50,843 nucleotides of DNA from an uncultured Prochlorococcus sp. (GTDB lineage Bacteria > Cyanobacteriota > Cyanobacteriia > PCC-6307 > Cyanobiaceae). Positions 1 to 50,843 of this stretch are shown here, one piece after another. The first letter of the stretch is position 1; each line of letters opens with the position of its first letter. The notes beneath the pieces are model-generated. The model was not told the DNA's origin. It saw only the letters and a list, made by a program, of their open reading frames with translations, and did not search any database. The position numbers were made by a program, and so were the translations under genes. Location: contig CACFCB010000006.1 in the NCBI GenBank assembly GCA_902564695.1, forward strand, positions 1-50,843. The letters are read 5' to 3'.

Positions 1-1325
1 CTATTCATTTGACCTGCTCCAATTCCTAAAGTTTGTTCATTAGATGCAACTGCTATTGCATTAGATCGAACATGCTTCACAACTTTCCATGCAAAAGATA
101 AGTCATTTAGTTCTTTTTTGTTAGGGATTAATTTTGTAACATTTTTCCATTCTTTTTGATTGATATTTGGTTCATCTAAATCTTGAATCAATAAACCACC
201 TGATATGCTTCTAATATGATTTTTATCTGCTTTTTTAATAGAATCAGGTTTCAATTCTAAGAGCCTTAGGTTTTTCTTCCTTTTAAGTATTTCTTTTGCA
301 TTACTATCAAAAAATGGAGCGACAATACATTCAATAAATATATTTTCGAGTTCTTTAGCAGCTGTTTCATCTATAGGACAATTAATGGCAATAATTCCAC
401 CAAAAGCACTTACTCTATCTCCATCTAATGCTCTTTTTAGAGCTAAATATGGAGAATCACCAATTGCAACTCCGCAAGGATTTGTATGTTTAATTACGAC
501 AGCAGCTTTTTGATATAAATCGCTTTTTGGATTATTTTCATATCCAAATTCAAGAAGAGTAGATAATGCAGCCTCAAGATCTAGAAGATTATTTGTACTT
601 AATTCTTTTCCTTGTAATTGATTAGCCCCACTCCATCCTTTGTTTTTGTCTCCGTACCAAAAGGCTTTTTGATGAGGGTTTTCTCCATACCTAAGTTCTT
701 TCTTTAATGGTAAATGTTGCAACCAAGAAGCTTTATTTGAGTCGATTTTTTTTGCAATCCATTTACTTATAGTTAGGTCATAAATTGCTGTATGTTCAAA
801 AGCTTTTTGTGAATAGAGTTTTTTAAATTCATTGGTGATTCTTTTAGATTTGAAAGCATCAATTAAGTCTGAGTATTGATTTGGATTAGTGACTACAAGA
901 ACATCTTGATGGTTCTTTGCAGCGGCTCTAATCATTGCAGGACCTCCGATGTCAATATTCTCTATAGCTTCTTCCCATGAAACATTTTCTTTTGAAATAG
1001 TTTGTTCAAATGGATATAAATTAACTACCACCAAATCTATTGGATGGATGTTTTGGTTATTTAAGTCATCTAAATGAGATTGTTTATCTCTTTTAGCCAG
1101 AATTCCTCCATGTATTTTGGGATTAAGTGTTTTCACTCTCCCTTCAAGAATTTCTGGGAATCCTGTGTAATCGGCTACTCGAGTTACAGGTAGATTTTCG
1201 CTTTCTATTAGCTTGGCAGTCCCTCCACTTGAAATGATTTTGAACCCAAAGTCATTAATTAATGCTTTTGCAAGTGGAATTAAGCCAGTTTTGTCTGAGA
1301 CACTTAGCAGAGCTATTTGTGACAT
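1..1325 (-). CDS. purH: PurH, bifunctional AICAR transformylase/IMP cyclohydrolase (3' end outside window)
   Basis: This is a partial gene that runs off the left edge, so the C-terminal part of the protein is missing. PurH catalyses the last two steps of IMP synthesis: formylation of AICAR, then ring closure. The start codon is the ATG read from 1325 and gives [20 protein letters not shown], the typical start of the MGS-like cyclohydrolase domain. Further in, [11 protein letters not shown] (around 670-700) is the family signature opening the transformylase domain. About 441 codons are visible, where the family is usually a little over 500 residues. It is divergent from the hydrolase at 1390, with about 64 bp between the two starts. 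The frame shows no breaks. Confidence 0.95.
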
Positions 1326-1389
1326 CTCTATTGTTTGAAATAGATTCTTCTCGATAACCTACGCATCAAAGAAGCATATTGCATTCAAG

Positions 1390-1995
1390 ATGACTGAACT
1401 AATCTCTTTAAATTCTGAATCCGCAACAAATAGATTAGTTTTATTACATGGCTGGGGAGCAGATGCTCAAGATTTACTGCCAGTTGGGAATTTATTAACC
1501 GAAGGGTTTAATGATTGTTTTGAAATAGTTTCTCTTTCTGCTCCTCAGCCTCATCCAAGTGGATCTGGTAGGCAATGGTACCCTTTATATCCTCATGAAT
1601 GGGACCAGGTCCCAAACGCGTTGTTAGATCTTGAAAGGCGCCTAAATAATCTTTGCTTTGAACAAATACCTTTAAATAAAACTTTGCTTCTCGGCTTTTC
1701 CCAGGGAGGCGCTATGGCGCTAGAGCTTGCTATGAGAAATAAGTTTGGAGGGGTTTTTGCTATTAGCTCTTATCCTCATCCAGAGTGGAAACCCTGTAAA
1801 AATAAATCACCTATTTTTCTTTTTCATGGAACTATGGACCAAGTAGTACCAATGGCAGCTTCTAAGAGAAGTTTAGAGATATTGTTGAATAACGAAATTA
1901 AATCTGAACTATATCTATTTGAAGGGGGCCATGAGATTAACAATGATCTTATTAATCATTGTCGAGGAATAATCGAAAAACATTTTCTAGATTAA
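1390..1995 (+). CDS. Alpha/beta hydrolase, phospholipase/carboxylesterase family
   Basis: A 201-residue single-domain serine hydrolase of the small carboxylesterase/acyl-protein thioesterase type. The nucleophile elbow GFSQGG (residues 102-107) places the catalytic Ser at 104. HGTMDQVVP supplies the probable Asp, and GGHEI near the C-terminus the His. The oxyanion-hole HG (residues 20-21) lies in LLHGWGADAQD. No signal peptide or membrane segment is seen, so it is probably cytosolic. The substrate cannot be told from sequence. Its stop overlaps the stop of the convergent DUF3155 gene by a few bases. Family assignment is firm; the specific function is not. Confidence 0.85.
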   Translation: MTELISLNSESATNRLVLLHGWGADAQDLLPVGNLLTEGFNDCFEIVSLSAPQPHPSGSGRQWYPLYPHEWDQVPNALLDLERRLNNLCFEQIPLNKTLLLGFSQGGAMALELAMRNKFGGVFAISSYPHPEWKPCKNKSPIFLFHGTMDQVVPMAASKRSLEILLNNEIKSELYLFEGGHEINNDLINHCRGIIEKHFLD

Positions 1996-2360
1996 ACGAA
2001 AGCGTATTCGTACTCCTCAATTTCCTCCCAATCATCAGCAGTTAGCTCTAAACCAGCAAAAATTTTATCTTCTCCAAGAAATTCAACAATTACTCTTAAA
2101 GATGGAAAGAGGAAATGATTCTCTTCAGCATATTGTGCACTAAATAATCCTTTCTCTCCCCAGAAAAAGCGATCAGTTGTATGTTCATTACGTCGAACAT
2201 TCAATATCGCAGGAGCATTTAAGCCTTCTTCAGCTATGAATCTCCTGGCTGCAGTAACAGGTTTGTGCTGACCTGTCCCCAAATGAAAGATTGGGACATG
2301 AGCCATAACTCGTTGACCTGCGAGTCTTCTTCTGCTAATTCTTTTACGCTTCTTAGACAT
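1992..2360 (-). CDS. DUF3155 family protein
   Basis: A 122-residue protein with a very basic N-terminus (MSKKRKRISRRRLAGQRV) followed by a conserved core (HVPIFHLGTGQHKPVTAARR) and an acidic C-terminus rich in Glu and Tyr. I recognise it as the cyanobacteria-restricted DUF3155 family, whose function is unknown. The basic start suggests nucleic-acid or ribosome contact, but this is inference. No membrane segment is seen. It converges on the upstream hydrolase with overlapping stop codons. A roughly 286-bp non-coding leader precedes it, containing two small hairpins (see 2361-2646). Confidence 0.85.
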   Translation of the reverse strand: MSKKRKRISRRRLAGQRVMAHVPIFHLGTGQHKPVTAARRFIAEEGLNAPAILNVRRNEHTTDRFFWGEKGLFSAQYAEENHFLFPSLRVIVEFLGEDKIFAGLELTADDWEEIEEYEYAFV

Positions 2361-2646
2361 GAAAAAACTACCTTAAGTAGAGTGAGGAAATAAGAAATTT
2401 TTTAATGAAAAAAATTAGAGTTTCAACTGAAGTGGAAAGTTTTTTACTCAAATAATTAAAAGTTCACTACAGAGGGTACCCATCAATCTCTTCTGTAGCC
2501 TGAAAGACACTTAGAAGTGCTCACCTTTTAATCAATTTTGAGATAACCTCCTAAGTAGTCTTCTAAATTCTTTATTCACATCTTAATACTTTTTTCAAAT
2601 TTTTCAAGTTTTTGAATGCTTTTTTTTTCTTGGCTAAAATCCCATA
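2361..2646. other. Intergenic region between DUF3155 gene and histidine kinase
   Basis: No gene is seen in these 286 bp between two divergent genes. A hairpin with arms CTACAGA (2467-2473) and TCTGTAG (2492-2498) is followed by a small CACT/AGTG hairpin at about 2508-2519. These may belong to the DUF3155 leader or to a small RNA. A long T-rich stretch (2580-2635) precedes the kinase start. The region should also contain both promoters, but I could not assign -10 or -35 boxes with confidence in such AT-rich DNA. Confidence 0.4.
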
Positions 2647-3768
2647 ATGAGTTTAATGCAGTATTCAGAACGGTTTTTGAACTTTGTTCAACAGCAGTTG
2701 ATGAGCTTTCAGGCTGATCAAGAAGTCGAGCATGTTGTTGTTTATGTAGCAAGATCCGGAGATAGTGGATCCCCCACTTTAGAGGTGGTTGGCCAATGGC
2801 CTAAGTCAGAAAAAGTATTACAGCCGGTTGAAACAGATACTGCTCTTAGAACTCCTTCTTCAAATAGAAGGTGGTATCCACTTCAAGAGGGTTCAATATT
2901 GCTTGGTGTAATTCGTGCGGAAAGAATTCCTTCTGAAGAAGAATGGCCTGAGTCACTTGATCAACGTTTGCAATCGACTTCAATCGCTGTTGCCAATTCG
3001 CTTGCTTCTGAACTTGATAGAAAAAGATTATTAGATCAATTGGATGATCAAAAGGAGCAGATATCTCTCATGGTTCATCAATTAAGGAATCCATTGGCTG
3101 CTCTTGGAACTTATGCAAAACTTCTTTTAAGAAAAATCGGTCCTGAGAGCGAACATGAAAGTCTTGTGAAAGGACTAATGAATGAACAAGCACAAGTTAA
3201 TAAATATCTATCTGCTTTAGATCAACTTAGCCAGGTGAAATTGCCTCAAGCTGATGAGGGGTCAAATAGATTGCTTTTGCCTCCTCTTTTGCCTACTGAG
3301 GATGCTATTAGCATTAAAAGTTTAATAGATCCTTTGATAGAAAGAGCTAAAGCAAGAGCTAATTTACAAGGAAGAAAATGGTTTAGCCCATCAGAGTGGC
3401 CAACTTGGATGGAGTCAAGATCAATTTCAGAAGGTGTGATTGCTGAAATAGTGGCAAATTTATTAGAGAATGCATTTCGTTATAGCCCGCCTAAATCTTC
3501 TTTAGGCATAGAAGTTACTGAAAATGGGATATGTGTTTGGGATGAAGGTATGCCTATCAACAAAAGAGAAAGAGAGAAGATTTTTGAAAAAGGCTTTAGA
3601 GGAGAAAGTAGCTCAAAAATGTCAGGAAGCGGAATAGGGCTTGCTCTTGCAAGAGATTTGGCAAGGCAACTAGGAGGAGATTTGGAATTAATTGTTGAAC
3701 CTAACCAATTTAAAAACTCTTTGCCTGAATCAGGTAATGCTTTTGTTTTTAATATGGAACTAAAATGA
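2647..3768 (+). CDS. Sensor histidine kinase with GAF-like N-terminus (orphan)
   Basis: A 373-residue soluble histidine kinase. Residues about 10-125 resemble a GAF-type sensor domain without membrane segments. A coiled linker leads to the H-box LMVHQLRNPLAALGTYAKLL with the phospho-accepting His at 144. The HATPase domain has the N-box (EIVANLLENAFRYSPP), a slightly degenerate G1 box (VWDEGMPI), the F-box (IFEKGFRG) and the G2 box (GSGIGLALARDLARQLGG), so it should be active. No response regulator is adjacent, as is common for the few kinases of Prochlorococcus. The signal sensed is unknown. Its 3' end overlaps the convergent cobS gene by 20 bp. Confidence 0.88.
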   Translation: MSLMQYSERFLNFVQQQLMSFQADQEVEHVVVYVARSGDSGSPTLEVVGQWPKSEKVLQPVETDTALRTPSSNRRWYPLQEGSILLGVIRAERIPSEEEWPESLDQRLQSTSIAVANSLASELDRKRLLDQLDDQKEQISLMVHQLRNPLAALGTYAKLLLRKIGPESEHESLVKGLMNEQAQVNKYLSALDQLSQVKLPQADEGSNRLLLPPLLPTEDAISIKSLIDPLIERAKARANLQGRKWFSPSEWPTWMESRSISEGVIAEIVANLLENAFRYSPPKSSLGIEVTENGICVWDEGMPINKREREKIFEKGFRGESSSKMSGSGIGLALARDLARQLGGDLELIVEPNQFKNSLPESGNAFVFNMELK

Positions 3769-4486
3769 TACTTAATATTAATAAATTCACTGTTTCTGTG
3801 ATTACTAATCCTGCTCCATAACTATCACCATTATGACCTCCTAAAGACTTATTTAAATAGTATGGAATTAAAATTGAAGTAAATAAACCTGAAAAAATAC
3901 AAAGTATTAATAATAAAACATTAAAGACACTAAATTTGTTTAAAAAAAGAAAGAAGATTATCCCAAAGAAAAAGACTATAAATGATGGTTTCATTTCCTT
4001 ATGTGTACCTTTCCAATGTTTTTGATGAAAAGAATCTGATTTTTTTTTGAAAATATATTCATAATTTCCAATAGCAAAGATTTGGGAAATCCTTCCCCAG
4101 AAAGCCGCTAAGGGAAATGCAAAAAGTGTATAAAAATCAAGTTTAATTATTGCTGCTATTTGAACTATCAGAATGATTACTAAACTTTGGACACCTATTG
4201 CTCCCACTCTGCTGTCTTTCATCGCAAGAATCCGCTTTGATGGCCCTGCCGCAATCCCATCTGCAGTATCCATTAAACCGTCAATATGAATTCCACCAGT
4301 TATTAAGATGCTAATTGCAACTGATATCAAGGCGATAGAAATATTTGGCCAATTTAGGAACCTCAATAAAAACCATGAGATTGATTGAATAAAGCCAATA
4401 AAAATTCCTATTAAAGGTGCAAATCGAGCAATTCTTTTAAATGTCGGTTTGATTATTGGCCATTGAGGCAAGATTGTGTAAAACAA
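3749..4486 (-). CDS. cobS: Cobalamin synthase (adenosylcobinamide-GDP ribazoletransferase)
   Basis: An integral membrane enzyme joining adenosylcobinamide-GDP with alpha-ribazole in the final stage of cobalamin assembly. Family motifs are GGIHIDGLMDTADGIA (substrate and metal binding), DSRVGAIG and GGHNGDSYGA near the C-terminus, with several hydrophobic helices between them. The start is uncertain. The TTG at 4486 gives 245 residues, but the same frame stays open upstream to about 4561 and encodes NWLGDLAGAW directly before it, which looks like the normal CobS N-terminus. No ATG, GTG or TTG exists in that extension, so either a rare start (CTG at 4528 or ATT at 4525) is used or the protein is slightly short. 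It converges on the kinase gene and diverges from tgt. Confidence 0.88.
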   Translation of the reverse strand: MFYTILPQWPIIKPTFKRIARFAPLIGIFIGFIQSISWFLLRFLNWPNISIALISVAISILITGGIHIDGLMDTADGIAAGPSKRILAMKDSRVGAIGVQSLVIILIVQIAAIIKLDFYTLFAFPLAAFWGRISQIFAIGNYEYIFKKKSDSFHQKHWKGTHKEMKPSFIVFFFGIIFFLFLNKFSVFNVLLLILCIFSGLFTSILIPYYLNKSLGGHNGDSYGAGLVITETVNLLILSIILVPY

Positions 4487-4558
4487 CCATGCACCTGCAA
4501 GGTCACCTAGCCAGTTTTTAAAAATCAGAGTTACAACCTCAACTGTTTCACTAGTTCC

Positions 4559-4580
4559 AAATTAGTTATATAACTAATTT
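4559..4580. promoter_or_regulatory. 22-bp perfect palindrome between cobS and tgt
   Basis: A perfect inverted repeat centred on 4569/4570, with each half reading AAATTAGTTAT in the outside-to-centre direction. It is flanked by a second, imperfectly spaced pair, GTTCC (4554-4558) and GGAAC (4588-4592). It lies in the short space between two divergent genes and 25 bp before the tgt start, where an operator for a dimeric regulator would be expected. No T-tract follows, so it is not a terminator. The regulatory role is inference. Confidence 0.4.
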
Positions 4581-4604
4581 AAGTTATGGAACATTTAGGA
4601 ATAA

Positions 4605-5735
4605 TTGAAAAATCCTTTCTTTGATTTTCAAATAACAAGTAGATGCAAATCGACATTTGCTCGAGTCGGTTCGTTTAATACTCCAAATGGAATTGTAAAT
4701 ACTCCTAGATTTATGCCTGTAGGGACTTTAGGAACAGTTAAGGGAGTTACATCTGAGCAACTTGATAAAACAGGCGCTGAAATGATTCTTGCAAATACTT
4801 TTCATCTTCATATTCAACCAGGAGAAACGATTATTAAAAATTCAGGCGGACTTCATAAATTTATGAATTGGGAAAAACCAATACTTACTGACTCAGGAGG
4901 TTTTCAAGTATTTAGCTTGGCAAAATTAAACAAAATTGATGATGAAGGTGTTTCGTTTCAAAGTCCAAGGGATGGTAAACAGATTTTTCTAACTCCTGAA
5001 AAAGCTATTGAAATTCAAATGGATTTGGGTTCAGACATAGCAATGGCTTTTGATCAATGCCCTCCATACCCTGCAAGTGAAGCAGAGGTTGAAGAAGCTT
5101 GTATAAGAACTCATTATTGGTTAGAGCGATGTATTAATTCTCATAACAAAAGTGATCAAGCAATGTTTGGGATAGTTCAAGGTGGATGTTTTCCTCATTT
5201 GAGAGAATTGAGTGCAAAAATTGTTTCAGGATTTGATTTGCCTGGTATCGCTATTGGAGGTGTGAGCGTAGGTGAACCAATAAATCAAATGCATAAAATT
5301 GTACGTGAAACTTGCCCACTTTTGCCCGAAGATCGACCTAGATACTTAATGGGAATAGGGACATTACGAGAAATGGCTTTAGCTGTGGCAAATGGAGTCG
5401 ATCTATTCGATTGTGTAATCCCCACGCGTTTGGGAAGACATGGGAGCGCTTTAGTTGATGGTCAGACATGGAATTTAAGGAATTCACGTTTTAAAGACGA
5501 TTACAGACCATTAGATTCATCTTGTACTTGTGAAGCTTGTCAAGGTTATACAAGGGCATATATTCATCATTTAATAAGAAACAAAGAATTACTAGGTCTG
5601 ACACTTTTAAGTCTGCATAATCTCACTCATTTAATCCGTTTTACAGGCGCTATTAGGCAAGCAATTCTAGAAGGTTGTTTTTCAGAGGATTTCGCTCCGT
5701 GGCAGAGTGACTCTAAAGCGCGTCATACGTGGTAG
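4605..5735 (+). CDS. tgt: Queuine/preQ1 tRNA-guanine transglycosylase
   Basis: Tgt swaps guanine 34 of tRNAs with GUN anticodons for the queuosine precursor preQ1. The 376-residue protein has the full TIM-barrel set: [12 protein letters not shown], the nucleophile region [18 protein letters not shown], the second Asp in [16 protein letters not shown], and the zinc site [17 protein letters not shown]. The start is TTG: the codon directly before it is the stop TAA (4602-4604), no other start precedes the conserved domain, and AGGA at 4597-4600 is a fitting ribosome binding site. The psbK start follows 34 bp downstream, so the two may be cotranscribed. Confidence 0.96.
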
Positions 5736-5769
5736 CGTGCGTGCTTAATACGTCCATTATTTCTTAGGG

Positions 5770-5913
5770 ATGGCACTGATTAATCTCGACTTGCTAGCTG
5801 AACTTCCTACTGCTTATCAAGCTTTTGCACCAACAGTGGATGTACTTCCGCTTATACCTCTATTCTTCTTTCTGCTTGTTTTTGTTTGGCAAGCGGCAGT
5901 TGGCTTTCGTTAA
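5770..5913 (+). CDS. psbK: Photosystem II reaction centre protein K
   Basis: A 47-residue gene. The product has a short N-terminal leader ([20 protein letters not shown]), the conserved mature start [20 protein letters not shown] and the ending AAVGFR. PsbK is a single-span thylakoid subunit at the edge of the PSII core near CP43. The start ATG overlaps an AGGGA ribosome binding sequence. It lies 34 bp after tgt and is followed by an AT-rich inverted repeat that probably ends transcription. Length and motifs match the family exactly. Confidence 0.95.
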
Positions 5914-5976
5914 ATTGAAAGCTTTTTCTTCTAGATTTTTACAATTTAAGTAATCAATTAGAAGTTCTTAACAAAA

Positions 5977-6015
5977 TAAAATTTTTGCTTGAAGTAAAAC
6001 TCAGGCAAAATTTTA
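5977..6015. terminator. AT-rich inverted repeat between convergent genes
   Basis: Arms AAAATTTTTGC (5978-5988) and GCAAAATTTT (6005-6014) can pair with one bulged base and about a 16-nt loop. The repeat lies between psbK and the convergent oxidoreductase gene, and T-rich sequence follows on the plus side. It could serve both strands. AT-rich stems are less certain than GC-rich ones. Confidence 0.45.
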
Positions 6016-6047
6016 TATTGATTTTTTATTAAGTTTTTCAACTTAAT

Positions 6048-7070
6048 TTAAATTCCTTTGCCAAGCAAAATGTCTTCACTTGGCATTGATACCGCTTTTT
6101 CAATTAAATCAGCTAGATGAAGAGCTCGAGAGGCTTGAAGCCCTCCTACAGCGGGTTTTTCTTTTCCCCTAACGCATTGAAGAAAATGCTCAAGCTCCGC
6201 ATATAGTGGCTCAATCGATGTTGTGCTGACTTCTTCAATAAAACCATCGTTTCTATAAAGGAGCTCTCCATGATCAGCTGAATACCATTCATGAGCTTTT
6301 CTATGAATATGAATATTGTGATTTAAGAAATCGGTTTCGATAAGACTTTGTTTGCAATGAGCGCTCAAGTTTCTAATTTTCTTGTGACTCATTTTGCTTG
6401 CCGTAAGACTTGCTACTACACCGTTTTGAAAGCCTAGTGTCGCATTAACGTAATCCATAGGTCCATCCCCGCTGCATCCTCCAACAGCAGCAAGCCTAAT
6501 GACTTTTGAATTTGCAAGTTCAATAACTAAATCAATATCGTGAATCATTAAGTCTAAGACTACTGAAACATCATTGGCTCTCTCAGGATGAGGGCTATGT
6601 CTTCTTGCTTCAAGAACTACAACTTCTTCATTAGCAACTACTTTTGTTAATTCCCTAAAAGCTGGATTAAATCTTTCTATATGTCCAACTTGTAATAATT
6701 TCTTTGCATTGTTTGAAGCATTAATCAACGATGATGCTTCTTCTTTATTGGCTGCAATTGGTTTTTCAATTAAAACATGCTTACCTGATCTTAGGCATTC
6801 AATCCCTACTTTATGGTGAAATAAGGTAGGTACTGCAATGCATACAGCTTCTACTTGATTTAATAAATCTTTGTAATTTTTATACCAATTACAATTAAAT
6901 TGCTCCATAGCTAGTTTTCCTCTTTCTTCATCTAGATCTGCAACTCCTATTAGCTCAGCATCTTTGAGAAGGCTAAGTACCCTTGCGTGGTGCCACCCCA
7001 TATTCCCAATACCTATTACCCCAACTTTTACAGGAATAATAGTTTCATTGATCTTGGAGATGGTTTTCAT
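6048..7070 (-). CDS. Gfo/Idh/MocA family NAD(P)-dependent oxidoreductase
   Basis: A 340-residue sugar-type dehydrogenase. The N-terminal Rossmann domain starts with VGVIGIGNMGWHHARVL (residues 15-31) and carries the family motif EKPIA. The C-terminal half is the alpha/beta substrate domain with DLMIHDIDLV, which contains the usual catalytic His. No signal peptide or Tat motif is seen, so it is cytosolic. The substrate is unknown; family members act on sugars, inositol or sugar nucleotides, and related genes work in surface polysaccharide synthesis. It lies 37 bp downstream of the CorC-type gene on the same strand and may be cotranscribed with it. Confidence 0.88.
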   Translation of the reverse strand: MKTISKINETIIPVKVGVIGIGNMGWHHARVLSLLKDAELIGVADLDEERGKLAMEQFNCNWYKNYKDLLNQVEAVCIAVPTLFHHKVGIECLRSGKHVLIEKPIAANKEEASSLINASNNAKKLLQVGHIERFNPAFRELTKVVANEEVVVLEARRHSPHPERANDVSVVLDLMIHDIDLVIELANSKVIRLAAVGGCSGDGPMDYVNATLGFQNGVVASLTASKMSHKKIRNLSAHCKQSLIETDFLNHNIHIHRKAHEWYSADHGELLYRNDGFIEEVSTTSIEPLYAELEHFLQCVRGKEKPAVGGLQASRALHLADLIEKAVSMPSEDILLGKGI

Positions 7071-7107
7071 ATTTATTTGATTGTTAATTAATAGACTTTT
7101 TTATCAT

Positions 7108-8376
7108 TTATTTTGGAAGGATTATTTTTACTTTATTTATTCTTGGTCCTTTCATAGAGATAATTTCCAATACAAATTCATTATGAATCAGAGTTTCTCC
7201 TGAAGTTGGAATTTCTTGAAGTTTTTCTAAAATAAATCCAGCAAGAGTGTAGTGATCATCGGCTTCTGGCAATTCTAGTTTGAGCTCTCTATTTAATTCT
7301 ATTACTTCTATATCACCCGAAGTAATCCATATCTTTTTTAGGTCATCAATAGGTCTTAGCTCAGATTCTTTATTATCAAATTGGATCTCATCACCAACAA
7401 TTTCTCCTGTTAAGTCTGCTGATGTTATTAGACCTTCAGTTCCACCATATTCATCAACAACCAATAGAAGTGGATTTCCATTTTTTATTAGAGGTAGTAA
7501 TTCGGCCAAAGTAGAAGTTTCTAAAACACGAACAACTGGTTCTATATATGGTTCTAAAGTTGAGTTTGCCTGCATTGCCCCTTTAGCTATTGGATCAGCA
7601 AGTTGTCTTAAGTCTAAAACGCCAAGAACATTATCAAGTGAATCATCAATTACCAAGTATCTTGCATGACGAGTTTTATGTACTTCTTCCATCATTTGGC
7701 TGAAGGAAACATTCCTTGGCAGAGTAACCATCCCTGATCTAGGAACCATTACCTCTCTAACTTGAGTGTCTCGTAAGGCAAAAACACCTTCAAGAATATT
7801 TCTTTCATCAGGTTTTAATCCTGTGACACCTCCAGTTTCTATGAGTTTTTCTAATTCTCCTGCTGAAAAAGCTGCTGTTGTGAGACTTTCCGATTGAGTA
7901 TTAAGTCCAAATAACCTAAGGATCAATAAGGCAAGTCCTTCTAACAAAGATAAGAATGGTGACATCCATTTTATTGCTGCTTCAATAAAGGGAGATAGTT
8001 TTAATGCAGCAGTCTCTGGCTTGTTCAGAACAAATGCTTTTGGAAGAAGACCAGATATCAGAGTTGCTAAAAGTACAAAAGTCGTAAAGAGTCCTAGATC
8101 AAAAACATAATTAAATGAATCATTATTTCCCCACCATTCACTTGCGAAACTTTTACAAATCCACCCAATTGAAATCAATGAAATAGTAATTCCTAATTCA
8201 GCGATTAAGAGAGTTAGCCTGAGCCTTTTCTGTAAACGAATTATAGAATTTGAACCTGGAAGACCCTCTTCAACAAGTTTTTGAACCTTAGTCGAACGAA
8301 GACGCAATATGGCAAATTGACCAGCATTGAAAAATGCTGGTATTACAAGCAGTATACAAAGAAGTAATAAACTCAT
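7108..8376 (-). CDS. CNNM/CorC-type membrane protein with CBS pair
   Basis: A 422-residue protein of the hemolysin C/CorC/TlyC-like family. The N-terminal third has about four hydrophobic helices (DUF21/CNNM domain, beginning MSLLLLCILLVIPAFFNAGQ). A CBS pair follows (VMVPRSGMVTLPRN ... LVVDEYGGTEGLIT), then a C-terminal CorC_HlyC domain (LPEADDHYTLAGFILEKLQ). Relatives are linked to magnesium or cobalt efflux, and despite the old name there is no reason to expect haemolytic activity. The start ATG at 8376 lies 15 bp after the 3' end of the same-strand tRNA gene. Function beyond divalent-cation handling is inference. Confidence 0.87.
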   Translation of the reverse strand: MSLLLLCILLVIPAFFNAGQFAILRLRSTKVQKLVEEGLPGSNSIIRLQKRLRLTLLIAELGITISLISIGWICKSFASEWWGNNDSFNYVFDLGLFTTFVLLATLISGLLPKAFVLNKPETAALKLSPFIEAAIKWMSPFLSLLEGLALLILRLFGLNTQSESLTTAAFSAGELEKLIETGGVTGLKPDERNILEGVFALRDTQVREVMVPRSGMVTLPRNVSFSQMMEEVHKTRHARYLVIDDSLDNVLGVLDLRQLADPIAKGAMQANSTLEPYIEPVVRVLETSTLAELLPLIKNGNPLLLVVDEYGGTEGLITSADLTGEIVGDEIQFDNKESELRPIDDLKKIWITSGDIEVIELNRELKLELPEADDHYTLAGFILEKLQEIPTSGETLIHNEFVLEIISMKGPRINKVKIILPK

Positions 8377-8390
8377 TAAAAATTTTTTTA

Positions 8391-8463
8391 TGGGGGTGGC
8401 GAGGATCGAACTCGCCTAAGGCGAATTATGAGTTCGCTGCATTCACCAGATTGCTACACCCCC
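8391..8463 (-). tRNA. tRNA-Met (anticodon CAT)
   Basis: A 73-nt cloverleaf can be drawn on the minus strand. The acceptor arms are GGGGGTG and CACCCCC with discriminator A and no encoded CCA. The anticodon stem GCGAA/TTCGC holds the loop CTCATAA (anticodon CAT), and the T-arm GCGAG-TTCGATC-CTCGC is standard. CAT can also mean lysidine-modified tRNA-Ile. The GGGGGTG acceptor and the A discriminator fit elongator Met better, and an initiator is unlikely because the 1-72 pair is matched. It lies just upstream of the CorC-type gene. Confidence 0.88.
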
Positions 8464-8572
8464 AATAAAGCAGAACCAAAACTTTTTTTGATAATAGTTA
8501 ATTGGTTTACCTAAAGTAAATATATATCTAATCCCACCAAGATGTTTAATAATTAAGCTTGCATATAAAGAT

Positions 8573-9151
8573 ATGAACCAATTGAATTCTTCATCAGATC
8601 GAATTAAAGAAAATCTTTTAACTTTGTTAGCCCAAAAGGCTTATAGGTTTGGTGATTTTTCTTTGGCTTCTGGGAAAAAAAGTTCTCATTACGTCAATTG
8701 CAAACCTGTCTCTCTTTCAGGTCCAGGCCTTTTATCGATAAGCTCACTATTCCTGAGACAAATAAATGAAAGTGATGCTGGTGTAGCTGGATTGACTTTG
8801 GGTGCTGATCCACTAGTTAGTGGTGTTGTAATGATGGCAGCTCAATCAGGTTTAAATTTATGCGGTTTAATAGTGAGGAAAGAAGCTAAAGGTCATGGAA
8901 CTGGAGCATGGTTAGAAGGCCCATTGCCTCCAAAGGGTTCTGTGATTACTGTTTTAGAGGATGTTGTTACTACTGGTGGATCTTCTTTGAAAGCTGTTGA
9001 AAAACTTAGAACTCAAGGATATTTAGTTAACCAAGTATTAGCAATAGTTGATAGAGAAGAAGGAGGAGCAAATGCAATGAATAAAGCTGATTTGAAGTTA
9101 GATAGTGTTTTCTTTTTAAAAGAGATTATTGAGAGAGCTAAAAGTTTATAA
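8573..9151 (+). CDS. pyrE: Orotate phosphoribosyltransferase
   Basis: PyrE makes orotidine monophosphate from orotate and PRPP in pyrimidine synthesis. The 192-residue protein has the expected [10 protein letters not shown] near the N-terminus, the flexible loop [14 protein letters not shown] and the PRPP-binding motif [12 protein letters not shown]. The length is normal. Its stop codon shares one base with the start of the YgfZ-like gene (TAATG at 9149-9153), so the two are translationally coupled. This gene pair is a common cyanobacterial neighbourhood. Confidence 0.96.
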
Positions 9152-9999
9152 TGACAGAAACTAAATCATTGATTTGGGATGAAACTTTCCCTTTATTGCT
9201 CTTAAAAGGTAAGGGGACTGCTGCTTTCTTACATGGTCAAACAACTGCTGATATTTTTGCTCAAGAACAACTAGATAGAATTTTTTTGAGCTGTTGGCTA
9301 TCAACTAAAGGAAGTTTAAAAGCATTGCTGGAAATCAGACTATCAAATAATATGGCTGAGATTGCTATCATTAGTGGTGAATTTAATTCTATAAGAGACG
9401 GATTTGAATCAGTAATATTTCCAGCAGATCAAGTAAAGTTAGAAGTTGTAAAACCAATCAGAAGAATACAAAAAATAAATAACTTTCAATCATGGAAGGA
9501 ATTAAATCCTAGTTGGATAGGTGATAGTGATTTAATTGAGAATGAAATTTCTGAATATACAAAAGCAACTAAAAAAGAGTTGGAAATATGGAAAATAAGA
9601 CAAGGAATACCTCGATTTGATAGAGAGATAAATGGAGAGACAAACCCCTATGAATTGGGTTTGAAAGATGTTATAAAGCTTGATAAAGGTTGTTATTTAG
9701 GCCAAGAAGCAATTGCAAGATTTTTCAGATCTAAATCTTTAAAATATCAACTTCGTTATTGGGAGGCATATGGAAATTCTGATGATTTTGATATTGGTAA
9801 AAAGTTTTTTAATACTAATCAAAGTAAAGAATTGAAAAAAAGAGTAGGAGTTATTACATCTTCAATTGAAATTAATGATAATTTTTTCCATGGACTTGCT
9901 TTAATCAAAAATAATTTTATTGATAAAGATATTTGTTTTTCTGAAAAGGATCATTCTGTAGAAATGAAAAAACCAATCTCGTTTACCAATCCTTATTAA
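9151..9999 (+). CDS. YgfZ/GcvT-domain folate-binding protein
   Basis: A 282-residue member of the YgfZ family, which binds tetrahydrofolate and supports iron-sulfur cluster enzymes. The signature KGCYLGQEAIARF (near residue 180), with its conserved Cys, is present, preceded by RQGIPRFDREI and TNPYELGLKD. The GcvT-like fold starts with LLLKGKGTAAFLHGQTTADI. There is no signal peptide. It overlaps pyrE by one base. The C-terminal part after residue 200 is AT-rich and weakly conserved, as is usual here. The molecular role in Prochlorococcus has not been shown. Confidence 0.88.
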   Translation: MTETKSLIWDETFPLLLLKGKGTAAFLHGQTTADIFAQEQLDRIFLSCWLSTKGSLKALLEIRLSNNMAEIAIISGEFNSIRDGFESVIFPADQVKLEVVKPIRRIQKINNFQSWKELNPSWIGDSDLIENEISEYTKATKKELEIWKIRQGIPRFDREINGETNPYELGLKDVIKLDKGCYLGQEAIARFFRSKSLKYQLRYWEAYGNSDDFDIGKKFFNTNQSKELKKRVGVITSSIEINDNFFHGLALIKNNFIDKDICFSEKDHSVEMKKPISFTNPY

Positions 10000-10015
10000 T
10001 CAACTAAGATGTTTC

Positions 10016-11470
10016 TCACTCTTGTTCTATTAGCCACTTCGCTATCATTAAGGTAGCTAAACAATCATCTTGATTATATTTAAAGATTGAATTTAAATTT
10101 TTAGAGTAAATATTATTTAATTTACGCGATTTTTTCCATTGTCTCCACCATAAAAGGGCTCTGGCTCCATCAGCATTAGAATCTGACCATTGGAATCCAA
10201 TGAATTCTGCGATTGATTTAAGCCCATAATTCCTTACAGGAAGACACCAGCACTCTCTGATTAATAAATGTATGTCAATGAACCTTTTTTTTAAGGCATC
10301 AATTTCTTGCGAGTTTTCTCCTTGTCTTAAGCCTAGTTTTAATAAGGATATTGGCTCTGTTTCTCCATAATGCAGAATTGGGAGTTCTTTATGGTAATTT
10401 AATTTTCTCTTTATCCTCTTCCATAAGAAACTCTCACTATCTTTTTCAAGATTAAGTAATGGTGAGTATTTTATTTTCTTTAAATCTATCTCATTATATA
10501 TATTATTTTTTATGCGAATAAAACCATGTAAAAAATCATGTTTAATATCTGGATCAGATTCAATATCGTAAATCAAAAAACCATTGGCTTTTTTGAAATT
10601 ATTTAGTGTTATTTCTGGATTTATTCTGATTACTTCATTTGTTATTTGAGATTGAGATTGCAAGATGATTTGTCTAGAAATATCTCCATGATGAGGCCCA
10701 AATCTTTCAAGTTCTTCTTTCAATTTATAATGTTTAATCTTTGACAATTCTTTTATACTTTTTATCCCGACTTGTTTAAGTAAAAGTTCTCTTTTGGGAC
10801 CTATTCCGCTAACTTCACTTAGATGACCTTCTTTAATTGCGATAGCATCACAATCCTTTCTCCATGAGCATATTGTACATTTTTTTCTGTTAGAAGTAAT
10901 TGGCGGAGGGTTTGTTGATTCAAGGTCTCTCTCTAAACTTAATAATGAATTTATTAACTCTTTATTCATATTATCGGTTAATTTTATCTTTTCTATTTTT
11001 ATATTATTATTAGCGTTGTGTAAAATTAACCCTTTTTGGACTTGATATTTTTGTAAATTATTAATTAATAAACCTGCCATTGCCAGCTTTAATCTATGTT
11101 CTCTCGTGACTTTTTTACCTTGTCTAGCTAATAAAGGTTGATATGAAAAATTACCCCAAATACTCTTTCCTGATGTTTTTTTTACTATCGGTAAGTTTAC
11201 TTTAATAATTCTATTTTTTATTAATGGATACTTAAGTCTGATACCATAAGCTATGTTTTTTCCCTCTTCACAAGCTTTAATTCCTATCCCATAACTTTTT
11301 TGTGAGAGCTTATTAAAGCAGTCGTTTTGATGATTTAATTGAAGTGTGCTATGAGCTGTCCACAACTTTTTTTGTTTGTCACCATAAATTTCAAGCCAGG
11401 CTTTCCTTCTGCATCGAATCCAACTTCCTAACAGTTGATCGTTAATTGGTTTGGATTTATTACATTTCAT
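10016..11470 (-). CDS. TM0106-family RecB-like nuclease
   Basis: A 484-residue protein with a PD-(D/E)XK-like nuclease region at the N-terminus. Four cysteines (Cys20 and the cluster CTICSWRKDC at 198-207) could bind an iron-sulfur cluster as in AddB/Cas4-type nucleases. A helix-hairpin-helix follows (VSGIGPKRELLLKQVGIK). The C-terminus is RNase H-like, with LIYDIESDPD and YNQDDCLAT supplying acidic residues. I recognise this as the TM0106 RecB-like family found widely in cyanobacteria, whose role in DNA or RNA processing is unknown. No cas genes are nearby, so there is no reason to call it Cas4. It stands alone, divergent from the phosphohexomutase. Confidence 0.8.
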   Translation of the reverse strand: MKCNKSKPINDQLLGSWIRCRRKAWLEIYGDKQKKLWTAHSTLQLNHQNDCFNKLSQKSYGIGIKACEEGKNIAYGIRLKYPLIKNRIIKVNLPIVKKTSGKSIWGNFSYQPLLARQGKKVTREHRLKLAMAGLLINNLQKYQVQKGLILHNANNNIKIEKIKLTDNMNKELINSLLSLERDLESTNPPPITSNRKKCTICSWRKDCDAIAIKEGHLSEVSGIGPKRELLLKQVGIKSIKELSKIKHYKLKEELERFGPHHGDISRQIILQSQSQITNEVIRINPEITLNNFKKANGFLIYDIESDPDIKHDFLHGFIRIKNNIYNEIDLKKIKYSPLLNLEKDSESFLWKRIKRKLNYHKELPILHYGETEPISLLKLGLRQGENSQEIDALKKRFIDIHLLIRECWCLPVRNYGLKSIAEFIGFQWSDSNADGARALLWWRQWKKSRKLNNIYSKNLNSIFKYNQDDCLATLMIAKWLIEQE

Positions 11471-11523
11471 ACTTAGAGAATAATGTGCATTTCTTTAATA
11501 AAAAAGTCTCTTCTCCATAAAAG

Positions 11524-12984
11524 ATGAAAAAGAAAAAGTTTAATCTAGCTAAGGAGAAAATTTCTTTTGGAACAGATGGATGGAGAGGGATATTAGGAGT
11601 TGATTTCACTTTGGAAAGATTGCTTAAAGTAGCTGCAGCTTCAGCTCAAGAGCTTGCTTATCAAAAGGAGAAAAAAAATAACAAGATAATTATTGGTTAT
11701 GACCGTCGTTTCCTTGCTGAGGAGATGGCAGAGGCTGTTGCCTCTGCAGTTAGAGGAGTAGATCTAGTACCTTTGTTGGCATCCTCTTCTCTGCCAACTC
11801 CTTCTTGTAGCTGGGGGATAGTCGAGGAAAATGCTCTTGGTGCAATGGTAATAACAGCGAGTCATAATCCATGTGAATGGTTGGGTTTGAAAATTAAAGG
11901 TCCTTTTGGAGGCTCAGTTGATAGCTATTTCACCGATTCAGTTCAAAAAAGATTAGATGCTGGAGGAATATCAATTCCAATCGAAGGAGAAACAGAGAGA
12001 ATTGATTTTCGAAAACAACATCTTTTGGGGATTAGAAAGAAGTTTGATATCCCTTTGATTGCTGAGGGATTGAGAAAATTAGGAGTCAAAATTTTCGTCG
12101 ATCCAATGCATGGATCTGCTGCGGGCTGCATGTCTGAATTATTTAGCTCTGATGGTGATGGGCTTATTCGTGAAATAAGAACTGAAAGAGACCCGTGTTT
12201 CGGTGGTAATCCTCCAGAGCCAATGAAGGCTTACCTAACACAATTAATCAAGGAAGTTCAAGATTCAATCCAAAATAGTCCTTTATCCATAGGTTTGGTG
12301 TTTGATGGAGATGGAGATCGAATTGCGGCTATAGATGAGAAAGGTAGATATTGCAATACCCAGTTGTTAATGCCTGTCCTGATAGATCATTTAGCACGAG
12401 TAAGAAATATGTCAGGTTGCGTTGTTAAAACTGTAAGTGGTTCGGACTTGATGCGATTGGTTGCGGAGGATTTTGGGAGAGAAGTGCTCGAAAAACCTGT
12501 TGGATTTAAATATATTGCTGAAGAAATGCTTTCAAGAAAAGTTCTTATTGGAGGAGAGGAGTCAGGGGGAGTTGGATTTGGACATCATCTTCCTGAACGT
12601 GATGCTTTGTTTACTGCCTTGCTTTTGATGGAGTCAATAGTTGCTGAAAACAAAGGTTTAGGAGAGAAGATAGATTCTCTTCATGCTCGGTATGGTGAGA
12701 GTTATTTTGAACGTATTGATGTGACTCTTAGAGATATGGATATGAGAAGGAACTTGGAAAACTTTTTGAAACAGGAAACTCCATCTTCAATTGGTCATAA
12801 ATCAGTTTTAAAGGTTATTTCAATTGATGGAATAAAACTTGTACTTGATAAAAGTCATTGGCTGATGTTTCGTTTCTCTGGAACAGAGCCTCTTTTAAGA
12901 ATTTATTGTGAAGCCCCATCAAGTGCAGAAGTTACTTCAACTTTGTATTATGCAAAGCAACTCATAGAAAATAGTTTTGGATAA
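11524..12984 (+). CDS. Phosphoglucomutase/phosphomannomutase family enzyme
   Basis: A 486-residue alpha-D-phosphohexomutase. All four active-site loops are present: the phosphoserine loop TASHNP (Ser113), the metal loop DGDGDR (about residues 261-266), the sugar-specificity loop GGEESGG (about 343-349) and the phosphate loop FSGTEPLLRIY near the C-terminus. It interconverts hexose 1- and 6-phosphates. Whether the substrate is glucose, mannose or glucosamine cannot be fixed from sequence alone. Its stop overlaps the rdgB start by 8 bp, so the two are probably translated from one message. Confidence 0.9.
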   Translation: MKKKKFNLAKEKISFGTDGWRGILGVDFTLERLLKVAAASAQELAYQKEKKNNKIIIGYDRRFLAEEMAEAVASAVRGVDLVPLLASSSLPTPSCSWGIVEENALGAMVITASHNPCEWLGLKIKGPFGGSVDSYFTDSVQKRLDAGGISIPIEGETERIDFRKQHLLGIRKKFDIPLIAEGLRKLGVKIFVDPMHGSAAGCMSELFSSDGDGLIREIRTERDPCFGGNPPEPMKAYLTQLIKEVQDSIQNSPLSIGLVFDGDGDRIAAIDEKGRYCNTQLLMPVLIDHLARVRNMSGCVVKTVSGSDLMRLVAEDFGREVLEKPVGFKYIAEEMLSRKVLIGGEESGGVGFGHHLPERDALFTALLLMESIVAENKGLGEKIDSLHARYGESYFERIDVTLRDMDMRRNLENFLKQETPSSIGHKSVLKVISIDGIKLVLDKSHWLMFRFSGTEPLLRIYCEAPSSAEVTSTLYYAKQLIENSFG

Positions 12985-13561
12985 TCTTCCTCTGGTAATT
13001 GCTAGCGGCAATAAAGGTAAAATCCAAGAATTTAAAAAACTTTTGGACGGTTTGCCTTTCAATGTATCGACTCAACCAATTGGATTCGAGGTAGAGGAAA
13101 TAGGCAATACATTCATGGAAAATGCAAGAATTAAGGCCATAGCTGTTAGCCAAGAAACTGGTAGTTTGTCTCTTGGTGACGACTCTGGGTTAAGTGTTGA
13201 GGCTCTTGGAGGAGCTCCAGGTATTTATTCTTCTAGGTATGCAAATTCAGATAAGGAAAGAATTGACAAACTATTAGCAGAGTTAAAACCTTTTCCAAAT
13301 AGAAAAGCTAAATTTGAGTGTTCATTATGTATTGCTTCTGGAGAAAAAGTTTTGATAGAAGTTTCAGGCTTTTGCGAAGGTTTAATAACTTTTTCCCCGC
13401 AAGGGGAAAATGGTTTTGGTTATGATCCAGTATTTGAAGTATCTGGATTAGGTGAGACTTTTGCGGAAATGAATCCCGAAAAAAAGAAGCTTTTTGGTCA
13501 TAGGGGAAATGCATTCAAATTGCTCAAGCCAGAATTAAAAAAGTTATTAACTGCAATATAA
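12977..13561 (+). CDS. rdgB: RdgB/HAM1 family XTP/dITP pyrophosphatase
   Basis: Removes deaminated purine nucleotides (XTP, dITP) from the pool. The 194-residue protein has the family N-terminus VIASGNKGKIQEFKKLL, the nucleotide site DDSGLSVEALGGAPGIYSSR, and GENGFGYDPVF and FGHRGNAF further on. The start is the TTG at 12977, since the conserved start VIASGNKGK begins only six residues later and there is no ATG before it. That places the start inside the end of the mutase gene (8-bp overlap). Length is normal and catalytic residues are intact. Confidence 0.93.
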   Translation: MDNLPLVIASGNKGKIQEFKKLLDGLPFNVSTQPIGFEVEEIGNTFMENARIKAIAVSQETGSLSLGDDSGLSVEALGGAPGIYSSRYANSDKERIDKLLAELKPFPNRKAKFECSLCIASGEKVLIEVSGFCEGLITFSPQGENGFGYDPVFEVSGLGETFAEMNPEKKKLFGHRGNAFKLLKPELKKLLTAI

Positions 13562-13595
13562 AAGTAGATTTGTTTTTCAAGTAAAGTTTTTTTCT

Positions 13596-15086
13596 TTAGT
13601 TGCCAACCCAGCTTCCATGCAATCCATGGGGGATTGAGATAGGAACTTCAAGAACAGCTGTTTCAGTTAGATCTTTAGAATCAAGGATTATTAAATCAGT
13701 TCCAGATCTAATACTATTCCAAACCAAGACAACAACCCACCCATTGTCTTCTTCAGCTTTTGTTTCTTGGGAAGGAATAAATATCGGTTCACTTACAAAA
13801 CCTCTTGGAGCTGCACTCCAACTAATCTCTTTATTGTCTGCTAAATCGATTTTTTTTATAGCTTGGAGTGGTCCATTCCCCTCCCTCTGCTCTGCCGTGG
13901 CCATCCAACTAAATCGTGCCTTTAGTCCTTCAAATTGAGGATTAACCATTGCAAATTCACAACATTGTTTACTTATAGTTGAACAAGTAAATTTATTTTT
14001 TATTGGATTGATTTCACTCCTTTTCAAAATACCTGCTGGTAGAAGATCAAAATCTATTTCTCTGAAGTTATCCTCGGGTCCAATACTTGGGAAGTCATCA
14101 TAAAAAATACTTTCAATATTGATATTTTCATCATCTTCCCATGCATTTAAATGATGAAAAACAAAACCTTTTGGGGCATCAACTGACTTTGGAGGTTGAC
14201 CAGAAAATTTGCCACAGTCTCTAGGAATTAATAAAAATTTTGGAGTTCCATCAGGTTTTGATGCTAAACATTGTGCTGCTCCTTTTTGTCCAAGAAGGAA
14301 CGGGAGAGGATTAAAACTTATTGCATTTTGCAGAAATATTGCCCAGTTTGGAGTTATGGCAAAATCATGCAAGAAAGCAAATCCATTAAAAGTATCTTTT
14401 CTATCGCTTAAAAGAGAACCAACATTGTCTCCTGTCGTTGAAAATTCCATCAATCTAATGGTGCTTTTAGGACCTGTAGAGACTCCAAAAGTAACCATTC
14501 TTTGACTTTTGTGGTGACCAGGATCAAATCGAGGATGAGCACTGAATGCTTCATCTTTTTTTAAAACACCCTTTAAATCAGATAAACCATTGGTCTCAAG
14601 AGTATTTGGATTGAGTGAATATGGGCTTGATGCTTCCCACAAAGCTAGTAGATCATCCCCAAGTTTGATTACGTGAGTATTGGCAATATTTTTTAGCCTT
14701 ACATCAAAAGCATTAGCTAATATGCCGCCTTCTTTTTGAGTTCCAAATACACCTCTGTATAGAAATTTCTGAGATTTTTCTTCTTCTGACCATTCTTTTG
14801 TGCGAACAAAGCGATTTGTAAGGCTTATTTTTCCATCTTCAAATTTGAAGGCAGCAATCATGCCATCTCCATCAAATGGATGATGGACCCATTTGCCGCC
14901 TCTTTCAAGCCTACCTGGCCCATTTCGATAAAAAGTACCTGAAATTTGTTTGGGTATAGATCCTTTTACAAGTTTTAGTTCAACATGATCTAATTCTTTT
15001 TCAACATTGCAATATGCACTTGACCAATCTTCTTTGTTGAAGATTGCTTGTGATGATGTTTCTCCTTTTAAATAACTAACTGCCAC
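13596..15086 (-). CDS. Carotenoid cleavage oxygenase (apocarotenoid oxygenase type)
   Basis: A 496-residue non-haem iron dioxygenase of the RPE65/CCD family. The four iron-binding histidines can be placed at about 184 (AFSAHPRFDPG), 240 (AFLHDFAIT), 311 (VFHHLNAWED) and 487 (PHGLHGSWVGN). The N-terminal YRNGPGRLERGG and HPFDGDGM are also typical. Spacing closely resembles the Synechocystis apocarotenal 15,15'-oxygenase. It likely cleaves apocarotenoids to retinal-type products, though the substrate is inferred. The start MAVSYLKGET uses an ATG with no better alternative. It lies about 88 bp downstream of hisB on the same strand. Confidence 0.9.
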   Translation of the reverse strand: MAVSYLKGETSSQAIFNKEDWSSAYCNVEKELDHVELKLVKGSIPKQISGTFYRNGPGRLERGGKWVHHPFDGDGMIAAFKFEDGKISLTNRFVRTKEWSEEEKSQKFLYRGVFGTQKEGGILANAFDVRLKNIANTHVIKLGDDLLALWEASSPYSLNPNTLETNGLSDLKGVLKKDEAFSAHPRFDPGHHKSQRMVTFGVSTGPKSTIRLMEFSTTGDNVGSLLSDRKDTFNGFAFLHDFAITPNWAIFLQNAISFNPLPFLLGQKGAAQCLASKPDGTPKFLLIPRDCGKFSGQPPKSVDAPKGFVFHHLNAWEDDENINIESIFYDDFPSIGPEDNFREIDFDLLPAGILKRSEINPIKNKFTCSTISKQCCEFAMVNPQFEGLKARFSWMATAEQREGNGPLQAIKKIDLADNKEISWSAAPRGFVSEPIFIPSQETKAEEDNGWVVVLVWNSIRSGTDLIILDSKDLTETAVLEVPISIPHGLHGSWVGN

Positions 15087-15174
15087 TATTTTTCTTTGAT
15101 TGGAACTTGATTTTCGCTTAAACTTTTAATTTTTGCGAGCTCAAACTCAAATTGATTTATTTGAATACGAATTT

Positions 15175-15786
15175 TTAAGTGCCAGCCTGCTCTAGAACTC
15201 CTTTGCTGCTAGGAATTTGACTTGATCTTCTCTGGTCAATTTCAGTAGCCATGCGGAGAGCTCTTGCAAAAGATTTGAAAGTAGCCTCAATTATGTGGTG
15301 CGTATTATTTCCGGCAAGTTGTCTAATGTGGAGAGTTAAACCACTATTACTAACAACAGCGCCAAAAAATTCTTTAACCAACTCCGTATCGTAAGTTCCC
15401 ACTTTTTGAGAGGGGATATCTAAATCAAAACTCAAATGCGGTCGACCTGAACAATCAACCACAACTTGAATAAGAGCCTCATCAAGCGGAGCAAAAAAAT
15501 GACCAAAGCGTTTTATTCCAACGTGATCTCCCAATGCCTTTGATAAAGCTTGCCCTATCGCAATTCCAACATCCTCATTAGTGTGATGATCGTCAATGTG
15601 TGTATCTCCATTGGCTTTTACTTCAATATCGAATAGTCCATGACTAGATAATTGTTGGATCATATGATCTAGAAATCCAATCCCAGTATTTGCATTACAT
15701 TTCCCTGAACCATCAAGATCAATTCGAACAAAAACGTTCGTTTCCTTTGTTATCCGGTTAATCTCTCCTTCTCTGGCTTTTTTCAT
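15175..15786 (-). CDS. hisB: Imidazoleglycerol-phosphate dehydratase
   Basis: Sixth step of histidine synthesis, a manganese-dependent dehydration. The 203-residue monofunctional form has the duplicated fold with metal-binding histidines in [36 protein letters not shown] and [18 protein letters not shown]. The length is normal for a stand-alone HisB without the phosphatase half. It starts 30 bp after the end of fabI on the same strand, so fabI-hisB probably form a short transcript. Confidence 0.96.
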
Positions 15787-15816
15787 ATTTGATTGGGAAT
15801 TTGGTTTGGCCTGAAA

Positions 15817-16599
15817 TTACATTCCATTTATGCAATAACCTGCATCAACATAAATAGTTTGTCCTGATATACCACTCGAAAGATCACTAAGCAAGAAAGC
15901 AGCGGTATTACCTACTTCGATTTGAGTAACCGTTCTTCGAAGGGGAGCTTTCTCTTCGACGTTGTGAATCATGTCCAGAATCCCTCCGATAGCTGAACTA
16001 GCGAGAGTTCTTATTGGCCCAGCACTAATTGCATTAACTCGAACCTGATTTTCAGGACCAAGTTCCTCTGAAAGATACCGAACTGATGCCTCTAAAGCTG
16101 CTTTAGCAACTCCCATTACGTTGTAATTGGGAATTGCTCTTTCTGCCCCTAAATAAGTCAAAGTAACTACACCAGCACCTTTACTGAAAAGAGGCTTTGC
16201 ATATTTACATAGTGGAGCAAGTGAGTAAGCGCTAATTTCAAGTGCTCTTGAGAATCCCTCTGAAGAAGTTGCACTGTAATTTCCTACTAACTCTTCTTTT
16301 CCTGCAAAGGCTAAACAGTGAACTAATCCATCAAGCTGTCCCCATTGATTTTTGATAGCTTCGAAAACTTCTTCAATTTGAGAAGAATTTTGAACATTAA
16401 GTGGTAAAAACAAGCTTGGATTTAAAGGAGAAGTAAGCTCTTTGACTTTTGTTTCAAATCTTCCTTTCTCATCTGGCAAGTATGTAATTCCTAATTCAGC
16501 TCCAGCTGTTTTTAGCTGTTGTGCAATGCCCCAGGCAATTGATCTATTGTTTGCTATTCCTGTAACAAGGATTTTTTTGCCACTAAGATCGAGAAGCAT
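15817..16599 (-). CDS. fabI: Enoyl-[acyl-carrier-protein] reductase (NADH)
   Basis: FabI completes each round of type II fatty-acid elongation by reducing enoyl-ACP. The 260-residue protein has the modified Rossmann start LVTGIANNRSIAWGIAQQL and the catalytic triad Tyr149, Tyr159, Lys166 (GAERAIPNYNVMGVAKAALE). AGPIRTLASSAIGG and the C-terminal GQTIYVDAGYCINGM are also typical. It is divergent from the thioredoxin-like gene with a 120-bp gap that must hold both promoters. Assignment is secure from the FabI-specific motifs rather than general SDR features. Confidence 0.96.
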   Translation of the reverse strand: MLLDLSGKKILVTGIANNRSIAWGIAQQLKTAGAELGITYLPDEKGRFETKVKELTSPLNPSLFLPLNVQNSSQIEEVFEAIKNQWGQLDGLVHCLAFAGKEELVGNYSATSSEGFSRALEISAYSLAPLCKYAKPLFSKGAGVVTLTYLGAERAIPNYNVMGVAKAALEASVRYLSEELGPENQVRVNAISAGPIRTLASSAIGGILDMIHNVEEKAPLRRTVTQIEVGNTAAFLLSDLSSGISGQTIYVDAGYCINGM

Positions 16600-16719
16600 C
16601 TTTCGGAATCATTTGGTTAGTATTATTAATTGTCCCTTATTTAGGGCTAAGACTCATAGTTAAATGAATATATAGTTAAAAGTTCTGTAATCCATTAATC
16701 AAAAGAAAGTATACGAATC

Positions 16720-17340
16720 ATGGTTCGAACAGCTTCAACAATGCTCCCCTTGGGGACTCAATTGCCTGATTTTGAGTTAGATGTGGTTTCAGGTGTGAAT
16801 CTTGCTTCTGATGACTCTTTAAAAGGGTTAAGTAAAATTAGAAGTTTTGATCTAACAAAAAGACCATTGTTTTTGATGGTGATATGCGCTCATTGCCCAT
16901 TTGTTAAACATGTAGAAAGTGGAATCACAAATTTGTTTAATTCTTTCGGTGAGGATGTTCAATTTTTAGCAATTTCCAGCAATAGCCTGATCACCCATCC
17001 CCAAGACTCTCCAGAATTATTGGCATCTCAAGCTAATAAACTGGGATGGAAGTTTCCTTATTTATTTGATGCTGATCAAAAATTAGCAAAAGCACTTAGA
17101 GCTGCATGCACTCCAGATTTTTATATTTTTTGGCCTTCTCCAGATGGAAGCTTAAAGTTGAGATATAGGGGACAAATGGATGGGAGTCGTCCTGGGAATG
17201 AAATACCAGTTTCTGGTGAAGATATTCGTCTGGCAATTAGTTCATTGTTGAAGGGAGACAATATTTCACCTAATCAAAAACCTTCCATTGGTTGCAACAT
17301 CAAATGGCATCCTGGTATGGAGCCCGAGTGGTTTGGATGA
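16720..17340 (+). CDS. Thioredoxin-like peroxiredoxin-family protein
   Basis: A 206-residue protein with the AhpC/TSA-type thioredoxin fold. LGTQLPDFELDVVSG opens the domain, and the redox pair is a CxxC at Cys56/Cys59 (VICAHCPFVKHV). The conserved ACTPDFYIF supplies the cis-Pro loop. No signal peptide is seen. Members of this family are often annotated as thiol-disulfide isomerase/thioredoxin or bacterioferritin-comigratory-like proteins. The target and reducing partner are unknown. It is divergent from fabI and 50 bp upstream of the DegT-type gene. Confidence 0.82.
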   Translation: MVRTASTMLPLGTQLPDFELDVVSGVNLASDDSLKGLSKIRSFDLTKRPLFLMVICAHCPFVKHVESGITNLFNSFGEDVQFLAISSNSLITHPQDSPELLASQANKLGWKFPYLFDADQKLAKALRAACTPDFYIFWPSPDGSLKLRYRGQMDGSRPGNEIPVSGEDIRLAISSLLKGDNISPNQKPSIGCNIKWHPGMEPEWFG

Positions 17341-17390
17341 ATTAATTGTTGTCTGTTTAATTTTTCATCATTTGAACTTAATCTAATAGT

Positions 17391-18560
17391 ATGCAAATAC
17401 CTCCTTTTAGCCTAGAGGCTCAAATTTCTGAAATTGGAGAAGAGATTGAAGAAGCTTTAATAAAAGTCTTTAGAAGTGGAAAATATATTGGAGGAGAGGA
17501 AGTAATTTCTTTTGAAAAAGCTTTTGCCTCAGAAATACAAACTTCTTATTCCGTTAGTTGTAATAGTGGAACAGATGCATTAATTCTTGCCCTACGATCA
17601 CTAGGTATTGGTCAAGGTGATGAGGTGATCACCTCATCATTTAGTTTTTTTGCTACCGCAGAAGCAATAACCAGTGTAGGAGCTACTCCTGTTTTTGTTG
17701 ATATTGACTCCAAAACCTATCTTATGGATCTAAGTTTAATAGAAAAAGCAATAACTCCCAAAACCAAAGCTATCTTGCCCGTACATTTGTTTGGGCATCC
17801 ATTAGATATGGATCAAATAATGGCCATTGCTGAACTAAATAAATTAAAAGTTATAGAAGATTGCGCTCAAGCGGCTGGTTCATATTGGCGAGGTAAACCA
17901 GTAGGAAGTTATGGAGATGTAGGTTGTTTTAGTTTTTTCCCTACTAAAAACTTAGGTGCTGCAGGAGATGGAGGAGCTGTAACTACAAATGATTTGAATT
18001 TGGCTCAAACGATTAGGCAATTGGCTATTCACGGGATGCCCAAGAGATATTTTCATACAAATATTGGATACAATAGTAGACTTGATTCCTTACAAGCTGC
18101 AATTTTAAATGTTAAATTAAATAGATTAAATAAATGGATCAAACAGAGAAAAGAAATAGCGCTTAATTATATAAATAAGTTATCAGAGATAGAATCAATA
18201 AGATTGCCATCTGATAATTTAACTAATACATCTGTTCATTCTTGGAATCAATTTGTGATAAGAATAGTAGACAATTCTTTTATTAAAAATATAAAAGCTA
18301 ATTCAGAGTATGTTTTGGATAATCAAAGCAGAGATCTTTTCAGGACTGAACTTCAGAGGCTTGGAATAAATACAATAATTTATTATCCAATACCAATACA
18401 TCTTCAACCTATATATAAAGAATTAGGGTATGAAGAAGGATCTCTACCTGTTACTGAAAAAGTATGTAATCAGGTGATTAGTTTACCTATATTCCCTGAG
18501 TTGAATGCTATTCAGCAATCATATATCATTGATAAAATAAAGGAAATATTTAAAAAATAA
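17391..18560 (+). CDS. DegT/DnrJ/EryC1/StrS family aminotransferase
   Basis: A 389-residue PLP enzyme that would transfer an amino group to a keto-sugar nucleotide. The PLP lysine is Lys186 in FSFFPTKNLGAAGDGG. NSGTDALILALRSLGIGQGD (residues 58-77), VIEDCAQAAGS and the RRxxxN-like NIGYNSRLDSLQAA are also typical of the family. Residues 290-315 include an AT-rich insertion (NIKANSEYVLDNQSRDLF). It has no sugar-nucleotide dehydratase beside it, so its pathway is unclear, although the epimerases at 45.6-49 kb are in the same window. It converges on the photolyase gene with only one base between the stops. Confidence 0.88.
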   Translation: MQIPPFSLEAQISEIGEEIEEALIKVFRSGKYIGGEEVISFEKAFASEIQTSYSVSCNSGTDALILALRSLGIGQGDEVITSSFSFFATAEAITSVGATPVFVDIDSKTYLMDLSLIEKAITPKTKAILPVHLFGHPLDMDQIMAIAELNKLKVIEDCAQAAGSYWRGKPVGSYGDVGCFSFFPTKNLGAAGDGGAVTTNDLNLAQTIRQLAIHGMPKRYFHTNIGYNSRLDSLQAAILNVKLNRLNKWIKQRKEIALNYINKLSEIESIRLPSDNLTNTSVHSWNQFVIRIVDNSFIKNIKANSEYVLDNQSRDLFRTELQRLGINTIIYYPIPIHLQPIYKELGYEEGSLPVTEKVCNQVISLPIFPELNAIQQSYIIDKIKEIFKK

Positions 18561-18561
18561 G

Positions 18562-20043
18562 CTAATGAATATTAGAATATAACTCTTTGAAGATTGATGT
18601 TTGGTATTTGTGATTAATTATAGGTTTTGGATAGTCTTTCCTCTCCGAAGGTATTATTTCACCAGAAAGTAAATCAGTTGTTGCGACATGTGATAACTCT
18701 GGAATCCATTTGCGTATATACTTACCATTTTCGTCAAATTTAGAAGCTTGTCTAAAAGGATTAAATATTCTCATAGGTTTTGGATCCATTCCACTGCTTG
18801 CACTCCATTGCCATCCTCCATTGTTCGATGCTAAGTCTCCATCAACCAAGCTTTTCATAAAGAATTTTTCTCCCCATCTCCAATCAATTAGAAGGTCTTT
18901 TACTAGAAAAGAAGCAACAATCATTCTGCATCTATTATGCATCCATCCAGAAACTTTAAGTTGTCTCATTGCTGCATCAATTATTGGTATACCAGTTAAT
19001 CCAGAACTCCAGGCTTCAAACCAATCAGGCCTGTTTTGCCATGGGAAATTAAACCATTTTTCCCTATATGGACCTTTCTCAAGCTCTGGAAAATTAATGA
19101 GAGCGTTTTGGTAAAACTCTCTCCAAGCCAGTTCTTTTATCCATGTATCAATAGAATTTATTTGATATTCATCAAGCGCAATATTTTTTGACTTTTGAGC
19201 TCCATTCCATACTGATCTACAACTTATTGTACCTAAACTTAAAGCAGCACTTAGGTAAGAAGTTGATTCTAAAGATGGAATATCTCTTCCTTGAGCATAA
19301 GAATTTATACCTCTTGAATTTATGAAAAAGTTTAATTGCTTGATTGAATGTGACTCTCCTGGTTTGCAAGGACATAGATTATTATTTTTGAATCTATTTG
19401 AAGAAAGTAAATCAAATAAAGATTTACTTTTTTTAAATATGCAATAGCTTAAATCAGAATTTTTTATTGATGATAATGCTCTAGCATCGAGACCTATTAT
19501 CTTTGTAGGTGTTGATGAAGTTTGTATTAAATTATTATTTAATTTGTTGGTTTTATTTAGGATATCAATCCATTTACGAAAAAAAGGTCCATATACTTTA
19601 TATGGTTCATTATTGTTTGTTTTTATAATATTTGGATTTACTATTAATTGATCTAAAAAGGAATGTACTGTCTTTTTTTCCTTTGCAAGTTCTTCTATAA
19701 TTTGCCTGTCTCTATTGATTTCGTAAGGTTCAATATTTCTGTTCCAGTAAATACAATCAGCTTTAATTAATTTAGCTAATTTAGGGATTAATATAATAGG
19801 GTTTCCATTCAATATTAATAAAATACTTCCTCTGCTTTCCCAATTTCTTTGTAGTTCTAGAAGACTTTCGCCCAAAAACCAATTTTTTGCCTCAGATGAA
19901 GTTCTATTGAGATCTAAGAGATTGGGATCTAAAATATATACCCCAATAAGATTTTTTGAATTTTTAGATGCTTCGAATAGACCTATATTGTCTTCAATTC
20001 TTAAATCTCTTCTATGCCAAAAAATTGATCGAAACTTTGTCAT
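18562..20043 (-). CDS. phrB: Deoxyribodipyrimidine photolyase
   Basis: A light-driven repair enzyme for cyclobutane pyrimidine dimers. The N-terminal photolyase domain begins FRSIFWHRRDLRIEDN. The C-terminal FAD domain has WIKELAWREFYQNAL, GIPIIDAAMRQLKVSGWMHN and DLASNNGGWQWSASSGMDPK, which includes the Trp cluster and the asparagine typical of true photolyases. I take the ATG at 20043 as start (493 residues). It overlaps the NUDIX stop as ATGA and leads directly into the domain, whereas the longer frame from 20076 lies inside the NUDIX gene. It is probably cotranscribed with the NUDIX gene. The antenna cofactor cannot be deduced. Confidence 0.93.
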   Translation of the reverse strand: MTKFRSIFWHRRDLRIEDNIGLFEASKNSKNLIGVYILDPNLLDLNRTSSEAKNWFLGESLLELQRNWESRGSILLILNGNPIILIPKLAKLIKADCIYWNRNIEPYEINRDRQIIEELAKEKKTVHSFLDQLIVNPNIIKTNNNEPYKVYGPFFRKWIDILNKTNKLNNNLIQTSSTPTKIIGLDARALSSIKNSDLSYCIFKKSKSLFDLLSSNRFKNNNLCPCKPGESHSIKQLNFFINSRGINSYAQGRDIPSLESTSYLSAALSLGTISCRSVWNGAQKSKNIALDEYQINSIDTWIKELAWREFYQNALINFPELEKGPYREKWFNFPWQNRPDWFEAWSSGLTGIPIIDAAMRQLKVSGWMHNRCRMIVASFLVKDLLIDWRWGEKFFMKSLVDGDLASNNGGWQWSASSGMDPKPMRIFNPFRQASKFDENGKYIRKWIPELSHVATTDLLSGEIIPSERKDYPKPIINHKYQTSIFKELYSNIH

Positions 20044-20600
20044 TCTACATTCAATATCTGGCATGCTCTGAACCATGCAGTAATAGATTTTCCATCAAGT
20101 GATTCTTTTCCACTTGCTATAAGTTCATTTAACTTTTCGGGGGTGATTTTTAATACTTCAATATCTTCATCTGCATCGCCCTGAGGCTTCTTTTTAAGTT
20201 TAGTTAAATCTCTGGCAAGAAAGAGATGTATTGTTTCGTCTGAATAACCTGGACAAGGGAGCATTTCTCCAAGTTTGTCCCATCTTTTTGCCGCATAACC
20301 ACTTTCTTCTTGGACTTCTCTTTTGATTGATTCAAGTGGGCTTTCGCCTTCTTCCAGGGTTCCAGCAGGAAACTCAAGAATTCTTCTTGAGCAAGCAAAC
20401 CTGTATTGACGAAGAATTATAACTTCTCCTGATTTAGTGATTGGCACTGCCAAGGCAGCTCCTGGATGTCGAATGATCCCAAATTCGCCTTCCATTGAAT
20501 TAGGTAAAAGAAACTTATTAACTTCAAAACGAATTTTTTTTGCATCAATATAAGCTTTTGTTTCAAGAATTTCTGAGGGTTCAGGTCCAGGAATAGGCAT
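20040..20600 (-). CDS. NUDIX hydrolase (ADP-ribose pyrophosphatase type)
   Basis: A 186-residue NUDIX protein. The box is complete at about residues 80-102 (GTLEEGESPLESIKREVQEE, then SGY), and AVPITKSGEVIILRQYRFAC with FPAG ahead of it resembles ADP-sugar pyrophosphatases. It probably hydrolyses ADP-ribose or a related sugar nucleotide. Its stop overlaps the photolyase start (ATGA), a translational coupling that links a housecleaning hydrolase with light repair. The product is cytosolic. The exact substrate is not determinable here. Confidence 0.87.
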   Translation of the reverse strand: MPIPGPEPSEILETKAYIDAKKIRFEVNKFLLPNSMEGEFGIIRHPGAALAVPITKSGEVIILRQYRFACSRRILEFPAGTLEEGESPLESIKREVQEESGYAAKRWDKLGEMLPCPGYSDETIHLFLARDLTKLKKKPQGDADEDIEVLKITPEKLNELIASGKESLDGKSITAWFRACQILNVE

Positions 20601-20668
20601 GTATTTTTTTTATTTATACTAGGATGACCGATTTTTTTAGAAAAGGTTGGTGATTAATGTTACGAGTT

Positions 20669-21250
20669 TTACTCTGGCCAAATGTTTTGAGTATTGATCC
20701 GTTTCGGTCTCCCCTGAGATTTTGATAAAATCTCTGTTAGTGGAATTAAAACAAAGTTTCTTTCACTTAATCTTGGATGAGGCAAAATTAAAGTTTCTGT
20801 GTTTACTTGAAGTCCTCCCCATGAAATGAAGTCAATATCTAAAGATCTTGGTCCCCAAAAAATCTCTGATTTTTTTCTTTCTCTTCCAGCAATTTTTTCT
20901 AGTTCTAAAAGTTTGTTCATTAATGAAATAGCTGCTTTTTCATTTGGACTGACTGATTCAAATTCATCTCCATCTACAACAAGAACAGTATTAATAAATT
21001 TAGGTTGATCAGCAGGGCCACCTAAAGGATCGGTCTCAAATAAAGGTGCCCATTTAAAAGATAAAGACTTGTCAATATTTTGATATTGGATTTTTGGACA
21101 ATTTAGAGCAATATTCCAATCAATTATGCTTTTCTCAAGTTGCGGCCTTATAGCAGCGATTGTTTTTATGGGATCTCCAAGGTTGCCTGGGATATTTGCG
21201 CCTATTGAAATGACGAGTTTCAAGTTTGGTTTTGGTTTTGCATAAGTCAT
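20669..21250 (-). CDS. folK: HPPK, 6-hydroxymethyl-7,8-dihydropterin pyrophosphokinase
   Basis: FolK activates the pterin for dihydropteroate synthesis in the folate pathway. The 193-residue protein has VISIGANIPGNLGDPIKTI at the start, FINTVLVVDGD in the middle, and the hallmark GPRSLDIDFISWGG followed by LPHPRLSERNFVLIPL. The gene is slightly longer than E. coli FolK because of an insertion around residues 40-70. It is divergent from chlD with only about 26 bp between the starts, so the promoters must overlap the coding regions or each other. Confidence 0.94.
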   Translation of the reverse strand: MTYAKPKPNLKLVISIGANIPGNLGDPIKTIAAIRPQLEKSIIDWNIALNCPKIQYQNIDKSLSFKWAPLFETDPLGGPADQPKFINTVLVVDGDEFESVSPNEKAAISLMNKLLELEKIAGRERKKSEIFWGPRSLDIDFISWGGLQVNTETLILPHPRLSERNFVLIPLTEILSKSQGRPKRINTQNIWPE

Positions 21251-21276
21251 GCGAATATTAAAAGACTTTAAAAAAA

Positions 21277-23451
21277 TTGATTGATTTATCCAACCCTATG
21301 GTTTCAAGTGGATTAAATAGCAAGAAAATGACCTCTGCTTCAAGAGATGGTGCTGTTATTGATAGAGCAAACCGTGCTTTCCCTTTAGCTGCAATAACTG
21401 GCCATGGAACTTTAAAGCTTTCTTTAATGCTTGCGGCCGTTGATCCAGGTTTGGGGGGAGTAATAATTGCTGGTGGTCGCGGGACTGGTAAATCTGTTTT
21501 AGCTAGAGGGTTACATGCTCTTCTTCCGCCGATTGAAATAATTGACTTTGAACAATTGGTTAATAATGAAAATCAAGATAATTCATCAATTTATCCAGCT
21601 GGAAGAAATTTAGACCCTTCTTTCCCTGGAGAATGGGATGATTTGACTAGAAACCTAATTAGAAGAAAAACACGGAGTCTTGAAAATAATAATGAGATAG
21701 AAAATCTTCCCAAAAAAGTTATTCCTGCTCCTTTCATTCAAGTTCCATTGGGAGTAACTGAAGATAGGCTTGTAGGTTCTGTTGACGTTACTGCTTCACT
21801 GTCAAGTGGAGCTCCAATTTTTCAGCCAGGATTATTAGCAGAGGCCCATAGAGGAGTTTTGTACATAGATGAATTGAATTTATTAGATGATGGCATCGTC
21901 AATCTTCTTTTGTCTTCAGTGGGTGCTGGTGAAAATAGAGTAGAAAGAGAAGGACTTAGTTTAAGTCATCCATGTCGTCCTTTATTGATTGCAACTTATA
22001 ACCCGGAAGAAGGAGCATTAAGAGATCATCTTTTGGATAGATTTGCAATTGTTTTATCCGCAGATCAATTAATAACAAATGAACAGCGCGTTGAAATAAC
22101 ACAATCTGCTATTGCACATGGCCAGTCAAGTGAAACTTTTTCAAAAAAATGGGCCGAAGATACTGAATCTCTATCCACTCAATTGCTTTTAGCGAGACAA
22201 TGGCTCCCTGATGTTCAAATTAGTGAAGCACAAATAGAATATTTGGTTTTAGAAGCTATTCGGGGAGGAGTCGAGGGACATAGATCAGAGCTGTATGCAG
22301 CAAGAGTTGCAAAGGCCCATGCTGCTTTATCTGGAAGAGATTCAGTAGACGCTGAAGATTTGAAGGCTGCTGTAAGACTTGTAATCGCTCCAAGGGCTAT
22401 GCAAATGCCTTCAGAAGAAGAAATGGAACCCCCGGCTCCTGAAGACCAACCGCCGCCACCGCCGCCGCAAGATGAATCTGAAGACAAAAATGATCAAGAA
22501 GAAGACCAAGAAGAGGATCAAGAAGATGAGCAAGATCAAGAATCATCTCCTCCGATCCCAGAGGAATTTATGCTTGATCCAGAAGCATGCGCTGTAGATC
22601 CTGATTTATTGCTTTTTTCAGCTGCCAAATCAAAAAGCGGTAATAGTGGAAGTCGATCAGCTGTCTTAAGTGATAATCGAGGGAGATATGTAAAACCAAT
22701 TCTCCCTAGAGGACCCGTAAGAAGAATTGCGGTAGATGCAACTTTAAGAGCTGCAGCTCCTTATCAGAAAGCTAGGAGGGAAAAAGAGCCTAACAGAAAA
22801 GTTATCGTTGAGGAGGGAGATTTGCGTGCAAAATTGCTACAGCGAAAAGCAGGGGCATTAGTAATTTTTCTTGTTGATGCAAGCGGCTCAATGGCTCTAA
22901 ACAGAATGCAAAGTGCAAAAGGAGCTGTTATTCGTTTGCTTACTGAAGCCTATGAAAATAGAGATGAAGTTTCTCTTATTCCTTTTCGAGGAGATCAAGC
23001 AGAAGTATTACTTCCGCCGACAAGATCAATAACTGCCGCAAAAAGAAGACTTGAAGCAATGCCATGTGGAGGTGGGTCTCCCCTTGCGCATGGACTTACA
23101 CAAGCTGCCAGAGTCGGAGCAAATGCTTTGGCGACAGGGGATTTGGGTCAAGTTGTTGTAGTGGCTATTACCGATGGAAGAGGGAATGTTCCATTAAGTA
23201 CTTCATTAGGTCAACCAGTTCTTGAGGGAGAAGAACCTCCTGATCTAAAGCAAGAGGTCCTTGATGTCGCTGCTCGATATCGCACTCTTGGAATTAAATT
23301 GCTGGTAATTGATACAGAAAGAAAGTTTATTGCAAGTGGTATGGGTAAAGATTTAGCTGAGGTGTCTGGAGGTAAATATGTTCAATTACCAAAGGCAAGT
23401 GATCAAGCTATTGCTTCAATTGCAATGGATGCAATAAATAGTGTGACTTAA
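21277..23451 (+). CDS. chlD: Magnesium chelatase subunit D
   Basis: ChlD forms the AAA+ motor with ChlI that inserts magnesium into protoporphyrin IX, the first committed step of chlorophyll synthesis. The roughly 724-residue protein has an N-terminal AAA+ domain ([38 protein letters not shown]) and then a linker of Pro followed by a long Glu/Asp/Gln run (about residues 384-425). The C-terminal von Willebrand A domain has the [17 protein letters not shown] near residue 533. The start is uncertain. A TTG at 21277, an ATG at 21298 and an ATG further in ([10 protein letters not shown]) all precede the conserved region; the last resembles the usual N-terminus. Confidence 0.95.
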
Positions 23452-23465
23452 AAAATGACAATTTT

Positions 23466-24311
23466 TCAAGGATATATTTCATCAAATAATTTACTCAAAC
23501 CTATAGTCACTCTTTTCAGAGCATTAATAAGTTCTTTGTCTTTCAAGATATTTCCCATGTCTGAACTCATTTCGTCCATTTTTTTTGTTAATGAACTAGA
23601 TGTTGAAGCAAGGTCCTGAATATCTTTTAATGTTTGAGGGTTGTCTAAGCTTTCAAGAATATTATTTAAATGAAAAGAAGCTTTTGTTAGGTCGGAGATT
23701 ATTGGTTTTGCTCGTAAAAGTTCTTCTTTAGATAACAAAATTAATTCGTCAAGATTAGCTTGTGTTCTATCAAATTGTTTAATAGATTCTGAAACTTTAC
23801 TTACTATTGCTTGTCTATCAGCTTGATCAATAATTTCATCTAAACCTTCTGTTAACGTTGATATGGAAACCATTTGTTCACCTTTTACTTTATCTCCATC
23901 ACATAAAATCCTTGTATTAGGACAGTTTTTATTTACTTTAAATAATTCATTTCTTTTTAATGGTTTACCTAAAGAAATTAGTGATAACTGAGCATCCCCA
24001 CCTAGTACTGAACTCGTAACTATTTTAGCAATTACAGGCTTCGGTAGAATTAGATTATGGTTATTTAATTTTATTTTTGTCTCAACAGTGTTTGGTGTGA
24101 AATCTATTTTTTGAACAGAGCCCACAATAATCCCCCGATAAGTAACAGGGGACATTCTTGCTAGTCCACTTGCATCTCTGAAATTTGCTGATATCTCCCA
24201 GCTCTTAGCACCTAAGCGAAAGTCCCTAAGCCAAAGCATTGCTCCCGAAAAGATTACTAGTCCACCCAATAAGGAAAATCCAACAAATGCATCTCTTAAA
24301 CTTCTTCTCAT
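23466..24311 (-). CDS. MlaD/MCE-domain protein (Ycf22-like)
   Basis: A 281-residue substrate-binding protein of an MCE lipid transporter. Residues 8-27 form the N-terminal membrane anchor (AFVGFSLLGGLVIFSGAMLW). The MCE domain follows (DASGLARMSPVTYRGIIVGS ... GGDAQLSLI), and the C-terminal half is predicted helical. In cyanobacteria and chloroplasts (TGD2) such proteins sit in the inner or plasma membrane and pass lipids across the envelope with an ABC ATPase. That ATPase is encoded immediately upstream, with 3 bp between stop and start. The MlaE-like permease is not in this stretch and must be elsewhere. Confidence 0.88.
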   Translation of the reverse strand: MRRSLRDAFVGFSLLGGLVIFSGAMLWLRDFRLGAKSWEISANFRDASGLARMSPVTYRGIIVGSVQKIDFTPNTVETKIKLNNHNLILPKPVIAKIVTSSVLGGDAQLSLISLGKPLKRNELFKVNKNCPNTRILCDGDKVKGEQMVSISTLTEGLDEIIDQADRQAIVSKVSESIKQFDRTQANLDELILLSKEELLRAKPIISDLTKASFHLNNILESLDNPQTLKDIQDLASTSSSLTKKMDEMSSDMGNILKDKELINALKRVTIGLSKLFDEIYP

Positions 24312-24314
24312 AAG

Positions 24315-25100
24315 TTATGAGTCCTCTGGTTGCATTGGTCCTTGAAGATTACCTGTACGAAATTGTTTTACATAACTATTTTCACTTTGTTTGAATTGTT
24401 CTATTGATCCATCCCATTGAAACTTACCGTCATAAAGCAAAATAACTCTATTTGCGGTTCTTTCAATTGTACTGGAAACATGACTTACAACAATTGAACA
24501 TCCTTCTGCTACTTTGGTTGATTTAATAATTAGATCTTCAATTCGAGTGCAAGCAATTGGATCTAAACCAGCAGTTGGTTCGTCATAAAGAAGCAGAGGA
24601 ATAGATCCTTGTTTTTGTTTGGAGTCACTTATTAAAGCTCGAGCAAAACTAACTCTTTTTTGCATTCCGCCACTAAGTTGATTGGGAAATTTTTCAGCTA
24701 CATCATATAAGCCAACTTGCTGTAAACAATTGATGACTTTTTCTTGAATTATTTCCTCTGAATAGACTTTTTGCTTTTCAAGTAAGAAACCTACATTTTC
24801 TCTAACAGTTAGCGATGCTAATAATGCTGGGTTTTGGAAAACTAATCTCACGTCAGGGGGATCATTTTGATCAAGCCTTAAATATTTTTGCTCTTTACCA
24901 GATATTTGAAGACTCCCTTTAGAAGGCAATATTAATCCAGCAAGTAGTCGCAGTATTGTTGATTTACCAGAACCAGAGGGGCCAATAATTGCGAGTCTCT
25001 CTCCAGATTTCATGGAAAGATTGACTTCTTTAAGAACTTGATTGGACCCCAGTTGAACAGTGAGATCGTTCATACCCATCACTTGAGTGTTTTTTGACAA
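24315..25100 (-). CDS. ABC transporter ATP-binding protein (MlaF-like lipid transport)
   Basis: A 261-residue ATPase with Walker A GPSGSGKST, Q-loop region LVFQNPALLASLTVRENVGF, signature LSGGMQKR and Walker B LLLYDEPTAGLDP. The last matches the MlaF/TGD3 subfamily, and the adjacent MCE gene supports lipid transport. The start is a TTG at 25100 preceded at a good distance by AGGAG on the minus strand; an ATG eight codons in is the alternative. The first residues (SKNTQVMGMNDL) are not conserved. The gene is followed almost without gap by the MCE gene and is divergent from the yvcK-like gene. Confidence 0.9.
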   Translation of the reverse strand: MSKNTQVMGMNDLTVQLGSNQVLKEVNLSMKSGERLAIIGPSGSGKSTILRLLAGLILPSKGSLQISGKEQKYLRLDQNDPPDVRLVFQNPALLASLTVRENVGFLLEKQKVYSEEIIQEKVINCLQQVGLYDVAEKFPNQLSGGMQKRVSFARALISDSKQKQGSIPLLLYDEPTAGLDPIACTRIEDLIIKSTKVAEGCSIVVSHVSSTIERTANRVILLYDGKFQWDGSIEQFKQSENSYVKQFRTGNLQGPMQPEDS

Positions 25101-25221
25101 TCTCCACTCCTAATCTTTGGTTTATCTATCTCATTGTGTATGAGATGTTTGAATTGGGAAGTTTAATTAGAGTTTATGTGAATTAATTATTTAGGACTCT
25201 GTGTAGAAATTTTTCTCTAAA

Positions 25222-26628
25222 TTGAATCCATTGAACAAAAGAAGGTACAAAAATTTCAGAAGATCTAATTTGCGTAAAAGTTTTTTCGCAAGTTTATCTT
25301 TTCATCTTTACTCCCGATTAAAAAGAGCTATTAGATGGCTTTTACCAGGACTGGTCGTAAAAAGGTGGATAATGACATCTGGATTAGGCTTATTAATTGC
25401 TTTAATAGGTGCTTGTATTTGGGCTGACCTTCGACCTATTTATTGGATTGTTGAAATACTTTTTTGGTTTTTAGGATTTTTAACTACTTTTTTACCGAGA
25501 ACAGTCTCAGGACCAATAGTTTTGATTATAGGGATATCGTTATTAATTTGGGGACAAGGAAGAAGTTTTGATTCTATTAAACAGGCTTTAGGTACAAAAA
25601 AAGATACTTTTTTAGTTGATGCCTTAAGAGCTAAACAAAAATTAAATAGAGGGCCTAGCATTGTTGCTATTGGTGGAGGAACAGGTTTATCTTCTTTATT
25701 GAAGGGCCTAAAAAGATATAGCAGTCGAATAACAGCAATAGTAACGGTTGCGGATGATGGAGGCAGTAGTGGAGTTCTTAGAAGAGAGTTAGGAGTTCAA
25801 CCTCCAGGTGACATTAGAAATTGTCTAGCTGCTTTAGCTACAGAGGAGCCATTGATAAAAGGGCTTTTTCAGTATCGTTTCTCTTCAGGTAGTGGTTTAG
25901 AGGGACATAGTTTTGGCAATCTTTTTCTCTCTGCTTTAACTGCTATAACTGGAAGCTTAGAAACAGCAATTACTGCATCTAGTCGAGTACTAGCTGTACA
26001 AGGACAGGTTGTACCAGCAACTAATGTAGATGTTCAATTGTGGGCAGAGCTAGAAAATGGTGATCGAATAGAGGGAGAATCAGCTATTGGTAAAGCCAAG
26101 CTGCCAATAGTTAGAATTGGTTGCTATCCATCAAAACCCCCAGCTCTTCCAAGAGCTCTTGAGGCTATTAAAAATGCTGAAATTATCTTAATTGGACCTG
26201 GAAGTTTATACACTTCAGTTCTTCCAAACTTACTAGTTCCAGAAATAGTTGCAGCAATTGAAAAAAGTAAAGCTCCAAAATTATATATTTGTAATTTGAT
26301 GACACAGCCTGGAGAAACTGATGGACTTGATGTTACTGGCCATGTAAGGGCTATTGAAGCTCAGTTGGCTTCAAGAGGAATTACAAAGAAAATATTCAGC
26401 TCAATACTTGCACAAAATGAATTATCTCCATCACCTTTGCTGGAATACTACAAATCAAAAGGGGCTGAACCAGTAATATGTGATAAATATGATCTTCAGT
26501 CTCGAGGATATAGGGTTTATCAAGCCTCACTTCAGGGATCTAAAGTTACTCCAACATTAAGGCATGATCCAAGAAGTCTTGCTTTAGCAATAATGAGATT
26601 TTATAGAAGATATAAAAGAGAAAAATAA
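25222..26628 (+). CDS. YvcK/CofD-like protein with N-terminal membrane anchor
   Basis: A 468-residue protein. The C-terminal 310 residues are the gluconeogenesis-factor/CofD-like fold with VAIGGGTGLSSLLKGLKRY, TVADDGGSSGVLRRELG, PPGDIRNCLAALA and LIGPGSLYTSVLPNLLV. YvcK relatives bind UDP-sugars and influence carbon use and cell shape. Unlike the Bacillus protein, this one begins with about 145 extra residues: a very basic start and two or more hydrophobic helices (LGLLIALIGACIW; IVEILFWFLGFLTTFL; VLIIGISLLIWG). It is therefore probably membrane-attached. The start is a TTG at 25222 with no clear ribosome site, so a nearby alternative is possible. Confidence 0.86.
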   Translation: MNPLNKRRYKNFRRSNLRKSFFASLSFHLYSRLKRAIRWLLPGLVVKRWIMTSGLGLLIALIGACIWADLRPIYWIVEILFWFLGFLTTFLPRTVSGPIVLIIGISLLIWGQGRSFDSIKQALGTKKDTFLVDALRAKQKLNRGPSIVAIGGGTGLSSLLKGLKRYSSRITAIVTVADDGGSSGVLRRELGVQPPGDIRNCLAALATEEPLIKGLFQYRFSSGSGLEGHSFGNLFLSALTAITGSLETAITASSRVLAVQGQVVPATNVDVQLWAELENGDRIEGESAIGKAKLPIVRIGCYPSKPPALPRALEAIKNAEIILIGPGSLYTSVLPNLLVPEIVAAIEKSKAPKLYICNLMTQPGETDGLDVTGHVRAIEAQLASRGITKKIFSSILAQNELSPSPLLEYYKSKGAEPVICDKYDLQSRGYRVYQASLQGSKVTPTLRHDPRSLALAIMRFYRRYKREK

Positions 26629-26629
26629 A

Positions 26630-27151
26630 TCAGTAGGCATCCTGCATTTCATAAAAATCTGGCTGAACATAGTCTTTTCTTAGTGGCCATCCTTTCCAAT
26701 CTTCAGGCATTAAAAGTCGTTTGGGATGTGGATGACCTTTAAAATTAACACCATACATATCGAATGTTTCTCTTTCTTGCCAATCAGCTCCTCTGAAAAG
26801 ACTATATAAACTTGGAACAGTTAAGTCTCCATCACGATTGAGGAATACTTTTAATCTGACTTCTCTAGGAGAGCGATCTTTTGTATTTTCATGCAATTCA
26901 ATTAAATTGTAAAAACAAACAATATTTAAGCCTGGTCCTTCATCATATCCACCTTGACATTGAAGATAATTAAATCCATCAATTTTTAATGCTTCTACTA
27001 TAGCTAATAAATTACTTGGACTTACTTTGATTACTTCAATACCTAAGTGGTCTCTCTCGAGAGAAATATTTTCAAATCCTTTTTTAGAAAGCCAGTTGCT
27101 TATTTGATCAGAACTTTTTTTCTCTATTAGATTTTCAGAATCGTTTTTCAT
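26630..27151 (-). CDS. ndhJ: NAD(P)H-quinone oxidoreductase subunit J
   Basis: Peripheral-arm subunit of the photosynthetic NDH-1 complex (respiration and cyclic electron flow). The 173-residue length is normal. The hallmark [20 protein letters not shown] is followed by [15 protein letters not shown]. It is third in ndhC-ndhK-ndhJ, beginning 16 bp after ndhK ends. The stop is one base from the end of the convergent yvcK-like gene. Its N-terminus ([20 protein letters not shown]) is less conserved. Confidence 0.96.
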
Positions 27152-27167
27152 AATTAATGATGAGAAT

Positions 27168-27917
27168 TTAATTACTTGAGATCTCTTGAGATATTTTTTG
27201 GACCTCTTTTAAAGATTGATCAAACTCTTCTGATATTGAAGGATTTAATGCTATTAGTTGTGATTTGGCATTTAGATATTTCCCGTTAACTTTTGGCTCA
27301 ACTCTTTTCATTTTGTGAGGGATAGTCAAATACCTATGGGTTTGAGTAATTTTTGATCTTTCAGAAATAGATTCATTTGCAACTTTCTTTCTTAGTTTGA
27401 TTACAGCATCAAAAATTGCTTCTGGTCTTGGTGGGCAGCCAGGTAAATAAAGGTCAACTGGGATCAATTTATCAACTCCTCTAACAGCTGTAGTTGAATC
27501 TGCACTGAACATTCCACCAGTGATAGTGCAAGCTCCCATGGCGATTACATATTTTGGATCGGGCATTTGCTCGTAAAGTCTTACAAGAGCAGGTGCCATT
27601 TTCATCGTGACTGTTCCTGCCACTATTAATAAATCTGCTTGTCTTGGAGAACTTCTTGGCACTAATCCAAATCTATCAAAATCAAATCGAGAACCAATCA
27701 GAGCAGCAAATTCAATAAAACAACAAGCTGTTCCATAAAGAAGAGGCCATAAACTACTCAATCTTGCCCAGTTATGAAGATCTTCAAGACTTGTCAAGAT
27801 AATATTTTCACTTAAGTCATTAGTTATTGATGGATTGCCAACAGGACCACAAGAAGCCTCTCGTAGGTCTCTTACGGCTTTTGATGAGGTAGATTCGTTC
27901 AAAGGATTCAACTCCAT
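27168..27917 (-). CDS. ndhK: NAD(P)H-quinone oxidoreductase subunit K
   Basis: Iron-sulfur subunit of NDH-1 binding the N2-type cluster closest to quinone. The ligand cysteines are visible in [31 protein letters not shown] and [11 protein letters not shown]. The 249-residue protein has an ordinary length, with a variable C-terminal tail after [10 protein letters not shown]. It overlaps ndhC by 10 bp, so the two are translationally coupled, and it leads into ndhJ. Confidence 0.97.
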
Positions 27918-28270
27918 TCAAGGGCACCTTTTCTCCATGCATATGCTAATGCCACAACCAGGATTGTGATAAAAACAAGGGCTTCTATAAATGCTAATAA
28001 TCCTAGTTTGTGGAAAGCAACAGCCCATGGGTAAAGGAAAACTGTTTCCACATCAAAGATAACGAAAACAAGTGCAAACATGTAGTAACGAATATTAAAT
28101 TGAATCCATGCCCCTCCAATTGGCTCCATCCCAGATTCATATGTCAGCTGTCTCTCCCCAGCTTTGCTTTTTGGAGCTATTAGCTTATTTGTAGTAAGAG
28201 CAAGAATAGGAACCGCGCCAGAAAGGATAAGAAAGCCTAAAAAATACTCATAACCCTGAAGCGAAAACAT
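27908..28270 (-). CDS. ndhC: NAD(P)H-quinone oxidoreductase subunit 3
   Basis: Membrane subunit of NDH-1, 120 residues with three hydrophobic helices. Between them lies the loop [20 protein letters not shown], which lies near the quinone channel. [15 protein letters not shown] is the second family signature. It is first in the ndhC-K-J operon and divergent from the rubredoxin gene, with a gap of about 60 bp that should contain both promoters. Confidence 0.97.
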
Positions 28271-28330
28271 TAATGAATTACTGATTTCAATATCAGTTTG
28301 ACAGTCATTTTCTAGATTAGTGGCATAGAG

Positions 28331-28780
28331 TTGTTATATGTGAAAGTGCAAACTGTGAGTGAAGACACTAAAACAAATTCAAATCCTCTAGATGATTTGA
28401 AATCTGATGAAAAACAAAATCAAGTTTTTGCATCTAATCAAAAAAACTCAATTAAGAATTTTGATCCGAAATTCAATCGCTTCGAATGCTTAAGTTGTGG
28501 TTTCATTTATGATCCTGATGAGGGGATAAAAAAGCTTAATATTGTTCCAGGAACAGCATTTTTAGACTTAGATCAAGAGAAATTCAGATGTCCTGTTTGT
28601 CGAGTAGGATTTGGAGGATATAAAGATATTGGACCTAAATCAAAGCCTAGTGGATTTGAAGAAAACTTAACTTATGGCTTTGGATTTAATAAACTTCCCT
28701 CAGGCCAGAAAAACGTACTTATTTTTGGAAGCCTGGCTTTAGCCGCTGCCTGTTTTCTCTCTCTTTATTCTTTGAAATGA
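28331..28780 (+). CDS. rub: Membrane-anchored rubredoxin (RubA)
   Basis: A rubredoxin with the FeS4 knuckles [13 protein letters not shown] and [13 protein letters not shown], preceded by a variable tail of about 45 residues and followed by one C-terminal transmembrane helix ([20 protein letters not shown]). In cyanobacteria and chloroplasts this protein (RBD1) is needed for photosystem assembly, which fits its place before ycf48 and psbE. The start is ambiguous: TTG 28331, GTG 28340 or GTG 28355 (the last giving [10 protein letters not shown]) are all possible. Its TGA overlaps the ycf48 ATG by 4 bp. Confidence 0.93.
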
Positions 28781-29793
28781 AACGCCTGTTTTCAAATGTC
28801 ATTAATTTGACCCTTGTTTTGATAGTTGGTTTAGCTCTTGGCGGTTGCACTGTTAGCAATGCAGCCATGAGAACATCAAGTCCATGGTCACCTATCGATT
28901 TGGATACTGAAGCAAATCCATTGGATGTTGACTTCGTTGATGACAAAAATGGCTTTTTAGTTGGAACAGATAGGTTGATTTTGGAGACAAATGATGGAGG
29001 AATTACCTGGAAAGAAAGAAACTTGGATATTCCTAGCGAAGGTAATTTTCGTCTAATAAGTATCGATTTCAAAGGAGAAGAAGGTTGGATAGCGGGGCAA
29101 CCAGGTTTGATTCTTCATACCTTTGACGGAGGAAAGAATTGGACTCGTCTCGATTTGGGAAATAAATTGCCAGGTGATCCTTATTTGATAACTACTATTG
29201 GTTCTGATGTTGCTGAGCTGGCAACTACTGCTGGTGCAATTTATAAAACTATTGATGGTGGCACAAATTGGGAGGCCATAGTTCTTGATACTTCAGGCTC
29301 TGGAGGAATTAGAGAGCTAAGACGTACGAAAAATGGTAGTTACATAAGTGTAAGTAGCCTAGGGAATTTCTTCTCAGTTCGCAGACCAGAACAGGAAACT
29401 TGGAGTCCACATCAAAGAGCAAGTAGTAAGAGAGTTCAAAGTGTTGGTGAACAGCCTAATGGAGAGCTATGGATGCTCTCTAGAGGAGCTGAAATAAGGT
29501 TCAATGCAGATCCTGATGATATTGATTCATGGTCTAAACCAATAATCCCAATAGTTAATGGTTATAACTATCAAGACCTTGCTTGGGATCCTTCTAATTC
29601 CATTTGGGCCGCAGGTGGAAATGGAACTTTATTAGTTAGTAACGATGATGGTAAAACTTGGGAACAAGATCCTGTTGGAGATTCTGTTCCTACAAATTTC
29701 ATAAGAATCTTGTTTGTGGACGATTTAAATAGTGTCAATTCAAAAGGATTTGTATTTGGTGAAAGGGGGAATTTGTTGCGATGGCAGGGTTGA
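28777..29793 (+). CDS. ycf48: Ycf48/HCF136 photosystem II assembly factor
   Basis: A 338-residue lumenal lipoprotein that helps insert and protect the D1 protein during PSII assembly. The N-terminus has a signal peptide ending in a lipobox (LIVGLALGGCTVSN), with the lipid-bearing Cys about residue 24. The rest is a beta-propeller of repeated Asp-Gly-Gly-x-x-Trp motifs such as ETNDGGITWKER, HTFDGGKNWTRLD and KTIDGGTNWEAI. The ATG overlaps the rubredoxin stop (ATGA). psbE follows 108 bp later, the classic cyanobacterial rub-ycf48-psbEFLJ order. Confidence 0.96.
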   Translation: MKRLFSNVINLTLVLIVGLALGGCTVSNAAMRTSSPWSPIDLDTEANPLDVDFVDDKNGFLVGTDRLILETNDGGITWKERNLDIPSEGNFRLISIDFKGEEGWIAGQPGLILHTFDGGKNWTRLDLGNKLPGDPYLITTIGSDVAELATTAGAIYKTIDGGTNWEAIVLDTSGSGGIRELRRTKNGSYISVSSLGNFFSVRRPEQETWSPHQRASSKRVQSVGEQPNGELWMLSRGAEIRFNADPDDIDSWSKPIIPIVNGYNYQDLAWDPSNSIWAAGGNGTLLVSNDDGKTWEQDPVGDSVPTNFIRILFVDDLNSVNSKGFVFGERGNLLRWQG

Positions 29794-29901
29794 AACAATT
29801 AATTTTTGATGATTTCCGTGACTCTGTGTAACCAGCTTGCAACAGAGATCCATTCTTTTGATTTTCGCTTGATAAGATCACTGAGCTGATTAAGTGAGGC
29901 T

Positions 29902-30150
29902 ATGGCTGCCGGATCTACCGGGGAACGCCCGTTTTTTGAGATCATTACTAGTGTCCGCTATTGGATTATCCATGCTGTGGCACTACCTGCGATCTTCGTT
30001 GCAGGATTTCTATTTGTGTCTTCTGGGCTTGCCTACGACGCTTTTGGAACTCCTAGACCAGATACGTATTTTCAGGCTGGAGAAACCAAAGCTCCTGTTG
30101 TTGTTCAGCGCTTTGATTCCAAGGCTGAACTTGACACTCGTCTGAAATAA
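29902..30150 (+). CDS. psbE: Cytochrome b559 alpha subunit
   Basis: An 82-residue PSII subunit. The haem-binding His is residue 24 in [20 protein letters not shown], within the single membrane helix. The lumenal tail contains [13 protein letters not shown] and ends [13 protein letters not shown]. It is complete and normal in length. It needs PsbF as partner to bind haem, but the next gene here is psbL, 29 bp downstream, with no psbF between (see findings). Confidence 0.97.
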
Positions 30151-30179
30151 CCAAATTTCATCTGATTGCTTTTTTATCC

Positions 30180-30299
30180 ATGCAAGTCAATCCAAATCCA
30201 AATAAGGTTCCGGTTGAATTAAACCGGACAAGTCTTTATCTTGGACTCTTACTTGTTTTTGTAATGGGAATTTTATTTTCCAGCTACTTCTTTAACTAA
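30180..30299 (+). CDS. psbL: Photosystem II protein L
   Basis: A 39-residue gene. The product starts [20 protein letters not shown] and continues with one hydrophobic helix ([13 protein letters not shown]) and the typical end SSYFFN. PsbL lies at the PSII monomer interface near the quinone site. It begins 29 bp after psbE and ends 11 bp before psbJ. Family match over its whole length is clear. Confidence 0.96.
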
Positions 30300-30310
30300 A
30301 TCTCTTTATC

Positions 30311-30508
30311 ATGAGCAAATTAAAAGGACCTGATGGACGAGTAGGAGATCGTCTCCCCGATGGCCGTCCTGCAATCTCCTGGCAAAGACGATGGACGGAA
30401 GGTGCGCTTCCATTATGGTTAGTTGCTACTGCAGGGGGAACAGCTGTGATTTTTGTTCTTGGTATTTTCTTTTACGGTTCATATACTGGTATTGGTAACG
30501 CTGGTTAA
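30311..30508 (+). CDS. psbJ: Photosystem II protein J
   Basis: A 65-residue product with the Prochlorococcus-type long N-terminus ([20 protein letters not shown]) before a single helix ([20 protein letters not shown]) and the ending [13 protein letters not shown]. PsbJ sits beside cytochrome b559 and affects quinone exchange. It is last in the operon and followed by a strong terminator at 30550. Confidence 0.96.
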
Positions 30509-30549
30509 TTTTAACTAGAGAAATACTATTAATTTCAAATTAATCATCA

Positions 30550-30582
30550 AACAACCGACATATTTCATGTCGGTTGTTTTTT
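30550..30582 (+). terminator. Rho-independent terminator after psbJ
   Basis: Perfect 12-bp stem with arms AACAACCGACAT (30550-30561) and ATGTCGGTTGTT (30567-30578), loop ATTTC, and a T-tract running from the end of the stem to 30582. It ends the psbE operon. On the other strand the mirrored A-rich flank could also help stop mtnP transcription, whose stop is at 30585. Confidence 0.9.
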
Positions 30583-30584
30583 AT

Positions 30585-31517
30585 TTAAAGCCAATACTTA
30601 TCAGTAAATAATTTGACCTTACTTTTAGTTATATCTGGTACATGATTTTTCGATGTTACCAGGGCATTTTTTAATGAATTGTGAGAGGGACTTATGGGTC
30701 TTAATGATGAGATTCTTTTGGCAGCAGCTGAGATTATAGATTTTGCAAAATTTGCATTTTCTTGGAGATTTTCAATGACCATTTCGACTGAGACATTTTC
30801 GCAATTTTGATTCCAGCAATCGTAATCAGTAACCATTGATAGGCTTGAGTAAGCGATCTCGGCTTCTTTCGCTAATCTGGCCTCTGTGTGGTTGGTCATT
30901 CCAATAATTGAGCATCCCCAATTTCTATATAAGTTAGATTCCGCTAGAGTTGAAAATGCTGGCCCTTCCATAGCAAGATAGGTTCCGCCAATATGTAATT
31001 TTTTCTTTTTATTTAAAATTTTTTTTATTTCCTCAGAAAGAATTTGAGAAACAATTTTGCAAAAAGGATTAGCCATGCTTATGTGAGCCACAATCCCATT
31101 TGTGAAAAAAGTCAAAGGTCTTTGATGAGTTCTATCAATAAATTGATCAGGTATAACAACGTCGCAAGGTCTTATTTCCTCTTTTAATGAACCGACCGCG
31201 GATGCTGAGATTAGCCACCTAACATTTAAGGAGCGTAGAGCCCAGATATTAGCTTTATATGGAATTTCACTTGGATTTAAAGTATGGTTTTCTCCGTGGC
31301 GAGAGAGAAAAACGACCTCTATTCCAAAAAGATTGCCTATGAGTAATTTGTCAGAAGGTTTCCCATACGGAGTGTCTAAGCTTAATTCGACTATGTTTTC
31401 TAAATTATCCATTCTATATAGACCACTTCCACCAATAATCCCTAATCTTGCTTTTTTAAAATCATAGGAATCTGATGGCGTTTCAGGAATATTTAAAAAA
31501 TCATGTTGAGTGATCAT
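30585..31517 (-). CDS. mtnP: S-methyl-5'-thioadenosine phosphorylase
   Basis: A 310-residue purine nucleoside phosphorylase-family enzyme. LGIIGGSGLYRMDNL, SRHGENHTLNPSEIPYKANI, YLAMEGPAFST and the base-binding SIIGMTNHTEARLAKEAEIA followed by MVTDYDCWN fit MTA phosphorylase better than guanosine/inosine phosphorylase. It recycles methylthioadenosine from polyamine or S-adenosylmethionine reactions. The N-terminal 24 residues are extra. The start at 31517 overlaps the start of the divergent FAD/SelD gene by 15 bp, and no other standard start codon lies before the conserved domain. Confidence 0.92.
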   Translation of the reverse strand: MITQHDFLNIPETPSDSYDFKKARLGIIGGSGLYRMDNLENIVELSLDTPYGKPSDKLLIGNLFGIEVVFLSRHGENHTLNPSEIPYKANIWALRSLNVRWLISASAVGSLKEEIRPCDVVIPDQFIDRTHQRPLTFFTNGIVAHISMANPFCKIVSQILSEEIKKILNKKKKLHIGGTYLAMEGPAFSTLAESNLYRNWGCSIIGMTNHTEARLAKEAEIAYSSLSMVTDYDCWNQNCENVSVEMVIENLQENANFAKSIISAAAKRISSLRPISPSHNSLKNALVTSKNHVPDITKSKVKLFTDKYWL

Positions 31518-33680
31518 CTTGTTTTAGCTGGTGGTGGTCATACGCATGCCCTTGTTTTACTCAGATGGGCAATGGATCCAAAATTGAAGCCTGCTGGAAT
31601 GATTACTTTAGTTAGTAAAGAAAGTACAACTATTTATTCTGGAATGTTTCCAGGTTTAATAGCAGGTAAATACAAAATTGATGAAATATTAATAGATTTG
31701 AGGAGGCTTGCTTCAAAAGCAGGGGTTTCATTTCTAATGGCAGAAATTGAGGGAATTAATACCAAGAAGAAAAAATTACTTTTAGCAGGTCGTCCAGAAA
31801 TCTCTTATTCCTCATTATCATTAAATATAGGAACTGAGACTAATATAAATCCAAAAACTGTAAATGCAAAAGAGGAAAATTTAGCTTGCCCAATAAAACC
31901 TTTTTCTAAATCACTAAAATGGATTTCTGATCAGGATATATACAAGGATGATTATTCAGCTATACCATTTGTTATTGTTGGTGCTGGATTTGCTGGGATA
32001 GAAATAGCATTTTCTTTAAGAAAAAGATGGCCTAAAAGAACAATTCAATTAAAAGTTAAATCAGATAAAAAACTTCCAAAAAATATAATAAAAAGTTTAA
32101 AAATTCAAAATATTCAGATTATAGAAAATGACCCATCTAATTATTTACCGAAATTATTATGCACGGGCAATAAAGCATATGATTGGATACGAAAAAGTAA
32201 CTTGCCTTTGGATAATCATGGAAGAATCTTTACAAAAAAAACTCTTCAAATTCTTAATCATCCTGAATTATTTGCTGTAGGTGATTGTGGCGTTATTCAG
32301 CATAACAATCGTCCTGCCTCTGGAGTATGGGCTGTTCGATCTTCAATACCTTTAGCAAAGAATTTAGAGGCTACAAGAAAAAGTCTGATAATGAATGAAT
32401 GGAAACCTCAGAAAAGAGCAATACAAATATTAGATATTAATTCTAGTAAAAACGACTCTAGAGCTTTTTTATCATGGGGAGGATTAATAATAGGACCACA
32501 TAAAATATTTTCAAAATACAAAGAGTTAATTGATAAAAATTTTATTTCTAGATTTGATCTAGCTAATAAATTAGTTCCCGATATGTTTCCGCAAAATGAG
32601 ATGATTAAATGTAGAGGATGTGCAGCAAAATTAGCTTATATGCCATTAAATAAAGCCTTGAAACAATTAAATTCATCAGAATATTTTTCTGATGATTCTA
32701 TTGATATAGCTCAATTAATTTCTGGGAAAACTTTAATACAAAGTGTTGATGGTTTCCCCTCTTTGATAAGTGATCCATGGCTTAATGGAAGACTTTTAGC
32801 TTTTCATTCTTGCTCTGATATTTGGGCTTGTGGAGGGTCTGTTCTCTCTGCTCAGGCTGTTGTTAAGATACCTTCATTGTCTAATGATTTACAACAAGAA
32901 TTGCTGTTTCAGGTACTTGAAGGTATTAACTCTGCTTTAAATCTTCAAGGCGCAAAACTAATAGGTGGACATACCTTGGAATCAATAAAAACACCTGAAG
33001 AGCCTTTCTCTATAGAAATAGAAAGCTCATTAACGGTAAATGGAATTGTTGAAGATAAAAAGAATTTTTGGTCTAAGGGTGGTATGAAAAAAGGTGACCA
33101 AATTCTAATTAGTAGACCTCTTGGAACTGGCGTTATTTTTTCAGCATTCATGAATGGCCAAGTACAACCTTTTGTTCTTGATTCTGTCTTAAAAGAAATG
33201 AATAAAAGCCAGCATGAAATTGTAAATTATATTATTTATTTACAAAATATAAACCCTTATTCAAATATTATAAGTGCATGCACTGATATAACCGGTTTTG
33301 GTTTGTTGGGTCATTTAGCAGAAATGCTTAAAGCTACAAATAATAATCAAATAAAGATGAATTTAGAACCAATGAAAATTATTCTTGATCTTGATAAGAT
33401 ACCAGTTTTTTATGGAGTTAAAGAGCTATTGGATAAAGGTTTTGAGAGTACTTTTTCTCCTTCAAATAAAATCTTTTTTAAAAAGATTTATTCTGATAAA
33501 AACTTAGGAATTGAGCTTAGAAGCAAAGAATTTTCATCTGATAGTCCTTTGTATAATAGAATGTTAAAAGTTTTACTAGATCCTCAAACTTGTGGACCTT
33601 TAGTTATTAGTTGTTCATCTATTTATTCAGAAAAACTTATTAAAAATGGACCCTGGAAAAAAATAGGTTTTATTAATTAG
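31503..33680 (+). CDS. selD: FAD-dependent oxidoreductase/SelD (selenide, water dikinase) fusion
   Basis: A 725-residue two-domain protein. The first half (about 1-340) is a pyridine-nucleotide disulfide oxidoreductase/NDH-2-like flavoprotein with LVLAGGGHTHALVLLRW and the second dinucleotide fold VIVGAGFAGIEIAFSLRKRW. The second half is SelD, starting KCRGCAAKL (catalytic Cys/Lys near 369-376) with DITGFGLLGHLAEMLKA and LDPQTCGPLVIS. SelD makes selenophosphate from selenide and ATP, and the flavoprotein may supply or oxidise the selenium substrate (inference). This fusion is known in cyanobacteria and other bacteria. Selenophosphate here most likely feeds tRNA selenouridine. Cys, not Sec, occupies the active site. 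Confidence 0.92.
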   Translation: MLSDHLVLAGGGHTHALVLLRWAMDPKLKPAGMITLVSKESTTIYSGMFPGLIAGKYKIDEILIDLRRLASKAGVSFLMAEIEGINTKKKKLLLAGRPEISYSSLSLNIGTETNINPKTVNAKEENLACPIKPFSKSLKWISDQDIYKDDYSAIPFVIVGAGFAGIEIAFSLRKRWPKRTIQLKVKSDKKLPKNIIKSLKIQNIQIIENDPSNYLPKLLCTGNKAYDWIRKSNLPLDNHGRIFTKKTLQILNHPELFAVGDCGVIQHNNRPASGVWAVRSSIPLAKNLEATRKSLIMNEWKPQKRAIQILDINSSKNDSRAFLSWGGLIIGPHKIFSKYKELIDKNFISRFDLANKLVPDMFPQNEMIKCRGCAAKLAYMPLNKALKQLNSSEYFSDDSIDIAQLISGKTLIQSVDGFPSLISDPWLNGRLLAFHSCSDIWACGGSVLSAQAVVKIPSLSNDLQQELLFQVLEGINSALNLQGAKLIGGHTLESIKTPEEPFSIEIESSLTVNGIVEDKKNFWSKGGMKKGDQILISRPLGTGVIFSAFMNGQVQPFVLDSVLKEMNKSQHEIVNYIIYLQNINPYSNIISACTDITGFGLLGHLAEMLKATNNNQIKMNLEPMKIILDLDKIPVFYGVKELLDKGFESTFSPSNKIFFKKIYSDKNLGIELRSKEFSSDSPLYNRMLKVLLDPQTCGPLVISCSSIYSEKLIKNGPWKKIGFIN

Positions 33681-33802
33681 TAAATGATTCTAGATACATT
33701 TAGATTAAAGTTTGCTCATCAATTAATTTCATTCTTTGTCGTTTTATTTCTATTCCTAATTCTGGCCCTGATTTCCAACCTTGAGCTATTAAATCATCTC
33801 CT

Positions 33803-34957
33803 TTAACTGGTGATTTTATTTTTTTTCCAGTTATAGAGCCAAGATTTTAAATATACAGTTAAGGGGTTATTTCTACATATTTCGAGTATGAAAGAAGATT
33901 CTTTTGCATTTATTTCTTCTAAAATACTTGTCCATTTTGATGGAGACCAATGTATATAAAGTTGTTTTTTTGCAATATTTTTAAGCGCGTAATTTAATTG
34001 ACAAGCCCCTTCAATAATTTCTTTTTGTGTCTCTGTTAACTGCAGCCTTTCAGCTAGGTACAAAGGATTTTCAGCTTCATAGACAAATGCCGTAAGAGGT
34101 TCAATGTTTGCTTCCTTTGCTGTAAATATTTTTTCGTATAGCCTCTGATCATTTTGTAATTGTGCATCTATTATTTTTAGCCCACCCCACTCTTGCAGAT
34201 TATTTAATGCACTCTTCCAATTTTTACTTTTGAAAAGTAATTCAAGCTCCATTTTTAACCTTATTGATAAAGATGAAGGTGCTAAATCAGTTTTATCGCC
34301 AATTTGCCAATCCCAAGGCCAAGAATTTAGTGTATTTTGTATTTGTCTTAATGCTCTATTAGATATATTAAAGCCTAGTTTGGCTGAATAGCGAGAAGCT
34401 CTAACAACACGTGTTGGGTCTTCTAGGATACTTAATTCATGTAAGAAATCTATTCTCATGTTGTAAATCCCATCCAAGCCAGAAAATAAATCTATTAATT
34501 TATTTTCTTTAAGGTCAATTGCCATTGCGTTAATATTTAAATCTCTTCTATACAGATCATTTTTGATTGTAGATAATTCAACTATTGGATTCCCCCCTGG
34601 GATAGGATAATTTTCACTGCGAGCACTAGCAATATCAACTTTGATTCCATCAATTATTATTTCTATTGTTTTATATAATTTATTATTACGAATTACTTTA
34701 ACTCTCTCTTCACTAAGAGTTTTTTGTAATTCTTTCACATAAGTTTTGGCTTCTCCTTCTATAATTAAATCTAGATCATTAAATATAATTTCATAATCTT
34801 TATTTCTAGATTTCGTTATAAGATCTCTTACTATTCCACCAACAATTGCAAGTTTATTTATATTATTTGATATAGCTACATCTAACAAAGTAGTTAGAAT
34901 TCCATCTGGTAATTCTTGGATCTCTTTTTCAATGTTGTCTTTACTAAATATTTCCAT
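33803..34957 (-). CDS. cca: CCA tRNA nucleotidyltransferase, C-terminus lost by frameshift
   Basis: Adds or repairs the CCA end of tRNAs. The class II nucleotidyltransferase core is intact: KLAIVGGIVRDLI (residues 35-47), the metal aspartates in NDLDLIIEG (60-68), YRRDLNINAMAIDL and the DPTRVVRASRYSAKLGF helix region. The frame ends after 384 residues at 33803, just past a run of eight A's (33819-33826 on this strand). Moving one base at that run restores KSPVKGDDLIAQGWKSGPEL and on to a stop at 33700, which is the normal C-terminal motif of the family. Either a real frameshift, slippage, or a sequencing error in the homopolymer explains this. Confidence 0.88.
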   Translation of the reverse strand: MEIFSKDNIEKEIQELPDGILTTLLDVAISNNINKLAIVGGIVRDLITKSRNKDYEIIFNDLDLIIEGEAKTYVKELQKTLSEERVKVIRNNKLYKTIEIIIDGIKVDIASARSENYPIPGGNPIVELSTIKNDLYRRDLNINAMAIDLKENKLIDLFSGLDGIYNMRIDFLHELSILEDPTRVVRASRYSAKLGFNISNRALRQIQNTLNSWPWDWQIGDKTDLAPSSLSIRLKMELELLFKSKNWKSALNNLQEWGGLKIIDAQLQNDQRLYEKIFTAKEANIEPLTAFVYEAENPLYLAERLQLTETQKEIIEGACQLNYALKNIAKKQLYIHWSPSKWTSILEEINAKESSFILEICRNNPLTVYLKSWLYNWKKNKITS

Positions 34958-34998
34958 TTGATATATAAATTTTAATTATTATTATTTTATTCTAAGCA

Positions 34999-37416
34999 TT
35001 ATTTATCTATTAATTTTATTGGAGCTAGTCTTGGGTCCAATATTTTTGGTCCCATCCCTGAAAATTTTATTGCTAATGAGACTTTTTCTCCTGAACCGAA
35101 AACATGAGTGATTTGTCCTTCTCCAAAAGAAGAGTGTTCAACTCTATCGTTGACTGACCATTTCTTCCCAGGGGAAGGGCCAGAATATGTTTTTCTTACT
35201 CCATTTTCAGCTTCACTAAGAAAAGACTTTTTTCCGCTTTGACGATCAATTCTTGTAAGTCTATCTAAATTTTTTTCTCTTCTTAATGTTGCGCCACCAG
35301 ACAAGGGGATATCACCTTTTACAAGGTCGTCAGGAATTTCTGATAGAAATATAGAGGCTATGGCAGGTTCTCTCATCCCTCCCCACATTCTTCTCTCGGT
35401 CGCGTGAAATAAAAATAGTTTTTCTTTTGCTCTGGTAAGTCCTACATAACAAAGTCGTCTCTCTTCCTCCAGAGAAGATGGGTCATCAAGCGATCTATAG
35501 CTTGGAAATAAGCCTTGCTCCATTCCAACAAGACATACAACAGGGAACTCTAAGCCTTTACTGCTGTGAAGAGTCATTAATGTGACTCGATTCGAAGCAG
35601 TATCTTTATTATCTGCATCACTTGATAAGGCAGCTGTTGATAAAAATCCTTCTAAATTTGCTTCTTCACTTTCTTCTTGATATTGCAAAGCAGCATTAAC
35701 TAATTCTTGAAGATTACGCCTTCTTTCCTCTGCCTCATCTGTCCCTGTTGCAATTAATTCACTTAAATAGCCACTTTTTTCCAAAACTAACTGTACTAAT
35801 TCAGCAGGACTTGAAGAAAGTAGATGACTTTGTAATTCATTAATTAGCTCACTAAAAATCAAAAGACCTTTAGCTGATCTTCCAGCCAAAGATCTTACAG
35901 CTTCGGGATCATTTACAACTTCCCAAAGAGGAATTTTTAGTTGACTTGCAGCATCACTAAGTCTTTGAACTGTTGTTTTGCCAATACCCCTTTTAGGAAC
36001 ATTTAAAACTCTTAGAAGACTGACACTGTCAGATGGATTTATTAAAAGTCTTAAATAGGCCAAAAGATCTTTAATTTCTCTTCTATCGTAGAAACGCAAT
36101 CCTCCAACCACTATGTAAGGAATACTCCAGCGAACTAATGAGTCCTCAATTGCTCTTGATTGAGCATTAGTTCTATAAAGAATAGCCATATCTCCCCAAT
36201 TTAATTCTGGATTAGATGCATCTAAAATTCTTAGCCTATGTATAACTGCTTCTGCCTCTGCTACTTCATCGTCGCACCTTGTTAATTTAATTGGTTCACC
36301 CTCTCCTCTCGTTGCTCTAAGAACTTTATCTATTCGTTCTTTATTGTTAGAAATTAAAGAATTAGCGGCATTAAGAATTGTAGAAGTAGATCGGTAATTT
36401 TCTTCAAGTTTTACGAGAGTAGAGTCGTTTTCATTGTCTTGATTTTTTTTTCCAAAGTCATCTTGAAATCCCATTAATATTCTAAAATCTGCAGCTCTAA
36501 AACTATAAATACTTTGATCAGCATCACCAACAACAAAAACTGAACGATTTTGCCAATTTTCAAAAGAAGATGGGTCTTTGCCATTTGTAACTAATTGTTT
36601 AATTAATTCATATTGTGTCCAATTAGTATCTTGATATTCATCAACTAATACATGCTTGAAACGATTGTGCCAATAGGTTCTAATAACATTATTTTGTTGC
36701 AGTAATTGAACAGGGATTAATAGTAGATCATCAAAATCTAAAGCATTATTAGCTGCTAAGGCTTTCCTGTAAAGTCTATAAGTTTCAGCAACTAATTTGC
36801 CTCTTTGACCTTCTTGATTCTTTGATAAATCATCAGGAAGTAAGCATTGATTTTTTGCATTACTGATTGCCCAGCGTACTTTTTTAGGTTCAAATCTTTT
36901 AGGATCTAATTGTAAGTCTTGTGTAACTATTTCTTTGATTAGACTTTGTGCATCTGTTTCGTCATATATTGAAAATTGTTTGGTCCATGTTAAACCTTCG
37001 GGATCTTTAAACTTGTCAATATCAAAGCGTAACAATCTAGCAAATAAAGCGTGAAAAGTTCCTATCCATAATTCACGACTGATTTCACGATATATACAAT
37101 TACGAATTTGTCTTTGCTCTGTTACTTGTAAAGTTGACCAGGGCTTTCCATGGCGAATATTTGATAATCTTTTTGCTAGAAGTAATTCAAGTCTATCTTT
37201 CATTTCTCTTGCCGCTTTATTTGTAAAAGTAACTGCAAGAATAGAGCTTGGATCAACTTTATATTCAGTAATTAAATGTGCAATACGATGAGTAAGAGCT
37301 CTGGTTTTTCCACTTCCTGCTCCTGCAACTACTAGTAATGGACCATGAAAATGATCAACTGCATGAGACTGAGCCTCATTTAATCCATTTAAAAATATAC
37401 TTTTTGATTCTTTCAT
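34999..37416 (-). CDS. uvrD: UvrD/PcrA-type DNA helicase
   Basis: An 805-residue superfamily 1 3'-5' helicase for nucleotide excision and mismatch repair. The motifs are in order: Walker A VVAGAGSGKTRALTHRI, the N-terminal LNEAQSHAV Q-motif, FTNKAAREMKDR, DEYQDTNWTQY (motif II), GDADQSIYSFRAAD (III), ENYRSTSTIL, TLMTLHSSKGLEFPVVCLVG (V) and YVGLTRAKEKLFLFHA (VI). The C-terminal PcrA-like tail contains VNDRVEHSSFGEGQITHVFG. Length is normal. It lies beside the phycoerythrin genes, as reported for other Prochlorococcus, but has no known functional tie to them. Confidence 0.96.
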   Translation of the reverse strand: MKESKSIFLNGLNEAQSHAVDHFHGPLLVVAGAGSGKTRALTHRIAHLITEYKVDPSSILAVTFTNKAAREMKDRLELLLAKRLSNIRHGKPWSTLQVTEQRQIRNCIYREISRELWIGTFHALFARLLRFDIDKFKDPEGLTWTKQFSIYDETDAQSLIKEIVTQDLQLDPKRFEPKKVRWAISNAKNQCLLPDDLSKNQEGQRGKLVAETYRLYRKALAANNALDFDDLLLIPVQLLQQNNVIRTYWHNRFKHVLVDEYQDTNWTQYELIKQLVTNGKDPSSFENWQNRSVFVVGDADQSIYSFRAADFRILMGFQDDFGKKNQDNENDSTLVKLEENYRSTSTILNAANSLISNNKERIDKVLRATRGEGEPIKLTRCDDEVAEAEAVIHRLRILDASNPELNWGDMAILYRTNAQSRAIEDSLVRWSIPYIVVGGLRFYDRREIKDLLAYLRLLINPSDSVSLLRVLNVPKRGIGKTTVQRLSDAASQLKIPLWEVVNDPEAVRSLAGRSAKGLLIFSELINELQSHLLSSSPAELVQLVLEKSGYLSELIATGTDEAEERRRNLQELVNAALQYQEESEEANLEGFLSTAALSSDADNKDTASNRVTLMTLHSSKGLEFPVVCLVGMEQGLFPSYRSLDDPSSLEEERRLCYVGLTRAKEKLFLFHATERRMWGGMREPAIASIFLSEIPDDLVKGDIPLSGGATLRREKNLDRLTRIDRQSGKKSFLSEAENGVRKTYSGPSPGKKWSVNDRVEHSSFGEGQITHVFGSGEKVSLAIKFSGMGPKILDPRLAPIKLIDK

Positions 37417-37496
37417 CTTCTAGGTTTTAAATAGATTTAGTTTTTACTAAATTTAAGGAGTTCATTTTTTGTTTTATTTAAGTAGAGAATAATAAT

Positions 37497-37721
37497 TTAT
37501 AAATTCAAATTTGACGTTGTCTTCTCTTTTTGCTTATTAAGTCTTGAAAGTATTGTTTTTATTTTATTAAGTTCTTTATGAGAGTGAATAATAGATTTTA
37601 TTTTTTTGTGAGGCATTTTTAGCTTTTGTGAAATAGTTACTACCTCATTTTCTAAGCGGTTTTTATATTCGCTTAGTTCTCGAATGGATTCTTTTAACTC
37701 TTCTTCTGTAGGACCTTGCAT
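37497..37721 (-). CDS. Small coiled-coil protein of unknown function
   Basis: I do not recognise the family. From the ATG at 37721 it encodes 74 residues, MQGPTEEELKESIRELSEYK and a highly charged helical remainder with heptad-like spacing (ENEVVTISQKLKMPHKKI), ending KEKTTSNLNL. The frame stays open upstream to a TTG at 37814, but that part includes a run of T/A and looks unlike protein (CKKKTM). It is divergent from cpeB, 226 bp away. No membrane segment or cysteine is present in the short form. A role in phycoerythrin is possible only by position. Confidence 0.6.
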   Translation of the reverse strand: MQGPTEEELKESIRELSEYKNRLENEVVTISQKLKMPHKKIKSIIHSHKELNKIKTILSRLNKQKEKTTSNLNL

Positions 37722-37876
37722 TGTTTTTTTTTTACAATAGCTCAAATTAATAACATCCCCTTTGCTTTTAAGCTTTTTTAGATAACTTTGTGGCGATTTT
37801 GCTGAAAACCTCAACCTTACAGTTAAGAAGCATTTCGTTCTGAGATCTCTTTTAGTGAATTTTGACTGTAAGTCTT

Positions 37877-37921
37877 AAGTTGAATAAGTAATGACTATTT
37901 AGTCTTTACTTCAACTTTTTT
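37877..37921 (+). promoter_or_regulatory. Terminator-like hairpin in the cpeB leader (possible attenuator)
   Basis: Arms AAGTTGAA (37877-37884) and TTCAACTT (37910-37917) pair. Inside them GTAA/TTAC and GACT/AGTC also pair around an ATTT loop, with a small bulge. Six T's (37916-37921) follow. No plus-strand gene lies upstream that would need ending; the element sits in the 5' leader 27 bp before cpeB. This fits attenuation or mRNA stabilisation. A regulatory role is inference. Confidence 0.5.
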
Positions 37922-37944
37922 ACTTTTAGAGGCTAACAAGTTAA

Positions 37945-38496
<552 letters not shown>

Positions 38497-38559
38497 TATG
38501 ACAACTTCAATCCATTACCTATTGCTAATGAACTTTAATCAAATTTTTACTCATTTCCC

Positions 38560-39027
38560 ATGAAATCTGCAGTTACAACCGTTGTTAGTTCAGCTGATGC
38601 AGCAGGAAGATTCCCTAGCATGAGCGACTTTGAGTCTGTAAAAGGTTCTTTTGATAGGGCTAAATCTCGTCTAGAGGCTGCAGAAAAACTGGCTTCTTGT
38701 ATTGATAAATTTACTAATCTTGCTGTTGATGCTGTTTATCAAAATAGTTCATATGAACAGGCTAATAAAGATAAATGTGTCAGAGATATTCATCATTACT
38801 TGCGGCTTATTAATTATTGCCTAGTCACTGGTGGTACTGGCCCTTTAGATGAATGGGGAATATCAGGCATGAGAGAAATTATTCGTATTCAGTTATTGCC
38901 AACTGCTGCATACGTAGAAGCATTTATGTTCATCCGAGATGAAATTAAAATCAATGAGGTTATGAGTCAGCAAGCTGAAACAGAATTTAAAGGATTATTA
39001 GATTATTTAATAAATGCACTAGCTTGA
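38560..39027 (+). CDS. cpeA: Phycoerythrin class III alpha subunit, reduced
   Basis: A 155-residue alpha chain, shorter than the usual 164. The N-terminus MKSAVTTVVSSADAAGRFPS and the segment GGTGPLDEWGISGMREI are conserved. The central bilin cysteine is kept at Cys73 (DKCVRDIHHYLRL, equivalent to Cys82). About nine residues are missing just before it, and the C-terminal site (Cys139/140, normally in RNRGC) is replaced by IRDEIKINEV, so that bilin is lost. Cys47 and Cys87 are extra and may or may not be used. It fits the degenerate alpha chain known from Prochlorococcus. It lies 63 bp after cpeB. Confidence 0.95.
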   Translation: MKSAVTTVVSSADAAGRFPSMSDFESVKGSFDRAKSRLEAAEKLASCIDKFTNLAVDAVYQNSSYEQANKDKCVRDIHHYLRLINYCLVTGGTGPLDEWGISGMREIIRIQLLPTAAYVEAFMFIRDEIKINEVMSQQAETEFKGLLDYLINALA

Positions 39028-39089
39028 AAAGTAAATAGATTTAATTTGAAATAACTTATATATTTTTTTTGTAATAGTTTCAATCTTTT

Positions 39090-39686
39090 ATGAGCAATTC
39101 TTTTGATTTTAATCAATATACTGAATTATATAAAGATTTCTTGCATCCAAATCCAAATATTAATTCTCAGGCAGTCGTTCTTTTGAAAAAAAAATTTGCA
39201 GTTCAATTTGTGGATGATCTTATCACTAATTTAAAAGAGGAAGATATAGTTATAAGAAGAAAATCTATATTAGCTTTAGGAATTTTTGGTGAAGAAATCT
39301 TAGATTTAATCGTGCCATTGTATTTCAATAGTAACAAAAATATTATTAGAGTTAGCTGCCTTAAAACGATTATTAAAGTTATTGTTAATTCTGATTTAAA
39401 AGAATTAAATAAAAATGTAATGTCAGTCATAGATTTAGCACTGACAGAAAGTTCTCCTGAAATAACATTGACTGTTATTTCTCTTTTAAGGCAACTTGGA
39501 CGAAATGGCCGAGATATTTTGATGAAAACTTGTAGGGATAAAGACTTATTAAGAGCTAAAGCTTCTGTTAGCGCACTTATAGAAATGAAAGATCAAGTTA
39601 TTAATGATTTTTTAGATCAATTGTTAAATGACAAATCAATTGATCCAATGATAAAAGAAGATATTTTAAGAGATAAAATAATTTAA
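39090..39686 (+). CDS. cpeZ: HEAT-repeat bilin lyase subunit, CpeZ-like
   Basis: A 198-residue protein made of helical HEAT/PBS-lyase repeats (e.g. IVIRRKSILALGIFGEEILD, ASVSALIEMKDQV). It lies directly after cpeA, in the place and size of cpeZ, whose product assists CpeY in attaching phycoerythrobilin to phycoerythrin. Repeats are visible from about residue 40 to the end. No catalytic residue is defined for this family. The gene symbol rests on context plus length. Confidence 0.7.
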   Translation: MSNSFDFNQYTELYKDFLHPNPNINSQAVVLLKKKFAVQFVDDLITNLKEEDIVIRRKSILALGIFGEEILDLIVPLYFNSNKNIIRVSCLKTIIKVIVNSDLKELNKNVMSVIDLALTESSPEITLTVISLLRQLGRNGRDILMKTCRDKDLLRAKASVSALIEMKDQVINDFLDQLLNDKSIDPMIKEDILRDKII

Positions 39687-39695
39687 TAGCTTCGT

Positions 39696-40574
39696 TTATA
39701 TATCAAGTTTTTGAGTACCGATTTTTTTTATAGCTAAATCAAATATTTTTTTTATATTTTGTTCACTCTCAACCTTTAGATGCTCTTTGAGTGGGTTTAG
39801 AGCTTCTTTGGCATTAAGTTGCATTAATGCGATTATTGAAGCTTTTCGAATATCTGAATTTTGATTTTTTAATTTTGAAATTACGATAGGAATTAGAGAA
39901 TCTATTTTATATAATTTTCCAACTAACTTAATAGCTTCAATCTGAACATTGTCAGAATTATCATTAATAGCACTCTCTAATAGCTGAAGTGCTTCTTTAT
40001 CTTGTAATTGTCTAATTGGTTCTTCAAGTGCTGAAATTGCGGCTGATTTAACGTTTGCATTTTTTGATTTAGCTGCTTTTTTTATTGCATCTGGTGCGTT
40101 AGCCCCAATAAAAGCTAAACACCAGGTAGCAAGACCATATTGCATTTCTGTGTATTCTTGATTCTCAAGGATAAGAATTAAATGATTCACTGCAGGCTCA
40201 CCGAATATTGCGATTGCGCCCGCTGCGGAGCATTGCACCACAGGATCTGAATCATTGGTAAGTGCTTTTATTAAATAAGGTAAGGCTGTTTGATCTTCAA
40301 GTAGCTTCAAGGTTTTTGCGGCTGCTCTTCTCTGAATAACGTCTTTACTATTTAGAAGCGCATTGATTAACCCAGGTAAGGCTTCCTTACCTAAGCTAGC
40401 TAATTTTTCTGAATACATGCGTCTTTCTAAACCATTTTTATTGGAAAGACTTTTGATTAAGAACTTTATGATGTCTTGATTTTTATTTGCTTTTTTTCTA
40501 TCCTTACCTATATTTTTTATCTCATTAAGTTTTGCATTTTCTTTTCTTAGATTTAAGTTTGCTTTTAGAGTCAT
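39696..40574 (-). CDS. HEAT-repeat phycobilin lyase-like protein (possible MpeX)
   Basis: About 292 residues of HEAT/PBS-lyase repeats. A basic, low-complexity N-terminus of about 45 residues (LRKENAKLNEIKNIGKDRKK) is followed by repeats such as VIQRRAAAKTLKLLEDQTAL, DPVVQCSAAGAIAIFGEPAV and DIRKASIIALMQLNAKEAL. It is of the E/F lyase class and probably acts on a bilin site of PE-III. I chose the ATG at 40574; a TTG at 40595 is the only longer option. Other Prochlorococcus clusters have a gene called mpeX between cpeZ and cpeY, which this may match, but it runs opposite to both here. Confidence 0.65.
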   Translation of the reverse strand: MTLKANLNLRKENAKLNEIKNIGKDRKKANKNQDIIKFLIKSLSNKNGLERRMYSEKLASLGKEALPGLINALLNSKDVIQRRAAAKTLKLLEDQTALPYLIKALTNDSDPVVQCSAAGAIAIFGEPAVNHLILILENQEYTEMQYGLATWCLAFIGANAPDAIKKAAKSKNANVKSAAISALEEPIRQLQDKEALQLLESAINDNSDNVQIEAIKLVGKLYKIDSLIPIVISKLKNQNSDIRKASIIALMQLNAKEALNPLKEHLKVESEQNIKKIFDLAIKKIGTQKLDI

Positions 40575-40747
40575 TATCCAATTTGTTATAATCAACTTGA
40601 AAACATGTTATGTAATCTAGATTAAATTATTTACTATTGCTAGGATACATGTATTTTCATAAATAAAATGTTTTTTTTTATCATCAAAATGTATTTTAAT
40701 TTTGGAGTCTTCTGCTTCTTTAACAAATAAAAATTCTTGTCTTCAAA

Positions 40748-42055
40748 GTGCAAATCAATCCTTTTAATAATCTACCTAAACTAAATAAAATAGATGCTAT
40801 AAATATTCTTAAAAAACCATTTAATGAGGTTAAACATTCAGCGGACTATTATAAGGCAGTATTTCATTTGGCAAATTATCCTTGTGAAGAGTCGGAAATT
40901 GCACTTCTTAATTTTATTACATTAGATTATAACCAACTTGAATTTAAGATAGCCAGAAGGAAGGCTGTTGAGGTCCTTGCTTTTTTTGATTGTAAGAAAG
41001 CCATACCAATAATTGCAGATTATTTAGAGAATGATGACTCTTATCTTGTCGAGACAGCTGTTTGGTCTTTAGGAAAACTTAAATGTAATGATATTGATAT
41101 TATTAATAAAATTTGCTCAATTTTATATATGGACTCTAATAATAAAAGAGTAGTAATACAAACATTAACCTATTTAGGAGTTGAAAAAGAAATAGAAAAG
41201 ATTAGATCTTTATTAAACGAAAAAGAATCCTCTAATGCCCTCAAAGGAGCATGTCTAGCTGCCTTGATAAAACTTGCTGGTGAAAAAAATAAGCTTACTG
41301 AACTTAAAGATTTTTTGAGATCATCTAATCAAAACGATAGACATTGTGCAGTTCAGGATATTATTAATGCTGGTCATTTATCTATGATACCTTTTTTAGT
41401 AAAGGCTCCAATTTCTCCATCATTTAAAATACAAGCAATAGATTCACTTTGGCCTAACGAATTATTATTTAATGATAATGTTAGTCTAATTAATTCTCTT
41501 GATTTAGTTATTTTTGATGATCCATTAAAGATAACCACTTTAGAACTTCAAAACTTTCAAAAAGATATAACCTTTTTAATTGATCAACTATTTCATACAG
41601 ACTTTAATAGATGTTATTATTCAATGAAAGAATTACAGAAATTTTCGTGTAATGAAATATTGTATCACCTAAATATTAATTGGGATAAAGCTAAAGTAGA
41701 TTATGGAGCTATATATTTCTTTATTAATATATATAGATTTCTATTATTAAAGGGTTTCTATGATAAAGAGCTTCAAGCTAAAGTAGAATTTTTACTATCG
41801 AATAATTGGCCTGATTATATCAAATTTAAATCCACTGCAATACAAATTTTGGGTTACTTAAATGATGCTAAATTCTTTCAAAATATTTATCAATTCTCAG
41901 ATGAGAAGCTAACACCTTTTTGGAAAAATAGATACACAACTTTGTTAGTATTGCAAGATAAACATACTAGTGCTAAGAAAGATTTTGCTAAATTATTTTT
42001 AAGTGATAGCCATAGATTTGTCAGATTGAAGGCCAAGCAAATATATTCATCCTGA
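40748..42055 (+). CDS. cpeY: Phycoerythrobilin lyase CpeY-like
   Basis: A 435-residue E/F-type lyase. The N-terminus NPFNNLPKLNKIDAINILKK and HSADYYKAVFHLANYPCEES resemble CpeY. HEAT repeats continue through the first half (ARRKAVEVLAFFDCKKAIPI, LVETAVWSLGKLKCNDIDII), and the second half is helical with less obvious repeats. CpeY attaches phycoerythrobilin to Cys82 of the phycoerythrin alpha chain, matching the one conserved bilin site of CpeA here. The start is GTG at 40748. It is divergent from the HEAT gene at 39696, with about 170 bp between, and converges on cpeT. Confidence 0.8.
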   Translation: MQINPFNNLPKLNKIDAINILKKPFNEVKHSADYYKAVFHLANYPCEESEIALLNFITLDYNQLEFKIARRKAVEVLAFFDCKKAIPIIADYLENDDSYLVETAVWSLGKLKCNDIDIINKICSILYMDSNNKRVVIQTLTYLGVEKEIEKIRSLLNEKESSNALKGACLAALIKLAGEKNKLTELKDFLRSSNQNDRHCAVQDIINAGHLSMIPFLVKAPISPSFKIQAIDSLWPNELLFNDNVSLINSLDLVIFDDPLKITTLELQNFQKDITFLIDQLFHTDFNRCYYSMKELQKFSCNEILYHLNINWDKAKVDYGAIYFFINIYRFLLLKGFYDKELQAKVEFLLSNNWPDYIKFKSTAIQILGYLNDAKFFQNIYQFSDEKLTPFWKNRYTTLLVLQDKHTSAKKDFAKLFLSDSHRFVRLKAKQIYSS

Positions 42056-42075
42056 ATAGACTTAAGAGGAAACTT

Positions 42076-42675
42076 TTATTCCCAATTTTCATCAATAAAG
42101 TGGTCGAAATTTTTAATTTTCTTAAAAACTAATGGACCAAAGTCTGACCCCCAGATTTTTTTCATGGTTTCTATTTCATATCCAGAATCTTCAGAAATAA
42201 GACTTTTCTCATTTAATAATACTTGACTTTTTACAATTGTTTTTTCTTTTCCTCTTTGGATATAGCATTTTTTTTCAGGTTCTATATTTCCTAAGTAATT
42301 TCCTGGATCATTTTCTTTGAAATGCATTGAGCACCCATCTCTTTTATGCAATTCATGTTTTGAAATTTCCTTTAAAAGAGACATATCAAAAGCACCACCC
42401 GTAAATCTTTCTTTATTTTCAATTTTATGGTTACTTATAATAAAAATATCATTTTCTTGAGTTAATTTATTTATACTTTGTCTATATGGATTCCAAATAT
42501 TATGTTGATATCTTTGTTCAGAATAAAAAGAATAACAATTAAACGTTTTGAAAAATAATGGTCGAAAATGTATTTGAATATGTGCAAATTCTTTTGGATT
42601 ATTTAAAGCTTGGTCTTTATTGCTAAATATACCTGAAATTATTTTCGCGAATTCTAAGATAGAACTATTTTTCAT
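42076..42675 (-). CDS. cpeT: CpeT/CpcT-type phycobilin lyase
   Basis: About 199 residues from the ATG at 42675; a longer frame to 42705 would overlap cpeS by 16 bp and adds a poorly conserved start. CpeT family features are seen in HIQIHFRPLFFKTFNCYSFY, EQRYQHNIWNPYRQS and FTGGAFDMSLL. The later GSDFGPLVFKK is also plausible for the beta-barrel fold. CpeT/CpcT lyases attach bilin to the beta-chain site near Cys155/165, so the retained Cys163 of CpeB is a likely target (inference). It begins 14 bp after cpeS. Confidence 0.85.
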   Translation of the reverse strand: MKNSSILEFAKIISGIFSNKDQALNNPKEFAHIQIHFRPLFFKTFNCYSFYSEQRYQHNIWNPYRQSINKLTQENDIFIISNHKIENKERFTGGAFDMSLLKEISKHELHKRDGCSMHFKENDPGNYLGNIEPEKKCYIQRGKEKTIVKSQVLLNEKSLISEDSGYEIETMKKIWGSDFGPLVFKKIKNFDHFIDENWE

Positions 42676-42689
42676 CTGGTAAATTATCT

Positions 42690-43223
42690 TTATTTTTTTA
42701 TACAACGAATTTCAGATGCATATGAGGTTTGTAGAATAGCTAAAGAGTCAATTGCTCTAGTAACTGATGACCTACTTCTTAAATTATTAGAGACAAACCA
42801 AATTCTTTCTTCTGTTGTTATGTTATTATAGTCTGAATATATAATAAGAGTTCCATCATCAAGGATTTTATATAATGAGATTAATTGTATAGCCTCAGTA
42901 TAACCAACGCTTCTAATTATCTTTCCTTTTGTTTTAGAAAGTTCTAATGGTACCAAGATACTTTCACCAGAGGAGTTGCCTTCATGAGGCTGGTAACCCC
43001 ATTCACTTTTTGCTTTCCAATTAATTAAGAATGCTTTCTTAACTTCATTTGTAGTTAACAAATTATTATTCAATAATTCATTAAGTCTGGGATCATTATT
43101 TTTGAGAGGAATTATTTTAATTTTGCTTCTGACTTCTTCAAATTCTTGAAAGGCAAGCGAATGTCCGCTTCTCATGGAATTCCATTCTCCTACACTTTTT
43201 AAGAAAAATTCTTCAATTTCCAT
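42690..43223 (-). CDS. cpeS: CpeS/CpcS-type phycobilin lyase
   Basis: A 177-residue lipocalin-like bilin lyase. The start MEIEEFFLKSVGEWNSMRSG is the usual CpeS opening, followed by HSLAFQEFEEVRSKIKIIPL and the later EWGYQPHEGNSSGESILVPL. CpeS lyases attach bilins to Cys82 of beta (and some alpha) subunits, and Cys82 of CpeB is present here. The C-terminus SYASEIRCIKK completes the barrel. It precedes cpeT by 14 bp and lies 38 bp after ppeC, all three on the same strand. Confidence 0.9.
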   Translation of the reverse strand: MEIEEFFLKSVGEWNSMRSGHSLAFQEFEEVRSKIKIIPLKNNDPRLNELLNNNLLTTNEVKKAFLINWKAKSEWGYQPHEGNSSGESILVPLELSKTKGKIIRSVGYTEAIQLISLYKILDDGTLIIYSDYNNITTEERIWFVSNNLRSRSSVTRAIDSLAILQTSYASEIRCIKK

Positions 43224-43261
43224 TTATTCCTGTGAAAGTTTTTAAGCGTATTTTTAGGTAA

Positions 43262-44053
43262 CTAAATGAATGAACAAATGTCGCTTGTCGCGAAAGCTTT
43301 TGTTAGTAAGGATGTATCTAAAAAACTTTTTGTTTTTAGACCAACCTGAGAATTCCAGGATCTCATATATGGAACTATATCATCACCAAAATTGATTTTG
43401 TATTCTTCAGAGTCTACTAACCAATCTATATGTTTTTTGAATCCCAAAGTATCTAATAAGACCGAGCTTTCATTGATTTCTTGTTGACTCATGACTGGTC
43501 TCCCAAGGATGTGTTTATATCTTAGTTTTATGGATTTGTATTGACTCATTTTGTCAAAATAATGATATTGATAAATACTTGATTGACAAAGCTGCCTCGT
43601 GAATTCTTTAATTGTAATATCACCATTTCTTAGTCTTCTTTCTATATTAAATGGTCTTTGTGAATCCATAATATACATGTTCCCGAAAATATGTCGATAT
43701 AATGCATTTATTGCTATTAGCAATGTATCATCATCATTAGGAACAAATTCATTATATTCAAGTGGCTTTATATCTTTTCTTTTGTAATTAGATGTTTGAT
43801 AATTGTAAAACCCATTATTCTTTAGTTTAAAAGCTTGCATAATCTTATTATTGTACATATCTGAACTTAGTCCAGGTTTTGTTATTGAGGTCGCAGTAAA
43901 TTTCTCTTTACAGCCTGGCATAGAAGCACCTTTAATATGCAAATTATATGTTGTTTTATTGCTTCCAGATAATCTTGTTTTATTATATTTAACTGGACTT
44001 TGGCTTTTATTTTCTGCACCGATATTAAGTGCCTTATGAGGAATATTTAACAT
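43262..44053 (-). CDS. ppeC: Phycoerythrin-associated linker PpeC
   Basis: A 263-residue phycobilisome-type linker. The PBS-linker domain spans roughly residues 95-230, including INALYRHIFGNMYIMDSQRP, ERRLRNGDITIKEFTRQLCQ and RYKHILGRPVMSQQE. It would join PE-III to the thylakoid or between hexamers. The N-terminal arm carries one early cysteine, Cys48 (KGASMPGCKEKF), at nearly the position where the marine Synechococcus linker MpeC binds phycourobilin (Cys49). Whether it is chromophorylated here is inference. It is the first gene of ppeC-cpeS-cpeT. Confidence 0.88.
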   Translation of the reverse strand: MLNIPHKALNIGAENKSQSPVKYNKTRLSGSNKTTYNLHIKGASMPGCKEKFTATSITKPGLSSDMYNNKIMQAFKLKNNGFYNYQTSNYKRKDIKPLEYNEFVPNDDDTLLIAINALYRHIFGNMYIMDSQRPFNIERRLRNGDITIKEFTRQLCQSSIYQYHYFDKMSQYKSIKLRYKHILGRPVMSQQEINESSVLLDTLGFKKHIDWLVDSEEYKINFGDDIVPYMRSWNSQVGLKTKSFLDTSLLTKAFATSDICSFI

Positions 44054-44077
44054 ATCGATATTTTATGGGATTCTATT

Positions 44078-45470
44078 TTAACCGTCCATCTCTGCTAAAA
44101 ATAAACTTTCCATGCTTACAGACGTTTCTTCTCTAAATCTCTTAACACTTACTTTATTCAAAACTAGAATTGCTAAAGCGGTGACTAAAATTTCAAGAAT
44201 AAATACAAATGAAAAAGCTAAGAAGGGATTGTCGGGACCACTCAAAATACGTCCTATGTCAAGTAATCCTCCTCCAAATATTTTACCCATAGCTCTTGAT
44301 AAAGCTTGCGCTAGGCCCCAAACTCCAACAAGAGTTCCGGCCATCTTTGGTAGCGTCAGATCTAGCATTAAGGATAAGGCGCTGTTAGTTGCAATCCCTG
44401 CAGCTAGACCGAAAATTACTAAAACACCAAACAAACCATTCGAATTTGCTGTTATGCCAGTTAAAATTAATAATACTAGTGAGCTTAATATCAGCCAACA
44501 ACCTAATCTTGATGTTGCTAATTTCCCTAGCTTTGGAGTGATCCAAAGCCCACCAAATAATAACCCTATTAGAGTTCCCACTCCCCAAAATGCATTTAAA
44601 AGAGTTGTTTTAGATATTGGCAGATTAAAAACTTCTGCACCATAACTTTCTAAAATAGGGTCTTGAAGAAAAAGACCTAAAGTATAAAGAATTAAGAAAG
44701 TAAAAAATATTTTTATTTGCCTGCTTGATAATATTATTTCTAAGGATTTTTTGAGTCCAATTTCATTATTTTGATTTGAAACATTATTAGCTGATTTTTT
44801 ATTTTGTTTGGGTTCAATATTCCAACATGCGAAAAGAGTAATACAAAAAACTATTCCACTTACCCAAATCATGAATTTTGTCAGTACGGTCTCTAGAACA
44901 ATTGGGTCACTTACACCATCAAGTCCTTTAGTTGCAATTGAAATAGATATTGCGCCGATAACTATTCCTATGGTAAGCATGCACCAGATTATTCCTACTG
45001 CTTGAGGTCTTTTCTCTTCTGTGGTTAAGTCAATAACTAAAGCTAAATAAGGCGTTGTTGCCATGGAAACAGCAAGACCGTAAAGAGAAAAAAGGATGCA
45101 TAAACCAATAGAGCAAAAAACTATTGGTAGTAAATCTCCCTTTGATAAGGCCTTTTCCGTAATAAAGATAAAAGGTACTGAAATTATCGCCATACTGCAA
45201 AAACCCAAAGCCCCTAAAAGGATATAAGGAGTCCTTTTTTTTCCATTTATTGGCCATCTATCAGAAATATTTCCAAAAAAATACTCTTGATGGTGCCATC
45301 AATTGTTCAAAAGCTAGTCCTCCGCCAACAAGTAGGGCTGGGAATGCTAGTTCGGAAATCATTACACGATTAAGCATTCCCGCAAAAATGACTGCTAAAC
45401 ATCCCAAACAACCTTGAAACAAGCTATACCTTGCAAGGGTTATGAGAGATAAGCTCTTTTGATTGCTCAA
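44078..45470 (-). pseudogene. PucC/BCD-family (bacterio)chlorophyll-delivery transporter, frameshifted
   Basis: A major-facilitator protein of the PucC type, read in two frames. The first 65 residues (MSNQKSLSLITLARYSLFQG ... FEQLMAPSRVFF) come from 45470. The frame then fails at seven A's on the plus strand (45275-45281). Dropping one base gives GNISDRWPINGKKRTPYILL and continues without interruption as the 376-residue frame at 44078-45208 (GFCSMAIISVPFIF, IDLTTEEKRPQAVGIIWCML). Otherwise about 460 residues and about 12 helices are intact. Family members help assemble light-harvesting complexes. One extra base is the whole defect, so it may be a recent pseudogene or a sequencing error. Confidence 0.85.
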
Positions 45471-45639
45471 ATTAAACTCCTAGATAAGGTTGAGAAGGGC
45501 TGTCGATGTGTTCAAATTAATTATGCTCTTTAATTAGTGCGAATATTCATTATTCTATAAAGATTTACGTGATAGATAATTAAACAAATTCATCATCATT
45601 TGATAGAGACTAAAATAAACCTTTACAACCCAAAAACCT
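45471..45639. other. Intergenic region, divergent promoters
   Basis: 169 bp between the PucC-type gene (minus) and the UXS gene (plus). I see no gene or tRNA in it. It is AT-rich and includes AATTAATTATG...TTTAATTAG, an imperfect inverted repeat. It should carry promoters for both directions, and I could not place them with confidence. Confidence 0.35.
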
Positions 45640-46587
45640 ATGTCTAAATCTTCTCTAAGGAATTTGATTACTGGAGGAGCTGGATTTTTGGGTTCTCATT
45701 TAGTTGACCGCTTAATCAAATCTGGAGAAAAAGTTATATGTTTAGATAATTTTTTTACTGGGAGCAAAAAAAATATTGATCATTGGATTGGTCATCCATC
45801 TTTTGAGCTTATTATTCACGATGTGACTCAGCCAATAAAGCTTGATGTTGATAGGATTTGGCATTTAGCTTGCCCTGCTTCTCCTATTCATTATCAATTT
45901 AATCCTATTAAAACAGCCAAAACTAGTTTTCTTGGAACTTATAATATGCTTGGTTTAGCAAGAAGAGTTGGTGCTCGAATATTATTCGCGAGTACCTCTG
46001 AAGTTTATGGAGATCCCATAACACATCCCCAAACAGAAGATTATAGTGGGAATGTAAATCCTACAGGAATAAGAAGTTGTTATAATGAAGGTAAACGTGT
46101 CGCTGAATCATTATGTTATGACTATATGAGGATGCACAAAACACAAATAAGAATTGCGAGGATATTTAATACTTATGGTCCACGAATGTTATTAAATGAT
46201 GGAAGACTTATTAGTAATTTATTAACTCAATCAATCAATGGAAAAGACTTGACTATATATGGAAATGGAAAGCAAACAAGAAGCTTTTGTTTTGTTGATG
46301 ATTTAATTGATGGTCTAGTCTTATTAATGAATTCTAACAATAAAGGACCAATGAATTTAGGTAATCCAGAAGAATTATCTATACTTGAAATAGCTAAATT
46401 TATAAGAGATCAATCTGAAAAAGAATTAAATCTTAAGTTTTTAAGTGAATTAGAAGATGATCCTTCAAGAAGAAAACCCTCAATCGATCTTGCAAGAAAA
46501 GAATTGAATTGGAAACCAAAGATTTTGTTTAATGAAGGATTAGAAATTACAAGAGAATATTTTCAAAAAATATTAAGCGTTGAATAA
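45640..46587 (+). CDS. UDP-glucuronate decarboxylase (UDP-xylose synthase)-like SDR
   Basis: A 315-residue extended short-chain dehydrogenase. NAD is bound by LITGGAGFLGSHLVDRL, and the active site has STSEVYGDP and Tyr-x3-Lys in SCYNEGKRVAE. HLACPASPIHYQFNPIKTAK and RIFNTYGPRMLLNDGR match UDP-glucuronate decarboxylases (UXS), which make UDP-xylose. The C-terminus ends DDPSRRKPSIDLARKELNWK, also typical. It is the first of three sugar-nucleotide genes here and probably feeds surface polysaccharide. UDP-glucose dehydrogenase, which makes its substrate, is not in the window. Confidence 0.88.
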   Translation: MSKSSLRNLITGGAGFLGSHLVDRLIKSGEKVICLDNFFTGSKKNIDHWIGHPSFELIIHDVTQPIKLDVDRIWHLACPASPIHYQFNPIKTAKTSFLGTYNMLGLARRVGARILFASTSEVYGDPITHPQTEDYSGNVNPTGIRSCYNEGKRVAESLCYDYMRMHKTQIRIARIFNTYGPRMLLNDGRLISNLLTQSINGKDLTIYGNGKQTRSFCFVDDLIDGLVLLMNSNNKGPMNLGNPEELSILEIAKFIRDQSEKELNLKFLSELEDDPSRRKPSIDLARKELNWKPKILFNEGLEITREYFQKILSVE

Positions 46588-46598
46588 TAAATTTCAAT

Positions 46599-47681
46599 CT
46601 ACTTATATCCCATTGGGTTTTGGTGTTGCCAGTTCCAAGAATCTCGACAAATTTCTTCAATATTTCTCTTCGCTTTCCATTTTATAAATTTTAAGGCTTC
46701 CCCAGGATTAGCTAATGATATAGCTGTATCACCGTTTCTTCTTGGTCCAAATCTGTAAGGTATATCGATTCCAATTGAAAGCTTAAATATTTTTATTAAA
46801 TCTAAAACACTAGTACCTTCACCACTTCCTAAATTTATAATCAACAGTTGTGGATTAGAGGAAATAAGTGTATCCAGAGCCGCTTTATGTCCTTCAGCAA
46901 TATCCATCACATGAACATAATCCCTAATCCCTGTTCCATCAGGTGTTGGCCAGTCTTGCCCGAAAATAGTGATTGACTCTTTTTTTTCTATTGCGACTTG
47001 GTTTATCAAGGGAAATAGATTATTTGGGATATCTTTTGGATTTTCCCCAATTTCTCCACTTGGGTGAGCTCCTGCTGGATTAAAATAGCGTAAGCAAGCG
47101 ATCCTCCAGCCTCTCGGACTAGTTTGTTTCGCAACTCTAGTTGAGTGGCATCCTGCAATATTTGCTAGCATTTTTTCTATTGTTGCTTTTGTTAATCCAT
47201 ATGGATTAATTGGTGAAATGGGATCTGTTTCGATTAAAGCTTTATTGTTTTTGGTCCCATAAACTGTTGCGCTACTACTAAAAACAATGCTTCTGCAAGA
47301 GTACTTTTCCATTGCTTTAAGTAAAGCAATGGTCCCCCCAACATTGTTGTCCCAGTAGTCAAATGCTTTTTCAAAAGATTCTCCAACTGCCTTTAATCCA
47401 GCAAAATGGAAAACTGATATGATCTTTTCACCATTTTTCTCTGCACTTAAAAAAATATTTTCCAATAAAGAGAAATCGCGAATATCTCCATTAACTATTG
47501 TCATTCTTTCTTTAACTTTTTCATTGGATAGATTACTCAAACGCCCTACTCTTTCTAAAGCTATTGGTGAGCTATTTGAGAAATTATCTAATAAAAATAA
47601 TTTATAGCCAGCATTAAGAAGCACAAGGGAAGTATGAGAACCAATGAAACCTGCCGCTCCTGTTATAAGAAGACATCTCAT
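46599..47681 (-). CDS. galE: UDP-glucose 4-epimerase
   Basis: A 360-residue SDR that interconverts UDP-glucose and UDP-galactose. It has LLITGAAGFIGSHTSLVLLN, VFHFAGLKAVGESFEKAFDY, the Ser in SSSATVYG, and Tyr/Lys in NPYGLTKATIEK. ACLRYFNPAGAHPSGEIGE and GTGIRDYVHVMDIAEGH are the strong GalE hallmarks. It converges on the UXS gene with an 11-bp gap. Its start is divergent from the next epimerase. Length is slightly above average owing to an insertion near residues 180-195 (STRVAKQTSPRGWRIA). Confidence 0.94.
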   Translation of the reverse strand: MRCLLITGAAGFIGSHTSLVLLNAGYKLFLLDNFSNSSPIALERVGRLSNLSNEKVKERMTIVNGDIRDFSLLENIFLSAEKNGEKIISVFHFAGLKAVGESFEKAFDYWDNNVGGTIALLKAMEKYSCRSIVFSSSATVYGTKNNKALIETDPISPINPYGLTKATIEKMLANIAGCHSTRVAKQTSPRGWRIACLRYFNPAGAHPSGEIGENPKDIPNNLFPLINQVAIEKKESITIFGQDWPTPDGTGIRDYVHVMDIAEGHKAALDTLISSNPQLLIINLGSGEGTSVLDLIKIFKLSIGIDIPYRFGPRRNGDTAISLANPGEALKFIKWKAKRNIEEICRDSWNWQHQNPMGYK

Positions 47682-47905
47682 TATGAAAAAAAGAAAATCA
47701 AGTCTTTATTATTCTTGTTTCATCTTAACTCTTGAAAGAGCCATAAAATTTTCTAAAAAATTTACTATTTAATTTTTATAGGTAGATTTTTTAATTATGT
47801 TACTTTTGATTTATAACCTTTAGATAATTAAAAACTTTTCCTATTAAAAAGTAATCCTTGTAGGAATAGAATATAGAATAAATATTCTATTAAAAAGAGC
47901 ATAAA
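47682..47905. other. Intergenic region with hairpin upstream of the epimerase
   Basis: 224 bp between divergent galE and the glucuronate-epimerase gene. No gene is seen. Near its end, arms AATAGAATAT (47865-47874) and ATATTCTATT (47882-47891) form a perfect 10-bp stem with a seven-base loop, ending 14 bp before the ATG at 47906. AAGAG just after it may be the ribosome site. The rest is very AT-rich, probably holding both promoters. Confidence 0.4.
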
Positions 47906-48958
47906 ATGCCTATGAATTCAAAGAAAAATATTGAGACAATTATAGTTACTGGTGCTGCTGGTTTTATTGGTGCAGCGTTGGTAAAGAATCTACTTTGTTT
48001 AGACCTCAATGTTATTGGGCTTGATAATATAAATGATTATTATTCAACTTCATTAAAAAGATCAAGATTATCAGAAATAGAACGTGTTGCTAAGAAAAAT
48101 GGAAAATGGGAGTTTTATGAAGTTGCTATTGAGAATCATAAATTATTTGAAGAAATTGTTGATAGATATAGTCCAGAAGTTTTTGTTCATCTTGCGGCTC
48201 AAGCTGGTGTCCGTTACTCAATAGAAAATCCTTCTGCATATGTTCAAAGCAATTTAGTAGGTTTTGCTAATGTGCTTGAAGGATGTAGGCATAACAATGT
48301 ATCTCATTTAATTTATGCCTCTAGCAGTTCTGTTTATGGAGGTAATAAGAATCTCCCTTTCTATGAAGAACAACCTGTAAATCACCCAGTAAGTTTGTAT
48401 GCGGCGACCAAGAAATCTAATGAGTTAATGGCGCATACATATAGTCATTTATATAATTTGCCAACTACTGGCCTTAGATTTTTTACTGTATATGGTCCAT
48501 GGGGAAGGCCAGATATGGCTCCTATGATTTTTGCAGAATCTATTTTAAAAAATGAGCCAATTAAGGTATTTAATCATGGAAAGATGAAAAGAGATTTTAC
48601 TTATATTGATGATGTAGTTGAAGGTATAACCCGTTGCTGTTTTAAGAAAGCCCGTATAGATGAAAACTTTAATCCTCTTAATCCTAATCCTGCAACTTCA
48701 TTAGCACCTTACAGGATTTTCAATATAGGCAATTCTAGTTCAATTCAACTTACTTATTTTATTGAGCTGTTAGAAAAGAATTTAGGGAAAAAAGCTATAA
48801 AGGATTTACAACCTATGCAGCCAGGAGATGTTATTTCAACAGCTGCAAAGATGGACTTGCTTAATTCATGGGTGGGTTACAAACCATCAACATCCATAGA
48901 AAATGGTATTCGTTTATTCTCGGAATGGTATTTAAATTACTTTAAGAGTATTTCTTGA
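47906..48958 (+). CDS. UDP-glucuronate 4-epimerase-like SDR
   Basis: A 350-residue extended SDR that would convert UDP-glucuronate to UDP-galacturonate. NAD binding is by VTGAAGFIGAALVKNLLCLD. The catalytic part includes ASSSSVYGGNKNLPF and Tyr/Lys in SLYAATKKSNELMAHTYSHL. FFTVYGPWGRPDMAPMIFAE and KRDFTYIDDVVEGI are typical of the GAE/CapI group. With the UXS and GalE genes beside it, it suggests uronic-acid-containing surface polysaccharide. Its start follows a hairpin; downstream lies a small terminator-like stem at 48990. Confidence 0.9.
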   Translation: MPMNSKKNIETIIVTGAAGFIGAALVKNLLCLDLNVIGLDNINDYYSTSLKRSRLSEIERVAKKNGKWEFYEVAIENHKLFEEIVDRYSPEVFVHLAAQAGVRYSIENPSAYVQSNLVGFANVLEGCRHNNVSHLIYASSSSVYGGNKNLPFYEEQPVNHPVSLYAATKKSNELMAHTYSHLYNLPTTGLRFFTVYGPWGRPDMAPMIFAESILKNEPIKVFNHGKMKRDFTYIDDVVEGITRCCFKKARIDENFNPLNPNPATSLAPYRIFNIGNSSSIQLTYFIELLEKNLGKKAIKDLQPMQPGDVISTAAKMDLLNSWVGYKPSTSIENGIRLFSEWYLNYFKSIS

Positions 48959-48989
48959 ACTTTCATTTTATCTATGAATAAATTAAAAC

Positions 48990-49010
48990 TTAGGAAAGTC
49001 CTAATAATTT
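48990..49010 (+). terminator. Weak terminator-like hairpin
   Basis: TTAGGA (48990-48995) pairs with TCCTAA (48999-49004) over a three-base loop, followed by TAATTTTATT. It sits 31 bp after the epimerase stop. The stem is short and AT-rich, so this call is tentative. It overlaps the 3' end of the next small minus-strand ORF. Confidence 0.35.
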
Positions 49011-49220
49011 TATTCTGAAAAAGGCTATATTTTTTGATTCTATAGGATTCTCGATAAGAAAAGGATGATTCTTGATTTTATTGAAAGTCAATTGAATTTT
49101 CTCTTCTATATGAAGGTTTTTATTATTGTTTATATTACAACTCTTCCAGGCTGAATCGAATGCCATTGAAAAGCTATCAGCATTATTATATGAATTCTCA
49201 TTAGACACTTCTAAATTCAT
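48990..49220 (-). CDS. Small hypothetical protein (76 aa)
   Basis: I recognise no family. The sequence begins MNLEVSNENSYNNADSFSMA and is hydrophilic and Asn-rich, with a helix-like segment HIEEKIQLTFNKIKN. It has no membrane helix. It overlaps the next minus-strand ORF (49201-49401) by 20 bp in a different frame, so the two could be coupled genes or pieces of one broken gene. Such short genes are frequent near islands in NATL-like Prochlorococcus, but expression is unproven. Confidence 0.35.
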   Translation of the reverse strand: MNLEVSNENSYNNADSFSMAFDSAWKSCNINNNKNLHIEEKIQLTFNKIKNHPFLIENPIESKNIAFFRIKLLGLS

Positions 49221-49401
49221 AATAAATATCCAAATAGTTGATTAGTCTAAGATTTTTAATAGTAAGAATATTAGAAAAATAATCAATATTCGACCAGTTT
49301 TGTAATTTATTTAAGTATTTAGAATGATTTTTAGAAGTTTTTATCATGATCATCAAGGCCTTTTGAATTAAGGCAAAGGGATTTGAAGACATATTGTTCA
49401 A
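49201..49401 (-). CDS. Small hypothetical protein (66 aa)
   Basis: Unrecognised. It starts MNNMSSNPFALIQKALMIMI and continues basic and Asn/Leu-rich (KTSKNHSKYLNKLQNWSNID), ending YYEFRSV. Its end overlaps the start of the ORF at 48990-49220 by 20 bp in another frame. No domain, signal peptide or clear membrane helix is seen. It may be translated just before that ORF. Coding status is uncertain. Confidence 0.3.
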   Translation of the reverse strand: MNNMSSNPFALIQKALMIMIKTSKNHSKYLNKLQNWSNIDYFSNILTIKNLRLINYLDIYYEFRSV

Positions 49402-49457
49402 ATTTCAACATAAATTATGATTATTGGTAAAATAAATTTGAATATGAAGTAGTAATT

Positions 49458-49541
49458 TTGCCAGATATTAACGATTTTTTAGTCTTTGTTATTGTTATTT
49501 TTTTAGTGCTAATTAACTGTCTAAGGAGGAGAAGTAAGTAA
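49458..49541 (+). CDS. Candidate 27-residue single-span membrane peptide
   Basis: A TTG-started ORF giving MPDINDFLVFVIVIFLVLIN then CLRRRSK. It has a polar start, a 14-16 residue hydrophobic helix and a positively charged end, the topology of small thylakoid or plasma-membrane subunits. It is not PetN, PsbT or another small photosystem subunit that I know. No good ribosome site precedes it, so it may be chance. Confidence 0.3.
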   Translation: MPDINDFLVFVIVIFLVLINCLRRRSK

Positions 49542-49645
49542 GAGAATGTAGACCTTACTCAATAAAAAATATTTTTATGTTTTTAGACCTCTGATATCAA
49601 TTTTTTTTATGTATTCAATTATTGATCTTAAGAATAAGATGAAAA

Positions 49646-49810
49646 CTAAGAATCTCTGAGAGTTGTACCTAGTCTTAATGCTAAAACCCCAGAGAAGATA
49701 ACCATTAAAAATGCAATCCCTGCCAAATCTGGTGAGCTTATGCCCAACCCTGAAGAGAAATCAACTTTAGATAAATCAAATGTGCTTTGAACTCCAAGTA
49801 AAAGGTTCAT
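49646..49810 (-). CDS. Small membrane protein (54 aa), family not recognised
   Basis: Starts MNLLLGVQSTFDLSKVDFSS and continues GLGISSPDLAGIAFLMVIFS then GVLALRLGTTLRDS. A single membrane helix of about 20 residues (LAGIAFLMVIFSGVLALRLG) follows a polar N-terminal half. Codon use and overall shape look like a real gene, and it resembles the short conserved thylakoid-type proteins of cyanobacteria, though I cannot name the family. It stands alone in a gene-poor stretch. It is not PetM, whose start and helix differ. Confidence 0.6.
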   Translation of the reverse strand: MNLLLGVQSTFDLSKVDFSSGLGISSPDLAGIAFLMVIFSGVLALRLGTTLRDS

Positions 49811-49928
49811 TGTCTCTTAACTATTTCATTTATGATAACTCTATATTGAAATGATCTTTTATTTTTTTGCGTACAGCATCCACTCTTTTGCAAGTTTGTA
49901 ATAATAGGCTATCTCTAAAAATAATTTA

Positions 49929-50093
49929 ATGAAGTTTAAATCGCCCGCTAATGAAGGCGATAAAAATTATTCAGCTCATTTGACTTTGCAATATATTTCA
50001 CTAATGCCATGTAAATTTGAAAACCAGAAGAACCTCCATTTCAATAGAAAGCCTCGTCGAGAACATCAAAAATGGTGTCTGCACATTAAATAA
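49929..50093 (+). CDS. Small hypothetical protein (54 aa)
   Basis: Starts MKFKSPANEGDKNYSAHLTL, continues QYISLMPCKFENQKNLHFNR and ends KPRREHQKWCLHIK. It is basic, with two cysteines, no membrane helix and no recognisable domain. It is too short to be sure that it is translated. It is placed in a stretch rich in similar small frames; homologous small ORFs could exist in NATL-like genomes, but I cannot confirm it. Confidence 0.35.
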   Translation: MKFKSPANEGDKNYSAHLTLQYISLMPCKFENQKNLHFNRKPRREHQKWCLHIK

Positions 50094-50566
50094 GCACTCA
50101 TTCGTGTGTTTAATAATGCTCCCAGGACCCAGATTGGAACTAGGTACTACAAAAAAATAATGAAGAAACACTATCTATACCTTAGGGGAAAAGTACAAAT
50201 GTCTAGGTATGGTGCTTTAAAAAGAACTTCCATACCACTTCCATATCAGTAAATTTTTTTAGGAGTTGTTTTTTGTTTCTCATTTAAGAGTCATTAGTAT
50301 GGAAATTCTGGGGACTTCGTTACCTCAGAATTTTCAGAAGTGTGGATAAGTGGTTAGTAGTCATTGAAGAGTTATTTGAGAAAAAACTTACAAAAGAAGA
50401 TCATTCAAGGAGAAGCAAGCTATTAAAATATTAGCGTGGGAGTTTATGCAGAAGAGTTTAGGTCAGTAAATCTTTAACCAACTTCTGAACATCAACTAAT
50501 TTCAAGTATCCGCTTTACATAAGTAGTAAAATCTGAAGAATCATACGAGAGAAAGGATAAGAGAAT
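50094..50566. other. Gene-poor stretch (473 bp)
   Basis: No confident gene. It holds two 30-residue plus-strand frames, 50160-50252 (MKKHYLYLRGKVQMSRYGAL...) and 50342-50434 from a GTG (VDKWLVVIEELFEKKLTKED...). Both are too short to call. The second is coding-like in composition and its frame extends a little upstream without a start codon. No tRNA or long repeat is seen. Together with the small ORFs on its left, it looks like the edge of a genomic island. Confidence 0.4.
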
Positions 50567-50843
50567 ATGGATAGTTCTAGTCAAGAAGAAGAAGGAAAGA
50601 AAAAAATCACTGAAGTAAAAATATTTAATGTTCCATTTGATTCAAGAGAAATCAAAGAAAATATTACTTTTAATACCAATACTTCTTCTAAACCTTCTAA
50701 ACCTTCTAAACCTTCTAAACCTTCTAAACCTTCTAAAGAACAAATAATAAATCAAGCAATTAAGTTTCATCTAAAAGGAAATATTCCAGAAGCAACAAAA
50801 TATTATCAGTATTGTATAAATCAAGGTTTTAATGATCACCGAG
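50567..50843 (+). CDS. TPR-type protein with SKP tandem repeat (3' end outside window)
   Basis: A partial gene of which 92 codons are visible. A charged N-terminus (MDSSSQEEEGKKKITEVKIF) leads to a low-complexity linker of five Ser-Lys-Pro units, then KEQIINQAIKFHLKGNIPEA and TKYYQYCINQGFNDHR, a typical start of a tetratricopeptide repeat. NATL-type Prochlorococcus carry families of such TPR proteins, some joined to sulfotransferase or glycosyltransferase domains; the downstream part is not visible here. AAAGGA (50552-50557) serves as ribosome site. Confidence 0.75.
   Translation, partial: MDSSSQEEEGKKKITEVKIFNVPFDSREIKENITFNTNTSSKPSKPSKPSKPSKPSKEQIINQAIKFHLKGNIPEATKYYQYCINQGFNDHR
50687..50737 (+). 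repeat. Perfect 9-bp tandem repeat (TCTAAACCT)
   Basis: Five full copies of TCTAAACCT plus TCTAAA, exact to the base, inside the TPR gene. Each copy adds Ser-Lys-Pro, so slippage changes linker length without breaking the frame. Perfect identity at silent positions suggests recent expansion. Confidence 0.9.

Follow-up and report, generated by a model that had tools for sequence, protein, structure and literature searches.

The window, by which we mean the whole stretch of 50,843 nucleotides analysed here, is an entire contig (C6) of the genome of an uncultured Prochlorococcus sp. (1.44 Mb in 76 contigs, 72% complete). It carries psbE, psbL and psbJ downstream of ycf48 (Table 1), and the order ycf48-psbEFLJ is given in a passage of PMC4823308. 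The 29 bp that separate psbE from psbL are too short to encode PsbF. This spacing had been reported in an initial annotation, together with intact PsbE and PsbL frames and the lack of a PsbF-like helix in any other frame of the window, and we confirmed all three observations: the coordinates agreed with the family matches, both proteins scored above curated cut-offs, PsbE was the sole PF00283 match in the window, and a search of all six frames for VR[WYFT]x3[HN] with a P after it returned PsbE only, at 29953. The PsbE of the window retains its haem-ligand His and has Ala three residues after it (H+3). That psbF is missing was correct for the operon and the window; it did not hold for the genome, in which a "long form" of PsbF lies on another contig (C5).

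Table 1. Features of the psbE-psbL region, the long-form psbF and associated loci.
Feature	Position	Strand	Remarks
ycf48, PSII assembly factor	28777..29793	+	Usual upstream neighbour of psbEFLJ
psbE, cytochrome b559 alpha	29902..30150	+	PF00284 64.7 bits, TIGR01332 118 bits; over curated cut-offs; intact
psbE-psbL stretch without psbF, 29 bp	30151..30179	+	27-30 bp in 30/30 genus loci read
psbL	30180..30299	+	Intact, over curated cut-off
psbJ	30311..30508	+	Intact, over curated cut-off
Long-form psbF, 97 residues	Own genome (G000), contig C5:10751-11041	-	PF00283, TIGR01333, NF002717
c1 and c2, membrane-like families	Own genome, contig C5; locus L202 9134-9565 and 10199-10672		Linked with long-form psbF
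Gln-type PsbE	L120, L121, L122 (G046, G041, G042) at 1357-1605	-	PsbF His retained

The gap between psbE and psbL is real and is not an assembly error, since every locus read in this genus (g1; 30 of 30, one per genome and our own included) has the same psbF-less junction, and two of these loci come from single-contig genomes. A strong PsbE match was present in 34 genus genomes, and the gap was read in all of them but G004-G007. A sequencing or assembly deletion, one of the choices offered by the initial annotation, might be expected of a genome in 76 contigs at 72% completeness, but the common junction excludes an assembly error as the cause, and the probability we would still give to such a deletion is vanishingly small. 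Genus g1 is probably Prochlorococcus ecotype LLI, as we assume. The comparison of operons was extended to other relatives, and an in-operon psbF was also absent from G045, a single-contig genome of another genus (psbE-psbL distance 34 bp), and from G160 and G159 of genus g22 (104 and 109 bp), in whose gaps no psbF remnant was recognised by eye. In operons that include psbF, psbE and psbL are separated by 152-208 bp (n = 32), and by 160-167 bp in three more loci.

The search for PsbF in the rest of the genome, which the initial annotation had recommended, matched the long form on contig C5. At E values up to 10, PF00283 found PsbE and the long form and nothing else in our genome. The long form scored 64.1 bits against TIGR01333 (cut-off 61.15), 36.8 bits against PF00283 (cut-off 30) and 173 bits against NF002717 (cut-off 153). 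It is already known to annotation, as NF002717 and NF002720 bear the NCBIfam name "cytochrome b559 subunit beta, long form"; our protein passes the former, and the latter is passed in 54 genomes of our family sample (272 genomes, among them our own; all others are 90% complete or better). Compared by names and scores, these entries are silent on the PsbY part, the lost His and the absence of the normal gene. Unlike the usual psbF, the long-form gene does not lie between psbE and psbL. Thus, the relocation of psbF that the initial annotation had considered is right in that the sole PsbF detected lies elsewhere, but it is a different protein; because the long form coexists with a normal psbF in many relatives, replacement by a divergent paralogue is indicated, not plain relocation.

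The long form was present in 31 of the 41 genus genomes (with one copy truncated, in G014) and in 15 of the 17 that are at least 90% complete. It was found in 22 of the 30 psbF-less genus genomes read and not in the other eight, which are all drafts, 51-93% complete. Two of these eight, G008 (93%) and G019 (90%), also lack the usual neighbours of the long form, so the contig that carries it is likely missing from their assemblies. TIGR01333 gave a single match in 15 of 18 genus genomes searched and none in the other three, all drafts, and in each of six single-contig genus genomes PF00283 matched PsbE and the long form at E ≤ 1e-5 and nothing else. Neither our own genome (E up to 10) nor the genus genomes searched (E ≤ 1e-5) contained a hidden short psbF. 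Among distant copies of the long form, the PsbF helix showed a dN of 0-0.062 at a dS of 0.56-3.7, and these values point to purifying selection on the long form and not to decay. An AlphaFold model of the protein was weak (pLDDT 66.5) and had no match by Foldseek. Phage copies were not found by tblastn in phages, and among viral contigs none of 31 pattern matches was confirmed.

We next consider the residue that would bind haem. Each subunit of cytochrome b559 provides a histidine, as stated in a passage of PMC9214863. The normal PsbF helix reads FTVRWLAVHALAIP and that of the long form FTVRTLAVNALGIP; our long form is thus without the axial haem-ligand histidine of PsbF. Asn occupied the ligand position in all 30 genus copies of the long form, and His in all 35 short PsbF loci. 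In the best 80 of 242 confirmed loci, those from named genomes, all 80 had Asn and none of the proteins contained a His at any position; these loci were ranked by similarity to an Asn query and so demonstrate conservation, not the absence of His forms. The named loci of that scan come from Prochlorococcus strains, single cells and MAGs, four being labelled only Synechococcaceae. The Arg five residues before the ligand position, which is a haem propionate contact according to a section of PMC4709441, is invariant in the long-form alignments. These findings lend support to the "very unusual PSII" that the initial annotation listed among its choices, as the surviving PsbF has Asn where the ligand should be.

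The long form consists of an N-terminal helix, a loop of about 30 residues and the PsbF helix, and several comparisons indicate that the first of these is PsbY-like. A profile of 14 long-form N-termini, searched against 177,635 PDB sequences, gave nine matches, the first eight being PsbY (E 0.0045-1.2). By hhalign, the N-terminus aligned to PsbY at 94.7%, compared with 0.6% for PsbL and 1.9% for PsbJ, although these two controls were shallow (three rows for PsbL, one sequence of which was entered by hand, and a single sequence for PsbJ). PF06298 scored 13.5-18.2 bits on three of six long-form N-termini, below its cut-off of 24, and the N-terminus of our own protein had no Pfam PsbY match. The free-standing PsbY of G042 (24.4 bits against the cut-off of 24, and 22.5 bits in the genome search) bridges the two by hhalign, at 94.6% to PsbY and 98.5% to the long-form N-terminus. 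In four g22 loci (L192 9337-9570, L193 9557-9742, L203 9819-10004 and L204 9204-9392), an ORF of 61-77 aa just downstream of the long form contains MDIRxLIVGxPF, a free-standing copy of the PsbY-like helix; it had no Pfam match, and the L193 ORF aligned to the long-form N-terminus at 97.6%.

PsbY is placed beside PsbE and PsbF in the crystal structures described in a passage of PMC4823308. A single chain with PsbF and PsbY helices, as in the long form, also exists in the PDB: 7YMI_F, a chain of 99 residues labelled PsbY, whose source is Acaryochloris according to a passage of PMC12661325. This chain gave the best match in the PDB to the long form of G045, with both parts aligned, and the second part of the chain was also found in the N-terminal profile search. 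In contrast to the long form, 7YMI_F has the opposite order (PsbF 4-47, PsbY 62-83) and retains the ligand His. The two fusions are apparently independent, and a second one in opposite order favours the view that PsbF and PsbY, as neighbours, function together as a unit.

Across the family sample, the long form was present in 81 of 272 genomes, a set listed by hand that includes the truncated copy of G014 and a weak one in G048. Short psbF was also present in 60 of the 81; the other 21 were 16 genomes of genus g1 plus G045, G048, G146, G159 and G160. G048 and G146 had no PsbE match and were excluded from the psbF losses. Neither PsbE nor PsbF was found above chance in six family genomes (G084, G231, G232, G267, G280 and G286), which shows that the region can be absent from assemblies. 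Over 388 genomes sampled from the class, our own included, full-length long-form matches were confined to the family, and outside it there were two weak matches of 59-60 bits that covered the PsbF half only.

In the lineages without an in-operon psbF, no separate psbY was detected in the genomes tested. No psbY scored over the cut-off in any of the 28 genus genomes tested (of 41 in all, with the gap read in 21 of the 28), in G045, or in either of G159 and G160. Of 87 g22 genomes, 56 were tested, and among the 53 of these that carry psbF, G146 being excluded, 47 had a separate psbY: 31 of the 35 that have the long form and 16 of the 18 that do not. The remaining six of the 53 also had no psbY match. 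Thus, both of the subunits contained in the fusion went undetected as separate proteins in the lineages without an in-operon psbF. One other genome, G049, has a normal psbF but neither a psbY match nor a long form, possibly an independent psbY loss.

The number of genomes should not be taken for the number of events. PsbE of g1 and of G045 share two substitutions, Thr to Ala at H+3 and Thr to Ser at H+17, neither of which was seen among the 24 distinct PsbE of His type that come from operons with psbF; H+3 is Thr in all 24 and in the Gln-type PsbE of psbF-carrying operons. PsbE of G159 and G160 has two other substitutions, at H-1 and H+10. Because the two groups differ in this way, we count two lineages and not 31 independent cases. 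In-operon psbF appears to have been lost in these two lineages, and with only two independent losses the counts overstate the statistics. Position H+3 corresponds to T26 of Thermosynechococcus PsbE, where a mutation (T26P) was studied, as mentioned in PMC4709441.

In view of these data, we consider it very probable that this Prochlorococcus genus lost the psbF of its operon because a divergent PsbY-PsbF fusion took over, with the His of PsbE as the sole haem histidine. Replacement of both subunits, PsbF and PsbY, is most likely, since the psbF-less genomes tested have no detected psbY and most have the long form. As a single hairpin, the fusion would occupy the adjacent positions of PsbY and PsbF in PSII, and it would pair with normal PsbE as the beta subunit of cytochrome b559; its incorporation into PSII, its membrane orientation and its haem state are as we infer them. 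The haem of this cytochrome would have the PsbE His as its only histidine and would be five-coordinate or weakly ligated, with the sixth site open or taken by Asn or water, or it would be absent.

It might instead be argued that the long form has an accessory or assembly role and that PSII of this genus works without any PsbF. The long form does coexist with a normal psbF in most of the genomes that have it (60 of 81), it lies away from psbEFLJ and adjoins uncharacterised genes, and it has lost the haem ligand. Against this, where psbE was read and psbF was absent, 22 of 30 genus genomes had the long form, as did G045, G159 and G160; the PsbF helix of the long form is nearly invariant; and no stable PSII assembles without either subunit of cytochrome b559, according to a section of the review PMC4709441. 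We therefore regard an accessory role as very unlikely and favour replacement by the fusion.

The reciprocal case occurs on the alpha subunit. Among the 35 short-psbF loci, PsbE had His at the ligand position in 32 and Gln in three (G041 and G042 of g2, and G046 of g5), these counts applying to the fetched loci, in which the residue was read. PsbE of the three genomes reads TDIKFWVIQIVTLP, in which Gln occupies the ligand position and Lys replaces the Arg that precedes it; H+10 is Ser in all three, as it is in G159 and G160. G042, a single-contig genome, had no further PF00283 match besides noise. The PsbE His, in turn, was present in all 30 genus loci and in G045, G159 and G160. For 36 genomes psbE was read and one ligand was missing; whenever the partner subunit was detected in these, its histidine was kept. 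Loss of a single histidine therefore appears to have occurred on more than one occasion in cytochrome b559, and no locus read had lost both. This pattern hints that a one-histidine haem is retained, because the second histidine should be free to change if the haem were absent, and on this ground we favour a one-histidine haem over none.

Two conserved and uncharacterised membrane-like families, c1 and c2, are linked with the long form. The c1 proteins have RFxAIWVLPI-like motifs, and c2 has an invariant LWHxYMFP with one invariant His. Each accompanies the long form in 77 of 81 genomes; the four exceptions are genomes of genus g31 that have both PsbF forms. Without the long form, c1 was found in nine genomes and c2 in three, G042 being in both groups. 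Among the 80 named loci (the best 80 of 242), the fetched flank contained c1 in 72 cases and c2 in 73. Neither family had a Pfam match over the cut-off; in the PDB, c1 had no relative and c2 had matches at E 1.5 or worse only. We also compared c1 with PsbE as a possible distant relative, and this was rejected at 0.2% by hhalign. In G162, a genome without the long form, c1 and c2 stand 786 bp apart (G162:C4:20472-22030), which looks like a secondary loss of the long form from between them.

In a rival reading, the long form serves as the beta subunit of PSII and another protein, such as c2 or c1, gives the second haem ligand or a partner function. The invariant His of c2 and its near-constant company with the long form (77 of 81 genomes, and the flank in 73 of 80 named loci) would fit such a role, and G042, which has lost the PsbE ligand and has no long form, also has c1 and c2. 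However, G005, a single-contig genome dependent on the long form and with no other TIGR01333 match, has a c2 that is broken across two frames and contains a stop (G005:C1:794576-794997). The other two Gln-PsbE genomes are without c2, and c1 is present there only as a broken piece in G046; c1 and c2 are both absent from the four g31 genomes that have the long form, although normal psbF is kept there; and neither family has a meaningful PDB relative. Such a contribution from another protein is therefore improbable in our judgement, and we retain the reading in which the PsbE His is the only haem histidine.

Two kinds of genome depart from the usual arrangement. G172 (g22) has two complete long-form modules (L203 9509-9802 and L204 9405-9698) plus a normal psbF, the module being c1, a small PsbY-like ORF, the long form and c2. 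The g31 genomes without c1 and c2 (G261, G262, G274 and G276) are larger, have two psbY matches each and are probably marine Synechococcus; the gene that adjoins their long form resembles, by eye, a pentapeptide-repeat protein.

The published mutants bear on how such a cytochrome might work. In Thermosynechococcus, H23A/M alpha mutants have one histidine ligand removed and their PSII is active with the apo-cytochrome, as described in parts of PMC4709441 and PMC9214863. In Synechocystis, nearly all substitutions at either ligand (His22/ligand mutants) listed in the relevant part of PMC4709441 abolish photoautotrophy, Gln being among those listed there and Asn not. The view in the initial annotation that a loss of psbF should be fatal to PSII was thus too strong with regard to the haem-less Thermosynechococcus mutants, and it agrees with most of the Synechocystis ligand changes (the same part of PMC4709441). 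The published mutants show both fatal ligand loss and active PSII with a haem-free cytochrome b559, and from sequence alone either a one-histidine haem or none would be compatible. Those ligand mutants were engineered in the laboratory, whereas the changes in Prochlorococcus are natural.

We think it likely, with somewhat less assurance than for the replacement itself, that oxygenic photosynthesis does not always involve a bis-histidine haem b559 and that Prochlorococcus gave up one ligand at least twice, by Asn on the beta side and by Gln on the alpha side. The haem would then be held by a single histidine, with a sixth site open to small ligands such as oxygen or superoxide and a catalytic in place of an electron-transfer function, or it would be missing; genomes with both PsbF forms could switch PSII between these two states. 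If this is true, a whole Prochlorococcus group may run PSII with an altered or missing cytochrome b559 haem. The role of this haem is an old open question, and a passage of a recent review (PMC12661325) gives no consensus on its redox role; here one ligand appears to be naturally gone, on either subunit. Because the groups are free-living and partly cultivable and have relatives with both PsbF versions, the question could be tested on existing cultures without mutants. Within a literature search that covered part of the journals, and in the portions of text it returned, a missing psbF, Asn or Gln ligands and a PsbY fusion in Prochlorococcus were undescribed.

SS120 presumably carries both PsbF forms. 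In the part available of a proteomics table for this strain, PSBF_PROMA and PSBE_PROMA are listed and the long form is unmentioned (PMC5451487). A "PsbF-like protein" of Prochlorococcus MIT9312, PMT9312_RS06075, is transcribed according to a passage of PMC6517427 that contains no sequence or haem analysis; we infer that it is the long form from its tag number, which fits the long-form map position in g22 genomes.
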